Assembly: GCF_014201715.1 (NCBI RefSeq)
Contig: NZ_JACHFD010000019.1
Span: forward strand, 1-64,000
Length of the DNA: 64,000 nt
Reading direction: 5' to 3'
Source: Haloferula luteola
GTDB taxonomy: Bacteria; Verrucomicrobiota; Verrucomicrobiia; Verrucomicrobiales; Akkermansiaceae
Both the position numbers and the translations under genes were made by a program. Positions 1-64,000 of the stretch are shown piece after piece; within the stretch, counting starts at the first letter, position 1, and every line of letters starts with the position of its first letter. The notes under the pieces were generated by a model. The model was not told the origin of the DNA. It made no database searches and worked only from the letters and a program-made list of their open reading frames with translations.

Positions 1-315
1 ATGGCTTCAAGTTCGCCGCGTTGCTTTTTGCTGACTTTCAAGGGCGGTAACGCTTTGGGCATGCTTCGCTAAAGCAGATCGTATGCCTGTTAATTTCCTG
101 ACGATGCACTAGTGGGATAAAATGCCTATTTTGATTCGAAAATGAGAGATATGGTTTTTATCAAGGATCAGCTGCTGACAGGGTCATGATTGAACTCATC
201 TGTCGACGACAAAGCGCGGATCCCGCCTCCTGAGACGTGTGGGAACATTCCCGCATTCGGTCCGCATCTCCTGCCCTCCCCTTGACCCGTCCCCCTGGAG
301 GCACGAGAAAGGGCC
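1..315. other. Window edge without an assignable gene
   Basis: No gene could be assigned here. A short frame beginning at base 3 runs to a TAA at about 48-50 and could be the last codons of a gene that starts outside the window, but it is too short to identify. The rest of the stretch is probably the upstream region of the reductase gene at 316. A short GGAGG-like stretch lies about 15 bases before that start codon. Confidence 0.4.
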
Positions 316-1284
316 ATGAAACTTTCCTTTTCCGCCTGCGGTGTGCCTGCCGACGTCCTCGGCCTCACGGAAGATCCACCCGCTTCGCTTCCCGATGGCT
401 TCGTCCGCCTGAAAGTTTTGGCCTCACCGATCAATCCAGCGGACCTCAATTTCATTGAGGGCACCTACGGCGTGAAGCCTGAGTTGCCCGCCACACCGGG
501 TATCGAAGGCTGCGCCGAAGTTACCGAGAGTCTCCACGAAGGCTTTTCACCGGGCGACCGCGTCATTGTGCTGTCTCGCGGTGCGATGTGGGCCCGAGAG
601 ACAATCTTTCCTGGCGACGTGCTGTTCAAACTTCCGGAAGGCATCGATCCCCTTCAGGCCTCGATGCTGAAGGTCAACCCCGCCACCGCGTTCCGGATGC
701 TTCACGGCTTCGTCGCCCCACCTCCGGGTGGCTGGGTGGTGCAAAACGCGGCCAATTCAGGAGTCGGTCGGTGTGTCATCCAGATCTGCAAAGTCCTTGG
801 CTGGCGCACCCTCAACTTGGTTCGCCGTCCCGAACTCATGACGGAGCTGAAGAACCTGGGAGCTGATGAAGTCCTCCTCGATGAGGGCGACGCCGTCGAC
901 GCCGCGAAAGCGCTTCTTGGCGATGACCGCCCTGTGCTGGCTCTCAATGCGGTGGGCGGCGATAGTGCCCTCCGCTTGATGAATCTTCTCGCCGAAGGGG
1001 GAAGTCACGTCACCTACGGTGCCATGGGACGCAAGCCTCTCAAAGTGCCCAACGGATTGCTCATTTTCAAAGACATCAGCCTCCATGGATTCTGGATGAC
1101 TAAGTGGTTGGAAAATGCCCGGCTCCCCGAAGTCCATCGCACCTACGGGTTGCTTGCCCAGTTGATGGCCGATGGAAAACTCGATGTTCCGATCGATTCC
1201 ACTCACCCACTTGGAGACTTTTCCGCCGCGCTTGAACGCCTCGAGGCACCTGATCGCCAAGGCAAAGTGCTCTTCCAGCCCTGA
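316..1284 (+). CDS. Zinc-independent MDR-family 2-enoyl thioester reductase
   Basis: A 322-residue medium-chain dehydrogenase/reductase. The N-terminal substrate domain has the SPINPADLN...GTYG segment (residues about 37-52). In MECR/Etr1-type enoyl reductases this segment carries the catalytic tyrosine, here Tyr51. The Rossmann domain follows, with an ANSGVGR nucleotide-binding turn near residues 145-151. The Cys/His zinc ligands of true alcohol dehydrogenases are not seen, which favours NADPH-dependent reduction of trans-2-enoyl-CoA/ACP or a related quinone-type substrate. The length is normal for the family. It is a stand-alone gene, convergent with and 3 bp from the next gene. The family is secure; the exact substrate is inferred. 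Confidence 0.85.
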   Translation: MKLSFSACGVPADVLGLTEDPPASLPDGFVRLKVLASPINPADLNFIEGTYGVKPELPATPGIEGCAEVTESLHEGFSPGDRVIVLSRGAMWARETIFPGDVLFKLPEGIDPLQASMLKVNPATAFRMLHGFVAPPPGGWVVQNAANSGVGRCVIQICKVLGWRTLNLVRRPELMTELKNLGADEVLLDEGDAVDAAKALLGDDRPVLALNAVGGDSALRLMNLLAEGGSHVTYGAMGRKPLKVPNGLLIFKDISLHGFWMTKWLENARLPEVHRTYGLLAQLMADGKLDVPIDSTHPLGDFSAALERLEAPDRQGKVLFQP

Positions 1285-1287
1285 CCG

Positions 1288-2100
1288 CTACTTCACAGCA
1301 GGAGTCTCTGATTCGGCAAAAACCGCTCGGAGCTGGCGCTTCGTTTCGGCCTCGTCGGCAACGGTGCCCGGCTTGGGAAACCACCCCACGGACCAACCCG
1401 AACGCTCGGATTGGTCGCGGGGCTCAAAATCCTGCCAAACCAATTGCAGCGTGCGTCCATCGGCGCTGCGCTGCCAACCTGCGGTCGGCTCCAAATCCAA
1501 TTGGGCTGCCTCCAGCCCCTCTGACAACCGGACCACAAAGGTGCCGCGCCCGATCGTTCCGCGCCAATTCCCTCCGGTCCGGGTCGTGTAGGCAAAAAAC
1601 ACCGGACCACCCGCTGTGCGTGCGTTATCGGTGCGAAACCGCCTCTCCACCACCACCTCCTCCCCAGGAGGAAAAGTGACCTTCACCACATGCCACGTCT
1701 CACAGGGAGGTTCAGGGTGGGGAAGCTCGATCCATTGCCCGTCGCGATCGAGACGTTTGCTCATCCGCACACTGGGTACTTCCCGTCCATTGACGTAGGT
1801 TCGAACTTCCCGCAACGGTCCAACGGTGTCTCCTTCATACGCCGAGCTGCGGGTGAGATCTGGGAATCCCAAAAACTGCACGGCTGGGCCCTGACTCTTC
1901 CCGCTCACCAGCACAAATCGGCAGCTGACGGCGGAATCGAAGGGATTCATTTCCACCTCCACCTCCTCGCGCACCATCCGAATGATGCTCTCCTCCGTCC
2001 CAGTCCAGCCCACGGGTTCCGGACCACTCCCTCCATCATGCATGGCCGTGTCATTGGCCGATGCCACCGATAGCCACAAAAACCAAACGAGCCAACGCAT
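1288..2100 (-). CDS. Secreted protein of unknown function, possibly DUF4424-like
   Basis: A 270-residue protein with an N-terminal hydrophobic signal sequence that ends near an Ala-Ser-Ala site (about residue 15). The mature part begins with an NDTAMHDGG stretch, followed by beta-rich sequence and a YVNGREV segment typical of Ig-like folds. It contains no membrane segment after the signal peptide, so it is probably periplasmic. The NDxA...GPxP...E start recalls the DUF4424 family, but that resemblance is from memory and weak. It lies downstream of the discoidin-domain gene on the same strand, separated by two hairpins, so it is probably a separate transcript. Confidence 0.6.
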   Translation of the reverse strand: MRWLVWFLWLSVASANDTAMHDGGSGPEPVGWTGTEESIIRMVREEVEVEMNPFDSAVSCRFVLVSGKSQGPAVQFLGFPDLTRSSAYEGDTVGPLREVRTYVNGREVPSVRMSKRLDRDGQWIELPHPEPPCETWHVVKVTFPPGEEVVVERRFRTDNARTAGGPVFFAYTTRTGGNWRGTIGRGTFVVRLSEGLEAAQLDLEPTAGWQRSADGRTLQLVWQDFEPRDQSERSGWSVGWFPKPGTVADEAETKRQLRAVFAESETPAVK

Positions 2101-2101
2101 G

Positions 2102-2133
2102 GCGCCAGAGTGGAGATGAGCCCACTCTGGCGC
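2102..2133. terminator. Perfect 12-bp hairpin upstream of the 1288-2100 gene
   Basis: The arms GCGCCAGAGTGG (2102-2113) and CCACTCTGGCGC (2122-2133) pair perfectly around an 8-base loop. The hairpin sits two bases before the start codon of the minus-strand gene ending at 1288 and downstream of the minus-strand gene ending at 2190. There is no run of T after it on either strand, so it may be a weak terminator, or a structure in the leader of the downstream gene. Confidence 0.5.
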
Positions 2134-2142
2134 AAGAAGGGA

Positions 2143-2175
2143 ACCTGTTCCCGGTACGATCTACCGAGAACAGGT
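2143..2175. terminator. Second hairpin, 3' of the discoidin-domain gene
   Basis: The arms ACCTGTTC-c-CGGTA and TACCG-a-GAACAGGT (2143-2156 and 2162-2175) form 13 pairs with one internal mismatch around a 5-base loop. It starts 14 bases beyond the stop codon of the minus-strand gene at 2190, the usual place for a transcription terminator. The T-tract is poor, so intrinsic termination is not certain. Confidence 0.5.
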
Positions 2176-2189
2176 GTGTTTGCTCTCTC

Positions 2190-4661
2190 TCACGGAGCGG
2201 AAGAAACTTCCTCGACCCGATAGAACTCCCGCGGGAAATCACCGGGAAGGCTCGGGATTCGATATCCTCCCTGCCCATCGATTCCGGGAACCGAATCGAA
2301 ATACTCCCACTGCCCGAGATCCTCGGTGTAGTGGATTTCATATTCCATGCCTTCGGTGCCCCACCAAACCAGATCGTAACCCGCAAGCTCTCCTGTCTCT
2401 GGATCGAAGAACGGTAAGGTCGTCACGACTTCAAAATCATGACTCTCCGTGAAGTCCCCATATGCCATTTTCCAATAGGCGATTGCGTTGCGCTGGTTGA
2501 TCCCCCCAGTCCTGCCCGTGAAACCGAGGTAGGCAGTGCCTTCCGCATCCACCGCACCGATCTCAGCAAGGTCGACATCGACATTCTGAATCACCGCAAT
2601 GCCGTCCAGGTAAACATCAAGGTCACCTGGCACATACACCATCCGAAGTTCATAGGGCGCACTGCCCGTAGGCGTGGCCAAAGTGTACGGATTCTCCGCC
2701 AGACCACGCAGTCGAACTCCAGGAATTTGATAGGCCGATACCGAGGCCAGCACCTCACTGCCCGCTCGAACTTCAATCGTCGAACCATCATTGGGATCGC
2801 CCCCATAGCTCTCAATCTTGAGGTTCAGCGCATTTTCTCCCAAGCCGTTCTCGGCGGGTCCTGGGTTGGTGGCGGCGGACCCTTCAGGATGATTCTGCAC
2901 CACAAAGGCCAAGCCGTCGGCGGCCGAGACAGTGGAATCGGTCGTCAAATTGAGTCCAATCCTGGCCTCAAAGCCCCCTGCGACGGACTTCCGCAACCGG
3001 AACCACGAAGCCGCATTCAGGCTGTTTTCGGCCGGCGTGAGCTGCAGCTGCGCATTGTCGATGCCAGAAGGCCCCAAGTGCTCCAGCTCATCGCTCGAAC
3101 TACTAAAATCGTCGTAATCAATTTCAGTAATCGAAGGTGCTGCAATCACCTCAACCGACACACTCGCCGTGGCAACTGCAGCGTTTCCGGTGGACGTCGC
3201 TTCCAGAGTGTAGGTGAAGGTCCCCAAGGTCGAAGGGTGAAGAGTCCATGAACCTTCGGCCGCTACAGCCCCGAGGTCGGGGGAAATCGTCGCTCCGTCT
3301 GAGGCCGCCGTCGCCCAGTACAGCACCCATGGTTCCCCTTGCACGACCGTCTTGGCGTCTCCGGTGAAGGATAGAATCAGCGGTGGCAGGGAGTTGCCAG
3401 GGATGGGAATGACCCCCGTCCCAATGTTGCGCACGGTGGGATGCGGATAGTCAAAATCGACATGGTCGACCAGGGTCCAACTTTCCTGGTCATTGCTTCC
3501 CTCAATGCGCCATTGGATCGGATCACGGTCTGGCGCATCATTGCCCAGGAAGTAAGCATAGGAGTCCACTGTGACCACTTCTCCGAAATCGAAGACGACC
3601 GCAGCATTGCCGAAATCGAGCCACTTATTTCCATCTCCCTCAATGCCATCGAACAACTTGTCGAGACCTTCATTAGCGGGAGTGTTGCCCCCTACCGACG
3701 TCGCCGCCACGGGCACCACTTCGCCATCTTCAAAGTAGAAGTCGAATTCCGAGATTTGAATCAATCCCGTGTTGTTTCCAGATCGCAGCTGCGTCGCGGT
3801 AAATCTGAGGTATTGATAGCTGGCGGTTCCCGGAGCGACCGTCCGCAAGGGCAGCACCGCCGTGGCTTCAGCTCCGGTGCTGGTTTGTGCCGCAGTGATC
3901 GTGTAGAGCGTCGTGCTGTTATCAGGAGGAGTGACGGTATCGAAGCCGTCGCCCGCCACCGAGCCGGGAGCCGGAGAAATCGTCACTTCATCGGCAAACT
4001 CCGTTTCCCACGCGAGATCGAATGACGAGCCATTCAGAGCGATTGCCGGAACATTGCCCGCCTCGGCGAAATCCAGCGCAAACAAGCCCACGTAGGGTGC
4101 GACCTCGTCGGGAATTGCAAACCCATCCTGATAGGTCAGATTCTGATGGGTGATGGGGTATTGATTGCGCGCATCCAGCAAGGTCCAGGTTTCGCCGTCA
4201 TCACTTCCATAGAAGTTCCAGGAGACCGGAGAGCGATTGAAGCCAACGCTATCGTTGGCACTCGCCCAGTTGTAGCTGTCGATCGTAACCGCCGAGCCAA
4301 AGGTGAAGATCAGATCCTCCAATGGGGAGCCGTGAAACCACTTCGTGTTCACGTCGCCATCGACGACTTTGTTCGGACCCTCACCCGCATCGGGATCCTG
4401 GGCGCCGCAGGTCACTCCAACCGTCACGGCATCGATGCCGCTGCCGTTGTTGTCATTCAGATTGAGCAGCGTTCCACCAAGCGAGAACGTAAACTCCGAT
4501 AGCTGAATCTGGGTGCTTCCAGAAATGATCTGCGTCGGCTCAAATCGGAAGTACGTGTAGGTTTTTTCTGCTCCGTGGAGATTTCCAAGGAGGGCGCACG
4601 CGGCAATTACTGCGCACGATCCGGTAGGAACCCTCCGGAACGGAGGGACACTGGGTTTCAT
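2190..4661 (-). CDS. Large secreted protein with discoidin-like and lectin-like domains
   Basis: Read from the ATG at 4661, which gives a basic N-terminus, a hydrophobic core and an Ala cleavage region. In-frame ATGs at 4691 and 4727 would only lengthen the leader. Two repeated modules (first about 150 residues; roughly residues 280-420) share the pattern YFRFEPTQ / YLRFTATQ, then a glycine-rich segment, DKLFDG or NKVVDG, KW, and SWNFYGSDDGETW-type sequence. This resembles F5/8 type C (discoidin) domains that bind carbohydrate. Between and after them lie Ig-like linkers, and the region around residues 520-720 resembles a legume/L-type lectin fold. The product is probably extracellular or outer-membrane associated and binds polysaccharide. 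No catalytic site is evident. Confidence 0.75.
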   Translation of the reverse strand: MKPSVPPFRRVPTGSCAVIAACALLGNLHGAEKTYTYFRFEPTQIISGSTQIQLSEFTFSLGGTLLNLNDNNGSGIDAVTVGVTCGAQDPDAGEGPNKVVDGDVNTKWFHGSPLEDLIFTFGSAVTIDSYNWASANDSVGFNRSPVSWNFYGSDDGETWTLLDARNQYPITHQNLTYQDGFAIPDEVAPYVGLFALDFAEAGNVPAIALNGSSFDLAWETEFADEVTISPAPGSVAGDGFDTVTPPDNSTTLYTITAAQTSTGAEATAVLPLRTVAPGTASYQYLRFTATQLRSGNNTGLIQISEFDFYFEDGEVVPVAATSVGGNTPANEGLDKLFDGIEGDGNKWLDFGNAAVVFDFGEVVTVDSYAYFLGNDAPDRDPIQWRIEGSNDQESWTLVDHVDFDYPHPTVRNIGTGVIPIPGNSLPPLILSFTGDAKTVVQGEPWVLYWATAASDGATISPDLGAVAAEGSWTLHPSTLGTFTYTLEATSTGNAAVATASVSVEVIAAPSITEIDYDDFSSSSDELEHLGPSGIDNAQLQLTPAENSLNAASWFRLRKSVAGGFEARIGLNLTTDSTVSAADGLAFVVQNHPEGSAATNPGPAENGLGENALNLKIESYGGDPNDGSTIEVRAGSEVLASVSAYQIPGVRLRGLAENPYTLATPTGSAPYELRMVYVPGDLDVYLDGIAVIQNVDVDLAEIGAVDAEGTAYLGFTGRTGGINQRNAIAYWKMAYGDFTESHDFEVVTTLPFFDPETGELAGYDLVWWGTEGMEYEIHYTEDLGQWEYFDSVPGIDGQGGYRIPSLPGDFPREFYRVEEVSSAP

Positions 4662-4839
4662 GGGTTGTGTCATGGGTTGATGGGTTGTCATGCCCGCACC
4701 CATCCCGAGGGAACAGGATCCAAGCATTCGGATAGCCCACGAACTCAGCGCGAAGGAGTCAAGTTCGGAGATGCTCGTTCAGGCCAAAGGAGAAAGCGCG
4801 GCCTTGACCTCCCCCGGAGACGTGGGAGATAGATGCAGA

Positions 4840-5109
4840 ATGGCTTCGCTCTCGATGTCGCAGCACATTCAAACCCACGTCGACGTCGAGCCCGGCGAAG
4901 TCACGGGTGCCACCGTGCGGGAGGCCTTGGAGGGGTTCTTCGCGACCAATCCCCGGCTTCGCAGCTACCTCCTCGATGATCGGGGAGCCGTTCGCAAACA
5001 CGTCGTGGTTTTCCTCGATGGGGAGTCCGTTCGCGACCGCCAAAATCTTTCCGATCCGCTCCCCGCCGCGGGAGAAATCTTCCTGATGCAAGCCCTCTCC
5101 GGCGGCTGA
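4840..5109 (+). CDS. MoaD/ThiS-family ubiquitin-like protein
   Basis: An 89-residue small protein ending in Gly-Gly, the C-terminus that MoaD and ThiS proteins use as a thiocarboxylate sulfur carrier. The core GATVREALEGFF, the KHVVVFLDGE strand and the terminal FLMQALSGG follow the beta-grasp pattern. An upstream in-frame ATG at 4690 exists, but the fold begins at Met 4840. It is followed after 19 bp by a sialidase-like propeller gene on the same strand, and no molybdopterin or thiamine genes are nearby. I recall this MoaD-plus-propeller pair from other genomes. The function of the pair is unknown to me. Confidence 0.82.
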   Translation: MASLSMSQHIQTHVDVEPGEVTGATVREALEGFFATNPRLRSYLLDDRGAVRKHVVVFLDGESVRDRQNLSDPLPAAGEIFLMQALSGG

Positions 5110-5128
5110 AAACCTTCCACCCTCGATC

Positions 5129-6232
5129 ATGAGCGACCGCATTGACCTCGGGACCCGCAAAGGACTCTTCTCATTCGAACGCACCTCCGCAGGATGGATC
5201 CCCTGCGGGCAAGCATTTCTCGGCATCCAAGTGCCGATGCTTCTCCACCACGATGGACGCCTGCTGGCCGCAGTCGAACATGGCCACTTCGGCACCAAAC
5301 TCCATCGGTCCTCCGATGGTGGATGTGGTTGGGAGGAACTCGCCCCCCCTGCCTACCCGCCAAAACCGGATGAAGTCCCTGATATTCTCGATCCATGGCG
5401 GCAAGTTCCGGTTCCATGGTCATTGGAGAAAATCTGGTGCCTCGAATCCGATGGCCGGCCCGATGGCCTGTGGTGCGGCACCTTGCCCGGTGGACTCTTT
5501 CGGTCCCACGATGGGGGCTCCAGTTGGCAATTGGTAAGAAGCTTGTGGGATCGGCCCGAACGGGCCCAATGGGCGGGCGGAGGTTACGACTGGCCAGGCA
5601 TCCATTCGATCTGTGTCCACCCAGATGACCCCCGTAGAGTGGCCGTCGCTATCTCCTGTGGTGGGGTGTGGAATACGCAGGATGACGGGGAAACTTGGAG
5701 CCAGGGAGCTCACGGGATGAGCTACGATTTCCTTCCAGAAGATCAGGGTGGAGCCAATCCAGAAGGCCAGGACCCCCATCGCATGGTCCGCTGTCCGGCG
5801 GCTCCTCACCGCCTATGGGTCCAGCATCATTGCTCCATCTATCGCTCAGACGATGACGCGCAATCCTGGTCCAAAATCTCGCAAGTCGAGCCCTCTGCCT
5901 TTGGCTTTGCCGTCGCCGTCCACCCCACGGATCCCGAGACGGCTTGGTTCGTTCCGGCCAAAAAAGATGAGTTCCGCTACCCGGTCGACGGCAGGTTGGT
6001 GGTCACCCGAACTCGCGATGGAGGAAAATCCTTCGAAACTCTATCGCGAGGGCTGCCCGAGGGGCCTGCCTGGGATCTCATTTACCGTCACGGGCTCGAT
6101 ATCGACTCCAGCGGCGAACGGCTTGTCATGGGATCGACGACCGGCTCGTTGTGGATCTCTGAAAATGGCGGCGACGATTGGCAACTCATCACCGCCCACC
6201 TACCGCCAATCTTTTGTGCTCGCTTCGCTTGA
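5129..6232 (+). CDS. BNR/sialidase-like beta-propeller protein
   Basis: A 367-residue protein built from Asp-box (BNR) repeats: S-x-D-G-G-x-x-W motifs appear as SSDGGCGW, SHDGGSSW, TQDDGETW, RSDDDAQSW, TRDGGKSF and SENGGDDW. They form a sialidase/VPS10-type propeller. No signal peptide is visible, so it is probably cytoplasmic, unlike true exo-sialidases. The arginine triad of a sialidase cannot be confirmed. It starts 19 bp after the MoaD gene and is almost certainly co-transcribed with it. The propeller assignment is firm; enzymatic activity is not implied. Confidence 0.8.
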   Translation: MSDRIDLGTRKGLFSFERTSAGWIPCGQAFLGIQVPMLLHHDGRLLAAVEHGHFGTKLHRSSDGGCGWEELAPPAYPPKPDEVPDILDPWRQVPVPWSLEKIWCLESDGRPDGLWCGTLPGGLFRSHDGGSSWQLVRSLWDRPERAQWAGGGYDWPGIHSICVHPDDPRRVAVAISCGGVWNTQDDGETWSQGAHGMSYDFLPEDQGGANPEGQDPHRMVRCPAAPHRLWVQHHCSIYRSDDDAQSWSKISQVEPSAFGFAVAVHPTDPETAWFVPAKKDEFRYPVDGRLVVTRTRDGGKSFETLSRGLPEGPAWDLIYRHGLDIDSSGERLVMGSTTGSLWISENGGDDWQLITAHLPPIFCARFA

Positions 6233-6298
6233 TCCGAAACCAATGGAAGGAGGGGGAGTGCCTGAGTGATCAAGCTCCGCCCCGCTCCGCTCTGGATC

Positions 6299-7436
6299 CT
6301 AATCTTCGTCTTTCGCGCCCTTCACCCGGACTTTTCCCCGCAGTTTGGCTTCGATGAACCCATCGATGTCGCCATCCATCACCGCTTGGATGTTTCCGCT
6401 TTCCTCGCCGGTTCGGAGGTCGAGGACCTTCTGATAGGGCTGGAACACATAGGAGCGGATCTGATTTCCCCAAGCGATTTCGCCCTTTTCACCATAGGCC
6501 TGTTCGGCGGCAGCAGCGCGCTTGTCCTCTTCGATCTGAAGCAACTTGGCCTTCAAAATCTGAAAGGCGAGTTCCCGGTTCTGACCCTGAGTTCGCGCCG
6601 CAGTGGACTTGATCAAAATCCCGGTCGGAAGGTGGCGGAGCAACACCGCGGTCTCCACCTTATTGACGTTCTGACCGCCTTTGCCGCCCGAGCGAGCGGT
6701 GGTGATCTCGATATCCTTTTCGGAGATCTCGATCTTGATCTCGTCATTCACTTCCGGGGTCGCATCGACCGATGAAAATGAGGTATGGCGCTTGCCCGCA
6801 GAGTCGAAGGGAGAGATCCGCACCAAACGGTGAACACCTCGCTCATTCTTGAGAAATCCATAAGCGTTTTCACCGGTGATTTTGACGGTCACCGAGCGCA
6901 GGCCCGCTTCATCGCCATCTTCCCAGTCAATCGTTTCGCAGGAAAATCCCTTCTTTTCCGCCCACCGGACATACATCCGTTGGAGCATCTGAGCCCAATC
7001 ACAGGCCTCCGTGCCTCCAGCCCCCGCCTGAATCTGCAGGTAGCAATTGGCGGAGTCGTTCGGCTTATCCAGCAAAGTCAGCAGCTCGAATGCACTGATA
7101 TCCCGGCTGAGCTGGTCCGCTTGCTCGAAAGCTTCGACCGCGGACGCCTGATCATCGAATTCCTTCGCCAGCTCAATGGCAGCCAACACGTCATCAAGGC
7201 CTCCACCAAGCTTCTGATAAGTCTCCAGCTTCTTTTTGAGGCTGGAAGCCTTCGTATTCATGTCGCGGGCGCGATCGGGATTGTCCCAGAAATCTGGGGC
7301 ACCCATGGCCTCTTCGATGGTGGCAAGTTCGCGTTCGAGTCGCGGGACGTCAAAGATACCTCCCGAGCTCGGCGATGCGCTTGCGAGGCGCCTCGGTATC
7401 GAGCGTCGTGAGGTCAACGGTTCGGGTTTCAGCCAT
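6299..7436 (-). CDS. prfB: Peptide chain release factor 2 (programmed +1 frameshift)
   Basis: RF2 terminates translation at UGA and UAA. The true start is the ATG at 7436. The first 28 codons run into an in-frame TGA at 7352-7350, within GGGAGGTATCTTTGAC. A +1 slip on CTT into TTT lets translation continue with GAC, giving about 378 residues. The internal Shine-Dalgarno-like GGGAGG, the CTT slip codon and the TGA-C context match the autoregulatory site known from E. coli prfB. Downstream are the SPF stop-codon recognition tripeptide (about 208-210) and the GGQ catalytic loop (about 253-255). A caller that ignores the shift will place the start wrongly at 7507. Confidence 0.96.
7349..7364 (-). 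promoter_or_regulatory. prfB programmed frameshift site
   Basis: Read on the minus strand, GGGAGG TAT CTT TGA C. The purine tract acts as an internal Shine-Dalgarno sequence 3 bases before the CTT slip codon, and the zero-frame UGA is the regulatory stop read by RF2 itself. When RF2 is scarce the ribosome slips +1 and makes more RF2. The site is almost identical to the E. coli element (AGGGGG TAT CTT TGA C). Confidence 0.95.
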
Positions 7437-7510
7437 ACGCAGAGGCGGAGAGAACGCCAGCGACCCGGCGAATGCAAGGGTGAAGGACGAGAGCCGCCGA
7501 CGCCCAAGCC

Positions 7511-9121
7511 TCAGGGTCGGCCTCGCAGGTCACATCGACCCCTCTCAAGGTCAGCAAGGAGCTTGAACATCGAGATTCCTCCCAAAACTCCCCACCCCGC
7601 CACGATGAACTGCCATCGATGAACGCCGGACCCCTCCTCGAAAGGCGCTGTCAGCCCCAAAATCAACGAGGCGCTACCCGCCCCCACGAAGAGCAAGATC
7701 GTGGCAAGCCGGAGCCACGGCCGGGGACGCACCGGTCGACTGGTACTCCCCAGCCAAAATACCACCGCCCACGGCTGAAGCCCCAGCAAGACGATCAACA
7801 TCCCCATCCAAAGACCCGGCACTCGGGCGGGTTCCACCACCAACCATGAGAAGAGCCAAAGATGGCCGCTGGCAGACAGAACGCGGAGGACATTCACCCT
7901 CAAAACACCCCATCCCACGCGCCGGGGAGATACCGGCAACACCGACCACAAAGCGACCGCAAGGCCCCCCCTTCCCATCGGAACCAGTCCGCCCCAAGAG
8001 CCACCGATCACTGGCGCCGCCAACAACACACCGATCGCGCCCAGGCAGATCACCAGGACTTCCTTGACCAAAAACGAAGGCAAGGCCCCCTTCACCACCC
8101 CAGCGACCACCAACCATCCCAGCCCCCAGACCCCACGTTTCATCCACGGAACGTCGCTATTTCCCGCCACGTCGATGGCTTTCAGCCCTTCGGGGTCCAT
8201 CCCCGCCACCATCCACTCGTCCAGCCTTCCCTTATCTGCAAACTCCGCCGCAGAATCGCGGAACAGGATTTCACGAATCCTTCCCAGCTTGGATGATCGA
8301 TCCATCTCGCGATCGCCGTTCTTCTCGTCCAATTCCTCGTCCAGCGGATCATGCTCTCTCGGCAAGTCCTCCGGCTTCTCATACCGTCGCTCCTGATCCC
8401 TGTAGGCTGCAGCAAAGGCGATGATCGAGACCCCCACCATTCCCAGCAGGTAGGGCAGGCCACCCCATCCTCGCTCGACCCATTCGATCACCCAAAACAC
8501 CGGCGTGTGACGAACCGCTTCCAAGCAAATCTCCCCCAGCGAGCCTCTCGGCCGGAACCAAACCGCTCCCCACCCGAGCAAGACCACTCCCCATACCGCC
8601 AACCTTAGCTTTCCGGATTTCAAACGTAGCATCCCACTTCTCCAGGACATCGTCACTGCCAGAATCAAGCAGGTCCACGCGAAGGCCCCGATCACCCCAC
8701 CCACGATGCATTCCCATTCCCGGTCGTCTCGCAGCCACGCCAAGGTCCAGAAAATCAGGACTCCGTCGAGCAACATCCACTTTGCGGCCTTCGTCCAATG
8801 AAGAATCCATTCGCGGAACACCTCGCGGGAACTCAACGGCAAGCAGGCAACCAATGCCAACGCACCTTCATCTCCGAACACCGCTGCCACCCGGATCATG
8901 ATTCCAATCGAGATCCAGCCCATCCACAGCGTCGCCATGTCCTTCCAAGAGCCCTCCACCTCGCCCCAGCATAGGGCCGCGATGGCCACGACAGGCACCA
9001 CCAACGGCCGCACTTCAGCACCGAAATGGATCGATTCCAATCGATCTTCCGCGGCTTCCTCCGTAGCACCGGATGCCGAGCCAAACCGGTCCGCGAACGT
9101 GCCTTCAGAAGACGGAGCCAA
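7511..9121 (-). CDS. ABC-2-type exporter permease (putative)
   Basis: A protein of about 536 residues with many hydrophobic segments in two clusters separated by a charged central region rich in Glu/Asp/Arg (about residues 240-300). The start is taken at a TTG at 9121, 16 bp after the ATPase gene stop. No better start was found in this frame. The overlapping alternative frame beginning with the ATG at 9141 stays open for about 80 codons and encodes a basic N-terminus, so a frameshift or a misplaced start cannot be excluded. Position directly behind the ATP-binding gene makes it the membrane partner of that ABC transporter. The substrate is unknown. Confidence 0.7.
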   Translation of the reverse strand: MAPSSEGTFADRFGSASGATEEAAEDRLESIHFGAEVRPLVVPVVAIAALCWGEVEGSWKDMATLWMGWISIGIMIRVAAVFGDEGALALVACLPLSSREVFREWILHWTKAAKWMLLDGVLIFWTLAWLRDDREWECIVGGVIGAFAWTCLILAVTMSWRSGMLRLKSGKLRLAVWGVVLLGWGAVWFRPRGSLGEICLEAVRHTPVFWVIEWVERGWGGLPYLLGMVGVSIIAFAAAYRDQERRYEKPEDLPREHDPLDEELDEKNGDREMDRSSKLGRIREILFRDSAAEFADKGRLDEWMVAGMDPEGLKAIDVAGNSDVPWMKRGVWGLGWLVVAGVVKGALPSFLVKEVLVICLGAIGVLLAAPVIGGSWGGLVPMGRGGLAVALWSVLPVSPRRVGWGVLRVNVLRVLSASGHLWLFSWLVVEPARVPGLWMGMLIVLLGLQPWAVVFWLGSTSRPVRPRPWLRLATILLFVGAGSASLILGLTAPFEEGSGVHRWQFIVAGWGVLGGISMFKLLADLERGRCDLRGRP

Positions 9122-9137
9122 GCCCGGTCTCCACGAA

Positions 9138-9869
9138 TCATGGCGATGCCTCCCCCGCTTCCAACCATCGCTCGCGCAAACTTCCCGAACCCCTCACCGG
9201 CATGGCAGCCAGCTCTTCGCGACTGAGATCATAGGCCAGCTTGCCATCCTCCAGCACCACCAAACGATCGCAAAAACCCTCGGCCATCTCCAAAATCTGC
9301 GTCGAGAACACCACCGTCCCCCCGCTCGCCACTCGTTCCTCCGCCCAGTTCCGAAATGCCTGCAGACCTCGGGGATCCATTCCCGAGGCAAAGGGCTCAT
9401 CGAGCACCCACAACTCGGGCTCCACCACCACCTGTGCCGCCAAGGCCGCCTTGTAATGCTGACCGCGGCTCAGCTCTCCCATCGGATGCTCCGCAATCTC
9501 CCAAATCCCCAGTGCCTCCAACACCTCGAGCACTCGGTCCTCCAAGCCCGGTCGTTCCCCACCATAGCACCTCACCCACAAGGCAATGTGCTCAAGAATC
9601 GTCTGATTCTGGAAGGCCAGCGGAAAATCCGGCATCCAGGCAATCCGCCGAGCCAAGGCCAGATCCTCTTTGGAAAACGGCCGCCCATCGAAGGTGATCG
9701 TCCCCGAACTCGGTTTCAACAACCCCGCCAAACAATTCAACAAGGTCGTTTTGCCAGCCCCATTGAGACCGATCACCGACACCACTCCCGGCCCCAGACG
9801 CAAGTCGATTCCATCCAGCGCAAGAGTCCGGGAGAACCGCTTCACCACTTGCTTCAGCTCGATCTCCAC
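9138..9869 (-). CDS. ABC transporter ATP-binding protein
   Basis: A 243-residue ATPase, read from the GTG at 9869 (a TTG at 9905 would add an odd leader). The Walker A motif GLNGAGKTT is at residues 34-42. The signature is LSRGQ, Walker B is LWVLDEPF, and an H-loop-like region follows FSTQ. The sequence is closest to single-domain ATPases of ABC-2 exporters (CcmA/YadG type). It precedes its presumed permease by 16 bp and is divergent from the CsoR regulator. Confidence 0.9.
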   Translation of the reverse strand: MEIELKQVVKRFSRTLALDGIDLRLGPGVVSVIGLNGAGKTTLLNCLAGLLKPSSGTITFDGRPFSKEDLALARRIAWMPDFPLAFQNQTILEHIALWVRCYGGERPGLEDRVLEVLEALGIWEIAEHPMGELSRGQHYKAALAAQVVVEPELWVLDEPFASGMDPRGLQAFRNWAEERVASGGTVVFSTQILEMAEGFCDRLVVLEDGKLAYDLSREELAAMPVRGSGSLRERWLEAGEASP

Positions 9870-9925
9870 AATCCCCAGACTGCAAGCCTTTCCCCGCCCT
9901 GCCAAGCCTCCTCCAAAAATTCCTG

Positions 9926-9956
9926 TTGGACATTTCCATATACCCCCCCTACCTAT
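9926..9956 (+). promoter_or_regulatory. Promoter with a C-tract CsoR-type operator
   Basis: A -35-like TTGGAC (9926-9931) and a -10-like TACCTAT (9950-9956) are separated by 18 bases that contain ATATACCCCCCCTAC. A G/C run of six or seven flanked by AT-rich ends is the usual operator of CsoR/RcnR (DUF156) repressors. It lies just before the CsoR gene, so autoregulation of the sensor-permease operon is expected. This is inferred from the motif only. Confidence 0.7.
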
Positions 9957-9961
9957 TTCGC

Positions 9962-10237
9962 ATGCATCGCGATGACGCCCAGTCGAAGCCTCTGATCGGT
10001 CGTGTGAATCGCATCGTCGGCCAGCTCCAAGGAGTCGGTCGCATGATTCAGGAAAACCGCGAATGCCCGGAAGTCCTTCACACCATTTCTTCCATCCACT
10101 CCGCCTTGCGCGGGCTCGAAGCCAAGCTGCTCGAAGATCACGTCCGCCACTGCGTGACCGACGCCACCGAGGATGCCGAACGCCTTGAGCAACGTCTGGA
10201 AGAACTCATCCAACTCTACCGCCGTCGATTGTCATGA
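9962..10237 (+). CDS. CsoR/RcnR-family metal-sensing repressor
   Basis: A 91-residue all-helical DUF156 repressor starting at the ATG at 9962. It has the C-H-C metal ligand set: Cys35 (RECPEVL), His60 and Cys64 (DHVRHC). The C-H-C set is typical of Cu(I)-sensing CsoR, whereas RcnR (Ni/Co) and FrmR (formaldehyde) differ. Its stop codon overlaps the start of the next gene (ATGA), so the two form an operon. Binding of metal should release the repressor from the C-tract operator upstream and induce the permease. Confidence 0.9.
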   Translation: MHRDDAQSKPLIGRVNRIVGQLQGVGRMIQENRECPEVLHTISSIHSALRGLEAKLLEDHVRHCVTDATEDAERLEQRLEELIQLYRRRLS

Positions 10238-11502
10238 AATCCCACCCCTCTCCCTCCGATCCCTCTTCTTCGGAATGCCACTCCAAGCGGGACGCCAAGT
10301 CTCCGTGCTGCGGGGGCCACTCCGCGGAGCCCGCGTCTTGCGGTTGTGGGGGAGACCACCACGAAGAAACTTCTTCCGCCGCCCATTCCGCCTCGTCTTG
10401 TTGTGCAGGAAAGCACGAACACAGCGGCGAAACACACCCCCCTGCGGCAGCCTCCTGCTGCGGGGGGAGTGAAGGCGAAGCCTCCTGCTGCGGTGGAGGC
10501 GGACGCGTCGACTTCCTACTCTGGGGTTCGCTCATCGTAGTGGCTGTCGGCGTGATCGCCCACTTCATCGGCGGCGGGCCCGCAAAATGGCAAACCTTCG
10601 CCGACGGAACCTGGGAGCTGATGGCCAAATCTTGGTGGGGCATTCTCGTGGGGATTGCCGCCGTCGGAGTGCTGGGGCAGGTACCGAAGGAAGTGGTCGC
10701 CCGCCTCCTCGGACAAGGGGGCACCACCAGCGGAATCCTCCGCGCGACCTTTGCCGGCACCCTGCTCGACCTCTGCAACCATGGCATTCTCATGGTCGGC
10801 ATGCAGCTCTACCGCAAAGGAGCCTCGCTCGGTCAGGTCATCGCCTTCCTCGTTTCCAGTCCGTGGAACTCCCTCTCTCTCACCCTGATCCTCATCGGGC
10901 TCATCGGCTGGAAGTGGACCCTTTCCTTCATCGTCCTCTCGATGGTGATCGGAATCATCAGCGGCCGCGTCACCGACCTCCTCGTCAAGCGAGGCACCCT
11001 GCCGCAGAATCCCCACGCCATCGACATCCCCGAGCAATACCGTCTGCGCGACGGCCTCGCCGAAGTCTGGCGCAACATCCGGCCAGGAGATGGAAACCTC
11101 CGCCGCATGCTCAAGGCGGGCCTGAGCGAATCGCGGATGATTCTCCGCTGGATCTTCTTCGGCTTCGTCATGGCCGCTGCCATTCAAACCTTCGTCCCCG
11201 ACCACACCTTCCAGGAGTTTTTCGGACCCAGCCTGTTGGGACTTCTGCTTACCCTCATTGCCACCACCATCATTGAAGTCTGCTCCGAAGGCTCCAGCCC
11301 GATCGCGGCGGACCTGCTTCGTCGGGCCGGTGCCCCGGGCAATGCTTTCACCTTCCTGATGGCTGGCGCCGCCACGGACTACACCGAGATCATGGCACTT
11401 CGCGAAACCACTCGCTCGTGGAAAGCCACCCTCGCCCTGCCCCTCCTGACAACGCCTCAGGTGCTGTTGATTTCTTGGGTTCTGAACCACTTTAGCCGCT
11501 GA
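10234..11502 (+). CDS. SO_0444-type Cu/Zn efflux permease with Cys/His-rich leader
   Basis: A 422-residue membrane protein. The first 90 residues are a Cys/His-rich metal-binding tail with 11 cysteines in CC and CGC groups (PCCGG, SCGCGG, SCCAG, SCCGG twice) plus many histidines. Eight to ten transmembrane segments of the DUF318/ArsP permease superfamily follow, with LDLCNHG and VCSEGSSP motifs in the membrane. It overlaps the CsoR gene by 4 bp. Regulation by a C-H-C CsoR suggests copper or a similar soft metal as substrate. The family also includes zinc exporters, so the metal is inferred. Confidence 0.88.
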   Translation: MKSHPSPSDPSSSECHSKRDAKSPCCGGHSAEPASCGCGGDHHEETSSAAHSASSCCAGKHEHSGETHPPAAASCCGGSEGEASCCGGGGRVDFLLWGSLIVVAVGVIAHFIGGGPAKWQTFADGTWELMAKSWWGILVGIAAVGVLGQVPKEVVARLLGQGGTTSGILRATFAGTLLDLCNHGILMVGMQLYRKGASLGQVIAFLVSSPWNSLSLTLILIGLIGWKWTLSFIVLSMVIGIISGRVTDLLVKRGTLPQNPHAIDIPEQYRLRDGLAEVWRNIRPGDGNLRRMLKAGLSESRMILRWIFFGFVMAAAIQTFVPDHTFQEFFGPSLLGLLLTLIATTIIEVCSEGSSPIAADLLRRAGAPGNAFTFLMAGAATDYTEIMALRETTRSWKATLALPLLTTPQVLLISWVLNHFSR

Positions 11503-11560
11503 TTTCCCTGGCCTCGGATTTTGAGTTTTCGTCGTGACAGGGACCACTACCCTGCACGGC

Positions 11561-13111
11561 GTGAAATGCCTTCTCATCCTCTTGCTTTCGCTGGTTTCCG
11601 CTGGAGCCATTCCTCTGCGGAAACCCGATATGCTCGTCATCCTGGCCGATGACCTCGGCTGGTCGGACCTCGGCTGCTACGGAGGGGAGATCGAAACCCC
11701 CGTTCTCGACTCGCTCGCCGCCAAGGGAGTCCGCTTTCGTCAATTCTACAATGGAGCCCGCTGTTGTCCGTCCCGCGCAGCCCTCCTCACCGGCCTCTAT
11801 CCCCACCAAGCTGGAATGGGCGGCATGGTGGATTCCGGCGATGGCTCCCCTGGCCCGTATCAAGGCTATCTCAATGATCGCTGTGTCACCCTGGCCGAAG
11901 TCCTCAAACCCGTCGGCTACCGCACCCTCCTTGCCGGGAAATGGCACGTCGGAGAACAACGCCCGAACTGGCCGATCGATCGTGGATTCGATCACTCCTA
12001 CGGTCTCATTTCTGGGGCCATGAACTACTTCGACATCCGCAAGGGGAAGACCCCGAACACCCACCGCATCTTCGCTGAAGATGACCGAGAAATCCAGCCT
12101 GTGGCCCACCCGGACTATTATGTGACCGACGACTTTACCGACCACGCCCTGGCCATGCTCCGTGCCACTCCAGACCACCAGCCCTTCTTCCTCTACCTCG
12201 CCTACACTGCTCCCCACTGGCCCCTCCACGCTCCCGAGGCTCTCATCCAGAAATACCTTCCCCGCTATGCTCAGGGCTGGGACCCGATCCGCCAAGCCCG
12301 CCACCAGCGACTCCTCGATCTCGGGCTCCTGCCACCGAACACCCCCCTTCCTCCAGGCGAAGTCTCCTCTTGGAACGACCTCGAGGAATCCCAACGGAAA
12401 CAAATGAGCCGCAAGCTCGCCACCCACGCCGCCATGGTCGAGCGCATGGACCAAAACATCGGACGCGTCCTCGATGAACTGCACCGCAGCGGCCGCCTCG
12501 AAAACACCCTCATCCTATTTCTCTCCGACAATGGTGCCTCTGCGGAAGAAGGCCCCCTCGGCAAAAACTTCCGACCCGATCTCACCGGGCCGATCGGCTC
12601 CGTCGATTCCTACCAAAGCTTCGGACGCTCCGGTGCCGCGACCGCCAACACTCCACTGAGGAAATTCAAAAAGTTCACTGAGGAGGGTGGCTGCCGAACT
12701 CCACTGATCATCTCCTGGCCGCTCACCCTTCGTCATCAATCCGGTCATGGCACCGATGCCGTAGGCCACGTCATCGACATCATGCCCACCCTCTGTGAAG
12801 CCGCCGGAGCTTCCTATCCGAAGACCCTTCAGGGTCGACCCATCCAAGCACTGGAGGGCCAATCGCTGATTCCCATTCTCAAAGGGGAAGCTGGGACCGA
12901 TCGGCATCTCGGATGGGAGCACCTCGGACATGCCGCTTGGCGACAAGGAAGCCTCAAAGTGGTTCGCGACCAAGCCACTGCCCCTTGGGAACTTTACGAC
13001 CTCGCGAACGACCCCTTGGAGCTTCACAACCTCGCTCCCGAGCGGCCCGAAACCGTCAAAGACATGGACGCCGAGTGGACCGCTTGGGCGACCCGCATCG
13101 GCGTCCGTTGA
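11561..13111 (+). CDS. Secreted formylglycine-dependent sulfatase
   Basis: A type I sulfatase of about 516 residues, read from GTG 11561 (GTG 11534 would add nine residues). It has a signal peptide, then the calcium-site DD in ILADDLGWSDLG and the sulfatase signature CCPSRAALLTGLY near residue 68. The first Cys of C-x-P-S-R is converted to formylglycine and requires a sulfatase-modifying enzyme encoded elsewhere. Later hallmarks are GKWHVGE and FLSDNGAS. The protein likely desulfates sulfated polysaccharides or glycans in the periplasm. Substrate class cannot be read from the sequence. It is convergent with the YXWGXW gene. Confidence 0.92.
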   Translation: MKCLLILLLSLVSAGAIPLRKPDMLVILADDLGWSDLGCYGGEIETPVLDSLAAKGVRFRQFYNGARCCPSRAALLTGLYPHQAGMGGMVDSGDGSPGPYQGYLNDRCVTLAEVLKPVGYRTLLAGKWHVGEQRPNWPIDRGFDHSYGLISGAMNYFDIRKGKTPNTHRIFAEDDREIQPVAHPDYYVTDDFTDHALAMLRATPDHQPFFLYLAYTAPHWPLHAPEALIQKYLPRYAQGWDPIRQARHQRLLDLGLLPPNTPLPPGEVSSWNDLEESQRKQMSRKLATHAAMVERMDQNIGRVLDELHRSGRLENTLILFLSDNGASAEEGPLGKNFRPDLTGPIGSVDSYQSFGRSGAATANTPLRKFKKFTEEGGCRTPLIISWPLTLRHQSGHGTDAVGHVIDIMPTLCEAAGASYPKTLQGRPIQALEGQSLIPILKGEAGTDRHLGWEHLGHAAWRQGSLKVVRDQATAPWELYDLANDPLELHNLAPERPETVKDMDAEWTAWATRIGVR

Positions 13112-13124
13112 GATTTCAGCGGTT

Positions 13125-15083
13125 TCAGCGATCCTTGCCGCGATCTTTACGCGGCTGCTGAGGAACCATCTTACGTTGCTGCTGAGGGCGCTGAGGAGCC
13201 GCCTTGCGCTGCTGCTGAGGGCGCTGGGGAGCGGCCTTGCGCTGCTGCTGAGGGCGCTGGGGAGCGACCTTACGTTGCTGCTGCGGTTGCTGAGGAGACG
13301 CCTTGCGTTGCTGCTGAGGGCGCTGGGGAGCCGCCTTGCGTTGCTGCTGAGGGCGCTGGGGAGACGCCTTGCGCTGCTGCTGAGGGCGCTGGGGAGCGAC
13401 CTTACGTTGCTGCTGCGGTTGCTGAGGAGCGGCTTTGCGCTGCTGCTGCGGTTGCTGAGGAGCCGCCTTGCGTTGCTGCTGAGGGCGCTGGGGAGCCGCC
13501 TTGCGCTGCTGCGGTTGCTGGGGAGCCGCCTTGCGCTGCTGCGGTTGCTGAGGAGCCGCCTTGCGCTGCTGCGGTTGCTGAGGAGCCGCCTTGCGCTGCT
13601 GCGGTTGCTGAGGAGCCGCCTTGCGTTGCTGCTGAGGGCGCTGGGGAGCCGCCTTGCGCTGCTGCTGCGGTTGCTGAGGAGCCGCCTTACGGTCCTGAGC
13701 CTTCCTTTCCCCCGGACGATTCTGCTTAGGCATTGCGGCAGGAGGGCGGTTCTGAGCTCGCGAGGCGTTAGGAGCCGCAGGACGAGGACGCGCAGGAAGC
13801 CCACCCTGTCCCATCCGCTGACGGCTGGCCACAGGAGATGCCTTCATCCGTCCATCATGACTCACCTTCCCCGCAGCGGAAGGTTTCGACCTTTCCATCT
13901 CCCGACGCATGGAAGTGAACTGTTGGAACTGGGCGCGTTCAGACACGATTCGAGACTTGCGATCCGACTCCAAAGGCCGGAACCGAGCAGGACCTGAGCT
14001 GGACCGAGTCGCCGCTTCGAAAGTCGAAGCAAACAAGCGTTGACGATCATAAGGCTTCTCCAAGCACATTTGGGTCAAACCCTTCATCACCGACCAAGTG
14101 TGGGGAGGACGATAGCGATCATTCTTCCGGTAGAAATCGTATTCCTGAGCCCGCATGCGCGCCCAATGACGATCCCCACGATGTTGCCAGCTCTGGTAAG
14201 CAAAAATCGGATCATACCCGCCGTGGCGCTGATGCCATTGGAAATTCGCATAGTACCCGGCATCCCGATAACGGGGAGCATAGTAGTCACCAAAATAATA
14301 GTGATGAAGTCTCGGCCGCACGAACAAGTGTGCCGAAACCACGCCCAAATCGATCACCACCTGCGGCGTGTAGTGGTAGCCAGGACGATTCCACACCGAG
14401 TGCCGGAACGATACCGGAGCAAACAGCACCCCACGCCGGGTGATCCCGTAATCCCAATAACCATTCACGTAAACAAACCCTCGCGGCGTCCACACATAAC
14501 GGGCCGGAACCCAAGTCCAACCGCTGCGAGGCTCGATCCAGTAACCCGGACGCCACGCATAGCGGCTTTCCGACCAACGCCAGTTTCCAGGCACCCAGAC
14601 ATGGCTCTGACTCGGGGCAGCTACATTCGGCCCCACCTCCAATGTCGTCGGAGGCGCCGTAGAAACATAGGTCACCTCCTCGGTTTCCACATCTCCCCAG
14701 TAACCGGAAATCCACTGGTACCCCGAGTCGACCGAGTTCCAATACCCAGGAACCCATTGGCGACCGGGAGGCACATCCCGCCACACACCACTGATCCACA
14801 GGTAGTCATTTTGCTCATCATCCCAGCCCCAATAGCCAGGAATCCAAGCCACATTGTCCCCCTCCGGACGCTGGTCCGGTGGCAACTCATCAATCCACTC
14901 TGGCGGGGACGAGGCCACCACCAGACCGGGCTCCGGTTCGAAAGACACCGCTTCCGCAAAAGCTTCATGCATCGGCCCGCGGGTCAGCACCTCAACATCC
15001 TCTTGGGCGGCGGCCCAACCGAATGAGGCAACGACCACCAGCACCAACAGACGCATCGAGTTCAGGTTTGGTTTCGTTTTCAT
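13125..15083 (-). CDS. YXWGXW-repeat protein with low-complexity Gln/Pro/Arg tail
   Basis: A 652-residue secreted protein. After the signal peptide (about 1-26) come several WIPGYW, YLWISGVW, WVPGYW, WISGYW and WRPGYW repeats (about residues 80-230), the YXWGXW pattern of bacterial surface or periplasmic proteins. A middle part rich in Tyr/Arg/His follows. From about residue 460 the chain becomes a basic Gln/Pro/Arg/Lys tail, ending with 17 units of RKAAPQxPQQ(Q). The tail may be disordered and bind polyanions. It is not a recognised enzyme. Convergent neighbour: sulfatase. Confidence 0.85.
   Translation of the reverse strand: MKTKPNLNSMRLLVLVVVASFGWAAAQEDVEVLTRGPMHEAFAEAVSFEPEPGLVVASSPPEWIDELPPDQRPEGDNVAWIPGYWGWDDEQNDYLWISGVWRDVPPGRQWVPGYWNSVDSGYQWISGYWGDVETEEVTYVSTAPPTTLEVGPNVAAPSQSHVWVPGNWRWSESRYAWRPGYWIEPRSGWTWVPARYVWTPRGFVYVNGYWDYGITRRGVLFAPVSFRHSVWNRPGYHYTPQVVIDLGVVSAHLFVRPRLHHYYFGDYYAPRYRDAGYYANFQWHQRHGGYDPIFAYQSWQHRGDRHWARMRAQEYDFYRKNDRYRPPHTWSVMKGLTQMCLEKPYDRQRLFASTFEAATRSSSGPARFRPLESDRKSRIVSERAQFQQFTSMRREMERSKPSAAGKVSHDGRMKASPVASRQRMGQGGLPARPRPAAPNASRAQNRPPAAMPKQNRPGERKAQDRKAAPQQPQQQRKAAPQRPQQQRKAAPQQPQQRKAAPQQPQQRKAAPQQPQQRKAAPQQPQQRKAAPQRPQQQRKAAPQQPQQQRKAAPQQPQQQRKVAPQRPQQQRKASPQRPQQQRKAAPQRPQQQRKASPQQPQQQRKVAPQRPQQQRKAAPQRPQQQRKAAPQRPQQQRKMVPQQPRKDRGKDR
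13151..13691 (-). repeat. Coding 30/33-bp tandem repeat in the YXWGXW gene
   Basis: Seventeen tandem units encode RKAAPQQPQQ(Q), with variants QR/QQ at position 7, V or S at position 3 or 4, and a degenerate last unit (RKMVPQQP). Four consecutive units are 10 codons (30 bp) and the rest are 11 codons (33 bp), so unit length changes by a Gln codon. The 13176-13691 block is 516 bp. Variation in copy number by slippage is likely. Confidence 0.9.
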
Positions 15084-15341
15084 GGGTCAGAATCAAAGAA
15101 AGGTTCTGGCAGGAGAGACGGCTCTCCGGCGGAGCGCATTCGATCGCATCCCCCGGACCAGCCCGTCCTCAACGAGCTAACCCATTGATTTCTGAATCTT
15201 CAAAACGCCCAAAGAAAACCTCTTCCGATCGGTCCATCTCCCCATTCTGCACCTGATGCATGCAAAACGCACCCCGATCGGAAAGCGCGAGTCGCAGACT
15301 TGCCAGTCCCTCTTCAGAGGGGAAAGGTCGTCGCCTGCGCC
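15084..15341. promoter_or_regulatory. Divergent region between the YXWGXW gene and marC-like gene
   Basis: This 258-bp stretch lies between two genes that start in opposite directions. It contains a 6-bp stem (GGAGAG at 15112 and CTCTCC at 15122) and two copies of the palindrome CCGATCGG (about 15225-15232 and 15274-15281). The latter are flanked so that TTCCGATCGG and CCGATCGGAA form a 10-bp inverted pair 41 bases apart. These could be a repressor pair site. No ORF is convincing. Confidence 0.35.
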
Positions 15342-16007
15342 ATGGATAAAACCCCCATCCTCCACTTCGCGGCGGCACTGTTCGCCATCATGAATCCCCT
15401 CGGGAACCTGCCGGTCTACATTCAGGCCACTACTGGAGAACGACCCGCTGCCCAGCGATATGTGGCCCTTTTCCTTGCCGCCTTCATCCTCGTCATGCTC
15501 TGGGTCTTCTTCTGGTTCGGAAATAGCATCCTCGATTTCTTCGGCGTCTCCCTCTCGGCCTTTCGCATTGCTGGCGGCATCCTTCTGCTCCTCAGTGGCA
15601 TCGGCATGGTCCGCGGCCAGGAAGGCAAGAAGGTCGGGCAAATGGCCGACCAAGTCGGCGAGCAATCCGAATTGGAAGAGGCCGAACACCGCTTTCGCAA
15701 CCTCCTCATTCCCGTTGGAGTACCACTCTTCGTGGGTCCGGGATCGATCAGCACCGTCATCCTTTTCGCCGGTCAGGCCGGGTCCTGGGGCGAGCGCATC
15801 GCCATGTCCGCGGTCATCGCCGGCATGGCGGTCGCCGTCTGGCTGCTCCTACTGGTCAGCGAGCGCATCGGACGCCTGCTCGGCCCGATGGGCCTCGACA
15901 TTGCCACCCGCCTGATGGGCCTCATCCTCGCCGCCATTGGCGTCCAGTTCATGCTTAGCGGACTGGGGGAAGTCACCTTGAACTGGATCGATCCAGCCAA
16001 ACTCTAG
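15342..16007 (+). CDS. MarC family integral membrane protein
   Basis: A 221-residue protein starting at ATG 15342. It has six hydrophobic segments, the MNPLGNLPVY motif near the first membrane helix, and the GVPLFVGPGSIST segment typical of MarC/UPF0056 proteins. The family was once linked to multiple antibiotic resistance, but its function is unsettled, and a transporter role for small metabolites has been proposed. Upstream in-frame starts from 15300 add a leader not found in the family. Confidence 0.9.
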   Translation: MDKTPILHFAAALFAIMNPLGNLPVYIQATTGERPAAQRYVALFLAAFILVMLWVFFWFGNSILDFFGVSLSAFRIAGGILLLLSGIGMVRGQEGKKVGQMADQVGEQSELEEAEHRFRNLLIPVGVPLFVGPGSISTVILFAGQAGSWGERIAMSAVIAGMAVAVWLLLLVSERIGRLLGPMGLDIATRLMGLILAAIGVQFMLSGLGEVTLNWIDPAKL

Positions 16008-16101
16008 TGATGGCTCATGGCCCTGGAGCATGCTTTTCCTGCATGCTCAGCAGCCCGCGCCGGCATTGGCCGAAATCCCCGTCATCCGGCAGGATTCGGG
16101 C

Positions 16102-16593
16102 ATGCAGCGCTCTCCCATCGACCCCCGGGTCCAGGTTGGCCACGTCCACCTCAAGGTCAGCGACCTCGACCGTGCCATTGCCTTCTACCAAGACGTTCTT
16201 GGATTTGAGGTGACCCAGCGCTGGGGCTCGTCTGCCGCCTTCCTCTCCGCAGGAAGCTACCACCACCACATCGGCCTCAATACCTGGCAAAGCCGCGGCG
16301 GGTCTCCGCCGCCAGCAGGTCACACCGGGCTGTTCCACGCCGCCTTTCTTTACCCCGATCGGCCATCCCTGGGGAATGCCCTGAAGCGACTCACCCAAGC
16401 CGGAATCCCCCTTGAAGGCGCCTCCGACCACGGCGTCAGCGAGGCCCTCTACCTCACCGATCCCGATGGCAACGGCCTCGAGCTCTACCGCGATCGAGCA
16501 CCCGAGGAATGGCCGCGCCTCGCCGATGGTCGCCTCGCCATGCACAGCCATCCCCTCGACCTCCAGGCCCTTCTCTCCGAAGCCGCGGCCTAA
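16102..16593 (+). CDS. VOC-family dioxygenase-like protein
   Basis: A 163-residue protein starting at ATG 16102 (an upstream ATG at 16030 exists). It has the beta-alpha-beta-beta-beta pattern of the vicinal oxygen chelate superfamily: VGHVHLKVSDLDRAIAFYQDVLGF at the N-terminus, then a second half ending in LYLTDPDGNGLELYRD. The likely metal ligands are His in GHVHLK, His in LFHAAF and Glu in LELY. It resembles catechol 2,3-dioxygenase (CatE) type VOC proteins. The gene is isolated and convergent with the thioesterase, so the substrate is unknown. Confidence 0.85.
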   Translation: MQRSPIDPRVQVGHVHLKVSDLDRAIAFYQDVLGFEVTQRWGSSAAFLSAGSYHHHIGLNTWQSRGGSPPPAGHTGLFHAAFLYPDRPSLGNALKRLTQAGIPLEGASDHGVSEALYLTDPDGNGLELYRDRAPEEWPRLADGRLAMHSHPLDLQALLSEAAA

Positions 16594-16597
16594 GCGA

Positions 16598-17017
16598 TCA
16601 CAGGGAATATTGTTCCACAATGTCCTCTGGAAGCGTCACCGGCCGCCCCGAATCCCGGGAAACCAACTGGTAATCAAAGTAGCCTTCCGCACAGAGCCGC
16701 CCATCGACTTCCCGATGTATCTCAAAGTCCACCCGAACCCCGCGACGGCCAATATTCCCAATCCGGGTTTCAACCGTCATCCACTGACCCATCGCCAAGG
16801 GACGCAGATGCTCGATGTGCGCCGTCCGCACAAACCAACTCAGTCCCCGCTCCAGAAACTGCCCCATGGACATCCCGTAGCAACGCTCCATCTGGTCGAA
16901 CCGTGCCGCCAACACATAGTCGAGATACCGACTATGATGCACATGAGCATTCAGGTCGATGTCGTCCGGACGCACCTGCAGCCGTGTCGTGAAAATGCTG
17001 AATCCGTTGTCGTCCAT
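16598..17017 (-). CDS. 4HBT-fold acyl-CoA thioesterase (YbgC-like)
   Basis: A 139-residue hotdog protein starting at ATG 17017. The segment VRPDDIDLNAHVHHSRYLDYVLAARFD is the YbgC/4-hydroxybenzoyl-CoA thioesterase signature; the aspartate in DDIDLNAH is the usual catalytic carboxylate. It hydrolyses acyl-CoA thioesters in the cytoplasm. It lies 57 bp downstream of the TetR gene on the same strand, so the two may be co-transcribed. Confidence 0.85.
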   Translation of the reverse strand: MDDNGFSIFTTRLQVRPDDIDLNAHVHHSRYLDYVLAARFDQMERCYGMSMGQFLERGLSWFVRTAHIEHLRPLAMGQWMTVETRIGNIGRRGVRVDFEIHREVDGRLCAEGYFDYQLVSRDSGRPVTLPEDIVEQYSL

Positions 17018-17074
17018 CGCGGGCCGGCGGATCCTTGCATGACGGAACCGGAAAACCAACCGCCAGCTCGCGTC

Positions 17075-17638
17075 TCAATCCAAATACAGAGTCCCGGCCA
17101 CCAACGGCAGCACCGATCCCGCCAACTCCTCGGCTGGAATCGACTGCTCTCGGCTCCATTCTTGAACGGTCCCGCACACCGCCCAGCTGACCGCCGTCGC
17201 ACGCAACTCAGCGTCCGCACACGAGGTCGCTTTGTCCCCCTTTTTCAGCCCCTCAATCAAATACTCCCGCAGGATTCCTCGCACCGTCGCTTCCACAATC
17301 GGCGCAAAAGGGCCCCGATGTTCACGGCATCCCATCCCTCCAAAAAAGTCGCACACGGCCAAGATCAGGACCCGCACCGCCCCCAAGCAGCCTGCTCCCG
17401 CCCCCGCCATCCGAGCCTCGAAATGGGCCTGGAACTTGTCCCCGATCATCGCCTCCAAAAGCGCGAACTTGTCCTTGAAGTGCAAGTAGATCGTCCCTCG
17501 GTTCAACGTGGATCGCTCAGCCAAATCCTGCATCGAAATCGCATCGAACTCCTTCTCCGCCAATAGATCCTCCAAGGCTTGAAAAAGCATCCGACGGGTC
17601 CGTTTCACCCGGGGATCCAGCTCGTCCATCGCAACCAT
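17075..17638 (-). CDS. TetR/AcrR-family repressor
   Basis: Starts at ATG 17638 (17629 is an alternative) and encodes about 187 residues. The N-terminal helix-turn-helix reads ISMQDLAERSTLNRGTIYLHFKDKFALL, the standard TetR DNA-binding domain. The C-terminal ligand domain is cysteine-containing and not assignable. It is divergent from an azoreductase gene with a 155-bp intergenic region that contains a clear palindrome, so it most likely controls that gene, itself and perhaps the thioesterase. Confidence 0.88.
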   Translation of the reverse strand: MVAMDELDPRVKRTRRMLFQALEDLLAEKEFDAISMQDLAERSTLNRGTIYLHFKDKFALLEAMIGDKFQAHFEARMAGAGAGCLGAVRVLILAVCDFFGGMGCREHRGPFAPIVEATVRGILREYLIEGLKKGDKATSCADAELRATAVSWAVCGTVQEWSREQSIPAEELAGSVLPLVAGTLYLD

Positions 17639-17737
17639 GCCCACGAAACTACCCCGATCTGCCACAAACACAACAAAAGTCCACAAATCAACACTTGTCG
17701 CTTTTCCACTTGCCAAACCTTTCCTGCCGCATTATTC

Positions 17738-17765
17738 GACATCTGTTGACTAAAGAACAAATGTC
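17738..17765. promoter_or_regulatory. Palindromic candidate operator between tetR and azoR
   Basis: The sequence GACATcTGTT-N8-AACAaATGTC is an inverted repeat with 9 of 10 matching positions per arm. It contains a -35-like TTGACT (17746-17751) oriented toward azoR and lies 28 bp from its start codon. A repressor bound there would block RNA polymerase. Symmetry, size and location suit a TetR dimer. Confidence 0.7.
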
Positions 17766-17793
17766 CTCATCTCAATTCCAACCTGTCTGAAAC

Positions 17794-18375
17794 ATGAAAC
17801 TCCTCCATCTCGACTCGAGCATTCTGGGAACCGGTTCGGTCAGCCGCGCGCTGACGGCCGAAGTCGTCGAAGCCCAACGCAAACTTCATCCAGACCTACA
17901 AGTGACCTACCGCGACTTGGCGGCCGATCCCTTGCAACACCTGAGCGGAACCCACCTGATGGCGCCCGAATCCGAGGGCCTCGACACCGCCACCGGCGCC
18001 GCGGTCCTCGAAGAACTGTTCGCGACCGATCTCATCGTGCTGGGAGCGCCGATGTACAACTTTTCCATCCCCAGCCAGCTCAAGGCATGGATCGACCGCA
18101 TCGCCGTTGCCGGCAAAACCTTCCATTATACTGAGAACGGCCCAGAAGGCCTGGTGAAAGGCAAAAAGCTTTTTCTCATCTCCTCCCGTGGCGGTGCCTA
18201 CGAAGGCACACCACTGGCCGCTCTCGATCACCAAGAAGCCTACCTGAAAACCGTATTGGGATTCATCGGGATCACCGACATCGAAGTCATCCGCGCCGAG
18301 AACGTTGCCCGCAGCGAGCTCCGCGAACCTTCGATTGCGGCCGCCAAGCAGGCGATCGCCCAGTTGGCGGCCTGA
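17794..18375 (+). CDS. azoR: FMN-dependent NADH azoreductase
   Basis: A 193-residue flavodoxin-like oxidoreductase. It shows the [14 protein letters not shown] phosphate-binding loop of AcpD/AzoR, the [17 protein letters not shown] segment that lines the flavin site, and the SSRGGAYEG motif. It reduces azo compounds and quinones using NADH, probably as an electrophile detoxification enzyme. A divergent TetR gene and a palindrome in the promoter suggest induction by quinones or similar compounds. It is 6 bp from the convergent lrgB gene. Confidence 0.92.
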
Positions 18376-18381
18376 GCTGTC

Positions 18382-19068
18382 TCACCACGCGGCATACACC
18401 GCCGCCCCCATCACGTTGAGCAAGCCCGCCAGAATCATCACGAGGCTGGCAACCACCCCCTCCTCGGCTCCCAACTCGCGAGCCTTGGCCACTCCCGCCC
18501 CGTGGGCGCCCATCCCGAACAGGGCGCCACGGGCAAACGAAGAGCGAAACGGCAATCGCACCAACAACAGCTCGCCGACCGCTGCGCCAAACAAGCCCGT
18601 CACCGCCGTGAACCCAGCCGTGAGTTCCGGTGTTCCTCCGATCCTTGAGGCGGCGGCCATCGCCAAGGGCGTTGTCACCGATCGGGGCAACAAGCTGGCA
18701 CGAACGTCTGGCGAAAACCCAAACCAGCCGGCCAGCAACCACGAACTGCCAACCGCCAGGAGGCTTCCTGCCACCACTCCCATCCCCAGCACCCGCCAAT
18801 GGCGGCGAACCATCTCCCGATGACGATGGATCGGCACTGCGAAAGCCACCGTCGCGGGCCCCAGCAACAGCACCAGGCCCCGCGTACCCGCCAGGTAGTC
18901 CTCATACTTTGCATGCAGCGCCAGAATGACCCCCGCGCACCCCAGCCACGTCACCAACAGTGGCGATGCCCACCAACGCGGGTAGCGCCGGTGAACCCAC
19001 CTCGCGCCGCCATACAAACCCAAGGTAAGCGCGGCCCAATAGACAGCCTCAGGCACGATCGGCAGCAT
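18382..19068 (-). CDS. lrgB: LrgB/CidB-family membrane protein
   Basis: A 228-residue protein with about six membrane segments. The LLPRSVTTPLA motif and GLFGAA...GMGAHGAGVAKA region are characteristic of LrgB. With LrgA it modulates murein hydrolase activity or exports small organic acids and glycolate-type compounds; in plants and bacteria LrgAB homologues are glycolate/pyruvate transporters. It overlaps lrgA by 20 bp, which indicates tight translational coupling. Confidence 0.92.
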   Translation of the reverse strand: MLPIVPEAVYWAALTLGLYGGARWVHRRYPRWWASPLLVTWLGCAGVILALHAKYEDYLAGTRGLVLLLGPATVAFAVPIHRHREMVRRHWRVLGMGVVAGSLLAVGSSWLLAGWFGFSPDVRASLLPRSVTTPLAMAAASRIGGTPELTAGFTAVTGLFGAAVGELLLVRLPFRSSFARGALFGMGAHGAGVAKARELGAEEGVVASLVMILAGLLNVMGAAVYAAW

Positions 19069-19444
19069 GGCGGTTTTCCAAACGAAAGCCCCATTCCACG
19101 ACCGCGGCCGTGCCTCCCATCACCACCAGCGTGCCCAACAGCACCGCAGCCAAGAGTTTCAGGCCGAGGAGACTCAGAAACTCCGGATGATTCAGCAGCC
19201 CCAACATGGCCGGCACAAAAAACAGCAGAAGATGCTCCAGCAACCGATCGGCACCCTGCTCCACCCAACCCAACGGCACCCAGCCCCGGTCCAACATCGC
19301 CCACAAGGCGAGAACCCCCACCACGCTCGCAGGAATCGGCCAATGCCCCCAGCGGGAAAAAAGCTCGAGCACCAGCCAGAATCCGATCAGCGCTGCAGCC
19401 TGACCTCCGCCAAGCAGCACAGGACGTGAAATGGGAAACTTCAT
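19049..19444 (-). CDS. lrgA: LrgA/CidA-family holin-like protein
   Basis: A 131-residue membrane protein with about four membrane segments. It has the IPASVVGVLALWAML segment and LLFFVPAMLGLLNH, both hallmarks of CidA/LrgA. It is the first gene of the lrgA-lrgB pair and overlaps lrgB. The LysR gene begins 84 bp away on the other strand and is the probable regulator, as with CidR in Gram-positive bacteria. Confidence 0.9.
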   Translation of the reverse strand: MKFPISRPVLLGGGQAAALIGFWLVLELFSRWGHWPIPASVVGVLALWAMLDRGWVPLGWVEQGADRLLEHLLLFFVPAMLGLLNHPEFLSLLGLKLLAAVLLGTLVVMGGTAAVVEWGFRLENRHAADRA

Positions 19445-19491
19445 CGGGCGGACATCGTCCCACCTTCCTGCCCTATTTCAGAAATGAATAA

Positions 19492-19521
19492 TTGGAATAT
19501 TCCTTATCCATTATTGGAATA
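19492..19521. promoter_or_regulatory. Repeated TTGGAATA motif between lrgA and the LysR gene
   Basis: TTGGAATA occurs at 19492-19499 and 19514-19521, 22 bp apart (about two helical turns). The first copy lies in the perfect palindrome GGAATATTCC (19494-19503). Two sites in phase on one helix face, with a palindrome, fit LysR-type recognition and activation sites. The pair sits 5-35 bp upstream of the LysR start, consistent with autoregulation and control of lrgAB. Confidence 0.6.
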
Positions 19522-19527
19522 CCCTTC

Positions 19528-20421
19528 ATGGAACTGCGCCATCTCGAATGCTTGGTGGAAGTCGTCAAATGCGGAGGTTTTTCGGCCGCCGCTCGCTCAC
19601 TAGGAACCACTCAGCCCACCGTCAGTAAGGCACTCCAGCAATTGGAACACGACTGCGGAGCACCTTTGCTCGATCGCCTCGGACATGGAGTGCGCCTCAC
19701 CGATGCGGGGGAACTGGTGTGGCGACGTGCAACCGCCATCCTCGCCGAACGCGAAAACCTCCAAGCAGAACTGGCGGGTCTTCGCGGAATGGAGCGAGGT
19801 CGCCTGCGCCTTGGATTGCCCGTCTTGGGCAGTAGCGTGCTCTTTGCCCCGTTGGTCGCCGCCTACCGGCAGCGCTATCCCGGCATCGAAATCGAACTCC
19901 ACGAACAAGGCAGCCAACGCCTGGAGGAACAACTCCGGCGGGGTGAAATCGAGATGGCGGCCACCTTGGCGCCCGTGCCGCCCGAGATGGAGTGGCGCGA
20001 ACTGGTGGACGAACCCCTGCTCGCCCTTCTTCCCAAGGGCCACCCTCTCGCAGGTCGGTCCAGCGTGCGTTTTCACGAATTGACGGCCAGCCCATTCATC
20101 CTCTTTGAAAAAGGCTTCGTCCTTAATGCCGTCCTCGCCCGAGCTTGTCGGAAGCGGGGCATCGAACTCCACGAAGCTGCCCGCGGACGCCACGCCGACT
20201 TCGTCATCGCTCTCGTTTCTTCCGGTCTAGGCGTCTCGTTATTGCCCCGCCTGGAAGTCGAACCCCGCCGTCCGCTCGCCCTCGAAACCGCCCTCATTGA
20301 TGAATCCGATCTGCGCTGGCGACTCGGACTCATCTGGCGAACCGGCGCCCTCCTATCCCCCGCCGCTCAGCGTTGGCTTGAACTCGTCGAAGAGCGGCTA
20401 CCTCTCTCCTTCTCCAAATGA
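19528..20421 (+). CDS. LysR-family regulator of lrgAB (CidR-like)
   Basis: A 297-residue LTTR read from ATG 19528. The N-terminal winged HTH (LRHLECLVEVVKCGGFSAAARSLGTTQPTVSKALQQLE) is followed by a substrate-binding domain of normal length. It is divergent from lrgA. CidR-type regulators sense acetate or overflow metabolites, and by context this protein should control lrgAB. Its 3' end overlaps the convergent 20367 gene by 55 bp. Confidence 0.9.
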   Translation: MELRHLECLVEVVKCGGFSAAARSLGTTQPTVSKALQQLEHDCGAPLLDRLGHGVRLTDAGELVWRRATAILAERENLQAELAGLRGMERGRLRLGLPVLGSSVLFAPLVAAYRQRYPGIEIELHEQGSQRLEEQLRRGEIEMAATLAPVPPEMEWRELVDEPLLALLPKGHPLAGRSSVRFHELTASPFILFEKGFVLNAVLARACRKRGIELHEAARGRHADFVIALVSSGLGVSLLPRLEVEPRRPLALETALIDESDLRWRLGLIWRTGALLSPAAQRWLELVEERLPLSFSK

Positions 20422-21008
20422 TGGGACACCGCCCGCTGCCATTGAGCCGATGACGCGCCATCTTCAAGCGCATCCTCCCCTAATCCCACCTTCAGAGACA
20501 TTTCACACTCATCACGAAAGGCTTCTCTCTCCATCAAAAGCGCCAAACTCGGAAGCTGAATCTCCTCCGAGCGCGTCGCCAAATCGTCGATCCACAGCGT
20601 GATCAGCGCTTCCGACTCCCACGGATATTCCAGGGCCAAAGGCAGCGCGTGGGCCCTCCATGTCGCATCGTCCGCGAGCAACAATGCATGCCGAAGCCCC
20701 TCCTCCCGAGCCTTTGAATCGGAATCCGCTTCCCCTACCATCGCCAACAATCGCACCGCCACCTGGTTCTCGGAAAGGCTGGAATCTTCCAAGACCTCCT
20801 CCACACGAATCGCCAACGATCGCTTCTCACTTGGAGTCCGCCGACGCAAAACGGCTCCCCCCTCCGACTCATCCGCAGAAGAGAATGCCTGTGGTCCCTT
20901 CAACAGGCTCACCCCCGATTCCTGAGTCGCCGGGCCCCTCAAACCCTTCCAAGTCGCCAGCCCGATGACACCGCCCGCCACGAAAACGGCCATGACCCTG
21001 CCTTTCAT
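20367..21008 (-). CDS. Hypothetical membrane-anchored protein coupled to the TSP3 protein
   Basis: About 213 residues. The start at 21008 gives an ATGA overlap with the stop of the preceding gene, so translation is coupled; longer in-frame starts lie inside that gene. The N-terminus is one hydrophobic segment (VMAVFVAGGVIGLATW), followed by a charged, helix-rich region with no known domain. It may be a periplasmic or cytoplasmic-membrane partner of the propeller/TSP3 protein. Function unknown. Confidence 0.6.
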   Translation of the reverse strand: MKGRVMAVFVAGGVIGLATWKGLRGPATQESGVSLLKGPQAFSSADESEGGAVLRRRTPSEKRSLAIRVEEVLEDSSLSENQVAVRLLAMVGEADSDSKAREEGLRHALLLADDATWRAHALPLALEYPWESEALITLWIDDLATRSEEIQLPSLALLMEREAFRDECEMSLKVGLGEDALEDGASSAQWQRAVSHHLEKERGSRSSTSSSQR

Positions 21009-23950
21009 GGCTCCCATGAGGAAGTCGGCACGATCGACACCGCTCCACTGAATTCCTCCAAAACCGGTAACCAAGGAGCAGGCAACGAGGGGAGGATGAA
21101 ATACCCCCTGGCCTCCCCATCGACAACCACTCCCCAAAAAGCCGTCCGTCGCTTCTTCACCCGCCCTCGATCATCGAGATCCTTCAAAACAAAGGAGCCC
21201 CGAAACAGGCCTGTCTTCGGATCGATTTTCACCTCCACGGCAGCCGGATTCGCGCCCGAACCTTTCGAGGCCGTGATCACCTTCCCCGACGGCGTCAACT
21301 CCGCTCCAATGCTGGGTGAGGTGAAGGAAGCTTCGACCTTGGCTCCTGAGAATCCCAACCAAACATTTCCCGGACCTGCCCATGTCCGCAGCCAATCCAA
21401 ATGAGCACGCCCCGCATGCTGGGCCCCCCGGGCGAAGATCAACGTCTCGAACCCTGCCGGATACAACCCATCCTTCGGACTCGTTGCGACCCATCGCCTC
21501 CAATCCAGAGTCCCCTCCACACTTGCGTCTCCACTCAGATTCAACGGGCCCTGAATCGCATACCTTCCCTCCTTCGCCGCCCATACCGGGAACTCGCCTA
21601 TCGCACTCAATGGCCCCGATCCTGAAATCAACGTTCCATCTCCCAACCGACCCGACCAACGCGAAGTTCCAAATTTCGATACCCGCGTGAGCAGATAGCC
21701 ATCCCCCTGGGGAACACTCGAAATCCCCTCGTCGGTCGCCCCCAAAATCACCGGATAGATCCCAGATCCTTGCCCGATCTCCTCGCTCAAAGGAGCCCAT
21801 CGAGCCTTCCATCCTGAAATCATCGTGGGGGGATAATCCATCTCGATCACTCCCGCCCTCAATGCCCCGTCCAATCGAGCTCCCAACTGGACTTCCAGGA
21901 ATAGCGAATCCCGCTTTCGCCGAGCGATCTCGACGGTAAATCCAGCCTCGGCACCTTGTTGCTCCTCCAAGCGGCTGCGGAATCGCAACGTTTCTCCAGC
22001 CATCCGCAAACGACCACTTACTCGTCCCTTCCGGGAAACTTGGACCTCCAGGGTTCCTCCATAGCCTCCAGTCAACGACTCGGTCGCCTCTAGCAGCCCG
22101 AAATACGTTCCATTCACCGTCTCAGGCACCCTCGGTTCGGGATCTTCATCATCGAGATACCCATCGTTGTCGTCATCGGGATCCGCAAGATCCCCGATCC
22201 CATCTCCATCGGTATCAACGGACTCCATCGGGTCGAAGGGAAAGTCATCTTCCCCATCCAACACCCCATCATTGTCATCGTCCGGATCCAGCTCATCTGG
22301 AATCCCATCGCTATCGGCATCGGAAGGCCGACTGGTCGCGTCGAAGGGGTCCGTCCCAACCACGATCTCCACCTCGTCGGTGAAGCCATCGTTGTCGTCA
22401 TCCTCGTCCAAAGAATCCGGCACCCCATCGCCATCGTGATCGCTGGGAACACTGGCGGCATCGAGAGGGTCGGTGCCCACTTCCAGCTCAAGGAGGTCCG
22501 AAACCCCATCATTGTCGTCGTCCTCATCGGCCTGATCGCCCACGCCATCCCCATCCGTATCCATCCACTCCTGAGGATCCAAGGGCAGCTGGTCGAGCCC
22601 GTCCCCAGCGCCATCCCCATCCGTATCCGCCCGCTCAGGGTCCGTATGCGAGATCGTCCATTCGTGAAATGCCGTCAGGCCGTCCTCATCCGAGTCGGAA
22701 AGGTCATGAGCAAAATGGGCAATGAATTGAAGCTCGGCCGTCGCCACCGGCTCAATTTGCGCGGCAGTCGCATCACTTCCCCCGCTCCACCCTTCGAAAA
22801 TCCATCCCACTCGAGGCACGGCTTCGATCGCCACCCTCTCCCCAAGCGGGAACGTCCCACCTCCTTGAACCTCCCCACCTGCCTCGGGAGACGCCGTCAC
22901 CGCAAGGGTGACCTGCGGACTGGAAATATCATAAATCCTCACCCCAGCTTCGGTCAAAGCGAACAAATAGTGGCCATCCTCCGACACTCGCAGGTGTCCT
23001 GCCGCGAAACTGCTGTTCCCCGGATTGGGAAACAAACTCTCCTGCTCGACGATGCCCTTTGCCTCCAAGGACACCGGATCGTAGGCCACGAGCCCCGGAT
23101 AGCCATTGTAGTGAGAGGCGAACGAAATGAACAGATACGGATGCCTCACATCATACGCCACCCCTCTCGGCCACCAAGTGGCATAGGTGCCAAGGCTCCC
23201 CGAACGGGAGAGCCTTTCGCCGGTCCAATCATACACAAATGCCCCGGAATACGTCGGGACCACCAATTGATTCCCGTCAGGGGAAACGGCCACATCATAA
23301 GTAAACCAGCCGGTTCCCACCGACGCACGCAAACTCCCATCCGCCTCCAACAAGCCTGCGGTTCCGGAAGAAATTCCCGGCTCGGTAAAAGCGATCACCT
23401 GCCGATCAGCGTTCGCTGCGACAATTCCCACCCCGTAGTAACTCGTCGATACCGAACGCGCGTCTCCACTCTGGAGGTTCAATACCCGAGCACCCACCAT
23501 CACCTCTTCGTTATTCAGGAAAGCACAGGAATTGACCGTGCCGGATCCATAGCTCGCCTCCAAAGGAAAGTGCTCCACCGTTCCTTCAGGGAGGTGCAAG
23601 ATACTGATGCGACCATTGTCAGAATTACCCACTGCCAACTTGGAATGATCGGGGGATAAATCGAGCCCACGCAAGTGAGTGCCGATTTGGATCGCACCTG
23701 CTGGCTCCATACTCGGAAGCTGAAAAGTCTGCAATTTCCCCTCATCCGTCGAAACATACAGCGTCTGCGCCGTCGGATCGTAGGCCATGTCCCGAGCTCC
23801 ATCGACGGCTACATCCCCCAAGGTCCGCCACGATTCCCCCTTCGCAGTGGGCATCCCTAACGCCAACAAAATTCCGGCCATGCAGCAGGCTGTCTCCATC
23901 GCACCATCGCCACCATGTCCCAACCAACTCATGCCACCAAACACTGGCAT
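21005..23950 (-). CDS. Secreted beta-propeller protein with TSP3 calcium repeats
   Basis: A 981-residue protein (ATG 23950; 23932 and 23899 are alternative starts). After a signal peptide comes an N-terminal propeller of YVTN/WD type (about 45-350) with repeated sequences such as LYVSTDEG and DVAVSPDGNQLVV. A bacterial repeat (InlB B-like) follows, with the FEGWSGG motif (about 350-410). Then come tandem thrombospondin type-3 calcium-binding repeats (DTDGDGVGD, DEDDDNDG, about 440-600), and a C-terminal beta-rich domain. The Asp-rich repeats bind Ca2+ and act as a stiff linker. It is probably cell-surface. Coupled to the next gene by an ATGA overlap. Confidence 0.88.
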   Translation of the reverse strand: MPVFGGMSWLGHGGDGAMETACCMAGILLALGMPTAKGESWRTLGDVAVDGARDMAYDPTAQTLYVSTDEGKLQTFQLPSMEPAGAIQIGTHLRGLDLSPDHSKLAVGNSDNGRISILHLPEGTVEHFPLEASYGSGTVNSCAFLNNEEVMVGARVLNLQSGDARSVSTSYYGVGIVAANADRQVIAFTEPGISSGTAGLLEADGSLRASVGTGWFTYDVAVSPDGNQLVVPTYSGAFVYDWTGERLSRSGSLGTYATWWPRGVAYDVRHPYLFISFASHYNGYPGLVAYDPVSLEAKGIVEQESLFPNPGNSSFAAGHLRVSEDGHYLFALTEAGVRIYDISSPQVTLAVTASPEAGGEVQGGGTFPLGERVAIEAVPRVGWIFEGWSGGSDATAAQIEPVATAELQFIAHFAHDLSDSDEDGLTAFHEWTISHTDPERADTDGDGAGDGLDQLPLDPQEWMDTDGDGVGDQADEDDDNDGVSDLLELEVGTDPLDAASVPSDHDGDGVPDSLDEDDDNDGFTDEVEIVVGTDPFDATSRPSDADSDGIPDELDPDDDNDGVLDGEDDFPFDPMESVDTDGDGIGDLADPDDDNDGYLDDEDPEPRVPETVNGTYFGLLEATESLTGGYGGTLEVQVSRKGRVSGRLRMAGETLRFRSRLEEQQGAEAGFTVEIARRKRDSLFLEVQLGARLDGALRAGVIEMDYPPTMISGWKARWAPLSEEIGQGSGIYPVILGATDEGISSVPQGDGYLLTRVSKFGTSRWSGRLGDGTLISGSGPLSAIGEFPVWAAKEGRYAIQGPLNLSGDASVEGTLDWRRWVATSPKDGLYPAGFETLIFARGAQHAGRAHLDWLRTWAGPGNVWLGFSGAKVEASFTSPSIGAELTPSGKVITASKGSGANPAAVEVKIDPKTGLFRGSFVLKDLDDRGRVKKRRTAFWGVVVDGEARGYFILPSLPAPWLPVLEEFSGAVSIVPTSSWEP
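22142..22630 (-). repeat. Tandem TSP3 calcium-repeat coding region
   Basis: Repeated segments encode D-x-D-x-D-G motifs (DTDGDG, DDDNDG, DADSDG, DPDDDN). They are imperfect at DNA level and built from GAT/GAC triplets. They explain the alternating Ser/Met-rich open frames on both strands and should not be read as an array of separate elements. Confidence 0.85.
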
Positions 23951-24059
23951 TGAGAATCACTTGCCAAGAAGATAATCGAATCCGGTTTGTGACACTGGAA
24001 TTCAACGCCACTTCAAAGATGACTTGGCCCCTTCGCCATCATCCCCTGTCCTTCGACTC

Positions 24060-24596
24060 ATGTCCGGGCTTCAATTCTCTTTCACCAGCCGGGTCGAGCC
24101 AACCGGGTTAGGCCAGAACTATCTTGGAATGGCCATCCCCGAGGGCATCGGCGAAGCGTGGAAGGCCGCCGGGGTGCGACGTTTGACGGGGACCGTGAAT
24201 GGATTCCCCGTCAACCGCGGGCTCCAATGGAGCCGGGAATGTGGACCGTGCCTGGTATTCGGTCGCCAACTCCTCGCCGCCTGCGGTCTCGTCCCCGGAC
24301 AAGCCGCCGAGCTCCTCCTTCAACCCGATCCGGAGCCATCACGCATCGACCTTCCCGAGGCATTTCAAATCGTCCTCGAACAGGACGAAGAAGCCCGGGC
24401 GCGATGGGACACCTTCACTCCTGGCTTCCAAAGATCCCTGGTCCATCACGTCGCCAGCGCCAAACGCGAAGACACCCAGATTCGACGCGCCGTCGAACTC
24501 GCAGAGAAAATCCGCACCCACCAACTCCATTCCGACCGGGCAAAACGAAATCTCGGCGAACTACGACCCTCCCTCAACCCTCCGGAATCTCATTGA
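24060..24596 (+). CDS. DUF1905/YdeI (OmdA) family protein
   Basis: A 178-residue cytoplasmic protein starting at ATG 24060. The first half (FTSRVEPTG...YLGMAIPEGIGEAWKAAGVRRLTGTVNGFPVNRGL) is a DUF1905 domain. The second half (WDTFTPGFQRSLVHHVASAKREDTQIRRAVELAEKI) is the YdeI/OmpD-associated domain. The two occur together in many bacteria as one protein of unknown biochemical role. Its 3' end overlaps the convergent 24574 gene by 23 bp. Confidence 0.85.
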   Translation: MSGLQFSFTSRVEPTGLGQNYLGMAIPEGIGEAWKAAGVRRLTGTVNGFPVNRGLQWSRECGPCLVFGRQLLAACGLVPGQAAELLLQPDPEPSRIDLPEAFQIVLEQDEEARARWDTFTPGFQRSLVHHVASAKREDTQIRRAVELAEKIRTHQLHSDRAKRNLGELRPSLNPPESH

Positions 24597-26025
24597 GAGT
24601 GTACCAAGCCTCTGGGTGAACCAGCGCCTCCCCAGTGACCGACCTTACCCCATCCGCACGCAGATGGTGCACATGCCCCCGGACACGCCCATCGATCACC
24701 ATCCGGACCGTCCTGCCATCCTCCATCACTTGCACCGAGCGCACCGTGGGAGCCACCGCATCCACCTCGGGTGATCCATACTCGGATTGATAGACGTAGG
24801 TCCAGGCATCCATCGCATAGCTCGCCGGATCACCTGCCGAAGTGGCGTCCACCGGCTCGGTAAAAGTCAGCTCAAAGCCCTCGGGAATGGCCGAAAGGTG
24901 ATGCATCTCAAACGGCACCTCACCTCCCCAGCGCACCCTTTCAAAGGTGAAAGGCTTCGAACCCCGCGAACCCCAACCCCGGTTCGTTCCCCCGACAAAC
25001 AAACTTCCATCGCCCGCCAGTCGCATCGGCACGATCCCCGCCTCGAAGCCCTCCAGAAAATGGAAAACCGCCCCCTGATACCATTCACCGACCTTCTCCA
25101 AACACACCCGCTGAACTTGAGAATGAGTCTGCTCGCCGATCAGCATTTGACCGGCAAACGGCCCAAACCGCCCTTCTGTGTCGTCAAGCACCACCGCCGT
25201 GGGAGATTGGCCGACTTTGCCGTGGGGCAAGATCACCGCCGGAGGCACCAAATCGGGAAAACGAGCTCTCTCCACCACCATCCGTGATGGATCCTTCGGC
25301 TCCGGAGGCGCCGGCCATCCCGCCAGACGGTGCCAGGAATTGCCCACCGGATTCCCCTGAAAACTGCCAGGTCGAAGCCACTTGAGCGATGACGACCCAT
25401 TCCACGTCCCTTGGTTGTCGGTATAAAATGCGTCCCCCTCCCGATTGAATCCAATGCCTCCAGGTGACCTCAGCCCCGAACATGTCGGAATCATCTCCCC
25501 CTCCGGCGTCACTCGGACACACCAACCTCTCCACGGAGCATCGGAGGTGAATGAACCGGTGAGACACAGCGCAATCCATACATTGCCTTCACGATCCGGC
25601 GGGCTGCCAAAAGCATACTCATGGTAGTTTCCGGTAAGCCCCCAGTCCGCGCAGATCGTTTCGAACCGATCCGCTTCCCCATCCCCATCCGTATCGGTGA
25701 TTCGAGTCAGCTCCGGCCGCTGAGTCAGCCACAACGAACCCTCCTTCCAAAACATCCCTAACGGCTCATGCAAATCCCGGGCGAAGCGATGCCAGCGCAC
25801 CTGAGACAAATCCTCTCCATACGCCCCATCGCAAATCCACAAGTCCCCCCGGCGCGTTGTCACCGCTACCTGGTCCTCCGGCATCAGCGCGATGGAACTG
25901 ATCTCCATCACCTCCCCGGGAGGCAATGGAATCTCCTCGCGAACATAGCCACCCAGCGATGCCGCCCAGCAGGGGATTGCTAGAATCCCAGCAGACGACC
26001 AACGAAGCATCGTAGAGACAGACAT
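24574..26025 (-). CDS. Sugar-dehydrogenase-like beta-propeller (DUF7133-like)
   Basis: A 483-residue secreted propeller. It has a signal peptide at the start and repeated modules such as VAVTTRRGDLWICDG, WLTQRPELTRITDTDGDGEAD and SPGGIGFNREGDAFYTDNQG, the pattern of PQQ-dependent sugar dehydrogenase and membrane-bound dehydrogenase propellers of Planctomycetes/Verrucomicrobia. The ITDTDGDGEAD segment is a calcium-type loop. It is 7 bp downstream of the cytochrome c/PA14 gene on the same strand, so it is probably the redox partner. The substrate is unknown. Confidence 0.75.
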   Translation of the reverse strand: MSVSTMLRWSSAGILAIPCWAASLGGYVREEIPLPPGEVMEISSIALMPEDQVAVTTRRGDLWICDGAYGEDLSQVRWHRFARDLHEPLGMFWKEGSLWLTQRPELTRITDTDGDGEADRFETICADWGLTGNYHEYAFGSPPDREGNVWIALCLTGSFTSDAPWRGWCVRVTPEGEMIPTCSGLRSPGGIGFNREGDAFYTDNQGTWNGSSSLKWLRPGSFQGNPVGNSWHRLAGWPAPPEPKDPSRMVVERARFPDLVPPAVILPHGKVGQSPTAVVLDDTEGRFGPFAGQMLIGEQTHSQVQRVCLEKVGEWYQGAVFHFLEGFEAGIVPMRLAGDGSLFVGGTNRGWGSRGSKPFTFERVRWGGEVPFEMHHLSAIPEGFELTFTEPVDATSAGDPASYAMDAWTYVYQSEYGSPEVDAVAPTVRSVQVMEDGRTVRMVIDGRVRGHVHHLRADGVRSVTGEALVHPEAWYTLNEIPEG

Positions 26026-26032
26026 GACAAAA

Positions 26033-27481
26033 TCAGTGAGGCAGACGATATCGGAAAGTGAGGGTCAGGCCGGGTCGCAACTCCGCCACCGAGCGGCCGG
26101 CATCGCGCGCCATCACAGCGTCCGACTCGATCGCTGCGAACTCTCCCAAGGGAACTCGCAATGAGGCCGAACCTCCGGCCAAAGACAAGCTCCGCACCAA
26201 ACAGGGCACGCCGTCACGGCAGGCCCCCGGCTGCCATCCCTCCCGCAAAGTTTGATTCCCCCACGTCGCCACAAACGTCGGGTTTCCCTCCGCATCCAGC
26301 TGGTAACCACGAAACTTCGCCTCCTCCGGCAGGAAACGCTCCGCCGACAGCTTGACCACATTTTCCCCAGCAGGCGGCGAAGGGCGCGTCCCGCGGTCCA
26401 CCCACTTCGCAGCGCCATCGATGAAGGCCCCCGTCCAGATCAGTTCGGGTGCCAAATGATCCGCCGACCAAGCCAAATTCATTCCTCCCGGGAAACCGAC
26501 GCCGATCGCACGCGGCGTCGTACCATCGATGAAATTCCGATAGATCACCGCCCGCCCGTCTTCCGGTCCCACCACGATCGGCAAACGATCCTCCCGGATC
26601 GAAGCCTGCACCGGCGTTAGCCACCGGTATCCCCCACCTTCGCCCACCTTCCAGCCGAGGGCGATTCCCTGCTGCCCCTCCGCCTCCACATAGCCCACCC
26701 AAAACGCATGCGATCCCGCATCCAGATGGACCTTTCCTGTCTGCGATCGCGACCCATCCATCGGTCCCAATCCCGTCACCGCCACTACAGACTCTCCATC
26801 CAACCGCAACTCCGCCGCATCATCGGCATCCAACAAAAACTCATACTCGCCCGTCTCCGGCGCTTCAAATCGCCCCTCCCACTCCATCGCGAAATGATCC
26901 TCGAACGGCGCACTCTCCACCTTCAGCCATCCATCGTGCTCTTCTTCCACATTGGCTGCTGTCAATTTCGCAAAATCCGGCAACTCACTCCAATCCCCCT
27001 CATAGCTCCGCGATAACAAATCACGCAGGACCGATGCTTCCAGAGGCAATGGATATCGGCTCAGGATCTCCTCTGCGGTCCATGGGCCGGCACGATCGAG
27101 CCCCGCTGCCCGCTGCGCGGCCACGGCCTCCGGAGTGACCGCACTCCCAGCATTTCCCCACGATGAGCGGACATAACTCAAAATGGCTGCCAACGGCTCG
27201 TCGGCGAGCATCGCTCCCTGCGGCGGCATCTCCAATTCATAGTGCCGGCCCGCCACCTCAATCGGCCCGTGGATCCCGTGCAGCACAATCTGAATGGCCC
27301 TCTCCGGCTCGCCCGACACCCAGCGGCTTCCCGCTAACGGCGGAAACGCCCCCTCATTCGCTCCTTTCCCGTCCGCTCCGTGACAGGCACTGCAATAAAG
27401 AGTGAAAAGCTGTTCACCATCCTGGGCTCCCGCCGCAGCGAGGAACCACCAACCGAACCAGCATGGGAGCCATCGCCGCAT
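26033..27481 (-). CDS. Secreted cytochrome c with PA14 domain
   Basis: A protein of about 482 residues (ATG 27481). The signal peptide is followed by a class I cytochrome c module: heme-binding CSACH at about 30-34 and a distal Met in YELEMPPQG. A PA14 module with DWSELPDFAKL, FEAPETGEYEFLLDADDAAELRLDGE and GSHAFWVGY (about 150-280) follows, then a beta-rich C-terminal domain. PA14 domains bind carbohydrate, so the protein may deliver electrons from a sugar dehydrogenase. It lies 36 bp downstream of a LuxR gene and 7 bp upstream of the propeller gene, so the three form one operon. Confidence 0.85.
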   Translation of the reverse strand: MRRWLPCWFGWWFLAAAGAQDGEQLFTLYCSACHGADGKGANEGAFPPLAGSRWVSGEPERAIQIVLHGIHGPIEVAGRHYELEMPPQGAMLADEPLAAILSYVRSSWGNAGSAVTPEAVAAQRAAGLDRAGPWTAEEILSRYPLPLEASVLRDLLSRSYEGDWSELPDFAKLTAANVEEEHDGWLKVESAPFEDHFAMEWEGRFEAPETGEYEFLLDADDAAELRLDGESVVAVTGLGPMDGSRSQTGKVHLDAGSHAFWVGYVEAEGQQGIALGWKVGEGGGYRWLTPVQASIREDRLPIVVGPEDGRAVIYRNFIDGTTPRAIGVGFPGGMNLAWSADHLAPELIWTGAFIDGAAKWVDRGTRPSPPAGENVVKLSAERFLPEEAKFRGYQLDAEGNPTFVATWGNQTLREGWQPGACRDGVPCLVRSLSLAGGSASLRVPLGEFAAIESDAVMARDAGRSVAELRPGLTLTFRYRLPH

Positions 27482-27516
27482 GATGCCCAAAGAAACGTTT
27501 CACTTTGCCAATCCTG

Positions 27517-28686
27517 TCAAAAACCTTCCTCCAGCTCCGCCGTCGGTAAACTCGCATCCGTGACCGCCAGATGCCGAGAAAGCTCCCCCCGGTGCCGAAC
27601 TCCCAACTTGGCAAAAATCTCCCGGAGATGCGACCGGATCGTGTGAACGCTCACCGAAAGCTCCCGAGCGACTTCTTCGTTGCGCAAACCCCCGGCCACC
27701 AAAAGCGCCACCCGATGCTCGGAACTGGTCAGCCGAAACACCGGCATGTGTTGGGCGGCTCCCACCCGACGGCTGAAGGTCACCATCACATAGGGCCAGT
27801 TCGCCTGGCGCGCGGGCTCCACCACCCGCAGCCGCGCCGAAAGTCCCGGCAAACTCGGATGATCCAACTCCACTTCCACGGCCCCCGGTCGCGGATGATC
27901 CCGCATGGCTTCCAGAAATCCCGATACAATCTCCGCCGCCGCTGCCGAAATCTCGGGTGGCAGATGCACCGCTCCCCGCGAATCGCTAGGATGATCATTC
28001 CAGCGATCGCACGCCGCTCGTGCCGCCCGGTTGTGATGCATCTGGCGCCCCTGCAGGTCCAACAGTACCACTCCTTCCAAGGGATGCTCCATGCACTCGG
28101 CCAGCATCTGCCTTACGCGTCGCTCCCGAGACCACGCAGCCACGCGATTCATCGCCACCTCAAAGTGAGGCTGCAACTCCACCAACAGAGCCTTTTCTTC
28201 CACGGTGAACCTTCCTTGCGCGGCTTCCCGGTTCAGCCCGACGTGACCCACCAAACGCGGCCCGTCCCAAGCCAACAAAGCCACTGAATGACGCCAGCCA
28301 TCGGGCTCCATGATCTCTTTCCAAAACCGCGTCGCCTTCAGCTCCTCATCCGAGAATTGCTCGTCGATATCCGCCAACCGCAATCCCGGATGCTGCGCCA
28401 CCATTGCCCCTAGCGGAGGCTCCGCACGATTGATGCGCCCCCAATACTCGTCCGGGTCCCCAGGAATCGTCGAACGAATGATCATCGGTTGAATCCCCTC
28501 ACACGGCAGCGCAGCAATCACATCGCGGCATGGCACGCAGAGATCGATCAAGCGAAGCATCGCTGACCACAAAGGGTCGAGCTCCATCGCTGCATGAAGC
28601 TTCAGCAATTCCGGGCCGAGGACGGGATCGTGAACCGATGCGGGAAACACCGGTTGGGAACGGGGAAGGGTGCGAGTACGGGGCAT
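27517..28686 (-). CDS. LuxR-type transcriptional regulator with a sensory N-terminus
   Basis: A 389-residue regulator with a C-terminal LuxR/FixJ HTH (LTSSEHRVALLVAGGLRNEEVARELSVSVHTIRSHLREIFAKLGVRHRGEL). The rest, about 300 residues, resembles GAF/PAS-type sensory sequence: GVVLLDLQGRQMHHNRAA is PAS-like. No phosphorylated receiver domain is seen. It precedes the cytochrome c/propeller genes on the same strand and likely controls them, in response to an unknown small molecule. Confidence 0.82.
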   Translation of the reverse strand: MPRTRTLPRSQPVFPASVHDPVLGPELLKLHAAMELDPLWSAMLRLIDLCVPCRDVIAALPCEGIQPMIIRSTIPGDPDEYWGRINRAEPPLGAMVAQHPGLRLADIDEQFSDEELKATRFWKEIMEPDGWRHSVALLAWDGPRLVGHVGLNREAAQGRFTVEEKALLVELQPHFEVAMNRVAAWSRERRVRQMLAECMEHPLEGVVLLDLQGRQMHHNRAARAACDRWNDHPSDSRGAVHLPPEISAAAAEIVSGFLEAMRDHPRPGAVEVELDHPSLPGLSARLRVVEPARQANWPYVMVTFSRRVGAAQHMPVFRLTSSEHRVALLVAGGLRNEEVARELSVSVHTIRSHLREIFAKLGVRHRGELSRHLAVTDASLPTAELEEGF

Positions 28687-28776
28687 GAGGGCAGCCTCGT
28701 TCTAGCGAAATCCGAGCCGGATTTCCAAGCTCCTTGGCTGCGCACGAATTGCTTTACCGACCCGGCAAGCACTCCC

Positions 28777-29895
28777 TTACCGCTTCACCGGTGCCTCGAT
28801 GATGCCCTCTTCCGTCTCCTGCTTCAGACGGAGCTGGCCGCAGGCGGCATCGATGTCGTGCCCCTTCTCCAAACGGAGGGTGGCGCTCACTCCGGCTTGC
28901 TTCAAAATATCGCGGAACGCGCGGCAGCGGTCCTCTGGCGGCCTCACCCAATCGAGTCCCTCCACCGTGTTGTACGGAATCAAATTCACCTTCGCCTTCA
29001 ATCGTCGCGCATGTGTCGCCAAAATGCGTGCCTGTTCGAGGTCATCGTTGACGTCACGGATCAGGATATACTCCAGCGTGAGGTGTTGCTTCTTCCGAGA
29101 GTTCCAGTAGTCGAGCGCCTCGAACAATTCCGCCGTCTTCCACTTCTTGTTCACCGGCATGATAAGGTCGCGCACCTCATCGGTGGCTCCGTGCAGAGAA
29201 ATCGCCAAGCGGATTTGCTGGGGATGATCGGCAAGTGCCTTGATTTTCGGGACCAACCCGGATGTCGAAATGGTCAGGTGCCGAGCTCCTAGATGCAGGC
29301 CCCATTCGGCAGTGATGATTTCAATGGCCGCCATCAAACCTTCAAAGTTGGCGAACGGCTCGCCCATGCCCATGAAGACCAGATTGTCCACCCGCTCACC
29401 CGACAAGCGCTCGGCAGCCAACACCTGCCCGGCAATCTCATCAGGTCCGAGATTGCGGGAAAAACCGGCAAGCCCGGAGGCACAAAACTTGCATCCAAAG
29501 GCGCAGCCCACCTGCGAAGAAACACAGAGCGTCCGCCGATCCGAACGCTCGCCATACAGGGCAGGATTGGCAGGAATCAGCACACTCTCGACGTAACGGC
29601 CATCGTGGAGTTTGAACAAAAACTTTCGCGTCGTATCCGCGCTGCCCTGTGTCCGCGCCGCCTCCAAGGCATGCAGCCGATGCGTCGCCACCAGCTTCTC
29701 CCGCAAGGCCGCAGGCAAATTCGTCATCTCGTCGATCGAATCCACCTTCTTCTTCCACACCCAATCAAGGATCTGCCCAGCACGAAAAGCAGGTTGCCCC
29801 CACTCCTTCATCAGGGCGGTGAGCTCGTCTCTCGAAAGTCCGGTCAGGGCAGGCGACACGTCCGCAAGGTGCCGCAGAGACCTCCCACGGTGCAA
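28777..29895 (-). CDS. rlmN: 23S rRNA (adenine(2503)-C(2))-methyltransferase
   Basis: A radical-SAM enzyme that methylates A2503 of 23S rRNA, and A37 of some tRNAs. It has the CxxxCxxC cluster motif (CAFGCKFC), the VFMGMGEPFANF motif and the GLVPKI and SLHGATDEVR segments. The C-terminal DIDAACGQL carries the cysteine needed for resolving the methylated intermediate. The start is uncertain: TTG at 29895 gives 372 residues, GTG at 29859 a shorter version. It is a stand-alone housekeeping gene. Confidence 0.95.
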   Translation of the reverse strand: MHRGRSLRHLADVSPALTGLSRDELTALMKEWGQPAFRAGQILDWVWKKKVDSIDEMTNLPAALREKLVATHRLHALEAARTQGSADTTRKFLFKLHDGRYVESVLIPANPALYGERSDRRTLCVSSQVGCAFGCKFCASGLAGFSRNLGPDEIAGQVLAAERLSGERVDNLVFMGMGEPFANFEGLMAAIEIITAEWGLHLGARHLTISTSGLVPKIKALADHPQQIRLAISLHGATDEVRDLIMPVNKKWKTAELFEALDYWNSRKKQHLTLEYILIRDVNDDLEQARILATHARRLKAKVNLIPYNTVEGLDWVRPPEDRCRAFRDILKQAGVSATLRLEKGHDIDAACGQLRLKQETEEGIIEAPVKR

Positions 29896-29961
29896 TCCTG
29901 AAGGTCATCCGCCAATCCCCAAAGTTGCCGAGGCCCAAGGAATCCGCTAGTTCCCACGCCG

Positions 29962-30552
29962 ATGACTTCGGATCCAGCTCCTCCCACCCCTTTCAATCCC
30001 TACCAAGCTCCAGCCGCCGCCCACGTTCCCGGCATGAGCGATGGGCTCCTCCACCATGCCAGCAATGGCGCCTTCCTCTACGTCCGCAATGGAGCGGTAC
30101 TGCCGGAGATTTGTCCGGTCTCCGGTCAACCAGTGGATTCTCAGGGATATCGAAAGACTCGAACCCTATCGTGGACTCCTCCATGGATCTTCATCCTGTT
30201 TCTGGTCAATCTCCTCGTCATGCTGATCGTCGCCCTGATCGTCCAAAAGAAGGCCAAGGTGCTCCTCAGCCTGAGCCCTGAGGTCCGCAAAAACACCGCG
30301 AAAAAGCGGTGGATCGGCACTGGCCTCGCCATCAGTGGAATCACCTGCATCGCCATGGCGATATCATCGCAGGATGACGCCTTGATCGGTGCGTGGGGAC
30401 TCGGTTCGATCCTGCTGATTCTCTTCAGCCTGCTCGCCTTCATCGCCTCGAATCCACTCAAGGTAGTAAAGCACCGCGATGGCTGGCTCAAAATCAAGGG
30501 CTGCTCGCCCGGGTTTCTTGCCCAGTTGCCATCCCATCCTGCCCCCTTCTAA
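29962..30552 (+). CDS. Hypothetical membrane protein with a Pro-rich N-terminus
   Basis: A 196-residue protein. The first 35 residues are Pro/Ala/Thr-rich. A short cytoplasmic domain contains CPVSGQPVDSQGYRKTRTL. Two pairs of hydrophobic segments follow (about 72-95 and 115-160). It is not recognised by family, though the NPYQAP start is common in Verrucomicrobia and Planctomycetes proteins of unknown function. It is divergent from rlmN. Confidence 0.55.
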   Translation: MTSDPAPPTPFNPYQAPAAAHVPGMSDGLLHHASNGAFLYVRNGAVLPEICPVSGQPVDSQGYRKTRTLSWTPPWIFILFLVNLLVMLIVALIVQKKAKVLLSLSPEVRKNTAKKRWIGTGLAISGITCIAMAISSQDDALIGAWGLGSILLILFSLLAFIASNPLKVVKHRDGWLKIKGCSPGFLAQLPSHPAPF

Positions 30553-30670
30553 CGCCTTAGGGAACCACCGGATCACCATTCCAAAAGCAAAAATCCGGAG
30601 GCTCGCATGACGAACCTCCGGAATTGCATCGGACCGCATCCCTACCGGATTCCCGGTGGCGCAAACCCAA

Positions 30671-32917
30671 TCAGTAGCCAGACACCGGCGGCAATTCCTT
30701 CACCGCCCATGCCTTGTTCGGCTCCGAGCCCATCCGAAATGCGAGGGTTCCTCCTGCCATCAATTCACGATGCGTGATCCATGCCCGATCCAGCGGCTTC
30801 CCATTCAGCAGCGCCTCCTGAATGTAGGGGCTGTCCGGACCATTATCCTTGGCAATCACCTCAAAGGTCTTCCCTCCCTTCAGTTCCACCTGCGCACGGC
30901 GGAAAAGGGGGCTTCCGATCATGTAAACCCCACTGGCCGGATTGACCGGATAGATCCCCAGTGAGCTGAAGACATACCATGCCGACATCTGGCCACAGTC
31001 TTCATTGCCGCACACCCCATCCGGCTTGTCCGTGTAGAACTGAGTAGAAATGTCGCGGATCCACTTCTGGGTTTTCCACGGCTGACCCGCGAAATCGTAA
31101 AGATAGGCCGCATGGTGACTCGGCTCATTGCCATGCGCATACTGGCCAATCAGGCCGGTCACATCCGGTGCATGAGACTCCACCCCCTCGATCGTCCACA
31201 TCTCATCCAACTTGGCGACGAACTTCTCCGGGCCACCCATCAGCTCGATCAAGCCCGGAACATCATGCATCACCGACCAAGTGTACTGCCACGCATTGGC
31301 TTCCGTGAACGACGTGAAATCCACCACGGTCGGCTTGAAAGGCTCCAGCCACTTGCCATTGCGATCCTTGCCGCGCATCAGGCTGGATTCCGTATCGAAC
31401 ACGTTGCGGTAGTTCTGCGCCCGCTTGTCATACTCCCGCGTGACCTTCTTGTCCCCGATGGCTTCAGCAAAACGTGCAATGCACCAATCATCGAACGCAT
31501 ATTCGAGCGTCCGCGAAGTGCCCTGTGCCCCGTCATCACCAGATGGTGCCCAGCCATTCTCCCGATACTCGCGATTCCACTCTCGACGGTTGGAACTGTC
31601 GACCATCGCCGCCAGCATGTCCCGCTCATTGAAATCCGTCAGCCCCTTGAAATAGGCGTCCACGATCACCGGAATCGAGTGGTAACCAATCATGCACCAA
31701 GTGTCGTTCCCACACAACGTCCACACCGGCAATTGTTTCCAGGGACTATGCTTGTAATGAGCTAACATTCCGCTGGTGAAATCATCCACCCGATCGGGAA
31801 CGATCAGAGTGTAGAGCGGATTGGCCGCCCGGAAAGTATCCCACAGAGAAAACGTCGAGTAGTGATCGAAGCCGGACTTCGACTGCACCTCACGATCCGG
31901 TCCGATCCAATGACCATCGGCATCATTGTAGAGATTCGGCGCCACCATCGTGCGGTAGAGCGCGGTGTAAAAGGTGCTCAGCCAGGCGGGATCCGAAGAG
32001 TCGACCTTGATCTTGCCCAACAACGCATTCCACTTCTCGACGGTGCCCTTTCGCACCGCTTCGAAATCCGCATCGCCAACCTCCTTGGCCAAATTCTTCT
32101 TCGCCCCGGAAATATCGATCGGAGAAACACCCACCTTCACCACCAGCGGTTTGGAAGGGTCCACATCGAAATGAAAGGCCCCTTTGATCGCTTTCCCCTT
32201 CAGCGACTTGCCTGACTTCTCATTCCCTCCTTCACGCAGTTCCTGGGAAACAATCGGCTGCGAAAACTCTGCCACGAACGAATAAGTCTTTGGATTCGAC
32301 CAACCGTCGGTCTTTTGCCAGCCCACCACGGTGTGATCATCGATCACCTTGAGCTCCGCTTCGAAGGCAGGCTCACCCGGAGGCGAAATCTTGTGATTCA
32401 AGTCGATCAACACGCTCGCGTCACCCTTCTCCGGAAAGGTGTAGCGGTGGACCGCACAACGCTCCGTCGCGGTCAGCTCGACTTGAATCTTAGGGTCATC
32501 GAAAGTCACTCGATAATAGCCCACTTCCGACTCCTCCTGATCGTGGCTGAAACGAACTCGTGCACCCGTGTCCGGCCGCAAGCCTCCTCCGACACCGGTA
32601 GGAGTTGGATCCCATCGAACCTCTCCCTGCATCGGCATGAACAAAAGGTTACCAAGGTCACCGCAACCGGTGCCACTGAGGTGCGTATGGCTGAAGCCAA
32701 GGATTCCCGGGTCATCGTAATGATACCCCGAACAACGGTCCCAACCATGCACACCCGTATCGGGGCTGGCTTGAACCATACCGAAGGGCGCCGTGGCTCC
32801 GGGAAACACGTGACCATGACCCGCCGTGCCGATCATCGGATCCACGTAGCGGGCAGGTAAAGGCAGCTCAGCTGCCTGCAGGACAATAGGAGTGAGGACG
32901 AAAAACAGTGGTCTCAT
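30671..32917 (-). CDS. GH92 family alpha-mannosidase
   Basis: A 748-residue secreted glycoside hydrolase with an N-terminal signal peptide. GH92 hallmarks are present: VDPMIGTAGHGHVFPGATAPFGMVQASPDT at the N-terminus, GILGFSHTHLSGTGC, YALYRT-type segments, and the C-terminal PDGVCGNEDCGQMSAWYVFSSLG, whose acid residues are catalytic. GH92 enzymes are calcium-dependent, inverting exo-alpha-mannosidases (mostly alpha-1,2). The product probably trims mannan or N-glycans in the periplasm. It has no linked transporter in the window. Confidence 0.93.
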   Translation of the reverse strand: MRPLFFVLTPIVLQAAELPLPARYVDPMIGTAGHGHVFPGATAPFGMVQASPDTGVHGWDRCSGYHYDDPGILGFSHTHLSGTGCGDLGNLLFMPMQGEVRWDPTPTGVGGGLRPDTGARVRFSHDQEESEVGYYRVTFDDPKIQVELTATERCAVHRYTFPEKGDASVLIDLNHKISPPGEPAFEAELKVIDDHTVVGWQKTDGWSNPKTYSFVAEFSQPIVSQELREGGNEKSGKSLKGKAIKGAFHFDVDPSKPLVVKVGVSPIDISGAKKNLAKEVGDADFEAVRKGTVEKWNALLGKIKVDSSDPAWLSTFYTALYRTMVAPNLYNDADGHWIGPDREVQSKSGFDHYSTFSLWDTFRAANPLYTLIVPDRVDDFTSGMLAHYKHSPWKQLPVWTLCGNDTWCMIGYHSIPVIVDAYFKGLTDFNERDMLAAMVDSSNRREWNREYRENGWAPSGDDGAQGTSRTLEYAFDDWCIARFAEAIGDKKVTREYDKRAQNYRNVFDTESSLMRGKDRNGKWLEPFKPTVVDFTSFTEANAWQYTWSVMHDVPGLIELMGGPEKFVAKLDEMWTIEGVESHAPDVTGLIGQYAHGNEPSHHAAYLYDFAGQPWKTQKWIRDISTQFYTDKPDGVCGNEDCGQMSAWYVFSSLGIYPVNPASGVYMIGSPLFRRAQVELKGGKTFEVIAKDNGPDSPYIQEALLNGKPLDRAWITHRELMAGGTLAFRMGSEPNKAWAVKELPPVSGY

Positions 32918-33068
32918 GAATGCATCTTGGGATCCTCTTCATACGAACCGAGGTCGCACCATTTCGGGAGAAAATTTTGGGAATAAGGAAAAACCCCCAA
33001 TTTCTGAGCCTCTGGCACCCTCTCCTGCCGATTTGAAGCTTGGATCTTCGCTCCCAACGACCTTCATC

Positions 33069-33263
33069 ATGCCGCCCATGATTCGTTACCTCGCACTCCT
33101 GTGCTTTGCTCTCATGACCTCCGCATGTTTGGTCGAACGGACTGTCACCGATGAATCCGGGGAAATCCTCTATCAGGAGCCCGAGGTCCACGCCCCGTTC
33201 GAATCCGACGCGACCAAGATCCGCCAAGTCGAAGCCCGCGAGGAACAACTCGGCGAAGAATAA
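33069..33263 (+). CDS. Small lipoprotein (hypothetical)
   Basis: About 64 residues from ATG 33069 (33078 also possible). A basic start, hydrophobic core and a TSAC lipobox-like site (lipid on Cys) are followed by a charged mature part of about 45 residues with no known domain. It is probably outer-membrane or periplasmic. A strong terminator lies 147 bp downstream. Confidence 0.5.
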   Translation: MPPMIRYLALLCFALMTSACLVERTVTDESGEILYQEPEVHAPFESDATKIRQVEAREEQLGEE

Positions 33264-33409
33264 GCCACCATCCCTGCCGAGGCCCTCGACCTTCGACCCG
33301 TGGAAGCGTGTCCCAAAAATTGGTGACATGACACATCCGCGAAATTCCGGCAACTTGCCCGCATCCGAAGGGGCAACCCCGGAAAGTTTTCCAGTTTCAT
33401 GACACATTT

Positions 33410-33441
33410 GGGGCCGCGCGAGTGCGCGGCCCCGTTTTTTT
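33410..33441 (+). terminator. Strong intrinsic terminator
   Basis: The arms GGGGCCGCGC (33410-33419) and GCGCGGCCCC (33424-33433) pair perfectly around a GAGT loop and are followed by G and seven T residues. This is a textbook Rho-independent terminator for the plus strand. It would end the small lipoprotein transcript (or a short RNA from 33264-33409). The minus-strand PEP-CTERM gene ends 25 bp away. Confidence 0.92.
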
Positions 33442-33465
33442 CCCTGGAACCGGAAAACCCAGAAA

Positions 33466-34272
33466 TCAGGCACGTCGGCGACGCAACAACAGCCCGAGCC
33501 CTGCCAAGGAAAGCACCAGCCCTCCCGGCTCAGGAACCGCCGTCATTTGCAGCGCGCCAATATAGGCAAAGGCACTCGCCGACTGATCCATCACCAATGT
33601 GATCTCACCTCCCGCCGTGGGCACCATTCCACTAAAGGTCGCGAAGGTGTCGTTGTTTCCATTGTAACCACCATCTCCGATCCCCGTTCCTGAAGTCTGG
33701 AGATCATAAGTATGGGTCCCATTGATATCCGTGATCGTATACAAACTACTTCGCACCTCCGTCGTTGCGCGCGTCGCGAAAATCGTGAAATCGTAGGTTA
33801 GGGACGGATCGAGACCGGTGAACGTCATCGAACAGGTCGGAGGAGTTCCCGCAGAAGTGTCGAAGAAGAAATAATCTCCAGTCACGTTCCCGAAGGCAAA
33901 GTCGCCCAGAAGCGCCGCACTCGGGCTGGTCAGACCACCGTTGAGAAATCCATTCGCCTGCCAACCCGTCGAGAAATTGAGGCCAATCCCCGTCGCTGCA
34001 TGGGCTTCGTCGAACATGTCCACCAAAGAAGTCACCAGGGGATTGCTTCCAGATCCCGCTCCCCCCACAGCATTAATGGGATAGATCGCATTGTTCCAGT
34101 AGTTGCCATTGCCATCTGGAGAGGCCATCGCATTGCCATTGGTGCCGTCGTCTTTTCCAAAGTCAACGAACAGCCGGTTACCCACGACCAAGGCCGCGGG
34201 TGCTGAACTGGCAAAAAAGGCTGCGCTCAAAAGCGCGCCAACGGGGGAACAAACAAGGCGGAGGAGTTGCAT
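33466..34272 (-). CDS. PEP-CTERM sorted exported protein
   Basis: A 268-residue secreted protein read from ATG 34272. It has a signal peptide, a beta-rich body with a FVDFGKDDG start, and a C-terminal VPEPGG motif, a hydrophobic LVLSLAGLGLLL segment and RRRRA tail. These are the PEP-CTERM sorting and cleavage signals used by exosortase systems in Verrucomicrobia and other Gram-negatives. The body fold and function are unknown. No exosortase gene is nearby. Confidence 0.88.
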   Translation of the reverse strand: MQLLRLVCSPVGALLSAAFFASSAPAALVVGNRLFVDFGKDDGTNGNAMASPDGNGNYWNNAIYPINAVGGAGSGSNPLVTSLVDMFDEAHAATGIGLNFSTGWQANGFLNGGLTSPSAALLGDFAFGNVTGDYFFFDTSAGTPPTCSMTFTGLDPSLTYDFTIFATRATTEVRSSLYTITDINGTHTYDLQTSGTGIGDGGYNGNNDTFATFSGMVPTAGGEITLVMDQSASAFAYIGALQMTAVPEPGGLVLSLAGLGLLLRRRRA

Positions 34273-34475
34273 CTTGGGTTGAGGCTTGGGTTTGCTACAG
34301 CGATTTCCCCCTGGGGAAACCACCGATTCCCTCCTGACTATCAGAGCCCCAATTCAGCGCAAGTTTTTTGTATACAATCAAGGGAGGCAACTGGTGGCTG
34401 ATCCGTGTCCCGAGCCGATTCCCAGCCGCCTGCAGTGAGACCACTCCCCCGCCGTCATCAGCAGCACAGTCTCCC

Positions 34476-35699
34476 TCAGCCCTCCAACTCCTCTCGGTGC
34501 AACTTGCTGAGTTCCTCCAACACCCCATCTAGGGGCAGCCCCTCCTGCTCGAAAGCGCCATGCGATCCACGCTCTCTCATCTCCACCAACCACGGATGAA
34601 CATCCGCCAGCATCTCGTCGTGAACCAGACGCTTCAAGGTTCGCCCTTCCGTCGCAGAGAACGCGACAAGACCCGGCCTTGGCTCCATCAAGAACGGCAA
34701 GAATCTTCGCCCAGTTCTCACCCTCAAATCCCTCAGAATATCGAAACCTGCCGGATCCGTATCGCCAAAATGAAAACACCGCATGCTCCTCGGAAGGCAG
34801 CCTAACAGCTGACAAGTGGCGGCACCGGGGAAGCTCGTAAGCACCAAAAGAACTCCCGGGTTTCTCCTTACCAGCTCCAGAAACACGCTTTCGTTCTCTA
34901 CCGTCAGTAAAGTTCCCGAACCCAATTCCAAGATCGCATCTTGAAGATCGACCGCCGAAAGCGTCACGGGACCCTCACAGACCGAAACATCCACAACCCC
35001 GCCAGCGAGATGCCATTTGATCGGCCCATGCATCGTGACTGTCCGAGGGACACTCGCGATGCCAAAACTCTCCAAGCTCATCTCCAACTCCCCTGTCATC
35101 TCGCGCAACGCCGATTCCAATCGCGGCCTCATTGCCTCGAGCGCCTTCGAATTCCCAGCGATCTGCACACTGGCGTAGCGAATCAGACTCTCATGGGGCC
35201 ATTCCACCACCCCGTGAAGTGCTTCCAGGAGCCGACGATTCGCCTCTCCGTCCGTCCTCTCAAACGGCTGCACCGATCTCCCCGCGAACGCAGACTCCGC
35301 CAGACCTTCAAACCACCTCAGCCACTGCGACCGAATCTTCACCGGAACGGGGCGTTGTGCCGCTTCACGGAAAAATTGCGCCAATTCCTCACGAACTGCC
35401 TCGGGGCGCTGCTGACCAAGCGCCGTGAACAACCATCTCTCTCCTTTCGAACCTTCGAGACGCACTTTCAGCGGCAAGCCCGATCGACCGTGCCGATCAA
35501 TCCTTAGCACGCCATTCGAGCTCTGCTCCGCCACCACCAGATCCTGCTCGGCGAGTTCTCGAGCATCTCCATCGTCCAATCCAGCCCGCCGCAACAGCTG
35601 CTCATAATCGATCTGAAAATCTCGACCTCCTCCCCCTCGCCCCACAGCCGAGGCCCGGTAAATATCGGCGAGTGCTAGCAGGATCGGAGACAACGACAC
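34476..35699 (-). CDS. jetD: Wadjet JetD, toprim-like nuclease subunit
   Basis: A 407-residue protein (GTG start at 35699; upstream ATG and GTG codons run into stops). The N-terminal part resembles DUF3322 and the C-terminal part DUF2220. The toprim-like acidic site is visible: Glu in TVENESVFL and DxD in HFGDTDPAGFDI. JetD cleaves the DNA that the JetABC condensin complex has engaged, so the system removes foreign circular plasmids. It is the last gene, 77 bp after jetC. Confidence 0.85.
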   Translation of the reverse strand: MSLSPILLALADIYRASAVGRGGGGRDFQIDYEQLLRRAGLDDGDARELAEQDLVVAEQSSNGVLRIDRHGRSGLPLKVRLEGSKGERWLFTALGQQRPEAVREELAQFFREAAQRPVPVKIRSQWLRWFEGLAESAFAGRSVQPFERTDGEANRRLLEALHGVVEWPHESLIRYASVQIAGNSKALEAMRPRLESALREMTGELEMSLESFGIASVPRTVTMHGPIKWHLAGGVVDVSVCEGPVTLSAVDLQDAILELGSGTLLTVENESVFLELVRRNPGVLLVLTSFPGAATCQLLGCLPRSMRCFHFGDTDPAGFDILRDLRVRTGRRFLPFLMEPRPGLVAFSATEGRTLKRLVHDEMLADVHPWLVEMRERGSHGAFEQEGLPLDGVLEELSKLHREELEG

Positions 35700-35776
35700 T
35701 CCATCAGGCTGGATTCAAATTCCCCGCTTGGAAACAGCTGACTTCATCACCGGTAAATCATGACCGTGAACCGGAC

Positions 35777-38700
35777 TCAAGAATTCGCCGCATCGGCGAT
35801 CCATTTCCGACCCTCCGGAGAATCGCGATAAAGCACCACAGGCACATTGCGCACTCCCACCCGCGTGCCTCGACGCTCCTCCTTTCGGGAAATCACAATC
35901 AGCTCGTCACACTGACTGAACGCATACGGAATGTTGCCGCTCGACATCGAAAACATGCCTTGAAGATCGAGTTCCGCCATCGCTTCGATGCAGTTCTGGA
36001 TTCGCTCACCCGACAGTTTCGAGAACGCTTCATCGATCGGAACCAACGCCAGCGAGGGTTCTTTGCGCCGACTTTCGTGGCGATTGTAGGCATGCAGGTA
36101 ACTGGCGAGAATCGCGACGAAATAGGGGCTTTGGTTCTCCCCCCCACTCATCTTGCCACTCTGCTTGTCGACGCTGATGGATCGACCATCCAGATCCCGA
36201 ATATCCGTCACCGTCAGATCATAGTCGAAATACTGCCGGTAATCGAGCAGGCGCGCCGCCTCCGGGCTGTTCGCATTCTGCACCAGCAAGGCGAGGAAAC
36301 CCTGAAGGGCGTCCTGCAGCTCCCCGCTCATGCTTGAGAAAAACAGCTCGTCCTCATGATGAAGCGCATTCAAATCAATCAGCTCGCGGTAAAGTCGATA
36401 GTCGGGATTCGGCCGCCTTTCGATCTTGTAGCGATCGTGACCGATCGGCTTCTTGAGCTGATGATTGAGGAGCGAAATGATGTTCTCCACGTTCTTCAGC
36501 GCTTGCTGCATCCGGCTCAGAACCTGCGTCCGGAACAGGGCCTCCCAGCGCTTCCTCTCGGTCACCGATTTCCTTTCGTACTCGGGAATGTTTGCTCCCT
36601 CGATCTGCTCAAGGCGTGTCTCATAGGGGGCGGCATCCGCACCATCTTCAGGCAGATCATCAAATTTGGGGGCGAAGGTCTTTTTGAAATCCAGCATCGC
36701 GACCTTCAATTCCCCGGAGGCATCCTTTCCAGCCAGCTCCGCCGCCACGGCAGCCTTCGCAAACTCCTTGGCCAGCACGTCCGGGGCAGGCGTGAAATCA
36801 GCCGCCTCCCTTTTCCAGGAAACGTAGCGTTCGTGATGCTTGTGAATGTCGATCCGCAGCTTCGCCTTGGCGAAATCATCTTCCCGCCGGCTGGCGATCT
36901 CCAACAACGAAGCCACGAGCTTCTCCGTGTCTTGGATCTCGCGAATGCGACCTTTTCTTAGGATCGCCGTCCGTTCCGCATCGCAAGCCTGGTGCCGCTC
37001 GGCAAGCACCTCGATTTCATCGCGCAATCGATCGAACTCATCGGTCGCGATGGCCTCCAACTGCTCCATCAGCTCCTCATGGAGATCTTGCTTCTTGGGA
37101 AGATCTTCAACCCGGATCAATTCCTTGATCACCTCCTCATGATCAGGGATCGCCGCATTGCGCTCCCGGTAAAGCCGTTCCACCTCCGCTTCGATCGGCT
37201 CCAAACGCCGAATCCCCGCATCGATTTCACCCAACCGCTGGCGTTTGATCTCCAGTTGCCTTTTCAAGCCCTCTTTCCCGATGAAGGGCGTTCCCTGATA
37301 CGGCAAAGGCCTTACCACGGCACCCTCGCGCTTGTGGGTCCCCTCAGGGGAAATTGCGGCGTCATGACGATCCAGCTGCGACACATCCGGCACCCGGATC
37401 AGGTCGCCAAACAATGCATCCATGCACAATCGCGCATCCTCATCCCCAGTCGCCAACAACTCTGCCAGTGAACCTTTCTTCGCGGTCGGCTTGGATCGAC
37501 GAATCGAAGCCAGATCCATCAAGCGCTGCGGTCCAGCCTGAAGGAGATCCGCGGTGGGCAAGCGCTGCAGAATTTGGCAGGCTTCCGCATAATGTTGGGA
37601 GTCGACGAGAACCGCGAACTTCTCTTCAAACACCACTTCGGCCGCCGCACGCCAGTGCTCATCCGTTACCTCACACAGTTCCCGCAACGCACGGGGCGCC
37701 GGTTCATTGGGCAACAGCGGAAGTTGAGACTTCAGGGCCGCAAGCAAGGGCTGGGGCACGGGAGAAACCCCGCGCTGCAGCAAATCAACCTGCGCCTCAA
37801 GATCCGACTTTTCCGCACGCAGACGCCGAAGATCCTCACGATCTGGCTCAAACCGCTGACGCAAAACTTTGACGGTTTCATTGGCAGCATCCGCCAACAG
37901 CGAAAGCGACGACCCAGTTTGCTCCCGATCACAGGAATCCAGGTGCTCAATCGCGTGTTTCAGCCGCGTGGTATCGACCATCGGATCCAGCGGCGCCTTC
38001 GACACCTGCTCCATCCACCCTCGCGCCGCCCGAATGCGCTTCCCAAGACCACCGTCGAGCCGCGTCGCTCGATCTCTCAGCAGCTCGATCTCTCCTTCCA
38101 ACTTGGCAATGTCGTCCGCCAACTTTTTGTAGAGTCGGCCTTCCGATGACTCATTGAGCAAGGCCATGATGGCTTCCCGCTTGCGTTGGGTCTCTTCAGA
38201 AAGTTCCGCCAATTCCGCCAAGCGTGCCTCATCCGACTGATTGTCGGTCTTGAGCTGCTCGAGTCGAACGCGTGTCCTCTCCGCTTCTCCTGCCGCATGC
38301 TCGTGCGCAAACTCGGCCGCCAAATAGGTGGCCACCGCGTGGTCTCTTTCAGCCTCACGCAGCGTAGTCGCGAGATCGCGAATCCGCGTCAGTCGCTCCA
38401 ACTGCGCCTTGAGGCTGGTGAGCTCTCGCTCATACGACTGGAAGTCTCGGAACGACGAAACCACGTCCTCAATGGGAACAGCTTCCGCTGGCAACACGAA
38501 CTGCCGACAGAAATCGTCAAACGACTTCAGATTGGTAAACGACATCGCACTCGGCAACAATCGTTGGAGGACGTCCTTATTGAAATTCAGGTGGCTCGGA
38601 TTGGCCATGTCACGGAGGTACTCGCGGGACGACGAGAACAACCGGCCACCATGGGATTCGATCATTCGCTTGAACGGACCGAGCGCACTTGGTCGTGGCT

Positions 38701-39157
38701 TTCCATCCTCGGCTTCGGTAAGAAAATCAGATTTCTGCAGGGACGCCGGGCAAAAAAACGGCGTGGAGGTGCCGTCATTTTCCGCGGCCGAGCGGAACTC
38801 AAATCGGAGGCCCCAGGTCTCGACTCGGTCGCTGTCCGGCCAGCTGAACTCCGCAGCGATGTAGGTCGTCACCCCCTTGTCGTGGAAGTACTGCGGGACT
38901 CCATTTTCCTCCCGCTTGGTATCGAGCATGCAGTAGCCCTTGATCGTTCGATCGCTCTTGTTGCCGGTGGCCGATCGATTGAAATGATGGTGGGCTCGTT
39001 CTGGACCCACCAGAACCAGCATCAGCAAATCCATCAGAATCGATTTCCCCGAACCGGTCACTCCCGCAAGTACGAGATTCCCCTGAACCGGAAGCGAATC
39101 GCGGTAACCGTACCAGTTGAGGGCGTGAAGTTGGGTGAGGCGGATGGCTCGGCTCAT
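35777..39157 (-). CDS. jetC: Wadjet JetC, SMC-like condensin ATPase
   Basis: A 1126-residue MukB/SMC-like ATPase. Walker A is GVTGSGKS (32-39). Long charged, heptad-like coiled-coil stretches fill the middle. The C-terminal half holds the ABC signature (MSGGENQ) and Walker B LVPIDEAF near the end. Two JetC heads with the JetA kleisin and JetB form the loop-extruding sensor. It lies between jetB (21 bp) and jetD. Confidence 0.9.
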   Translation of the reverse strand: MSRAIRLTQLHALNWYGYRDSLPVQGNLVLAGVTGSGKSILMDLLMLVLVGPERAHHHFNRSATGNKSDRTIKGYCMLDTKREENGVPQYFHDKGVTTYIAAEFSWPDSDRVETWGLRFEFRSAAENDGTSTPFFCPASLQKSDFLTEAEDGKPRPSALGPFKRMIESHGGRLFSSSREYLRDMANPSHLNFNKDVLQRLLPSAMSFTNLKSFDDFCRQFVLPAEAVPIEDVVSSFRDFQSYERELTSLKAQLERLTRIRDLATTLREAERDHAVATYLAAEFAHEHAAGEAERTRVRLEQLKTDNQSDEARLAELAELSEETQRKREAIMALLNESSEGRLYKKLADDIAKLEGEIELLRDRATRLDGGLGKRIRAARGWMEQVSKAPLDPMVDTTRLKHAIEHLDSCDREQTGSSLSLLADAANETVKVLRQRFEPDREDLRRLRAEKSDLEAQVDLLQRGVSPVPQPLLAALKSQLPLLPNEPAPRALRELCEVTDEHWRAAAEVVFEEKFAVLVDSQHYAEACQILQRLPTADLLQAGPQRLMDLASIRRSKPTAKKGSLAELLATGDEDARLCMDALFGDLIRVPDVSQLDRHDAAISPEGTHKREGAVVRPLPYQGTPFIGKEGLKRQLEIKRQRLGEIDAGIRRLEPIEAEVERLYRERNAAIPDHEEVIKELIRVEDLPKKQDLHEELMEQLEAIATDEFDRLRDEIEVLAERHQACDAERTAILRKGRIREIQDTEKLVASLLEIASRREDDFAKAKLRIDIHKHHERYVSWKREAADFTPAPDVLAKEFAKAAVAAELAGKDASGELKVAMLDFKKTFAPKFDDLPEDGADAAPYETRLEQIEGANIPEYERKSVTERKRWEALFRTQVLSRMQQALKNVENIISLLNHQLKKPIGHDRYKIERRPNPDYRLYRELIDLNALHHEDELFFSSMSGELQDALQGFLALLVQNANSPEAARLLDYRQYFDYDLTVTDIRDLDGRSISVDKQSGKMSGGENQSPYFVAILASYLHAYNRHESRRKEPSLALVPIDEAFSKLSGERIQNCIEAMAELDLQGMFSMSSGNIPYAFSQCDELIVISRKEERRGTRVGVRNVPVVLYRDSPEGRKWIADAANS

Positions 39158-39178
39158 GGGAAATGAAAAAATCGAAAA

Positions 39179-39841
39179 TCAGGATGGATCGTCGGCATCG
39201 ACCTCTTCGGCTTCCTCCAGATCCTGGGCATCTGGCTGGAAACGGGCGGCCATCTCCTGCCAAGCGGCCAACTCGCGAAATGGGAGCACGCGGCGAATGG
39301 CAGGCAGCACCTCAATGCCACTTTCCTCGAAGGGATCGGCCAAGGTCAGACGAATCAAATTGAGGCGCGACGCCTGCCGCAGGATCTCACGCAGTCGTCC
39401 CTTCGAGACCCATCCGGCGGCATCCGGCAAGAGCTGGTCACGCAGAAGATCGGTCAGCTCCATCACCGAGAGAAAAGCTTGGTCGGCACCCTCATCGCGC
39501 CAACGGACATCTCCCGCAAACCACAATGCCAACCAAACCAAGGTGGCATCTTGGGTCAGCCGAAGCCGCAACGCTGCACTCCGTGGAACCGCCTGAATGA
39601 GCCGTTCCTCATGATGCACCGCCACCTCCAGCCCGTTAAGAGCAGCCATTTCTCGAAGCCAGTCATCGTGCTGGCGTGCCCAATGATAGAGGGCCGATCG
39701 CGAGGCCTCGAGACCATTGATGGAGCCGCTCGCCAACAACTCCTGAAGGGCCTCAGCGAGGCGATCCCGATCGGTTTCGGAAAGCGACAAAAGTGAGCTA
39801 GCCGGCTCAATCAGGAATGCACTGGGTTCTTCAGGACTCAT
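39179..39841 (-). CDS. jetB: Wadjet JetB, MukE-like subunit
   Basis: A 220-residue protein similar to DUF4194 and MukE: winged-helix-rich sequence with acidic N-terminal leader and a Glu/Asp-rich tail. It binds the kleisin JetA and acts as its KITE partner. It follows jetA after 8 bp. The assignment rests on gene order, size and fold-level pattern. Confidence 0.82.
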   Translation of the reverse strand: MSPEEPSAFLIEPASSLLSLSETDRDRLAEALQELLASGSINGLEASRSALYHWARQHDDWLREMAALNGLEVAVHHEERLIQAVPRSAALRLRLTQDATLVWLALWFAGDVRWRDEGADQAFLSVMELTDLLRDQLLPDAAGWVSKGRLREILRQASRLNLIRLTLADPFEESGIEVLPAIRRVLPFRELAAWQEMAARFQPDAQDLEEAEEVDADDPS

Positions 39842-39849
39842 GGTTCGAC

Positions 39850-41307
39850 CTACTTCTTGATGATGGCAAAGCGTTCGACACGGAGATCTTCCAAGGTGTC
39901 CACGGCTGGCGCAACTCGCTCGTCACTGAGCCGGTCCACCTCCAACCTGTATCGTGCTTCGGGCGCCTGTGCATGCAGGAGCATCGCGATCAAATCCGTC
40001 GCAGAATGGCCCGCCGACGCCATCAGGTCGCGACTTTCGATGCGGTCCCCCTTCCCTCCCGGCAAGGCCTGCACAAAGCGATTCGCCCGCGCCACGGACA
40101 ACGACTCGCGGAGCGTCCGCTGCATGTCATGCAGACCCGAATCCCGATCGGAATCCGACACCGCATCGTCGAAGGCTTCCTGCTCAAGTGGAGGCCGACG
40201 GTTTGGCGGCGAATACAGGCTATCCAATCCACCTGGCAACTTCACCGCGGGAAGTAAAAAATCCGGAAGATCCGGGAGCGCACTTTGATGCCGTTGCAAA
40301 CGCCGACCCGCCAACAGCCGATTCGCCGCCTCGAAAAAGCTCTTCAGTTCGGTCCTTCTTTCCCCCGTGACATCCTGCAAATAGCGAAATCGGGCCAACG
40401 AACGCCGGGTGAAATCAGCGGTCCTGCGATCGATTTCATCCGCCATCGGCAGCACCCGCTCTAGCAATTCGATCAATTCTTCCAGCGCAGCTGCCACCCG
40501 GGCCCGGGCGCTCTCTGCCGACAAATCGGGATGCCTTCGCAGCACCTCGGTCTGCATTTCTTGGAGCGCACCTCGGTCGTCCGCCAAGCGCTCACCGATC
40601 CGCCGAACCGCATCCGGAAGGCGCGTCGGCAGTCGAGCCCGCACCAGTGCCGCATAACACGAGTGGGAAATCTTTTCCGAGTAGTCGTCGAACACCACGC
40701 CAAGATTCCCCTTCAGCGTCTCCTCCTCCAACTGCTGCCGGGTAAAGCGCTGCACCGACTTCTGCATCGAGCGGAGTTCGTTGATCCCCTCCCGTGCATG
40801 AGAGAGACAGTTTTCCACGGTCTGCCAGGGTTGCTCAGAAAGAGCGGCTTCGTCCGCCAGCATCGCGCAGGCACCCGTGAGCTTGTCGGTAAAAACCGCA
40901 GCGTCCGGCCAAGCCACCTTGCGAAGCGCCGCCATCAATGTGGCCCCGTGGGCGTCAAAGAGGACCATCCGCCTCCAATCGCGCCGCGGCGGCTCCTCCA
41001 ACCAGTGAGCTTTCAACAGATACTCAAGCAACAACCGAGCCTTCTCCCGCACATCCGACGAGGCTTGTGGGAGTTCATCCCCCTCACCATCCGGCTCCAG
41101 CTCAAAGTCGGGATGACGTTCCAGCACCTCGGATATGATCGCCATCGATTCCTCCCTGGCAATTCCGTCCGCATGATCGGCCGTCGCTCCCTCTAGGGCA
41201 TCAAGAACATCCACATAAAACGGCGCATTCTTTCCCGATAGAACCCGGAAAAACGCCGCTCCCCGGGTTTCCCGGAAAAGTGCGGTGGAGAGGCGTTCAT
41301 CGGTCAT
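39850..41307 (-). CDS. jetA: Wadjet JetA, MukF-like kleisin subunit
   Basis: 485 residues from ATG 41307 (an upstream GTG/TTG leader is not needed). Helical, charged sequence with MukF-like organisation; it would bridge the JetC heads. It is the first gene of the jetABCD set. The subtype (I, II or III) cannot be settled by eye. It begins 75 bp downstream of the porin gene on the same strand, so transcription may run through from the VTC module. Confidence 0.82.
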   Translation of the reverse strand: MTDERLSTALFRETRGAAFFRVLSGKNAPFYVDVLDALEGATADHADGIAREESMAIISEVLERHPDFELEPDGEGDELPQASSDVREKARLLLEYLLKAHWLEEPPRRDWRRMVLFDAHGATLMAALRKVAWPDAAVFTDKLTGACAMLADEAALSEQPWQTVENCLSHAREGINELRSMQKSVQRFTRQQLEEETLKGNLGVVFDDYSEKISHSCYAALVRARLPTRLPDAVRRIGERLADDRGALQEMQTEVLRRHPDLSAESARARVAAALEELIELLERVLPMADEIDRRTADFTRRSLARFRYLQDVTGERRTELKSFFEAANRLLAGRRLQRHQSALPDLPDFLLPAVKLPGGLDSLYSPPNRRPPLEQEAFDDAVSDSDRDSGLHDMQRTLRESLSVARANRFVQALPGGKGDRIESRDLMASAGHSATDLIAMLLHAQAPEARYRLEVDRLSDERVAPAVDTLEDLRVERFAIIKK

Positions 41308-41382
41308 GTGCGCGCCACCCAAGCAGCCCAGTGACGGGCTTGCCAGCCGATTGCGCAACGCCCCCTCGCCGACTGTTGAAAA

Positions 41383-42627
41383 TCAGAAGAAGGTGCGGAA
41401 TGCCAGCGCGTAGGTCCACGCGGAAACCTCCCCTCGTCGTGTCAGAATATTTGTGCGACTCACGCCCCCCATGATCTTCGCATGGTTCTCACAAAGATAG
41501 TAGTTCAAACCTGCATAGAGACCATGGCTCTGCTCTCCTCGACCATTGCTGACGTTGACGAGGGCATCGTCGTGGCGGGCCCGAATGTAGCGGCTATCGA
41601 GACGGATTCCCTCCACCTCTTCGGAGCGCTGAAACTGCCCCGCAAAGACAAACTGCAAGCGGTCTTCCACCAGCCAGTACCACGGCATCACCACCACGCC
41701 CCAGAAGTCGCCCTGGCGGCGGGCCTGGGAATTGCCTTCGTCCCCCCCCCCATTGTCTCCATACACACCATTGAGCATCACCCCCCAATGGTCCGTTTCA
41801 TAAATTCCCGCCAGAGAGCTGGCCCAGGCATATCCCAGCGCCGAATCCAAACCGTTCTGATCATTGACCGACTGGTCAAAAACGAAACGCCATTCATCCG
41901 CAGGCTCCCACTCCAGAGACCCATAGTAGAACCGTCCGTCATCCCAATTGCTGAGCACATCCGAATCGTCCTCACTGCTGAACACGCCCAGAGTGAGCTC
42001 CCAGTCACCCTTCCCCGCTGTCACCGTCACGCCTGTGGGACGGCTGGCCGCGCCTCCAATCCGATCCGAGAGTGCAGACCGCTCGATCGTTAAAATATCC
42101 TTCGAAGATTGGTGGGCTTCCTCTCCCATGTTGAGCTTCATTCGCCCGTAGGTCACATGGAGCTTGTCCAGAAAATCGAGATCGAAGGCATCATCCAAAT
42201 CGGCCGTCACCGCTAGCGTATCGAAAGTATCGTATCCCCAATCAAGATCGTAGGGATAGGCATCCCGAAATCGACGATCATCCACGAGGTTCACGTTCAC
42301 CTCCGCCTCGAAATAGCGCAGGAAGCCGATCTCCGTTTCCAACCGTGCCCGACGGTATTCATCGTAGGTATCGTGGAAATGCCGACCGTTGACATCCTTG
42401 CCACCCACGTAGGCCGCTTGATAGTGCAGCCTGCCACCGATCTGCACTTTGTTCAGAAACCAGCTCTCCTTGGCCTCATAAAGCACCCCCGGATCATCTT
42501 GAATCCACTCACAGAAATCCCAGGATTGGGCCTTGGGTTCCTTCGGGGGCGAGGCGGGAGGAATGAATTCTCCCGCCCAGCCGGTGGGCACCCCGACAAG
42601 AGCAAGGCCGACCAAAGCAGATTTCAT
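41383..42627 (-). CDS. Porin (OprP/phosphate-selective porin-like)
   Basis: A 414-residue outer-membrane protein: signal peptide, many amphipathic beta strands with aromatic girdles (GGRLHYQAAYVGG, RRARLETEIGF, YFEAEVNVNLVD, VTYGRMKLNMGEE), and a C-terminal Phe (FRTFF). It resembles phosphate-selective porins O/P. Its ATG overlaps the stop of the DUF4956 gene by 4 bp (ATGA), so the three genes form one operon. A role in anion or phosphate uptake for the VTC enzyme is inferred. Confidence 0.8.
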   Translation of the reverse strand: MKSALVGLALVGVPTGWAGEFIPPASPPKEPKAQSWDFCEWIQDDPGVLYEAKESWFLNKVQIGGRLHYQAAYVGGKDVNGRHFHDTYDEYRRARLETEIGFLRYFEAEVNVNLVDDRRFRDAYPYDLDWGYDTFDTLAVTADLDDAFDLDFLDKLHVTYGRMKLNMGEEAHQSSKDILTIERSALSDRIGGAASRPTGVTVTAGKGDWELTLGVFSSEDDSDVLSNWDDGRFYYGSLEWEPADEWRFVFDQSVNDQNGLDSALGYAWASSLAGIYETDHWGVMLNGVYGDNGGGDEGNSQARRQGDFWGVVVMPWYWLVEDRLQFVFAGQFQRSEEVEGIRLDSRYIRARHDDALVNVSNGRGEQSHGLYAGLNYYLCENHAKIMGGVSRTNILTRRGEVSAWTYALAFRTFF

Positions 42628-43322
42628 GCGTCGAACTCAACAGAGGTGGGAGTCAACACGACCCGATTGTTGCCAGACGCGAGCTGAAGGGCCTCCAGAA
42701 ACTCAGCGGTGCTGACTTTTTCCTTCAGCTGAAGACCGTAGCGAAGCTCCGTCATCATGCCTGCCTGAGCCGATGAAACCCGTACCAACTGCGCCCGTTC
42801 CGCAAACTTTTCAAAGATCGGTGCCAGCAACTTCTCAAAGTCCATGTCATTCGTCAGCCGCATCGTCAGTTGATGCGAAGCCCGTCGCGGTGCGAACGCA
42901 TCCGTCACCGAAAGCACGTAAATGGCGACACCCACGATCACCAAAATGATCGCTGCCATGCCATACTGCCGGGCACCCACCACCATGCCAATCGCCATGG
43001 CGAAGAAGACGAAGGCCAAGTCACGCGACTGCCCCAAGGTGCGCCGAAAGCGAATCACCGAGAACGCGGCGAACATCCCGAAGGCAATCGCTCCGTTTCC
43101 GCTCACCACCATGATCAGGATCGTCGTCACCACCCCGATCATGATCAGGGTCTGAACATAGTCCTGAGAATACCGGGTGCCCTTGTAGGTCAGGCGATAA
43201 ATGCAGGCGATGGCCAAGTTCAGCGCTAGGCTGTAAACCATCGCGAGGGCAATTTCGAGGGGGCCGGGATGATCTTGGATCCCGGGTTGGAAGACATCAT
43301 GGAACAGGTTCGCCAGATTCAT
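42624..43322 (-). CDS. DUF4956 membrane protein
   Basis: A 232-residue protein with about four membrane helices (first about 25-140) and a soluble C-terminal domain ending in LASGNNRVVLTPTSVEFDA. The FGMFAAFSVIRFRRTLGQSRDLAFVFFAMAIGM segment is the DUF4956 signature. DUF4956 genes are regularly linked to VTC polyphosphate polymerase genes. Its 5' end overlaps the VTC gene by 26 bp and its 3' end overlaps the porin gene by 4 bp. Confidence 0.9.
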   Translation of the reverse strand: MNLANLFHDVFQPGIQDHPGPLEIALAMVYSLALNLAIACIYRLTYKGTRYSQDYVQTLIMIGVVTTILIMVVSGNGAIAFGMFAAFSVIRFRRTLGQSRDLAFVFFAMAIGMVVGARQYGMAAIILVIVGVAIYVLSVTDAFAPRRASHQLTMRLTNDMDFEKLLAPIFEKFAERAQLVRVSSAQAGMMTELRYGLQLKEKVSTAEFLEALQLASGNNRVVLTPTSVEFDA

Positions 43323-44052
43323 GGGGTTTTGGTTTTTCGGAACTTGGAAATTCGTATCGCTCCAACGCCACGGCGTATTTGCTGAAGCCTCGTGGGGCGA
43401 TGCCGTAGCGGCCGAGAAGCGATCGGAACCAATAGGGCACCGGGCCGATGGTCTTCACCTCCATGATCGCCCACCCGGGCTCCAACAGAGGGAGATGAGG
43501 CTCCGCATCATCACTCAGGAGCGGCTCGTATGAAAACGCACACCGCACCTCCGTATCGAAGGTCACTCGCAGGGTGCCATCCACTCCACTGTCGTAGGCA
43601 AATCGATGGTACTGAATCCTCACCACCGGGCTCTTCGGAGGCTGGTTCAGCAGGTCGCGCAGCTCGGCTCGAACCCGATCTCCCTCGTCGTCCGACAACG
43701 CAGGAAATTCCCCACGCAGAAAGGCATCGAGCTCTTCACCCTCGGCGGGCACTCGGCGCTTCACCGTCAATCCATCGAGCTTGTGTTTGATCTCAATGAA
43801 TCGAGTGAGATCGCGCCCACTACCAGGAGTCCCATACACCCGAGTGCGAATCCGTCGCCGATTGGGAAGCCCGAAGATCTTCTCCCAATAGCTATCCCGA
43901 CCATCTGAATCAAAATACTCCGATAAAATCCGGTAGCCATCTGCGTTTCCTCGATCATGTTCGAGATGCTCTTCCACGGCCGCGCGCACGGCCGAAAACT
44001 TCTCCCGAGGTAAGAGAAACTTGAATTCGCGGCGGTCCTGATGAGCGTCCAT
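43297..44052 (-). CDS. VTC-domain polyphosphate polymerase
   Basis: A 251-residue VTC-domain protein (ATG 44052; GTG 44076 is possible). REFKFLLP at the N-terminus, RIRTRVYG, FIEIKHKLDGLTVKRR, and the late EVKT (MEVKTIGPVPYWF) are the basic/acidic triphosphate-tunnel residues of VTC4-like enzymes. It makes polyphosphate from ATP or binds it. It heads the three-gene operon; the palindrome at 44060-44077 lies immediately upstream of its start codon. Confidence 0.88.
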   Translation of the reverse strand: MDAHQDRREFKFLLPREKFSAVRAAVEEHLEHDRGNADGYRILSEYFDSDGRDSYWEKIFGLPNRRRIRTRVYGTPGSGRDLTRFIEIKHKLDGLTVKRRVPAEGEELDAFLRGEFPALSDDEGDRVRAELRDLLNQPPKSPVVRIQYHRFAYDSGVDGTLRVTFDTEVRCAFSYEPLLSDDAEPHLPLLEPGWAIMEVKTIGPVPYWFRSLLGRYGIAPRGFSKYAVALERYEFPSSEKPKPHESGEPVP

Positions 44053-44059
44053 GAAACTT

Positions 44060-44077
44060 GGTGACAATAACGTCACC
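44060..44077. promoter_or_regulatory. Palindrome before the VTC gene
   Basis: GGTGAC-aataac-GTCACC is a perfect 6-6-6 inverted repeat, 7 bases upstream of the VTC start codon at 44052. It could be a repressor operator, or a hairpin that hides the ribosome binding site. No Shine-Dalgarno sequence is visible between it and the ATG. Confidence 0.5.
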
Positions 44078-44482
44078 CATGACGACTAGGAAAAGGCCTC
44101 CCTTTCAGGCCAGGTTATAAAGGCGTATTTTTTCCAGCAGTCGTGGGTGAAAGTCCGCGAACTGCAACCTTCCAACCGCCGGAAGGTCGCGCCGATGACA
44201 CAAGATCTTGCCATCACCCGACCCTGCTTCCATCGCATCCGGTTGCGACCTTCTGCCGCTCAGAGTCTTGGAACGGGAAATTATCTAGCAGATTTTTTCG
44301 AACTTTCTCGATTTCACCAAGAGCCCACGGCCCATCGAGACCCTTCCTCCGCTCGAGATACCGCGATCCTCACCCTGCTTCCCTACAGTCCAAAAAAATT
44401 CGAGGCAGGTGGAAAGGCTCCCTCACTCTGGAAAACATCCTTGCAAGCATGCCTTTCCCTTGTTACATACCGTCTAGTTGGT
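44078..44482. other. 405-bp region between the VTC gene and the tetR gene
   Basis: No gene is convincing. On the plus strand it holds a stem around GTGAAAGT (CGTGG...CCGCG, about 44144-44162), a 6-bp hairpin CCTTCC/GGAAGG (about 44168-44187) and, near its right end, the tetR promoter. The first two may be parts of a structured leader or just chance. Confidence 0.35.
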
Positions 44483-44485
44483 ATG
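44441..44485 (+). promoter_or_regulatory. tetR promoter with operator covering the start codon
   Basis: A -35-like TTGCAA (44441-44446) and -10-like TTACAT (44463-44468) are 16 bp apart. The perfect palindrome CATACC-N8-GGTATG (44466-44485) overlaps the -10 and includes the ATG of the tetR gene. The expected transcript would start within about 10 bp of the ATG, so the message is leaderless or nearly so. A TetR dimer bound here would shut off its own operon. Confidence 0.8.
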
Positions 44486-45115
44486 CCTCAATCCACTTCA
44501 CGTCGCCGCAGTCCAGAAGAGACCCGAGAGGATCTCGTTCAAGCCACGGTACGGCTGATCTTGAAGCAGGGCTTCACCGCCACTCGAGTGGATGCAATCT
44601 GCAGCGAAGCTGGCGTCACCAAGGGGGCCTTTTTCCACCATTTCAAAGGGAAGGATGAAATCGGTGACGCCGCCATCGCATGGTGGGGCCGAATGGGCAG
44701 CCAAGCCTATGCTCCAGCCTGGGACGATGTGGAGGGAGATCCACTGGTGCGCCTCCATCGCATGCTGGATCTCATGATTCAATTCACCGAACGGGAGGCT
44801 CCCTGCGTGTGCGTGGTCGGCATGATGTCCCAGGAATTCGCGCAGTCGAAACCGGAGTTTCGTCAAGCGGCCGATCGAGAGTTGGCCCACTGGAGCCAGC
44901 AAGTGGCCAAGCTCCTCGACCAAGCAAAGTGCCAGCATCCGGTGGCTCAAGACTTCGATAGCGATTCCGTGGCCTGGTTTCTCAACAGCCTGTGGCAAGG
45001 CTCCATGCTGGTCTCTAAGACCCATCAGGACCCTGCGATGATTCGCCGCAATCTCGAGATGGCTCGCCACTATCTCGACACTCTTTTTCCTGCCTCAAAC
45101 CTGAATCCAAACTGA
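44483..45115 (+). CDS. TetR-family repressor, autoregulated
   Basis: A 210-residue repressor. The HTH reads LILKQGFTATRVDAICSEAGVTKGAFFHHFKGKDEIG, the standard TetR fold. The ligand domain contains CVCVVGMM and several Cys. It is followed after 3 bp by a VOC gene. Its start codon is inside the operator palindrome. The TACCGTCTAGTTGGTA-like core is similar to operators known for NemR/AcuR-type TetR proteins, which suggests sensing of electrophiles, but this is an inference. Confidence 0.9.
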   Translation: MPQSTSRRRSPEETREDLVQATVRLILKQGFTATRVDAICSEAGVTKGAFFHHFKGKDEIGDAAIAWWGRMGSQAYAPAWDDVEGDPLVRLHRMLDLMIQFTEREAPCVCVVGMMSQEFAQSKPEFRQAADRELAHWSQQVAKLLDQAKCQHPVAQDFDSDSVAWFLNSLWQGSMLVSKTHQDPAMIRRNLEMARHYLDTLFPASNLNPN

Positions 45116-45118
45116 CCC

Positions 45119-45547
45119 ATGAAGACCCTTATCGAACCCTACCTCAACCTCGGCGGACGCTGCGACGAAGCCGTTGCATTCTATCAATCCAAACTCGGCG
45201 CTGTGCTGGAAATGCGCATGACCTTCGGCGAAAGCCCCGAGGCCCCGCCCATGCCACTGCCCGATGGATGGGCCGACAAGGTGATGCACTGCTCCTTCCT
45301 CATCGGAGAATCCCGTGTCATGGCCTCTGACGGCTGCGGAGCAGAGCCGGAAACCATTCAAGGCGTCTCCCTCTCCTTGACGCTTCCTGATGAGTCTTCC
45401 GCTCGCCAGGCCTTTACCGATCTCGCGGAGAATGGAGAGGTCTTCATGCCCATCGGGCCGACCTTCTGGTCGCCTTGCTTTGGCATGGTCCAGGATGCCT
45501 ACGGCGTTCGTTGGATGGTCACCGTCCCGCCAACTTCTGTATCCTGA
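45119..45547 (+). CDS. VOC family protein (PhnB-like)
   Basis: 142 residues of PhnB/glyoxalase-type sequence: IEPYLNLGGRCDEAVAFYQSKLGAVLEMRMTFGE at the start and a paired second module ending in FGMVQDAYGVRWMV. Three base pairs separate it from the tetR gene. PhnB-like VOC proteins lack known activity. The operon context (with SRPBCC and another VOC gene) suggests binding or detoxification of a small organic ligand. Confidence 0.85.
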   Translation: MKTLIEPYLNLGGRCDEAVAFYQSKLGAVLEMRMTFGESPEAPPMPLPDGWADKVMHCSFLIGESRVMASDGCGAEPETIQGVSLSLTLPDESSARQAFTDLAENGEVFMPIGPTFWSPCFGMVQDAYGVRWMVTVPPTSVS

Positions 45548-45552
45548 AGAGC

Positions 45553-46008
45553 ATGTCCTACGATCTTTCCATAACTCGCGATGTCGACGTGCCTCGCGAG
45601 AAGCTCTTCCATTGTTGGACGGATGCCAAGCTGCTCGACGAGTGGTTTTGCCCTCGGCCCTATCGCACCCGCCATACCGTCATCGAGCCCGTCCCCGGAG
45701 GTCGCTTCGAGACGGAAATCTTCGGTCCTGAAGGCGACGCCTTTCCCAACATCGGCGTGTTCCTTGAAGTTGTTGAAAACGAGCGGCTGGTCACAACCGA
45801 TTTCTATCGCAGTGGTTGGTTCCCCAATCCCGAGCCCTTCATGACCGCAATCGTCGAATTCGAGGACCTTGGCAGCGGCCGAACCCGCTACACCGCAACC
45901 GCCCGCCATGCCTCCGAGGACATCATGAAAAAACACGAGGCCATGGGCTTCACGGCTGGCTGGAATGCCGCCCTCGACCAACTCATCGAACTTGCCCAAT
46001 CCCTATGA
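45553..46008 (+). CDS. SRPBCC/AHSA1-family protein
   Basis: 151 residues from ATG 45553. The START-like fold is shown by ITRDVDVPREKLFHCWTDAKLLDEWFCP, VIEPVPGGRFETEI, VVENERLVTTDFY and HEAMGFTAGWNAALDQL. AHSA1-type proteins bind hydrophobic ligands. It lies 5 bp downstream of the VOC gene and its TGA overlaps the next ATG (ATGA). Confidence 0.9.
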   Translation: MSYDLSITRDVDVPREKLFHCWTDAKLLDEWFCPRPYRTRHTVIEPVPGGRFETEIFGPEGDAFPNIGVFLEVVENERLVTTDFYRSGWFPNPEPFMTAIVEFEDLGSGRTRYTATARHASEDIMKKHEAMGFTAGWNAALDQLIELAQSL

Positions 46009-46493
46009 ATCCTAAAATCCAGCCCTGCCTGTGGTTCGACGGAGACGCGGAGGAGGCCATGAACTACTACGTCAACCACCTTCCTGATTCTCACATCGTG
46101 AGCATCGCGAAGTCCCCTGCCGACAACCCTTCAACGGCGGAGGGCGAAGTCCTCACCGTGGAGGCCGTGATTGCCGGGCAGCCATTTCTGGCCCTCAACG
46201 GAGGGCCTGCCTTCAAGTTCACGGAGGCCGTTTCTTTCCAAGTTATTTGCGACGATCAAGCCGAGACCGATCGCCTGTGGGCGGCTCTAACGGCAGACGG
46301 TGGCGAGGAAGTCGCCTGCGGCTGGCTCAAAGACCGCTGGGGCCTGTCCTGGCAAATCGTCCCCCGTCGCCTGCAGGAACTGATCCAACACGCTGACCCC
46401 GATGTCGCCCGCCGTGCGATGCAAGCGATGATGACCATGGTCAAAATTGACATCGCCACCCTCGAAGACGCGGCCCAGGCAACTCCGGATTGA
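46005..46493 (+). CDS. Second VOC protein (PhnB/3-demethylubiquinone-type)
   Basis: 162 residues from ATG 46005 (4-bp overlap). IQPCLWFDGDAEEAMNYYVNHLPDS opens the protein, WGLSWQIVPRRLQELI closes the domain. It is the PhnB-like 3-demethylubiquinone-9 3-methyltransferase-fold family, which in most cases is not a methyltransferase. It is co-transcribed with the SRPBCC gene under the TetR operator. Confidence 0.88.
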   Translation: MNPKIQPCLWFDGDAEEAMNYYVNHLPDSHIVSIAKSPADNPSTAEGEVLTVEAVIAGQPFLALNGGPAFKFTEAVSFQVICDDQAETDRLWAALTADGGEEVACGWLKDRWGLSWQIVPRRLQELIQHADPDVARRAMQAMMTMVKIDIATLEDAAQATPD

Positions 46494-46534
46494 GCCGGAG
46501 CCGTACACGTCGAAGGGCCCCGAACCCGTCCATG

Positions 46535-46564
46535 AAAAGAGCCGCCTGGGATTCCAGGCGGCTC
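46535..46564 (-). terminator. Terminator downstream of sodA
   Basis: GAGCCGCCTGG (46539-46549) and CCAGGCGGCTC (46554-46564) form an 11-bp stem with a 4-base loop. On the minus strand the stem is followed by TTTT (plus-strand AAAA at 46535-46538). It ends the superoxide dismutase transcript and can also block convergent transcription from the VOC operon. Confidence 0.9.
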
Positions 46565-46595
46565 ATATCGATATCGTCGCTTACTAGTCGACGCA

Positions 46596-47216
46596 TCAGC
46601 CAGCGAAGCGCTCGGCCACGGCGTCCCAGTTCACCACATTCCAAAATGCAGAAATGTAGTCGGGGCGGCGGTTTTGATAGTTCAGATAATAAGCGTGTTC
46701 CCACACATCGAGACCCAGCAGCGGCTTGCCCGAGCAACCGGCAATCGCTTCACCCATGCAAGGCGTGTCTTGGTTGGCAGTCGAGCAGACGGCCACCGAA
46801 CCGTCGTCCTTTTTGACCAGCCAGGCCCAGCCGGAACCGAATCGCGTCGCCGCGGCCTTGCCGAAGGCTTCCTTGAAGGCATCGAACGAACCGAAAGCCG
46901 CATCGATCGCTGCGGCAAGATCGCCAGAAGGGGACGAGGCACCCCCCGGGGCGATCACCTTCCAGAAAAGCGAGTGGTTGGCATGACCACCGCCGTTGTT
47001 GCGGACCGCCGTGCGCTTGTCCTCCGGCACGACAGAAAGATCGCCGACCAGTTCGCACAGGCTTTTGTCTTCGAGACCCGTGCCCTCAAGCGCAGCATTC
47101 AAGTTGGTCACGTAGGCATTGTGGTGCTTGCTGTAGTGAATCTCCATGGTGCGCGCGTCGATGTGGGGTTCCAGCGCGTCGTAGGCATAGCCAAGTTCCG
47201 GAAGGGAGTGTGACAT
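46596..47216 (-). CDS. sodA: Superoxide dismutase (Fe/Mn family)
   Basis: 206 residues. The four metal ligands are His27 ([11 protein letters not shown]), His81 ([11 protein letters not shown]), Asp170 and His174 (LDVWEHAYY). It is cytoplasmic and converts superoxide to H2O2 and O2. Mn versus Fe cannot be settled by eye. It is divergent from rmuC, with an efficient terminator at its 3' end. Confidence 0.95.
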
Positions 47217-47322
47217 GGTGGTAATTGGTTAGATTTGCGTCGAGCGGCCCTGAAGGTTAGTCGGGATGGCCGCGTGGGCAGCGCCACGATGGCTCGGACC
47301 GCCGAGTCCGCAAGGAACAATC

Positions 47323-48771
47323 ATGATCGCCGCCCTTCCCGAAAATCTCGAGCCCTTCCTCCCTTGGATTCTCAGCGCCGCAGGAGGCGTCACCCTCGGT
47401 GGGTTGATCACCTTTCTGGCCCTCCGACCGCGTCGCACCCGCCTGGAGGAACAAGTGAAAGCGGAAGTCCGGCGCACTGCGGAACTCGAAGCCTCCCTCG
47501 CCCGCCTCACTTCCGGCATCGAAGAAAGAGACCGTGAGGAGCGCACCTTGCGGACCCAGCTCACCGAGGCGCGCACTCGACTTGAAGGTGAAGTTCGTTC
47601 GGCGCAGGAAAAACAAGCCCTGCTCGAACGCGCCGAAAATCGCCTTTCCCACACCTTCAAGGCACTCTCCGCCGACGCACTGCGTTCGACGACCGAGCAA
47701 TTCCTCCACCTCGCCAAGCAATCCCTTGGGGCTCAACAAGAAGTCGCTCGGGGAGATTTGGAAAAACGTCGCGAAGCCATCGCGAAGCTCGTCCAGCCGG
47801 TCGCCGAATCCCTCAACCAATTTCAGGGCCGCGTCCGCGAAATCGAACTCGCCCGAGAAGGTGCCTACGCCGAGCTGAGGACCCAGGTCCAAGCCTTGTC
47901 GGAAACCCAGCTCGGACTGCAACGCGAAACGGCTCAACTGGTAAAAGCCCTGCGCCAACCCAGCGGACGCGGTCAGTGGGGGGAAATGCAACTGCGCCGA
48001 GTCGTGGAAATGGCCGGCATGCAAGAGCATTGCGATTTTCAAATCCAAGCCAGCACCACCAACGACGAAGGCCGCCAACTGCGCCCCGACCTCGTCGTCC
48101 GCCTCCCCGGAGAACGCAGCATCGTTGTCGACGCCAAAACCCCCATGGACGCCTACCTCGATGCCATGGAAGCTCAGGATGAGACCCAGCGCGAGGAAGC
48201 TCTGACCCGCCACGCCCGACAGGTGCGCTCCCACATCGGGCAGCTCGCATCCAAGAAATACACGGCCCAATTCGAGCAAGCGCCCGAATTTACGGTCCTC
48301 TTTCTCCCCAGCGAGGCCTTCTTCTCCGCAGCCCTTGCCAGCGACCCAGGCCTCATCGAACGCGGCGTCGAAAATCACATCATCCTCGCCACACCCACCA
48401 CCCTCATCGCTCTCTTGCGCGCTGTTGCCTACGGCTGGCGCCAAGTCGCCCTGTCCGACAACGCGAAAGTGATTTGGAAACTTGGCCAAACTCTGCACGA
48501 CCGGCTCGCGAAACTCAGCGAGCATTTCGCCAAATTGGGCAAATCTCTCGACGCCGCCGTCTCCCACTACAATGCCGCCGTGGGCTCCTACGAATCCCGC
48601 GTGCTCACCACCGCCCGCCGATTTGAAGATTTGCAAGCTGCTCCGGAGGGCCAGCATTTGGCGGAAATCACCCCCCTCGAAAAAAGGGCCCGGGAACCCG
48701 CGACCTCGGCCGCCGATGCCCCCTCCCATGCAGGAGCGGCCAACGACCTCCGGGCAGCCCTGGGCGAGTGA
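47323..48771 (+). CDS. rmuC: RmuC-family DNA recombination protein
   Basis: A 482-residue protein from ATG 47323. One N-terminal membrane helix (about 10-30), a long coiled coil rich in Glu/Arg/Gln (about 35-200), then the RmuC domain: [40 protein letters not shown] (PD-D/ExK nuclease-like core) and [12 protein letters not shown]. RmuC limits inversions at inverted repeats in E. coli and cleaves damaged DNA. Confidence 0.93.
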
Positions 48772-48801
48772 CCCTCGGTGAGCCTCCCCTCGCCCTCCTC
48801 C

Positions 48802-49422
48802 TCAATCCAGAATCATACCGTGTTCCAGGTCGCGCAACTCGCGCCGCAGATTCCAGCACGCCATCGCTTCCCGCGCTTGAAACACCGGAGTTCGATAAAT
48901 CGGTCCTCGCAGGCATTGCTCTAAAATCCGACCTCTGCCCTCACAGAAATCCGCCGCCGACACGTGGGCATACTCTCTCCGAATCTGTCTCCGATAATCG
49001 TCATATCGGGATCGCCCTTCGCTGAGAATCGCCAAATCGATGTCCACCATGCGCTGTTCCAGCGGATCCTTCCCCGGTCCACGGCGGATGTCGGTCACGA
49101 GGATCAGATTTCGGATGACCCACGCTTCATCCCTCGGCAGTTGAGGCGCAATGTGCGCATCAAACCATTCCGCACTTCGCAGTTCGTTGTCACTGGCATG
49201 GACGTCATAGACCACATCATGGAACCAGACGGCACCCTCGATTCGCCAGTCCCCTCCAAAAGACCGATCAAGGCATTTCACCGACGATCGCAGATGGTCG
49301 AAGTTATGATAATGCCGACCCGGGGCCCCGTAGGCACCGATCACTTGATCCAGCCGTTCCTCGCGCAACTCCGGTGAGAAGCCGCGATCATTCAGCCATT
49401 TTTCCAATCGTTCGATACTCAT
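48802..49422 (-). CDS. HD-domain phosphohydrolase-like protein
   Basis: A 206-residue protein read from ATG 49422 (a TTG at 49425 also exists). The HD-type metal site is visible: RHYHNFDHL, the HD doublet in VWFHDVVYD, and a later Asp (MVDIDLAIL). Members of this uncharacterised HD family are predicted metal-dependent phosphohydrolases. It is convergent with rmuC, 30 bp away. Confidence 0.83.
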   Translation of the reverse strand: MSIERLEKWLNDRGFSPELREERLDQVIGAYGAPGRHYHNFDHLRSSVKCLDRSFGGDWRIEGAVWFHDVVYDVHASDNELRSAEWFDAHIAPQLPRDEAWVIRNLILVTDIRRGPGKDPLEQRMVDIDLAILSEGRSRYDDYRRQIRREYAHVSAADFCEGRGRILEQCLRGPIYRTPVFQAREAMACWNLRRELRDLEHGMILD

Positions 49423-49838
49423 CAATGGGTTTTCTTAAAGACCATAGGGGGGGAATCTCCGAGCCTCAGATCCTTCAGGGAGAATTCGAATTTCGATCCC
49501 ATGCTGGGAACTCCATCGCTGACTGTTCCTTAGGAATATCGGCACACCGATCACGCCGCTTTCCCTTCCATGCGTTCGTCGGCAAGCCGGGTTGGACTCG
49601 TTCATTTCGACCGCGCAACCCCTCCCCCACGGCCCGATATGCCCATGTCGAACCATCCCCATTGCGGGCCGGTCGGGACCACTGGGAAGCATGCATCAGC
49701 TCATCGATCTTGCCGAGTTGAAAGGTTTCCAAAAACATGGCGGAACCCTGCCTCTTTCGCCCCGCTTTTGACGATTCCAACTGTTGGAGGAGTTTATAGC
49801 ATCCCATCCCTCCCCTGAGTATGCTAGCCTCCGCCACG
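49423..49838. other. 416-bp region without a convincing gene
   Basis: Several open frames cross this stretch on both strands, but none has a recognisable domain and codon use looks random. No strong hairpin or repeat stands out. It probably contains the promoters of the HD gene (minus) and of the membrane protein gene at 49839 (plus). Confidence 0.4.
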
Positions 49839-51002
49839 ATGAAACGATGGTGCCTGCTTTTGGTGTCTCTTGCGGTCCTGCTTCTTCCCCTTTCCGCAGC
49901 CGAGGAGAAAGCCGACCCACGCCCTCCAGGTGTCAGCTTGGCACAAGGCATCACCGAAATCACAGGCGTCGCCATTTCTCCATTGCTTGGCGTCTCTGCC
50001 GTCGGGAGTTGGACCTACTACCAAACACCACCTGACCAGCGTGCGGATCTCGCCTGGTACTGCCAGCCCTGGGCCTGGTGCAGTGGCTTCGTCATCCTCT
50101 CGCTCTGCTTTCTCAAGGACGCCCTCGGCACGGCTGTTCCCGGAATCCTCAAAAAGCCCTTCGATCTGGCCGAGCTTTTCGAGAACAAAGCCAGCGCCTT
50201 GGTTGCCAGCGCGGCCTTTGTCCCTCTCGTCGCCGCCGAAATGGCGCGGGCTCAGGGCCCTGTCGAAGTCCCTACCGCCACCTTGGGCTGGCCTCTTGTC
50301 GCCGCCTTGGATCCAGCTTGGGTGACCGTCCCCGCCGCCGTGATTGCCTTTGCTCTCGTGTGGGTTTGCAGCCACACGGTCAACGTCCTGATCCTTCTCT
50401 CCCCCTTTTCATCCGTCGATACTCTCCTGAAACTCGCGCGTACCACCGCTCTGGCACTGGTCGCAATCGCCTACGCGATCGCTCCTTGGCTTGGCCTTCT
50501 GGTCTGCTGCGGCATTCTACTCGCCGCCCTGTGGTTCGCTCCCTCTGCCATCCGGCTCATGATCTTCGGCACCCGGCTCGCAGGGGATCTGGTGTGGTCT
50601 TCCCACAGTCGACGCCGAGCCGAGCCCTCCCAGCCACACGCATTTCTGCTGCGCAAGATCGCGGGGCTCCCGAGTCGTATCGGTGGACGCGTGGTCAAAT
50701 CATCCACAGGACAACTCGAATTCCGCACCCGCCGTGGCTTCCTCGGCCCCGAAAAGTGTGTTGCCCTCCCCTCTGGACGACACGAGCTGGCAAAGGGCCT
50801 GCTCATGCCCGTTCTCCTCACCCTCGATAATGACGGGCAAGAAAGCCGCACCTTACTCCTCCTGCCTCGCTACCGAGGACAGGAGAATCATGTGGCCGAT
50901 GCCCTAGAACTCCATGCGGTGCGCGACCCCGCTTGGTCCCGCGGGTGGACCGCAGTCCGCTCCTGGTGGCGCGAACTCTCCGGTCGCCCGCTCGCCCGCT
51001 GA
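49839..51002 (+). CDS. Integral membrane protein of unknown function
   Basis: 387 residues from ATG 49839, with a signal-like first segment. It has several hydrophobic segments (about 85-105, 130-150, 165-190, 200-235). The loop GITEITGVAISPLLGVSAVGSWTYY suggests similarity to DUF4126, but this is weak. The last 130 residues are hydrophilic and beta-rich with Arg. It has no clear operon partner. Confidence 0.55.
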   Translation: MKRWCLLLVSLAVLLLPLSAAEEKADPRPPGVSLAQGITEITGVAISPLLGVSAVGSWTYYQTPPDQRADLAWYCQPWAWCSGFVILSLCFLKDALGTAVPGILKKPFDLAELFENKASALVASAAFVPLVAAEMARAQGPVEVPTATLGWPLVAALDPAWVTVPAAVIAFALVWVCSHTVNVLILLSPFSSVDTLLKLARTTALALVAIAYAIAPWLGLLVCCGILLAALWFAPSAIRLMIFGTRLAGDLVWSSHSRRRAEPSQPHAFLLRKIAGLPSRIGGRVVKSSTGQLEFRTRRGFLGPEKCVALPSGRHELAKGLLMPVLLTLDNDGQESRTLLLLPRYRGQENHVADALELHAVRDPAWSRGWTAVRSWWRELSGRPLAR

Positions 51003-51045
51003 GGCCGATTCCCAGCCCCGCAGGCACGCCAAATTCGAGCGAAAC

Positions 51046-52725
51046 TCAACGTTGCCCACCCGGGCCGCGATCGTAGTCGAGAACGAAACGCTTTCCTCGA
51101 AGATTCATGCGGCCTGCCATCTCAATCAATTGCCCCGCGAACTCTTCGGCGACGTCGATCCGACAGTGCTTGTCGAACAACTTCACATGGCCAATCGCCC
51201 CCTGGGGCAATCCAGCTTCATTGTAAAACATGCCAATCAGGTCGCCCACGCGGACTCCCGAGCGTTTCCCTAGAGAACAGAACAATGGCACCATATCGCC
51301 ATCCACAGGCGGCCCAGCCGACCGCTCCCGCCGCTGACGGGGTTCCCGCGGCTCTCTTGGCTCACGTCGGTCCCGACGCTGACGACGGTCGGCAGGATCC
51401 TCACGGTCCTCCTGAATCTCGCTGAACTCTCTTCCCCCTTCTTCGCGCAACATCGCGAACAAAGCACTGACCACATCCGTTGGAGTAAAGCCCTGCTCCA
51501 AAAGCCGATCCAGCTGTTGTTCAAAGGACGGGAAATCGGCGGCACCCAGCCGATCCTTCAGTTGCTCAAAGAGACGATCCGCCAAACGCCCTTCCACCAC
51601 TTCTTGGGAAGGTACCCGCTCGCGGCGCACAGGATGGCGGGTGTACCGCTCGATCATCTCCAAGCGGTGGAGCTCCCGCCCAAATACGAACGATACCGCC
51701 CGGCCACTTCGCCCGGCCCGCCCTGTCCGGCCAATCCGGTGCACGTAATCCTCGGGATCTTGCGGGAGATCGTAATTGATCACCAAATCGATCTCATCAA
51801 TGTCCAACCCGCGGGCCGCCACGTCGGTAGCGACCAGAACCTCCACGATCCCATCACGGAATCGCTTCAGCACGCGCTCGCGCATTTGCTGGGTGATATC
51901 GCCATGCAGGCGATCCACGGCATAGCCGCGCGCCAACAATGCCTCGGTGCACTCATCGACCGAACGCTTGGTATTGCAGAAAATGATCGAGAGCCGAGCC
52001 GGTTCGATATCGAGCAGGCGCGACACCACCTCGACCTTCGAACGTTCGCGAACCTCATAGGCACACTGGTCGATCGTCGACACAGTCTTTGCCTGCTGTT
52101 CGATCTGAACCGTCTCCGGTTCCCGTCCGAAGCGGTCGATCAACGACCGCACCTGACGATTCATCGTCGCCGAGAAAAACAAGGTCTGCCGATCCTCCGG
52201 CATGTCCGCCAAGAGCGTCTCCATGTCTTCGCGGAAGCCCATATCCAGCATCCGATCCGCCTCATCCAATACCACCATGCGAATTCCGCGTGGATCGAGG
52301 GAGCCCCTCCTCAGGTGATCAAGCACTCGCCCGGGAGTTCCAACCACCACATGGGCACCCTGACGCAACGCCCGGAACTGCCGATCGATCGGAGCACCGC
52401 CATAAACAGGTACCGCCCGCAGACCGCGCATTTCTGAACCCAAGCGGTGAACCTCTTCACACACTTGGTGAGCCAGCTCACGGGTGGGGCAAAGCACGAT
52501 CGCCTGCGGCGACAGCTCTTGCAGATTGATCCGCGCCAATACTGGCAGCGTAAAGGCCGCCGTCTTGCCCGAACCCGTTTGCGACAAGCCGACGAGATCG
52601 CTGCCCGTCAAAGCGGGAGGAATCGACAAAGCCTGAATGGGCGAAGGCCGTTCAAATCCGAGGGACTCGACAGCAGCGAGAAGAGGAGCCGGCAAGCCCA
52701 GCTCGGAAAATGGAGGCGTGTCCAT
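51046..52725 (-). CDS. DEAD-box RNA helicase
   Basis: A 559-residue helicase. Q motif (GFERPSPIQ), motif I (AQTGSGKT-like [10 protein letters not shown]), DEAD (VLDEADRML), SAT (FFSATM), motif VI ([13 protein letters not shown]). A basic, Arg-rich linker (about 450-490) leads to a DbpA/RNA-binding domain (about 490-555). It resembles CshA/DeaD; it unwinds structured RNA for ribosome assembly or cold adaptation. Stand-alone gene. Confidence 0.93.
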
Positions 52726-52835
52726 AAGAAGAAAAGCCGCCGGTTCAAAAATCAGGCTTGGCGCCGCGGCGGAGGCGGACCCTGAGGGCTTTCCTGCCCT
52801 TCGTGCAAGCCGCGAATTGCGAAATTCTCAGGCAT

Positions 52836-53294
52836 TTACCAACTCCCCCCTCGCAACGGCGGCGGAACATGATCCTCCGAATCCGCCAGGCTGCATTGCG
52901 CAAACAACGCTCCATCCGCCGGAAACACTGTCGGCACCGCCACTTCGTAGAGACCTCCAGTCGGGCATGCCCCTCCTCCGGTCAGCAGTTCATACAAGTG
53001 CTCCGATATGAACTCCCGCGCATACAAGTGCTCAGAGATTGAGCGCGTCTGACCTTCGATCGGAGCGAGATCGCCGGGAGCATATCCATAGAGGTTTTGA
53101 TACGACCGGACGCTTTTCTGGATGTTCGAAAGATCAAGAATGCAACAGGCACGATCCGTTCCCAAAATCCATCCACGCGCTCCAAACATCATGATGGAGA
53201 GCATCGAAAGCAAAACAAGCATAACGACGGTGAGCTCGACGAGGGACATCCCTCGGGGAGACGGCATCCGCCGCGCGTGGCATGCGGCAGTCAT
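52836..53294 (-). CDS. Type II secretion/type IV pilin-like protein
   Basis: About 152 residues. The leader MTAACHARRMPSPRG ends at a prepilin peptidase site (G before MSLVE), with the conserved Glu5, then a hydrophobic helix LTVVMLVLLSML. The mature globular part has few Cys and ends GGSW. Other start codons at 53267 are possible. It may be a minor pseudopilin. A short direct repeat (EHLY..., encoded by ATACAAGTGCTC) lies in the middle. Confidence 0.75.
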   Translation of the reverse strand: MTAACHARRMPSPRGMSLVELTVVMLVLLSMLSIMMFGARGWILGTDRACCILDLSNIQKSVRSYQNLYGYAPGDLAPIEGQTRSISEHLYAREFISEHLYELLTGGGACPTGGLYEVAVPTVFPADGALFAQCSLADSEDHVPPPLRGGSW

Positions 53295-53409
53295 GTGACG
53301 AAGGGGGAGATGGGTGGGGAGAAATCGCCTCCTAGGAGGGAATCCGGGGAACAAGGCGGAAACTACCACCCCTTCTTCATCTGACGATCCCGCAATCGCG
53401 TGAGTTCCA

Positions 53410-54309
53410 TCAACTTCCGGAGAGCGCCTCCGCCCGCCGACGCAATCCTTCCAACACCGCCTTCGCGATCGGTCCCGGCTTGCCCCGCCACAATGCGGCA
53501 ATCTTCAATTCGGGGAAATCAGGCAGCGGAAACATCGTCACTCCCTCGGGCAATTCGGCACCGGGCAAATTCACCCCCAACCCCACCCCGAAGCCACCCG
53601 CCACATACGCCTGGACCAGCTCCATCGTGTTCACCGAAATCCGTGCCGGCCAATGGCATCCCACCTTGGCCAATCCTCTGGCAAAGGACCGCGACAGCGC
53701 CGTCTCATCCGGCGTCCGAATCAAAGGTTGGCTGGCCACGAGTGCCGACAAGCCCCCTTGAGGAACGGGACAACCCGGAGGCAATAGCAAGACCAAGGGC
53801 AATGAGAGAAACACCTCACATTGACTGCCAACGGGAGGCCGACCTTCCAACTCCGTCACCGCCAGATCAAGTTCCTCCCGCTCCAACAACTCCAACACGG
53901 CCTGTTGCCCGGCATCCAGCACCGTCAGCTCAAGCTCCGGGCAAGCAGCCCGAACTTCGGAAAGAACCGCCGGCAAGTGCTCACGCACCACCGTGGCGGG
54001 AGCAGCCAACCGCAAATGCCGCGAGGCCTTCCCTGCCACTCGTTCCGCCACCCCAGCCAGCCCGCCAAAAAACGGCGCCGCAAACTCAAACAATTCCTGG
54101 CCCGCGGGCGTCAGCTGAAATGGTCGCCGCTGAAATAAGCGCACTCCCAATTCTTTTTCCAACTGCGAGATTTGCCCACTGACCGCCGGCTGCTGAATTC
54201 CGTACGGCATCTGCCTCACCGCCGCCGTGATTCCGCCCGACTTCGCCACGTGGTAAAACAACTCAAGGTGATGCAGATTCGGCAGCGGCTGGGGCATGGC
54301 ACCGCCCAT
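53410..54309 (-). CDS. LysR-family regulator (left copy, intact)
   Basis: A 299-residue LTTR. The HTH reads LELFYHVAKSGGITAAVRQMPYGIQQPAVSGQISQLEKELG. The remainder is a substrate-binding domain of normal length. Its first 160 bp are duplicated at 58189-58349. The ancestral neighbour was probably the DUF393 gene, now 4 kb away. No target is known. Confidence 0.9.
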   Translation of the reverse strand: MGGAMPQPLPNLHHLELFYHVAKSGGITAAVRQMPYGIQQPAVSGQISQLEKELGVRLFQRRPFQLTPAGQELFEFAAPFFGGLAGVAERVAGKASRHLRLAAPATVVREHLPAVLSEVRAACPELELTVLDAGQQAVLELLEREELDLAVTELEGRPPVGSQCEVFLSLPLVLLLPPGCPVPQGGLSALVASQPLIRTPDETALSRSFARGLAKVGCHWPARISVNTMELVQAYVAGGFGVGLGVNLPGAELPEGVTMFPLPDFPELKIAALWRGKPGPIAKAVLEGLRRRAEALSGS

Positions 54310-54391
54310 AGCAATTTCCCGATGGTTCCCGCAATCTCAACCCCACTCCCCGCTGGACACCTGAACTTCCACGGCGATCTCTTCTCCATCG
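54149..54391. repeat. 243-bp direct repeat, left copy
   Basis: Identical to 58189-58431 except for three positions: 54217 C/T, 54265 A/G and 54303 C/G (98.8 percent identity). It covers the 5' 161 bp of the LysR gene plus about 82 bp of upstream region, and its right end coincides with the break where the inserted DNA begins. Confidence 0.97.
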
Positions 54392-54906
54392 CTCGCTGAT
54401 GTCCTCGATTCCTTGCGCAAGCGCGCCGACGCTCGCATGCCGGATCCTTTCAAGGCCTTCCCCGAGCTGGCCGACTTCCAGCTCAACACCGGCGACGGCC
54501 ATTTCATCGCCCTCCGCCGCGCACGATCCGCGTCAGTTCGACGGGCGCCGCTTCCCTGTCGGCCACATCTATAGGTTCAACCTCAGCAGTCACACCGCCA
54601 ACCATCTCTGCGTCAGGGACCAGGACGCCTGCCGCCAAGAGCACAACATGCGCGCGCTCAGACGACAGAACCTCGCCGTGGTGCGTCAGGGCGCGCCCAA
54701 GGGCGGGTGGAAACCACCCACTCCGTCGATGCGACCGACCCGGCCAACTGGGGCGTGCGCGCCGACGAAGACGTCACCGACTTCGCCGGCCGCAAAATGA
54801 GGCGGATTGTCTTCCCAAAGAGAGAGGCAAAACCTACGTCTATCTGATCAATTTTCCGCGCAAGGTTCGGCCCAGCGTCATCGCACTGCTCTCCAAAGTT
54901 CACTGA
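54392..54906 (+). pseudogene. IS4-like transposase remnant, 5' part
   Basis: Degraded coding sequence with several frame changes. Recognisable pieces are PDPFKAFPELADFQLNTGDGHF, then FDGRRFPVGHIYRFNLSSHTANHL...EHNMRALRRQNLAVVRQGAPKG, and later VRPSVIALLSKVH before the junction at 54906. Similar segments occur in IS4-family DDE transposases. A stretch of several tens of codons is missing after GAPKG. The 3' part is at 55790. Confidence 0.75.
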
Positions 54907-55789
54907 GAGGCGGCCTGAAGAATCGTCACCCCGCGGACCTTAATCTGTACTAATTTTGTTAGGCATTGGAAAAGCTCGGGATGCGCGAGTATCCGAGCCG
55001 CTTGACCGATACTGAGTGGGAGATCATCCGCCCGCTTCATCCTGATTGCCCGATGGGATTTCGGGGTCGTCCGCGGGAGCACTCGCGGCGCAGCATCCTC
55101 AACGGCATTTTCTACATCGTTCAGACCGGCGGCGCGTGGCGCATAATGCAGCACGACCTACCCCCCTTGGAAGACCTGCCACCACTACTCCCGCTTGTGG
55201 GCCAAACAGGTCCACTGAGAGCGGATCCATCACGCCGTCCGGGATCTGGCCCGGCTCAAAGTCGTAAAAAAAGCCTCGACTGCTGCGATCCTCGATAGCC
55301 AAAGCGTTCGGACACCTATCCAGCCCGGAATTCGTGGCTTTGATGCGGGTAAGAAGATCACAGGAAGAAAGAGACACGTCCTGGTAGACACCCTCGGTTT
55401 CATCCATTCCCTAAAGGTGACTCCCGCCGACGTGCAGGACCGGAACGGAGCCCGTTTGCTGATGGCGATCCTCACCACCGCTTATGGCTGGCTCAAACTG
55501 ATCTGGGCCGACGGAGGCTACGCCGGCCAACTGGTGGGCGAAGTCGCCCGGCTCAAGAGGCACCCTCAGATTGACCTCGAAATCGCGAAGCGAGGGGACG
55601 ACGTGAAGGGCTTCAAAGTCCTGCCGAAACGCTGGATCGTGGAGCGAACCTTCGGGTGATTGGTCCAATCCCACCGTTTGATCCGCGGCCACGTGGTGAA
55701 AATCGAGCGCTCCGAAGCACTCATCTATCTGTCAATGACCAGACGAATGCTCGCCAGAGTCGCCGTATGACTTTTTTTCAGACTGACTC
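54907..55789 (+). mobile_element. IS5-family insertion sequence (883 bp)
   Basis: The element is bounded by imperfect inverted repeats of about 29 bp (20 of 29 positions match): left end GAGGCGGCCTGAAGAATC, right end (reversed) GAGTCAGTCTGAAAAAAA. A TGA triplet is directly repeated on both sides (54904-54906 and 55790-55792), a TNA target duplication typical of the IS427 subgroup of IS5. It is inserted in an IS4-like transposase remnant, so it arrived later. Confidence 0.9.
54966..55770 (+). pseudogene. IS5-family transposase, inactivated
   Basis: Coding sequence from TTG 54966 (or ATG 54981) to TGA 55770. It matches the IS5 group: YPSRLTDTEWEIIRPL, HSRRSILNGIFYIVQTGGAWR, then AILDSQSVRT, GKKITGRKRHVLVDTLG, WADGGYAG, RWIVERTFG. 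The DDE acidic residues lie in these motifs. It is broken by a frameshift near 55160-55165 (a C-rich run) and two in-frame TGA codons (55216-55218 and 55657-55659), both where IS5 proteins have Trp. Confidence 0.88.
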
Positions 55790-56173
55790 TGAGGCATCGA
55801 GAAAGTCTTCGACCAGTTCAAGGGCAAGCTGCACGAGCCCGAGGCGTGGGCGACGACCGCCAACACCAAGTCCGTGCCAGCGCGTGTTCGGTGCCTGACA
55901 CACACCCTGACGCTGCTGCTCGAAGAAGAAATCCGCGACAAGGCCTGCATCGACAACGTCGCAGAGAAGTGCCGCCGCGCCGACGAACTGGCCAAGCGCG
56001 ACCGCAGCCTGCGTGCTGCTGGATTGGGCGCGATCCAGCCCTTGCTGCGCTGCGTCCAACGGATCACGCAGCGAGCAACAAAGTTCATCCGCTGGTTGCG
56101 CAATCATTTGGATTCCTCGCGTCCCAACGCCGAAGCTCTGGCACGTCTCACCAAGATCTACGCGACATCATGA
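55790..56173 (+). pseudogene. IS4-like transposase remnant, 3' part
   Basis: Continues the split gene: GIEKVFDQFKGKLHEPEAWA...ARVRCLTHTLTLLLEEEI...RITQRATKFIRWLRNHL...ALARLTKIYATS, ending at TGA 56171-56173. If the IS5 element is removed, the reading frame runs from LLSKVH through TGA to GIEKVF; the TGA replaces the Trp usual before IEKVFD. This shows the transposase was already broken or broke upon insertion. Confidence 0.85.
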
Positions 56174-56407
56174 CATCATCTTTGGACCCTGTTGGTTTGT
56201 CCCACATTTACCACCTCAAGTGGGCTATGGGCGGGGGAGGCATTCGGATTCACAACAGCAGGGTCTCCAGTCGAGCACCAAGTAGGAGGAGTGGCAGACA
56301 CCACGGAAGACGGCAAAGAAAATGCACCCATTAGAAATAGCACAACCTTTCGGCCACTGCATATTAAATATTTTCATCAATACAAAAGATGAAAATGAAC
56401 CATTCCT
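56174..56407. other. Low-GC spacer in the island
   Basis: 234 bp without a gene. The base composition becomes clearly AT-richer here than in the flanks, starting near 56330. It includes the end of the IS4 remnant and the 3' flank of the YadA-head gene. Confidence 0.4.
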
Positions 56408-57649
56408 TTACTCGAAAATCCCCATCGAGATGTCGCCTTGAGCTTTATCCAATACCACATCCCCTTTAAGGCGGGTGTTTCCTTCAACGACCAAAGCCTC
56501 ACCAAAGGAGTTTTGAGACGCCGGGATCACCGCAGGGTCGGCTTTCCAGGCTTTGTTGGTTAGAATCGTGCACCCGTTCTTGAGGGTGGTAATAGCATCG
56601 GATCGATTGAGGTAGTCGTCACCATTACCGAGGCGAAAAAGTGCGTCAGTCTCATTCCAAGTGGTTGTAGCTATTGAAGTCCTTGCCCATGATCCGAAAT
56701 TCATTTCATGGGGGGTATTGACTTGAAGGCCATAGCCAACAGCAGTGGCAGCCACAGCCTCAGCTCTGGCGTACGACCCTAATGCAATGGCGAATCCCGT
56801 AGAATCATATCCCTCCCCTTCTCGTTTGCTATCAGCGAGGCATAGATGCCCGTACACAAAAGAGTTATAATTTATGCTTTTGCTATGCCATCCCCCTACA
56901 AAGTTAAGATTCCCGAGAGCTTGGGTGCTTCGCCCAAGGGCGAAGGATTCATATCCGTCAGCTTTCGCGCCGTGACCGAACGCCGCCGAGCGGATTCCAT
57001 TGGCTTCAACTGCCCAGCCAGCAGCAAAACCTGCTTGAGCTGTTGCTTTTGAAAGCACCCCAAAAGCGGCAGAACTTCCCACTGCAGAGGTTAAATAACC
57101 CATCGAAATGCCGCTTTCCCAGTGGTTACTTTGGATCAATCCTGCGCCGAGCTCAAAGCCAGTTGTTTGTTGTAGCGCGGTTGCAAGGTTAGCATTGGTA
57201 ACGGCTGGTGACCCGCTGACCGAGAGAGTAGTTGCCATAATGGCACCTGTGCTCCCGCTCAGGACAATTGAGGGCGATCCACCAGATGCATTATAAATAC
57301 TTAAATCATTATCACCACTTAACTCCATTTTATTCCTGCCTATTGAATTCTCCAAGTTATCTCTCCAGACCAATGAAGAATTCGGCTCAGTGAAGTCGAT
57401 GGATGCAGATTTGGATGAAGCATTCCAATCCATAGTTACTGCCGCAGTGGGTGAGCTAGCATTCGTAGTACCAAAGTCGACAGCTCCCGCAGCACTAAGA
57501 TCACCTTGAACCAAAAGTGTTCCTGGATCACTTGAGCTGTCGACCACGAAATTATTACTAGTATCAAGAAGCACTGCAGAATTGACAGAGGAAGATCCTA
57601 TAGTAGATACTAAGAGAAGAATCTTAATATGTGATATTTTGGTATTCAT
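56408..57649 (-). CDS. Secreted protein with YadA-like head repeats
   Basis: 413 residues from ATG 57649. It has a signal peptide (basic start, hydrophobic core, Ser/Ala site), a beta-rich N-terminal half, and from about residue 190 to 330 repeats of trimeric autotransporter head type (SSAAFG, AQAGFAAGWAVEANGIRSAAFG, ADGYESFALGRSTQALG). The usual YadA membrane anchor is absent; the protein ends in DKAQGDISMGIFE, a closing motif I associate with large Verrucomicrobia surface proteins. The gene has lower GC than neighbours, consistent with transfer. Confidence 0.7.
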   Translation of the reverse strand: MNTKISHIKILLLVSTIGSSSVNSAVLLDTSNNFVVDSSSDPGTLLVQGDLSAAGAVDFGTTNASSPTAAVTMDWNASSKSASIDFTEPNSSLVWRDNLENSIGRNKMELSGDNDLSIYNASGGSPSIVLSGSTGAIMATTLSVSGSPAVTNANLATALQQTTGFELGAGLIQSNHWESGISMGYLTSAVGSSAAFGVLSKATAQAGFAAGWAVEANGIRSAAFGHGAKADGYESFALGRSTQALGNLNFVGGWHSKSINYNSFVYGHLCLADSKREGEGYDSTGFAIALGSYARAEAVAATAVGYGLQVNTPHEMNFGSWARTSIATTTWNETDALFRLGNGDDYLNRSDAITTLKNGCTILTNKAWKADPAVIPASQNSFGEALVVEGNTRLKGDVVLDKAQGDISMGIFE

Positions 57650-58188
57650 AACAGCAAAGTCTTGTTTGTGCATCCATCGACATTATGGAATATTGATGGC
57701 TGTTTTTAGAAGTGACATACTGATTTGACCAAATCGAATTATGCTGTCGAGCAAAAAGAGAATCTCCTTGAAGAGCTTGACAGGTATTGAGATCAAGGTT
57801 TAGGCACCAAACCCACCCCGTCATACCGAACTGATCATGCTCAGTAAACGCTGAACGGAGCGCGTTGAAGAATCGATTGTCATTTCGACAGGAGGGATGA
57901 TACCTCTCGTGGGTATGCTGTGCGGGTGGCGGGTAAGCTCCCACGCCCATCCCAATCAATCTACTTCGATAATTCTCTCAAACAATCCTCAGTAAGTTGA
58001 TGTCCTTCATGCTCCCAACTGGAGCAAGGGAAGCGACATCTTTAACCCAGAGACCATTTAGTCGGCGGAATTCGACGAGCTTTTCTTCAAAGGTAATGGG
58101 GGTTGGAAACGGGTTATACTCCAAAAATAAAAAAGCTTACCATACTTTTGAATCTGAGGTTGCACCTGACCGTTTTCCGCAATCCATA
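57650..58188. other. Low-GC region between the YadA-head gene and the right repeat
   Basis: No complete gene. On the minus strand a short frame (about 57978-58124) reads FEEKLVEFRRLNGLWVKDVA and may be the tail of a lost gene. AT-rich, unlike the rest of the window. The right border of the island is at 58188. Confidence 0.4.
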
Positions 58189-58349
58189 AATTCTTTTTCC
58201 AACTGCGAGATTTGCCCACTGACCGCCGGCTGCTGAATTCCGTACGGCATCTGCCTTACCGCCGCCGTGATTCCGCCCGACTTCGCCACGTGGTAAAACA
58301 ACTCGAGGTGATGCAGATTCGGCAGCGGCTGGGGCATGGCACGGCCCAT
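58189..58349 (-). pseudogene. Truncated copy of the LysR gene
   Basis: Encodes the first 53 codons of the LysR regulator (ending at EKE) and then runs into foreign sequence. It is the right-hand end of the duplicated block, 4,040 bp from the intact gene. Not expected to yield a functional regulator. Confidence 0.9.
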
Positions 58350-58431
58350 AGCAATTTCCCGATGGTTCCCGCAATCTCAACCCCACTCCCCGCTGGACAC
58401 CTGAACTTCCACGGCGATCTCTTCTCCATCG
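58189..58431. repeat. 243-bp direct repeat, right copy
   Basis: Matches 54149-54391 with three mismatches. It ends exactly at the GTG start of the DUF393 gene, so the upstream region of this gene is the duplicated sequence. Confidence 0.97.
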
Positions 58432-58811
58432 TGCACCCATCCCCATCTGCGCCCGTGATTGTTCGCTACGATGGGAGCTGCCTCTTTTGCTCCCGCAGCG
58501 TTCAACTCGTCGCCCACCTCGACCGCCATGATCGAGTCCGTTTCCGAGCTTTGGAGAACGGTCAGGATGCCGGCACCATGCAGTTGGAGATCGGAGATGC
58601 CATCTTGGAGCACTCCGATGCGGTCCTCGCCCTCCTCTCCACCCTCGGAGCTCCTTGGTCCGCCATCGCCAAAGGGGCCTCCTTCATTCCCCGCTCACTT
58701 CGCGATGCCGCCTACCGCTGGATCGCGCGCCATCGCCACCACTTCAAGAGCCGTCACTGCTCCGTTCCCGATGAAGAGGTTCGGCGACGAATGCTGCATG
58801 CGGACCCATGA
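58431..58811 (+). CDS. DUF393 (DCC1-like) thiol-disulfide oxidoreductase
   Basis: A 126-residue protein (GTG 58431; ATG 58362 is in frame but would place the start only 12 bp from the divergent LysR copy). VIVRYDGSCLFCSRSVQ contains the C-x-x-C thioredoxin-like active site of the family, and RFRALENG follows. It would have been next to the intact LysR gene before the insertion, so that regulator is a plausible controller. Confidence 0.82.
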   Translation: MHPSPSAPVIVRYDGSCLFCSRSVQLVAHLDRHDRVRFRALENGQDAGTMQLEIGDAILEHSDAVLALLSTLGAPWSAIAKGASFIPRSLRDAAYRWIARHRHHFKSRHCSVPDEEVRRRMLHADP

Positions 58812-58872
58812 CCATCACCACTCCGGATTTCTTGGAGCGGGCGATTCCGATGCATGAAACATTCCGGGCGCC

Positions 58873-59190
58873 TCAAGAGGCCACCCCCAGCGAGGCACCA
58901 CATTTCCAGCACACCTCAAAAGTTCCCGGACTGGTCTCACGGCAGTCGGGACACGTCCAATCTTCACCTGAACTCGCTGGCACATCCTCAAGATACTCCC
59001 GGATGAGATTCACACTCCGCTCCCGATCGCCCTCGTCGAGGATGCAAAGGGTCGGCGTGACCTCGGGAATCGCTAGGGTAGTACTCGAGGCATACTCGTT
59101 GCGCAGGTACGTTCGAATCCCTGCAGATTCGAGCAATCCTTGAAGGTGACCCAGCAGTGCAGAGTCCGGTCGGCGAAAGATTTCAATCAT
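58873..59190 (-). CDS. DUF2007 zinc-ribbon protein
   Basis: 105 residues. The DUF2007 domain occupies the first 75: EIFRRPDSALLGHLQGLLESAGIRTYLRNE... with TLCILDEGDRERSVNLIREYL. A C-terminal zinc ribbon follows (CPDC...CWKCG). DUF2007 is thought to act in signal transduction. Stand-alone gene. Confidence 0.85.
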   Translation of the reverse strand: MIEIFRRPDSALLGHLQGLLESAGIRTYLRNEYASSTTLAIPEVTPTLCILDEGDRERSVNLIREYLEDVPASSGEDWTCPDCRETSPGTFEVCWKCGASLGVAS

Positions 59191-59354
59191 CGTGATAAGA
59201 GGTTAGAATGCCCTCATAGGCAGAGAGTAACATGGAGAAACCCTCGCCACTCTGGCAACCTATCCCCTAGCTCTCGAATGGCCCCGAATCAAGAATCCAT
59301 TGGTGGCTCCATTCACGAAACCGGGAAACCTCAAGCCCTGGCCACCGCATTCCC

Positions 59355-60467
59355 TTGCTTCACCACGGCGATTGGCCTTGGTATTCCTGCGTGTCGCCGG
59401 AGAGCCGTCAGGATTTTGCCTTTGCCTTCTTGAGCATCCTCTTTGAAGGGGCCCCATTCATTCTCCTTGGAACGCTGGTAAGCGGCTTCATCGATGCCTA
59501 CCTCCCCGCGAATACCATGGACCGGCTGCTGCCCCGGCGGAAACTCCCGGCCATCCTTGTGGCGGGGCTCCTCGGGGCGATCCTTCCGGTCTGTGAGTGT
59601 GCAGTCGTACCGGTGATCCGTCGCTTGGTCAAAAAGGGCCTACCGGTGTCTTGTGCGCTCACCTACATGCTGGCAGCACCGATCGTCAATCCGATCACCG
59701 CCCTCTCGACCTGGAAAGCTTTCAAAGGCCCGCAGGTGTCATTCGGTGATCTCGGCCTGTTCCCGGCCAGTGCGGTGATGACCGCCTCGCGCCTGGGCTT
59801 GGGGTTCCTCATCGCGGTAGGGGTCGGCATACTGGTTTCCCGACTGCCCTTGCGCGCAGTTTTGCGGCCCAAATTGATCGATTCTCTGGATGAGGGTGAC
59901 GTCCATCATTCTCACGATGAGGCGCATGGCTGTGCCTGCCACTCTCACCCCGAGGTTCCTTCTGCCGATGCCTCGCATGCCTGCCACGAAGGATGCGGCC
60001 ATGATCACGCTCACTCGGCCCACTCTGGAGACGACCGATTGGTTTCCGCCATCCGCTCGGCGATGCGAGACTTCACCGATGTGGGCGTCTATTTCACCAT
60101 CGGCGTCGCCATCACCGCCCTCTTCAATACAGGCATCGCTCCCGGCAAGGAATGGTTGGATTCGATTGCGGAAAACACCACCGCCGCGCCGGCGGCCCTG
60201 ATGGCACTGGCGTTTGTGTTGAGCCTCTGCAGCACCTCAGATGCCTTCATCGCGGCCACTCTTCATAAGTTTTCATGGGGCGCCAAATTGGCATTCCTGA
60301 CCTTTGGGCCCATGATGGATGTGAAGCTGATCTTTCTTTACCAAACCGTGATGAAACGGCGCTTCATCCTTGGCTTGGCCGTAGGAATTTTCCTCGCCAT
60401 TGGCTTGGCAGCGATCGCCTGGCAAGCTGGCATCAGCGCCCTCAATCCACCCACCGGGCAGCCATGA
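59355..60467 (+). CDS. SO_0444/DUF318-type permease with His/Cys-rich loop
   Basis: 370 residues from TTG 59355 (no better start was found). The permease motifs PVCECAVVPVIRRLVKKGLP and APIVNPITALSTW belong to the DUF318 superfamily. A central cytoplasmic loop (about 195-225) is packed with His and Cys (HHSHDEAHGCACHSH, CHEGCGHDHAHSAHSG) for metal binding. LCSTSDAFIAATL lies in a later helix. Translationally coupled to the next gene by ATGA. Zinc or another transition metal is likely. Confidence 0.85.
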   Translation: MLHHGDWPWYSCVSPESRQDFAFAFLSILFEGAPFILLGTLVSGFIDAYLPANTMDRLLPRRKLPAILVAGLLGAILPVCECAVVPVIRRLVKKGLPVSCALTYMLAAPIVNPITALSTWKAFKGPQVSFGDLGLFPASAVMTASRLGLGFLIAVGVGILVSRLPLRAVLRPKLIDSLDEGDVHHSHDEAHGCACHSHPEVPSADASHACHEGCGHDHAHSAHSGDDRLVSAIRSAMRDFTDVGVYFTIGVAITALFNTGIAPGKEWLDSIAENTTAAPAALMALAFVLSLCSTSDAFIAATLHKFSWGAKLAFLTFGPMMDVKLIFLYQTVMKRRFILGLAVGIFLAIGLAAIAWQAGISALNPPTGQP

Positions 60468-61279
60468 AACGGATCCTCAATCGTGTGCTCCAGTCGCTGG
60501 CTCTGATCGCATGGGGCAGCACACTGGTCGCCTTCCATGCCAGCGGCCGCATGGTCAAATACCTTGCGCCAGACTTCCGCACACTCGCCTTTGTTGGCGG
60601 TCTCGGGCTCATCGTGGTCGGCGGGTTCTGCCTACTTACGGCTCGTCGAGAGGTGGACTGTGGCCACGATCACGGCCCGGGCGACGCCCATGATCACGAA
60701 TCGCTCGATGTCCATCCGCTCGGTGCGCTGGCGATCCTTCTGGTTCCCCTGGCATTGGCGATTTCGTGGACCACCGATGGCTACTCCGTTGCAGCGTTGA
60801 CTCGCAAAGGTCTCGATGAAAATGCGGCGGACTCCGGCTTGTTCTTGGGAGATCTTCTGCCTCCCCTGACGCGAGAACGCATCGAGGAACAGCACCCGCC
60901 CGACGCCAATGGCTACCGGACATTCCCCTTGATGGAGCTCTTCTTTTCCAGCTCGGACCCTGAGATGCGGGATTTGGCAAGCGACATGCCCGTCGTCACG
61001 GAAGGCCGATTGGTCGCCGACCCCGATCCCGACGCAGGCCCCTTGCAACGACGGCTCTATCGGTTGTTCATCACCTGCTGCGCCGCCGATAGCCGCCCAA
61101 TCCCGATCATCGTACGGTTTCGGGAAGAGGTTCCGGATGTTGACGAAAATACCTGGGTGAAGGTCTCGGGGATCATCCATTTTCCCGACGAGGGCCAAGG
61201 GCACATGTCCGTTCTCGATGTCGATTTCACGGAAATTGTCCCCGCGCCACCCGAGGAGTCATTCATGCGCGGTTTCTAA
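60464..61279 (+). CDS. TIGR03943-family permease subunit
   Basis: 271 residues from ATG 60464. Two N-terminal membrane helices, a His-rich loop (DCGHDHGPGDAHDHE), two more helices, then a soluble domain ending MRGF. LFITCCAADSRPIPIIV is a marker of DUF1980/TIGR03943. This family is the usual partner of the DUF318 permease. The 4-bp overlap and paired His-rich loops support a two-subunit metal transporter. Confidence 0.87.
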   Translation: MKRILNRVLQSLALIAWGSTLVAFHASGRMVKYLAPDFRTLAFVGGLGLIVVGGFCLLTARREVDCGHDHGPGDAHDHESLDVHPLGALAILLVPLALAISWTTDGYSVAALTRKGLDENAADSGLFLGDLLPPLTRERIEEQHPPDANGYRTFPLMELFFSSSDPEMRDLASDMPVVTEGRLVADPDPDAGPLQRRLYRLFITCCAADSRPIPIIVRFREEVPDVDENTWVKVSGIIHFPDEGQGHMSVLDVDFTEIVPAPPEESFMRGF

Positions 61280-61303
61280 ATCGGGCAGAGGTCCGAGGCT
61301 CAG

Positions 61304-61789
61304 CTACCGAACGATCTCCACGAGGCGGAAACGGGCGTCGAAGCGCCCGCCAGCGTAGAGCCGACAACAATGGGCGCACGCCACCTCCCGGCGAAGGGGC
61401 TGAACCCGTCCAACGATTCGGCCACAGCCAGGGCAACCATAGTGATGTCGCCGCTGTTGCCGAGTTCGTGGCAGGGGGAGCCGGTGGGTGGCGGCCTCAT
61501 GGGGAATGCCGAGTTCAGCACACGCGTGGCGCCACTCTTTCCCGTGAGGTTCGATGCGGCGGCGACCTGCCCGGGCGTGGGCCATCAGATGCGCCAGCTC
61601 ATGTAGTACGGTTCGCTCGACCTCATCGGCGGAAATCTCTTTCAGGCGGGGATTGAGTTCGATGCGCGCCCGGCCTGGCCAAGCACGGCCGGCCGTCGAT
61701 CGAAGTCGAGAATTCCACCTCACTTCCAACTGCACCGCAAGGTGTGGCAAACTGAGCTGCAGGAGCCAATCGCGGCATCGTCTCGTCAT
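61304..61789 (-). CDS. SprT-like zinc metalloprotease-fold protein
   Basis: 161 residues from ATG 61789 (GTG 61810 is also possible). The zinc site HELAHLMAHARAG is followed by a basic region and a C-terminal zinc ribbon (CPGCG...CAHC). SprT-like domains are Spartan-related and bind DNA or act in protein turnover. The longest version (61933) would overlap the divergent DUF58 gene. Confidence 0.82.
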   Translation of the reverse strand: MTRRCRDWLLQLSLPHLAVQLEVRWNSRLRSTAGRAWPGRARIELNPRLKEISADEVERTVLHELAHLMAHARAGRRRIEPHGKEWRHACAELGIPHEAATHRLPLPRTRQQRRHHYGCPGCGRIVGRVQPLRREVACAHCCRLYAGGRFDARFRLVEIVR

Positions 61790-61829
61790 CTCCTGCTCGT
61801 CCTCGGTCACCCCGTCAGCGTGACGGAGG

Positions 61830-63290
61830 ATGCCGATCAACACAATCCCCACCCCGACGCGTGCTTCCGCTGGCGGCCGCGCCGAAGTTCGTCCAAGGTG
61901 CGTCCGGATTTTGCCTGTACCCGACTCCAACACCCTGTCTCCCCCGGCACTTCGGCGCGTGCTCTATCACTTCTACCGCTCAGGTCATGCGGTGAATTTT
62001 TTCCTTCGACGGCGCGTGCGGGGCCGCGGCATGGCCCTGCTGGTGATGGGGGTGATTCTGGGCTGCCTCACGGGAGGTCGCTTCTATCAAGCCCCCGTGC
62101 AGCTCTTCGGTTTCGGCTTCATTCTCGGTCTGATCTCCTTGGCATGTCTTCCGTTCCGCAGGGCAAAGATGAGGATCGTTCGCCATTTGCCCGACCATGC
62201 CACCGCTGGCGAGAAGGTCCGCATCACTTACGAGGTCACCAACCTGATCCGGCGCCCACTCCATCACATTCATCTGATCGAAACCCCGCCGAATCCCTGC
62301 CCGGGCCTGCAACAATTTGCTCATGCTCGGGAGCCAGGTGGTGAGAAACGCAACGCCTTCGATCGGATCTTCGCCTATCACTGCTGGCTTTGGCTGTGTG
62401 AACTGCGAACCCGCTTTGAGGCGAGAGAGTCGGAAGAGCTGCTGAACCTGCGCCGTGGCCAGACCACCACCCTCACCACCACCTTGTTGCCGCGCAAACG
62501 GGGGCTCATTGAGCTGAGCGACTTGCGCGTGTTGCTCCCCGATGCCCTCGGGCTTTACCAGCGATGCAAGCGCACTCCGGCTCCCTCCGGCACTTTGGTG
62601 GTCCTCCCCGCCCGCTATCCCTTGCCACCCTTTGAATTGCCGGGTGCCGCGAGGTTTCAGGCCGGAGGTGACGCCGCCGCGCGCCAGTCAGGGCCGTCCG
62701 GCGAGTTCGTGTCCCTGCGCGATTATCAACCGGGCGACCCCATACGGCTCATTCACTGGAAAAGCTGGGCGCGTACGGGAAAACCCGTCGTCAAGGAACT
62801 CGAAGATACCTTCTACCCCCGCCATGGGCTGATTCTAGACACGTTCCCTGTCGCCGGAAATGAAGCCTTGTTCGAAGCCGCCGTGTCCGTCGCCGCGTCC
62901 ATGGTTTCCTCCATTGATACCCACGAATGCCTGATCGAACTCATGTTCATTTCCGGTCGTGAGCACGTCGTCACGGCAGGGCGCGGAACCGGCAGGGCGG
63001 AAACCTTGCTCGAAGTTTTGGCAAGCGTCGAAGCTTCCGAGCAACCCCAGTTTGAATCGCTGGGAAGGCTCGTCCTACGCCACGCGGAGGACCTCGCCGG
63101 TTGCTTGGCGGTCTTTGCCGGCTGGTCCGACGAACGGGCTGAGTTTCTTGCCAAACTCGAATCTTCGGGGGTTCGAGCTGCCGCTCTGGTCCTCTGCGAA
63201 GGGGAGGCTCCCCCACCACGACCCGGCGTCCACTTCCTGCGCCGGGACCGACTCGCCGCCGATCTGATGCACCTCCCCCCCCACCTCTAG
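61830..63290 (+). CDS. DUF58-domain protein
   Basis: 486 residues if read from 61830 (TTG 61911 is a shorter alternative). Two membrane helices near residues 65-105, a beta-rich middle part, and the DUF58 core (RDYQPGDPIRLIHWKSWARTGKPVVKE, typical of MoxR-linked proteins) lead to a von Willebrand-like C-terminus. It probably functions with a MoxR ATPase and a transglutaminase, whose beginning follows at 63297. Confidence 0.87.
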   Translation: MPINTIPTPTRASAGGRAEVRPRCVRILPVPDSNTLSPPALRRVLYHFYRSGHAVNFFLRRRVRGRGMALLVMGVILGCLTGGRFYQAPVQLFGFGFILGLISLACLPFRRAKMRIVRHLPDHATAGEKVRITYEVTNLIRRPLHHIHLIETPPNPCPGLQQFAHAREPGGEKRNAFDRIFAYHCWLWLCELRTRFEARESEELLNLRRGQTTTLTTTLLPRKRGLIELSDLRVLLPDALGLYQRCKRTPAPSGTLVVLPARYPLPPFELPGAARFQAGGDAAARQSGPSGEFVSLRDYQPGDPIRLIHWKSWARTGKPVVKELEDTFYPRHGLILDTFPVAGNEALFEAAVSVAASMVSSIDTHECLIELMFISGREHVVTAGRGTGRAETLLEVLASVEASEQPQFESLGRLVLRHAEDLAGCLAVFAGWSDERAEFLAKLESSGVRAAALVLCEGEAPPPRPGVHFLRRDRLAADLMHLPPHL

Positions 63291-63296
63291 ACGTCC

Positions 63297-64000
63297 ATGG
63301 ATGCACGGACCCCACCGCCTCGTCTGCTTCTTGGAGCTGCCCTGCTTTTCTGGGGAGGCATCGGCGGTCATCCCTTCATCGGCCTCCTCGTGGCCTTGAT
63401 CGTCGAGGCCGCCCACTGGACTCGCATTCGCTGGAACTTCGGCACCCTCGCTCTGCAACGGGCGTGGCAATTGAGCGTCATACTGTTGCTCCTCACCGCC
63501 ATTTTGATCTGGTTGGGAGGCGATCTGGTCAACGCTCTGCCACGCGCCTTTCTGTGGCTTCCCGTCATCCTCCTGCCCCTCCAATTCGTTCAGGACTATG
63601 GCATGCGGCGCACGGTTCCACTCACTGCGTTTTCCCATTTCCTCAGGAAAAAGCAGGACAACGCCCGGCGCTACGGACTGCACTCACAAGACATCCAATT
63701 CTCGTTTGGGAAAGTCTACTTCCTCGCCGTCATCCTTGCTGCTGCCCTGGGACCCAACTCCCAGCTGAGCCTCTTTTACCCAGCCGCGATGGCTCTGCTG
63801 CTGTGGATGATGGCTCCCTACCTTCGGCGGCGCTCGCTCCTCCATCGGCTGGGTGCGGTGGCCATGCTCGTGCCCGCCATCTTCGTGGGTTTGCGAGCCA
63901 ATTCGCTGGTCGACGAATTCAGCGAGCACTTTTCCTCCCGCCACATGCGGACCAGTCGCGGCGACTACAACCGGGAAAAATACACCCACATTGGATCTCT
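63297..64000 (+). CDS. Membrane protein, probably TgpA-type transglutaminase (partial)
   Basis: Open reading frame from ATG 63297, 6 bp after the DUF58 stop, to the window end (at least 234 codons). Several hydrophobic segments are visible: LLLGAALLFWGGIG, FIGLLVALIVE, LSVILLLLTAILIWLGG, FLWLPVILLPLQF, VYFLAVILAAALG, MALLLWMMAPYL, AVAMLVPAIFVGL. Such an N-terminal membrane block followed by a periplasmic transglutaminase core is the normal partner of DUF58 proteins. The catalytic part is beyond the window, so the name is inferred. Confidence 0.65.
   Translation, partial: MDARTPPPRLLLGAALLFWGGIGGHPFIGLLVALIVEAAHWTRIRWNFGTLALQRAWQLSVILLLLTAILIWLGGDLVNALPRAFLWLPVILLPLQFVQDYGMRRTVPLTAFSHFLRKKQDNARRYGLHSQDIQFSFGKVYFLAVILAAALGPNSQLSLFYPAAMALLLWMMAPYLRRRSLLHRLGAVAMLVPAIFVGLRANSLVDEFSEHFSSRHMRTSRGDYNREKYTHIGS

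Follow-up and report, generated by a model that had tools for sequence, protein, structure and literature searches.

A 243-bp direct repeat encloses a chromosomal-type island at a LysR/DUF393 locus of Haloferula luteola and may record an insertion-duplication event

In the window analysed here (the whole stretch of 64,000 nucleotides, positions 1 to 64,000 of contig NZ_JACHFD010000019.1 from Haloferula luteola), two direct copies of a 243-bp segment enclose an island that stands between a LysR-family gene and a DUF393 gene. We put at about 0.5 the probability that a single insertion-duplication left this island behind, through one crossover between the chromosome and a circle sharing 243 bp of homology with it. 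The simplest view of the island itself is that of a Verrucomicrobiota chromosome fragment in which a two-gene surface locus has been disrupted, and the whole fits an old scar from a known kind of recombination and not an active element. If so, the locus shows how, in nature, foreign DNA can come in beside working genes without breakage, the flanking genes being unbroken because entry duplicated their shared promoter region. Insertion-duplication would then be a cheap route for DNA gain that leaves a readable scar, and it would explain why the island resembles a mobile element yet carries no machinery to move.

The repeat and the genes on either side

The two copies of the repeat occupy positions 54149-54391 and 58189-58431 and differ by three mismatches, exactly as an earlier note on this DNA had described them; they align without gaps, at 98.8% identity. 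The longest exact stretch between them is 88 nt, and the pair aligns by BLAST with E = 7.5e-123, which excludes chance. No third copy of the block was found in the 4.9-Mb draft assembly. In composition, LysR codons 1-54 account for 161 bp of the repeat and the LysR-DUF393 intergenic region for 82 bp, so that the left copy holds these codons with the LysR upstream region, and the right copy holds a truncated LysR start with the upstream region of the intact DUF393 gene. The earlier note had also proposed that 4,040 bp came in; this figure is correct as the offset between the copies, but only 3,797 bp are new unique sequence, the remaining 243 bp being the second copy of the repeat.

Both outer genes are whole and both inner ends are truncated at the repeats. 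On the left, the LysR-family regulator (53410-54309, minus strand) is an intact frame of 299 codons with both Pfam domains (HTH_1 and LysR_substrate), and alignment with 15 relatives places its likely start at the ATG at 54297 (MPQPLPNL). Its inner counterpart at the right repeat (58137-58349, minus strand) is a frame of 70 aa in which 54 codons of the DNA-binding domain run into foreign sequence. On the right, a free-standing gene for a DUF393/DCC1-like thiol-disulfide oxidoreductase (58431-58811, plus strand; Pfam PF04134) is an intact frame of 126 residues starting with the GTG at 58431, and is followed by a permease gene (59355-60467, plus strand) that also comes after DUF393 in relatives. 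Open reading frames and Pfam thus agree with the earlier assignment of an intact LysR gene to the left copy and an intact DUF393 gene to the right one. This layout, with whole genes outside the pair of repeats and truncated ones inside it, argues for insertion-duplication.

Two of the three differences between the copies could be polarised, and each copy carries one derived base. At 54217/58257 (C/T) the derived base is in the right copy, as judged against the nearest relatives (GTG), and at 54265/58305 (A/G) it is in the left copy, all relatives having CTC; both changes are synonymous. The third difference (54303/58343, C/G) precedes the likely LysR start, and its polarity is not assignable. 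Three sites are too few to separate donor divergence from later drift, and neither a related-strain donor nor later decay is strongly favoured as their origin. These differences also bear on the possibility that the structure was made by the assembly, through the joining of two strains or the misplacement of a contig. The assembly is a draft of 84 contigs, but copies that differ at three sites, with exact stretches of at most 88 nt, are separated by common k-mer and read lengths, and both junctions lie inside one contig of 79.7 kb. We therefore regard an artefact as very improbable.

The locus in relatives

The insert-free divergent LysR/DUF393 pair that the earlier note suggested looking for in relatives is present in ten same-genus genomes, often with the same permease gene next. 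The comparison includes Haloferula rosea, Luteolibacter marinus and Haloferula sp. BvORR071 and covers one genome per species; these empty sites come from other species of the genus. In six of the ten, the distance from the NLHH motif of LysR to the DG.C motif of DUF393 is 116-143 bp, and in the window, measured over the right repeat copy, it is 151 bp; three others have longer spacers (252, 636 and 638 bp), the motif distance having been measured in nine of the ten. Uninterrupted pairs of near-equal spacing in relatives support insertion-duplication, and the segment that stands here on both sides of the insert, as direct copies, is present once in the empty sites of these other species.

The claim that LysR and DUF393 were once adjacent stands in part only. 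It is backed by the ten genomes and by the similar spacing in six, but the closest LysR relatives belong to a set of six genomes (L079, L080, L081, L085, L086 and L087) in which about 2.2-2.4 kb of other genes separate the two, and that adjacency before the insertion has to be inferred is a point against insertion-duplication. In the two of these six loci that were read gene by gene, the intervening region holds a desaturase-like gene and a small gene, and DUF393 itself is fused to a membrane domain that lies there too. The window DUF393 is homologous to the C-terminal domain of this fused protein and clusters in the tree with the membrane-fused set (97/94 support, on a long branch), and adjacency is therefore probably secondary in this lineage. 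Judging from these sequences, the middle genes were probably lost first by deletion, bringing LysR and DUF393 together again, and the insert came later.

An alternative is that a single event replaced the desaturase and membrane genes, as found in the nearest kin, with the island and a copy of the LysR start. The clustering with membrane-fused homologues speaks for it, as does the observation that similarity to the fused protein begins just past the end of the repeat. Under replacement, however, the end base shared by both repeat copies would be a coincidence, whereas a prior junction of LysR and DUF393 would explain it naturally, and the spacing in the window is close to that of the adjacent relatives. 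We consider such a replacement improbable. A search of this genome with the membrane-fused protein matched through its DUF393 part alone, and the island yielded no trace of a desaturase or of the membrane domain. The many weak matches besides DUF393 itself were rejected as composition noise, being scattered over GC-rich frames across the whole region.

Content of the island

Next to the left repeat lies the left part of an IS4-family transposase remnant (54392-54906, plus strand), recognised by translation and alignment with full-length IS4 relatives. Some 97 codons and the left end are gone, the remnant starting near codon 98, and what is left carries frameshifts and an internal deletion. A decayed IS5-family element (54907-55789, plus strand; DUF4096 and DDE_Tnp_1, from Pfam, NCBIfam and aligned ends) sits inside this remnant, with imperfect terminal inverted repeats (GAG..G.CTGAA.AA..GTCA) and a TGA on either side (54904-54906 and 55790-55792); over about 880 bp its reading frame changes once and is broken by two in-frame stops. 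The right part of the IS4 remnant follows (55793-56191, plus strand) and comprises the C-terminal 125 residues and the right end (TTTGGACCCTG); it is 50% identical to the copy in genome G151, and its right end resembles those at loci L060 and L062. The IS4 fragment had no match in plasmids, and the island holds no intact transposase. Set against the 3 differences in the 243 bp of the repeat, the stops and frame change of the IS5 element are too few to tell decay before entry from decay after it, and the IS5 group may have a natural frameshift.

The IS4 remnant is cut internally at the border of the left repeat (54392), and IS4 transposition therefore did not make this junction. A transposon target duplication was rejected on this ground and because the right border is AT-rich, non-IS sequence lacking terminal inverted repeats. 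Remnants of both families are thus present, and the IS5 element keeps both ends and a 3-bp duplication, but neither element borders the repeats with an intact end. To our knowledge, neither the IS4 nor the IS5 family makes 243-bp duplications, so the earlier judgement that the repeat is too long for a normal target duplication holds: it exceeds what the two transposon remnants present would make.

The only whole gene recognised in the island (56408-57673, minus strand) encodes a secreted protein (at most 421 aa) that contains a YadA-head stretch (Pfam PF05658) and the C-terminal tail ALVVEGNTRLKGDVVLDKAQGDISMGIFE. Directly downstream of it, in the same order as in relatives, is the start of a partner gene (56192-56392, minus strand) with a signal peptide and the motif P.WC..GDP.V...VNVGQ, broken by the IS4 right end. 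The match of this start to a profile built from six intact partners is weak (E 0.006) but is the best in the whole window. Upstream of the YadA-head gene, 515 bp of AT-rich sequence (57674-58188, minus strand) end at the right repeat and contain no intact frame with a known family.

A conserved C-terminal tail that ends in QGDISMG plus a few residues is common to secreted proteins, several of them with YadA-head-like repeats. Genes with the exact pattern number four in this genome (the one in the window and those at G000 C18:79912, C20:6144 and C24:7147), and more are found in five other genomes of the order (G013, G016, G029, G030 and G054; loci L235-L243). A first scan of the genome contigs with the YadA-head protein had returned no relatives. 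No Pfam or NCBIfam match covers the tail of the window protein, and the string was not found in the literature searched. In most relatives, the product of the next gene downstream combines a signal peptide with a P(E/A)WW motif and recurring GQ(L/A)K stretches (L236, L238, L239, L240, L242 and L243), after which come variable parts: a TSP3 repeat, a bacterial Ig domain, or a start of the SpvB type, like that of RHS-like proteins. From this shared order, the QGDISMG gene and its partner look like a conserved two-gene surface locus, and the pair is a more open question than the island itself.

It could be imagined that the YadA-head gene with its QGDISMG tail and the P.WW..GQLK partner form a surface-protein cassette that passes from one Verrucomicrobiota chromosome to another by homology-anchored capture, the island being one such transfer; we hold this to be very doubtful. 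No flanking direct repeats were found around the QGDISMG/YadA-head genes at C18, C20, C24 and C38, part of C38 consisting of N. Two further observations concern the surroundings of such genes. At C10:58614-59579 of G016 (L237), an IS5 copy with 78% identity to that of the island comes no more than about 80 bp after a QGDISMG gene, which is possibly a preferred landing region and possibly a coincidence. On C18 of G000 (L246), an exact 85-bp inverted repeat (11384-11468 and 13957-14041, about 2.5 kb apart) lies near the QGDISMG gene and the contig end.

No integrase, recombinase, tRNA, phage or plasmid gene was recognised in the island. This bears on the idea that it is the remnant of a site-specific integrative element with long attL and attR sites that has lost its integrase. 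Direct repeats at both ends, with one whole target gene on each side, are what such a remnant would show, but the content is of chromosomal type, and 243 bp is long for an att core. The YadA-head protein has no relatives in viral contigs, and DUF393 has none there either. We regard an integrative element as most improbable. Today the island is inert, except that it could be lost by RecA-type recombination of the repeats and that the YadA-head gene may be expressed.

How the island may have entered

In the insertion-duplication that we favour, a molecule carrying the 243-bp LysR/DUF393 promoter region beside a 3.8-kb chromosomal fragment would have entered the cell or arisen in it, the fragment containing the YadA-head gene, the start of the partner gene and the IS4 remnant with the IS5 remnant inside it. 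We infer that this molecule closed into a circle, which would then have recombined once with the resident 243 bp by a RecA-type crossover. Such a single crossover leaves the content of the circle between two direct copies of the shared segment, so that on the left LysR would remain whole with its upstream region, on the right DUF393 would retain its own upstream region, and neither would be broken. The genome has a ComEC gene, which makes DNA uptake possible, but this gene is widespread and proves nothing. The circle itself must have held two illegitimate junctions, which counts against the model, and the three differences between the copies are allowed but not required by it. It also counts against the model that neither a circle, nor a donor, nor an empty site in the same species was seen among the genomes compared, one per species.

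Events of this kind (Campbell-type) have been obtained in E. coli with a linearised plasmid carrying one homologous segment, where a PCR product diagnostic of a duplication, and not of a deletion, was found in 56 of 60 Lac- clones, and the duplications in 14 sequenced clones measured 109-950 bp (PMC3240628). In the interpretation of Amarir-Bouhram and colleagues, they arose by a single crossover of a circle, most likely formed when the linearised DNA, after some degradation, closed again; such single crossovers were recA-dependent (PMC3240628). The island shares with the E. coli products the presence of foreign DNA beside a duplicated homologous target segment, and its 243 bp fall within the range found there. 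Unlike them, it is natural and old, has no selectable marker, and three sites now differ between its copies. Homology-facilitated illegitimate recombination, described for S. pneumoniae, A. baylyi and P. stutzeri (PMC3240628), likewise brings foreign DNA linked to a short homologous anchor into the chromosome. It has one homologous side and generally deletes target DNA, whereas here the target is duplicated and no loss is needed at the inferred empty site.

Capture in situ at a staggered break is the chief alternative: nicks in opposite strands 243 nt apart would be followed by filling of the overhangs and joining of a stray chromosomal fragment, so that one step would leave a flanking duplication of 243 bp resembling that of a transposon. 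Both novel junctions would then come from one event. The copies would initially have been identical, the 3 differences in 243 bp (one polarised per copy) being later drift. At the left junction, a possible 3-bp overlap with an IS4 relative (TCG, the Ser codon before LADVL) can also be read in its favour. However, no Ku gene was found in the assembly, which is 95.5% complete; this counts against classical end joining and would require the joining to be Ku-independent. Nor was a second such event found in the 1.24 Mb sampled. This capture is a tentative reading that we hold clearly less probable than insertion-duplication.

Circle integration and tandem duplication followed by insertion had both been offered in the earlier note, and of these the circle is now the best of the models while the second ranks low. 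In the latter, the promoter region would have been duplicated in tandem first, and foreign DNA would have arrived later at or near the junction, with loss of the intervening DNA. Tandem gene duplication is known in this genome (a 1.3-kb duplication, 92% identical, at G000 C3:104265-106864, L226), but the insert would have had to hit the precise boundary between the copies, or else deletions would have had to stop right at the copy edges, and no duplicated neighbour is left in the island. We judge this order of events unlikely. The insert DNA has no match in the rest of the window, and elsewhere in the genome only IS5 copies match it, so the island is not a duplicated neighbour, and duplication of a neighbouring stretch was rejected on this basis.

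To place the repeat in the context of the genome, we sampled stretches totalling 1.24 Mb of the 4.9 Mb (25% of the genome). In these, the pair is the sole direct repeat of at least 80 bp and at least 92% identity outside tandem arrays and gene duplications, and no further island between long direct repeats, nor any other copy of the event, was found. Given this uniqueness in the sampled 1.24 Mb, the island looks like a single event and not a recurring element.

Repeats of other kinds were also seen. Contig C2 of G000 (L188) carries arrays of ~155-bp tandem repeats, about 90% alike, at 82516-83192, 83790-84571 and 94714-95851, two of them close together and the third 11 kb off. Within the window, a direct-repeat array of 33 bp in 12 overlapping copies (13124-13738) presumably codes for an 11-residue repeat, and four 56-nt repeats spaced by 105-120 bp (22161-22561) probably code on the minus strand for calcium-binding, TSP3-like repeats.
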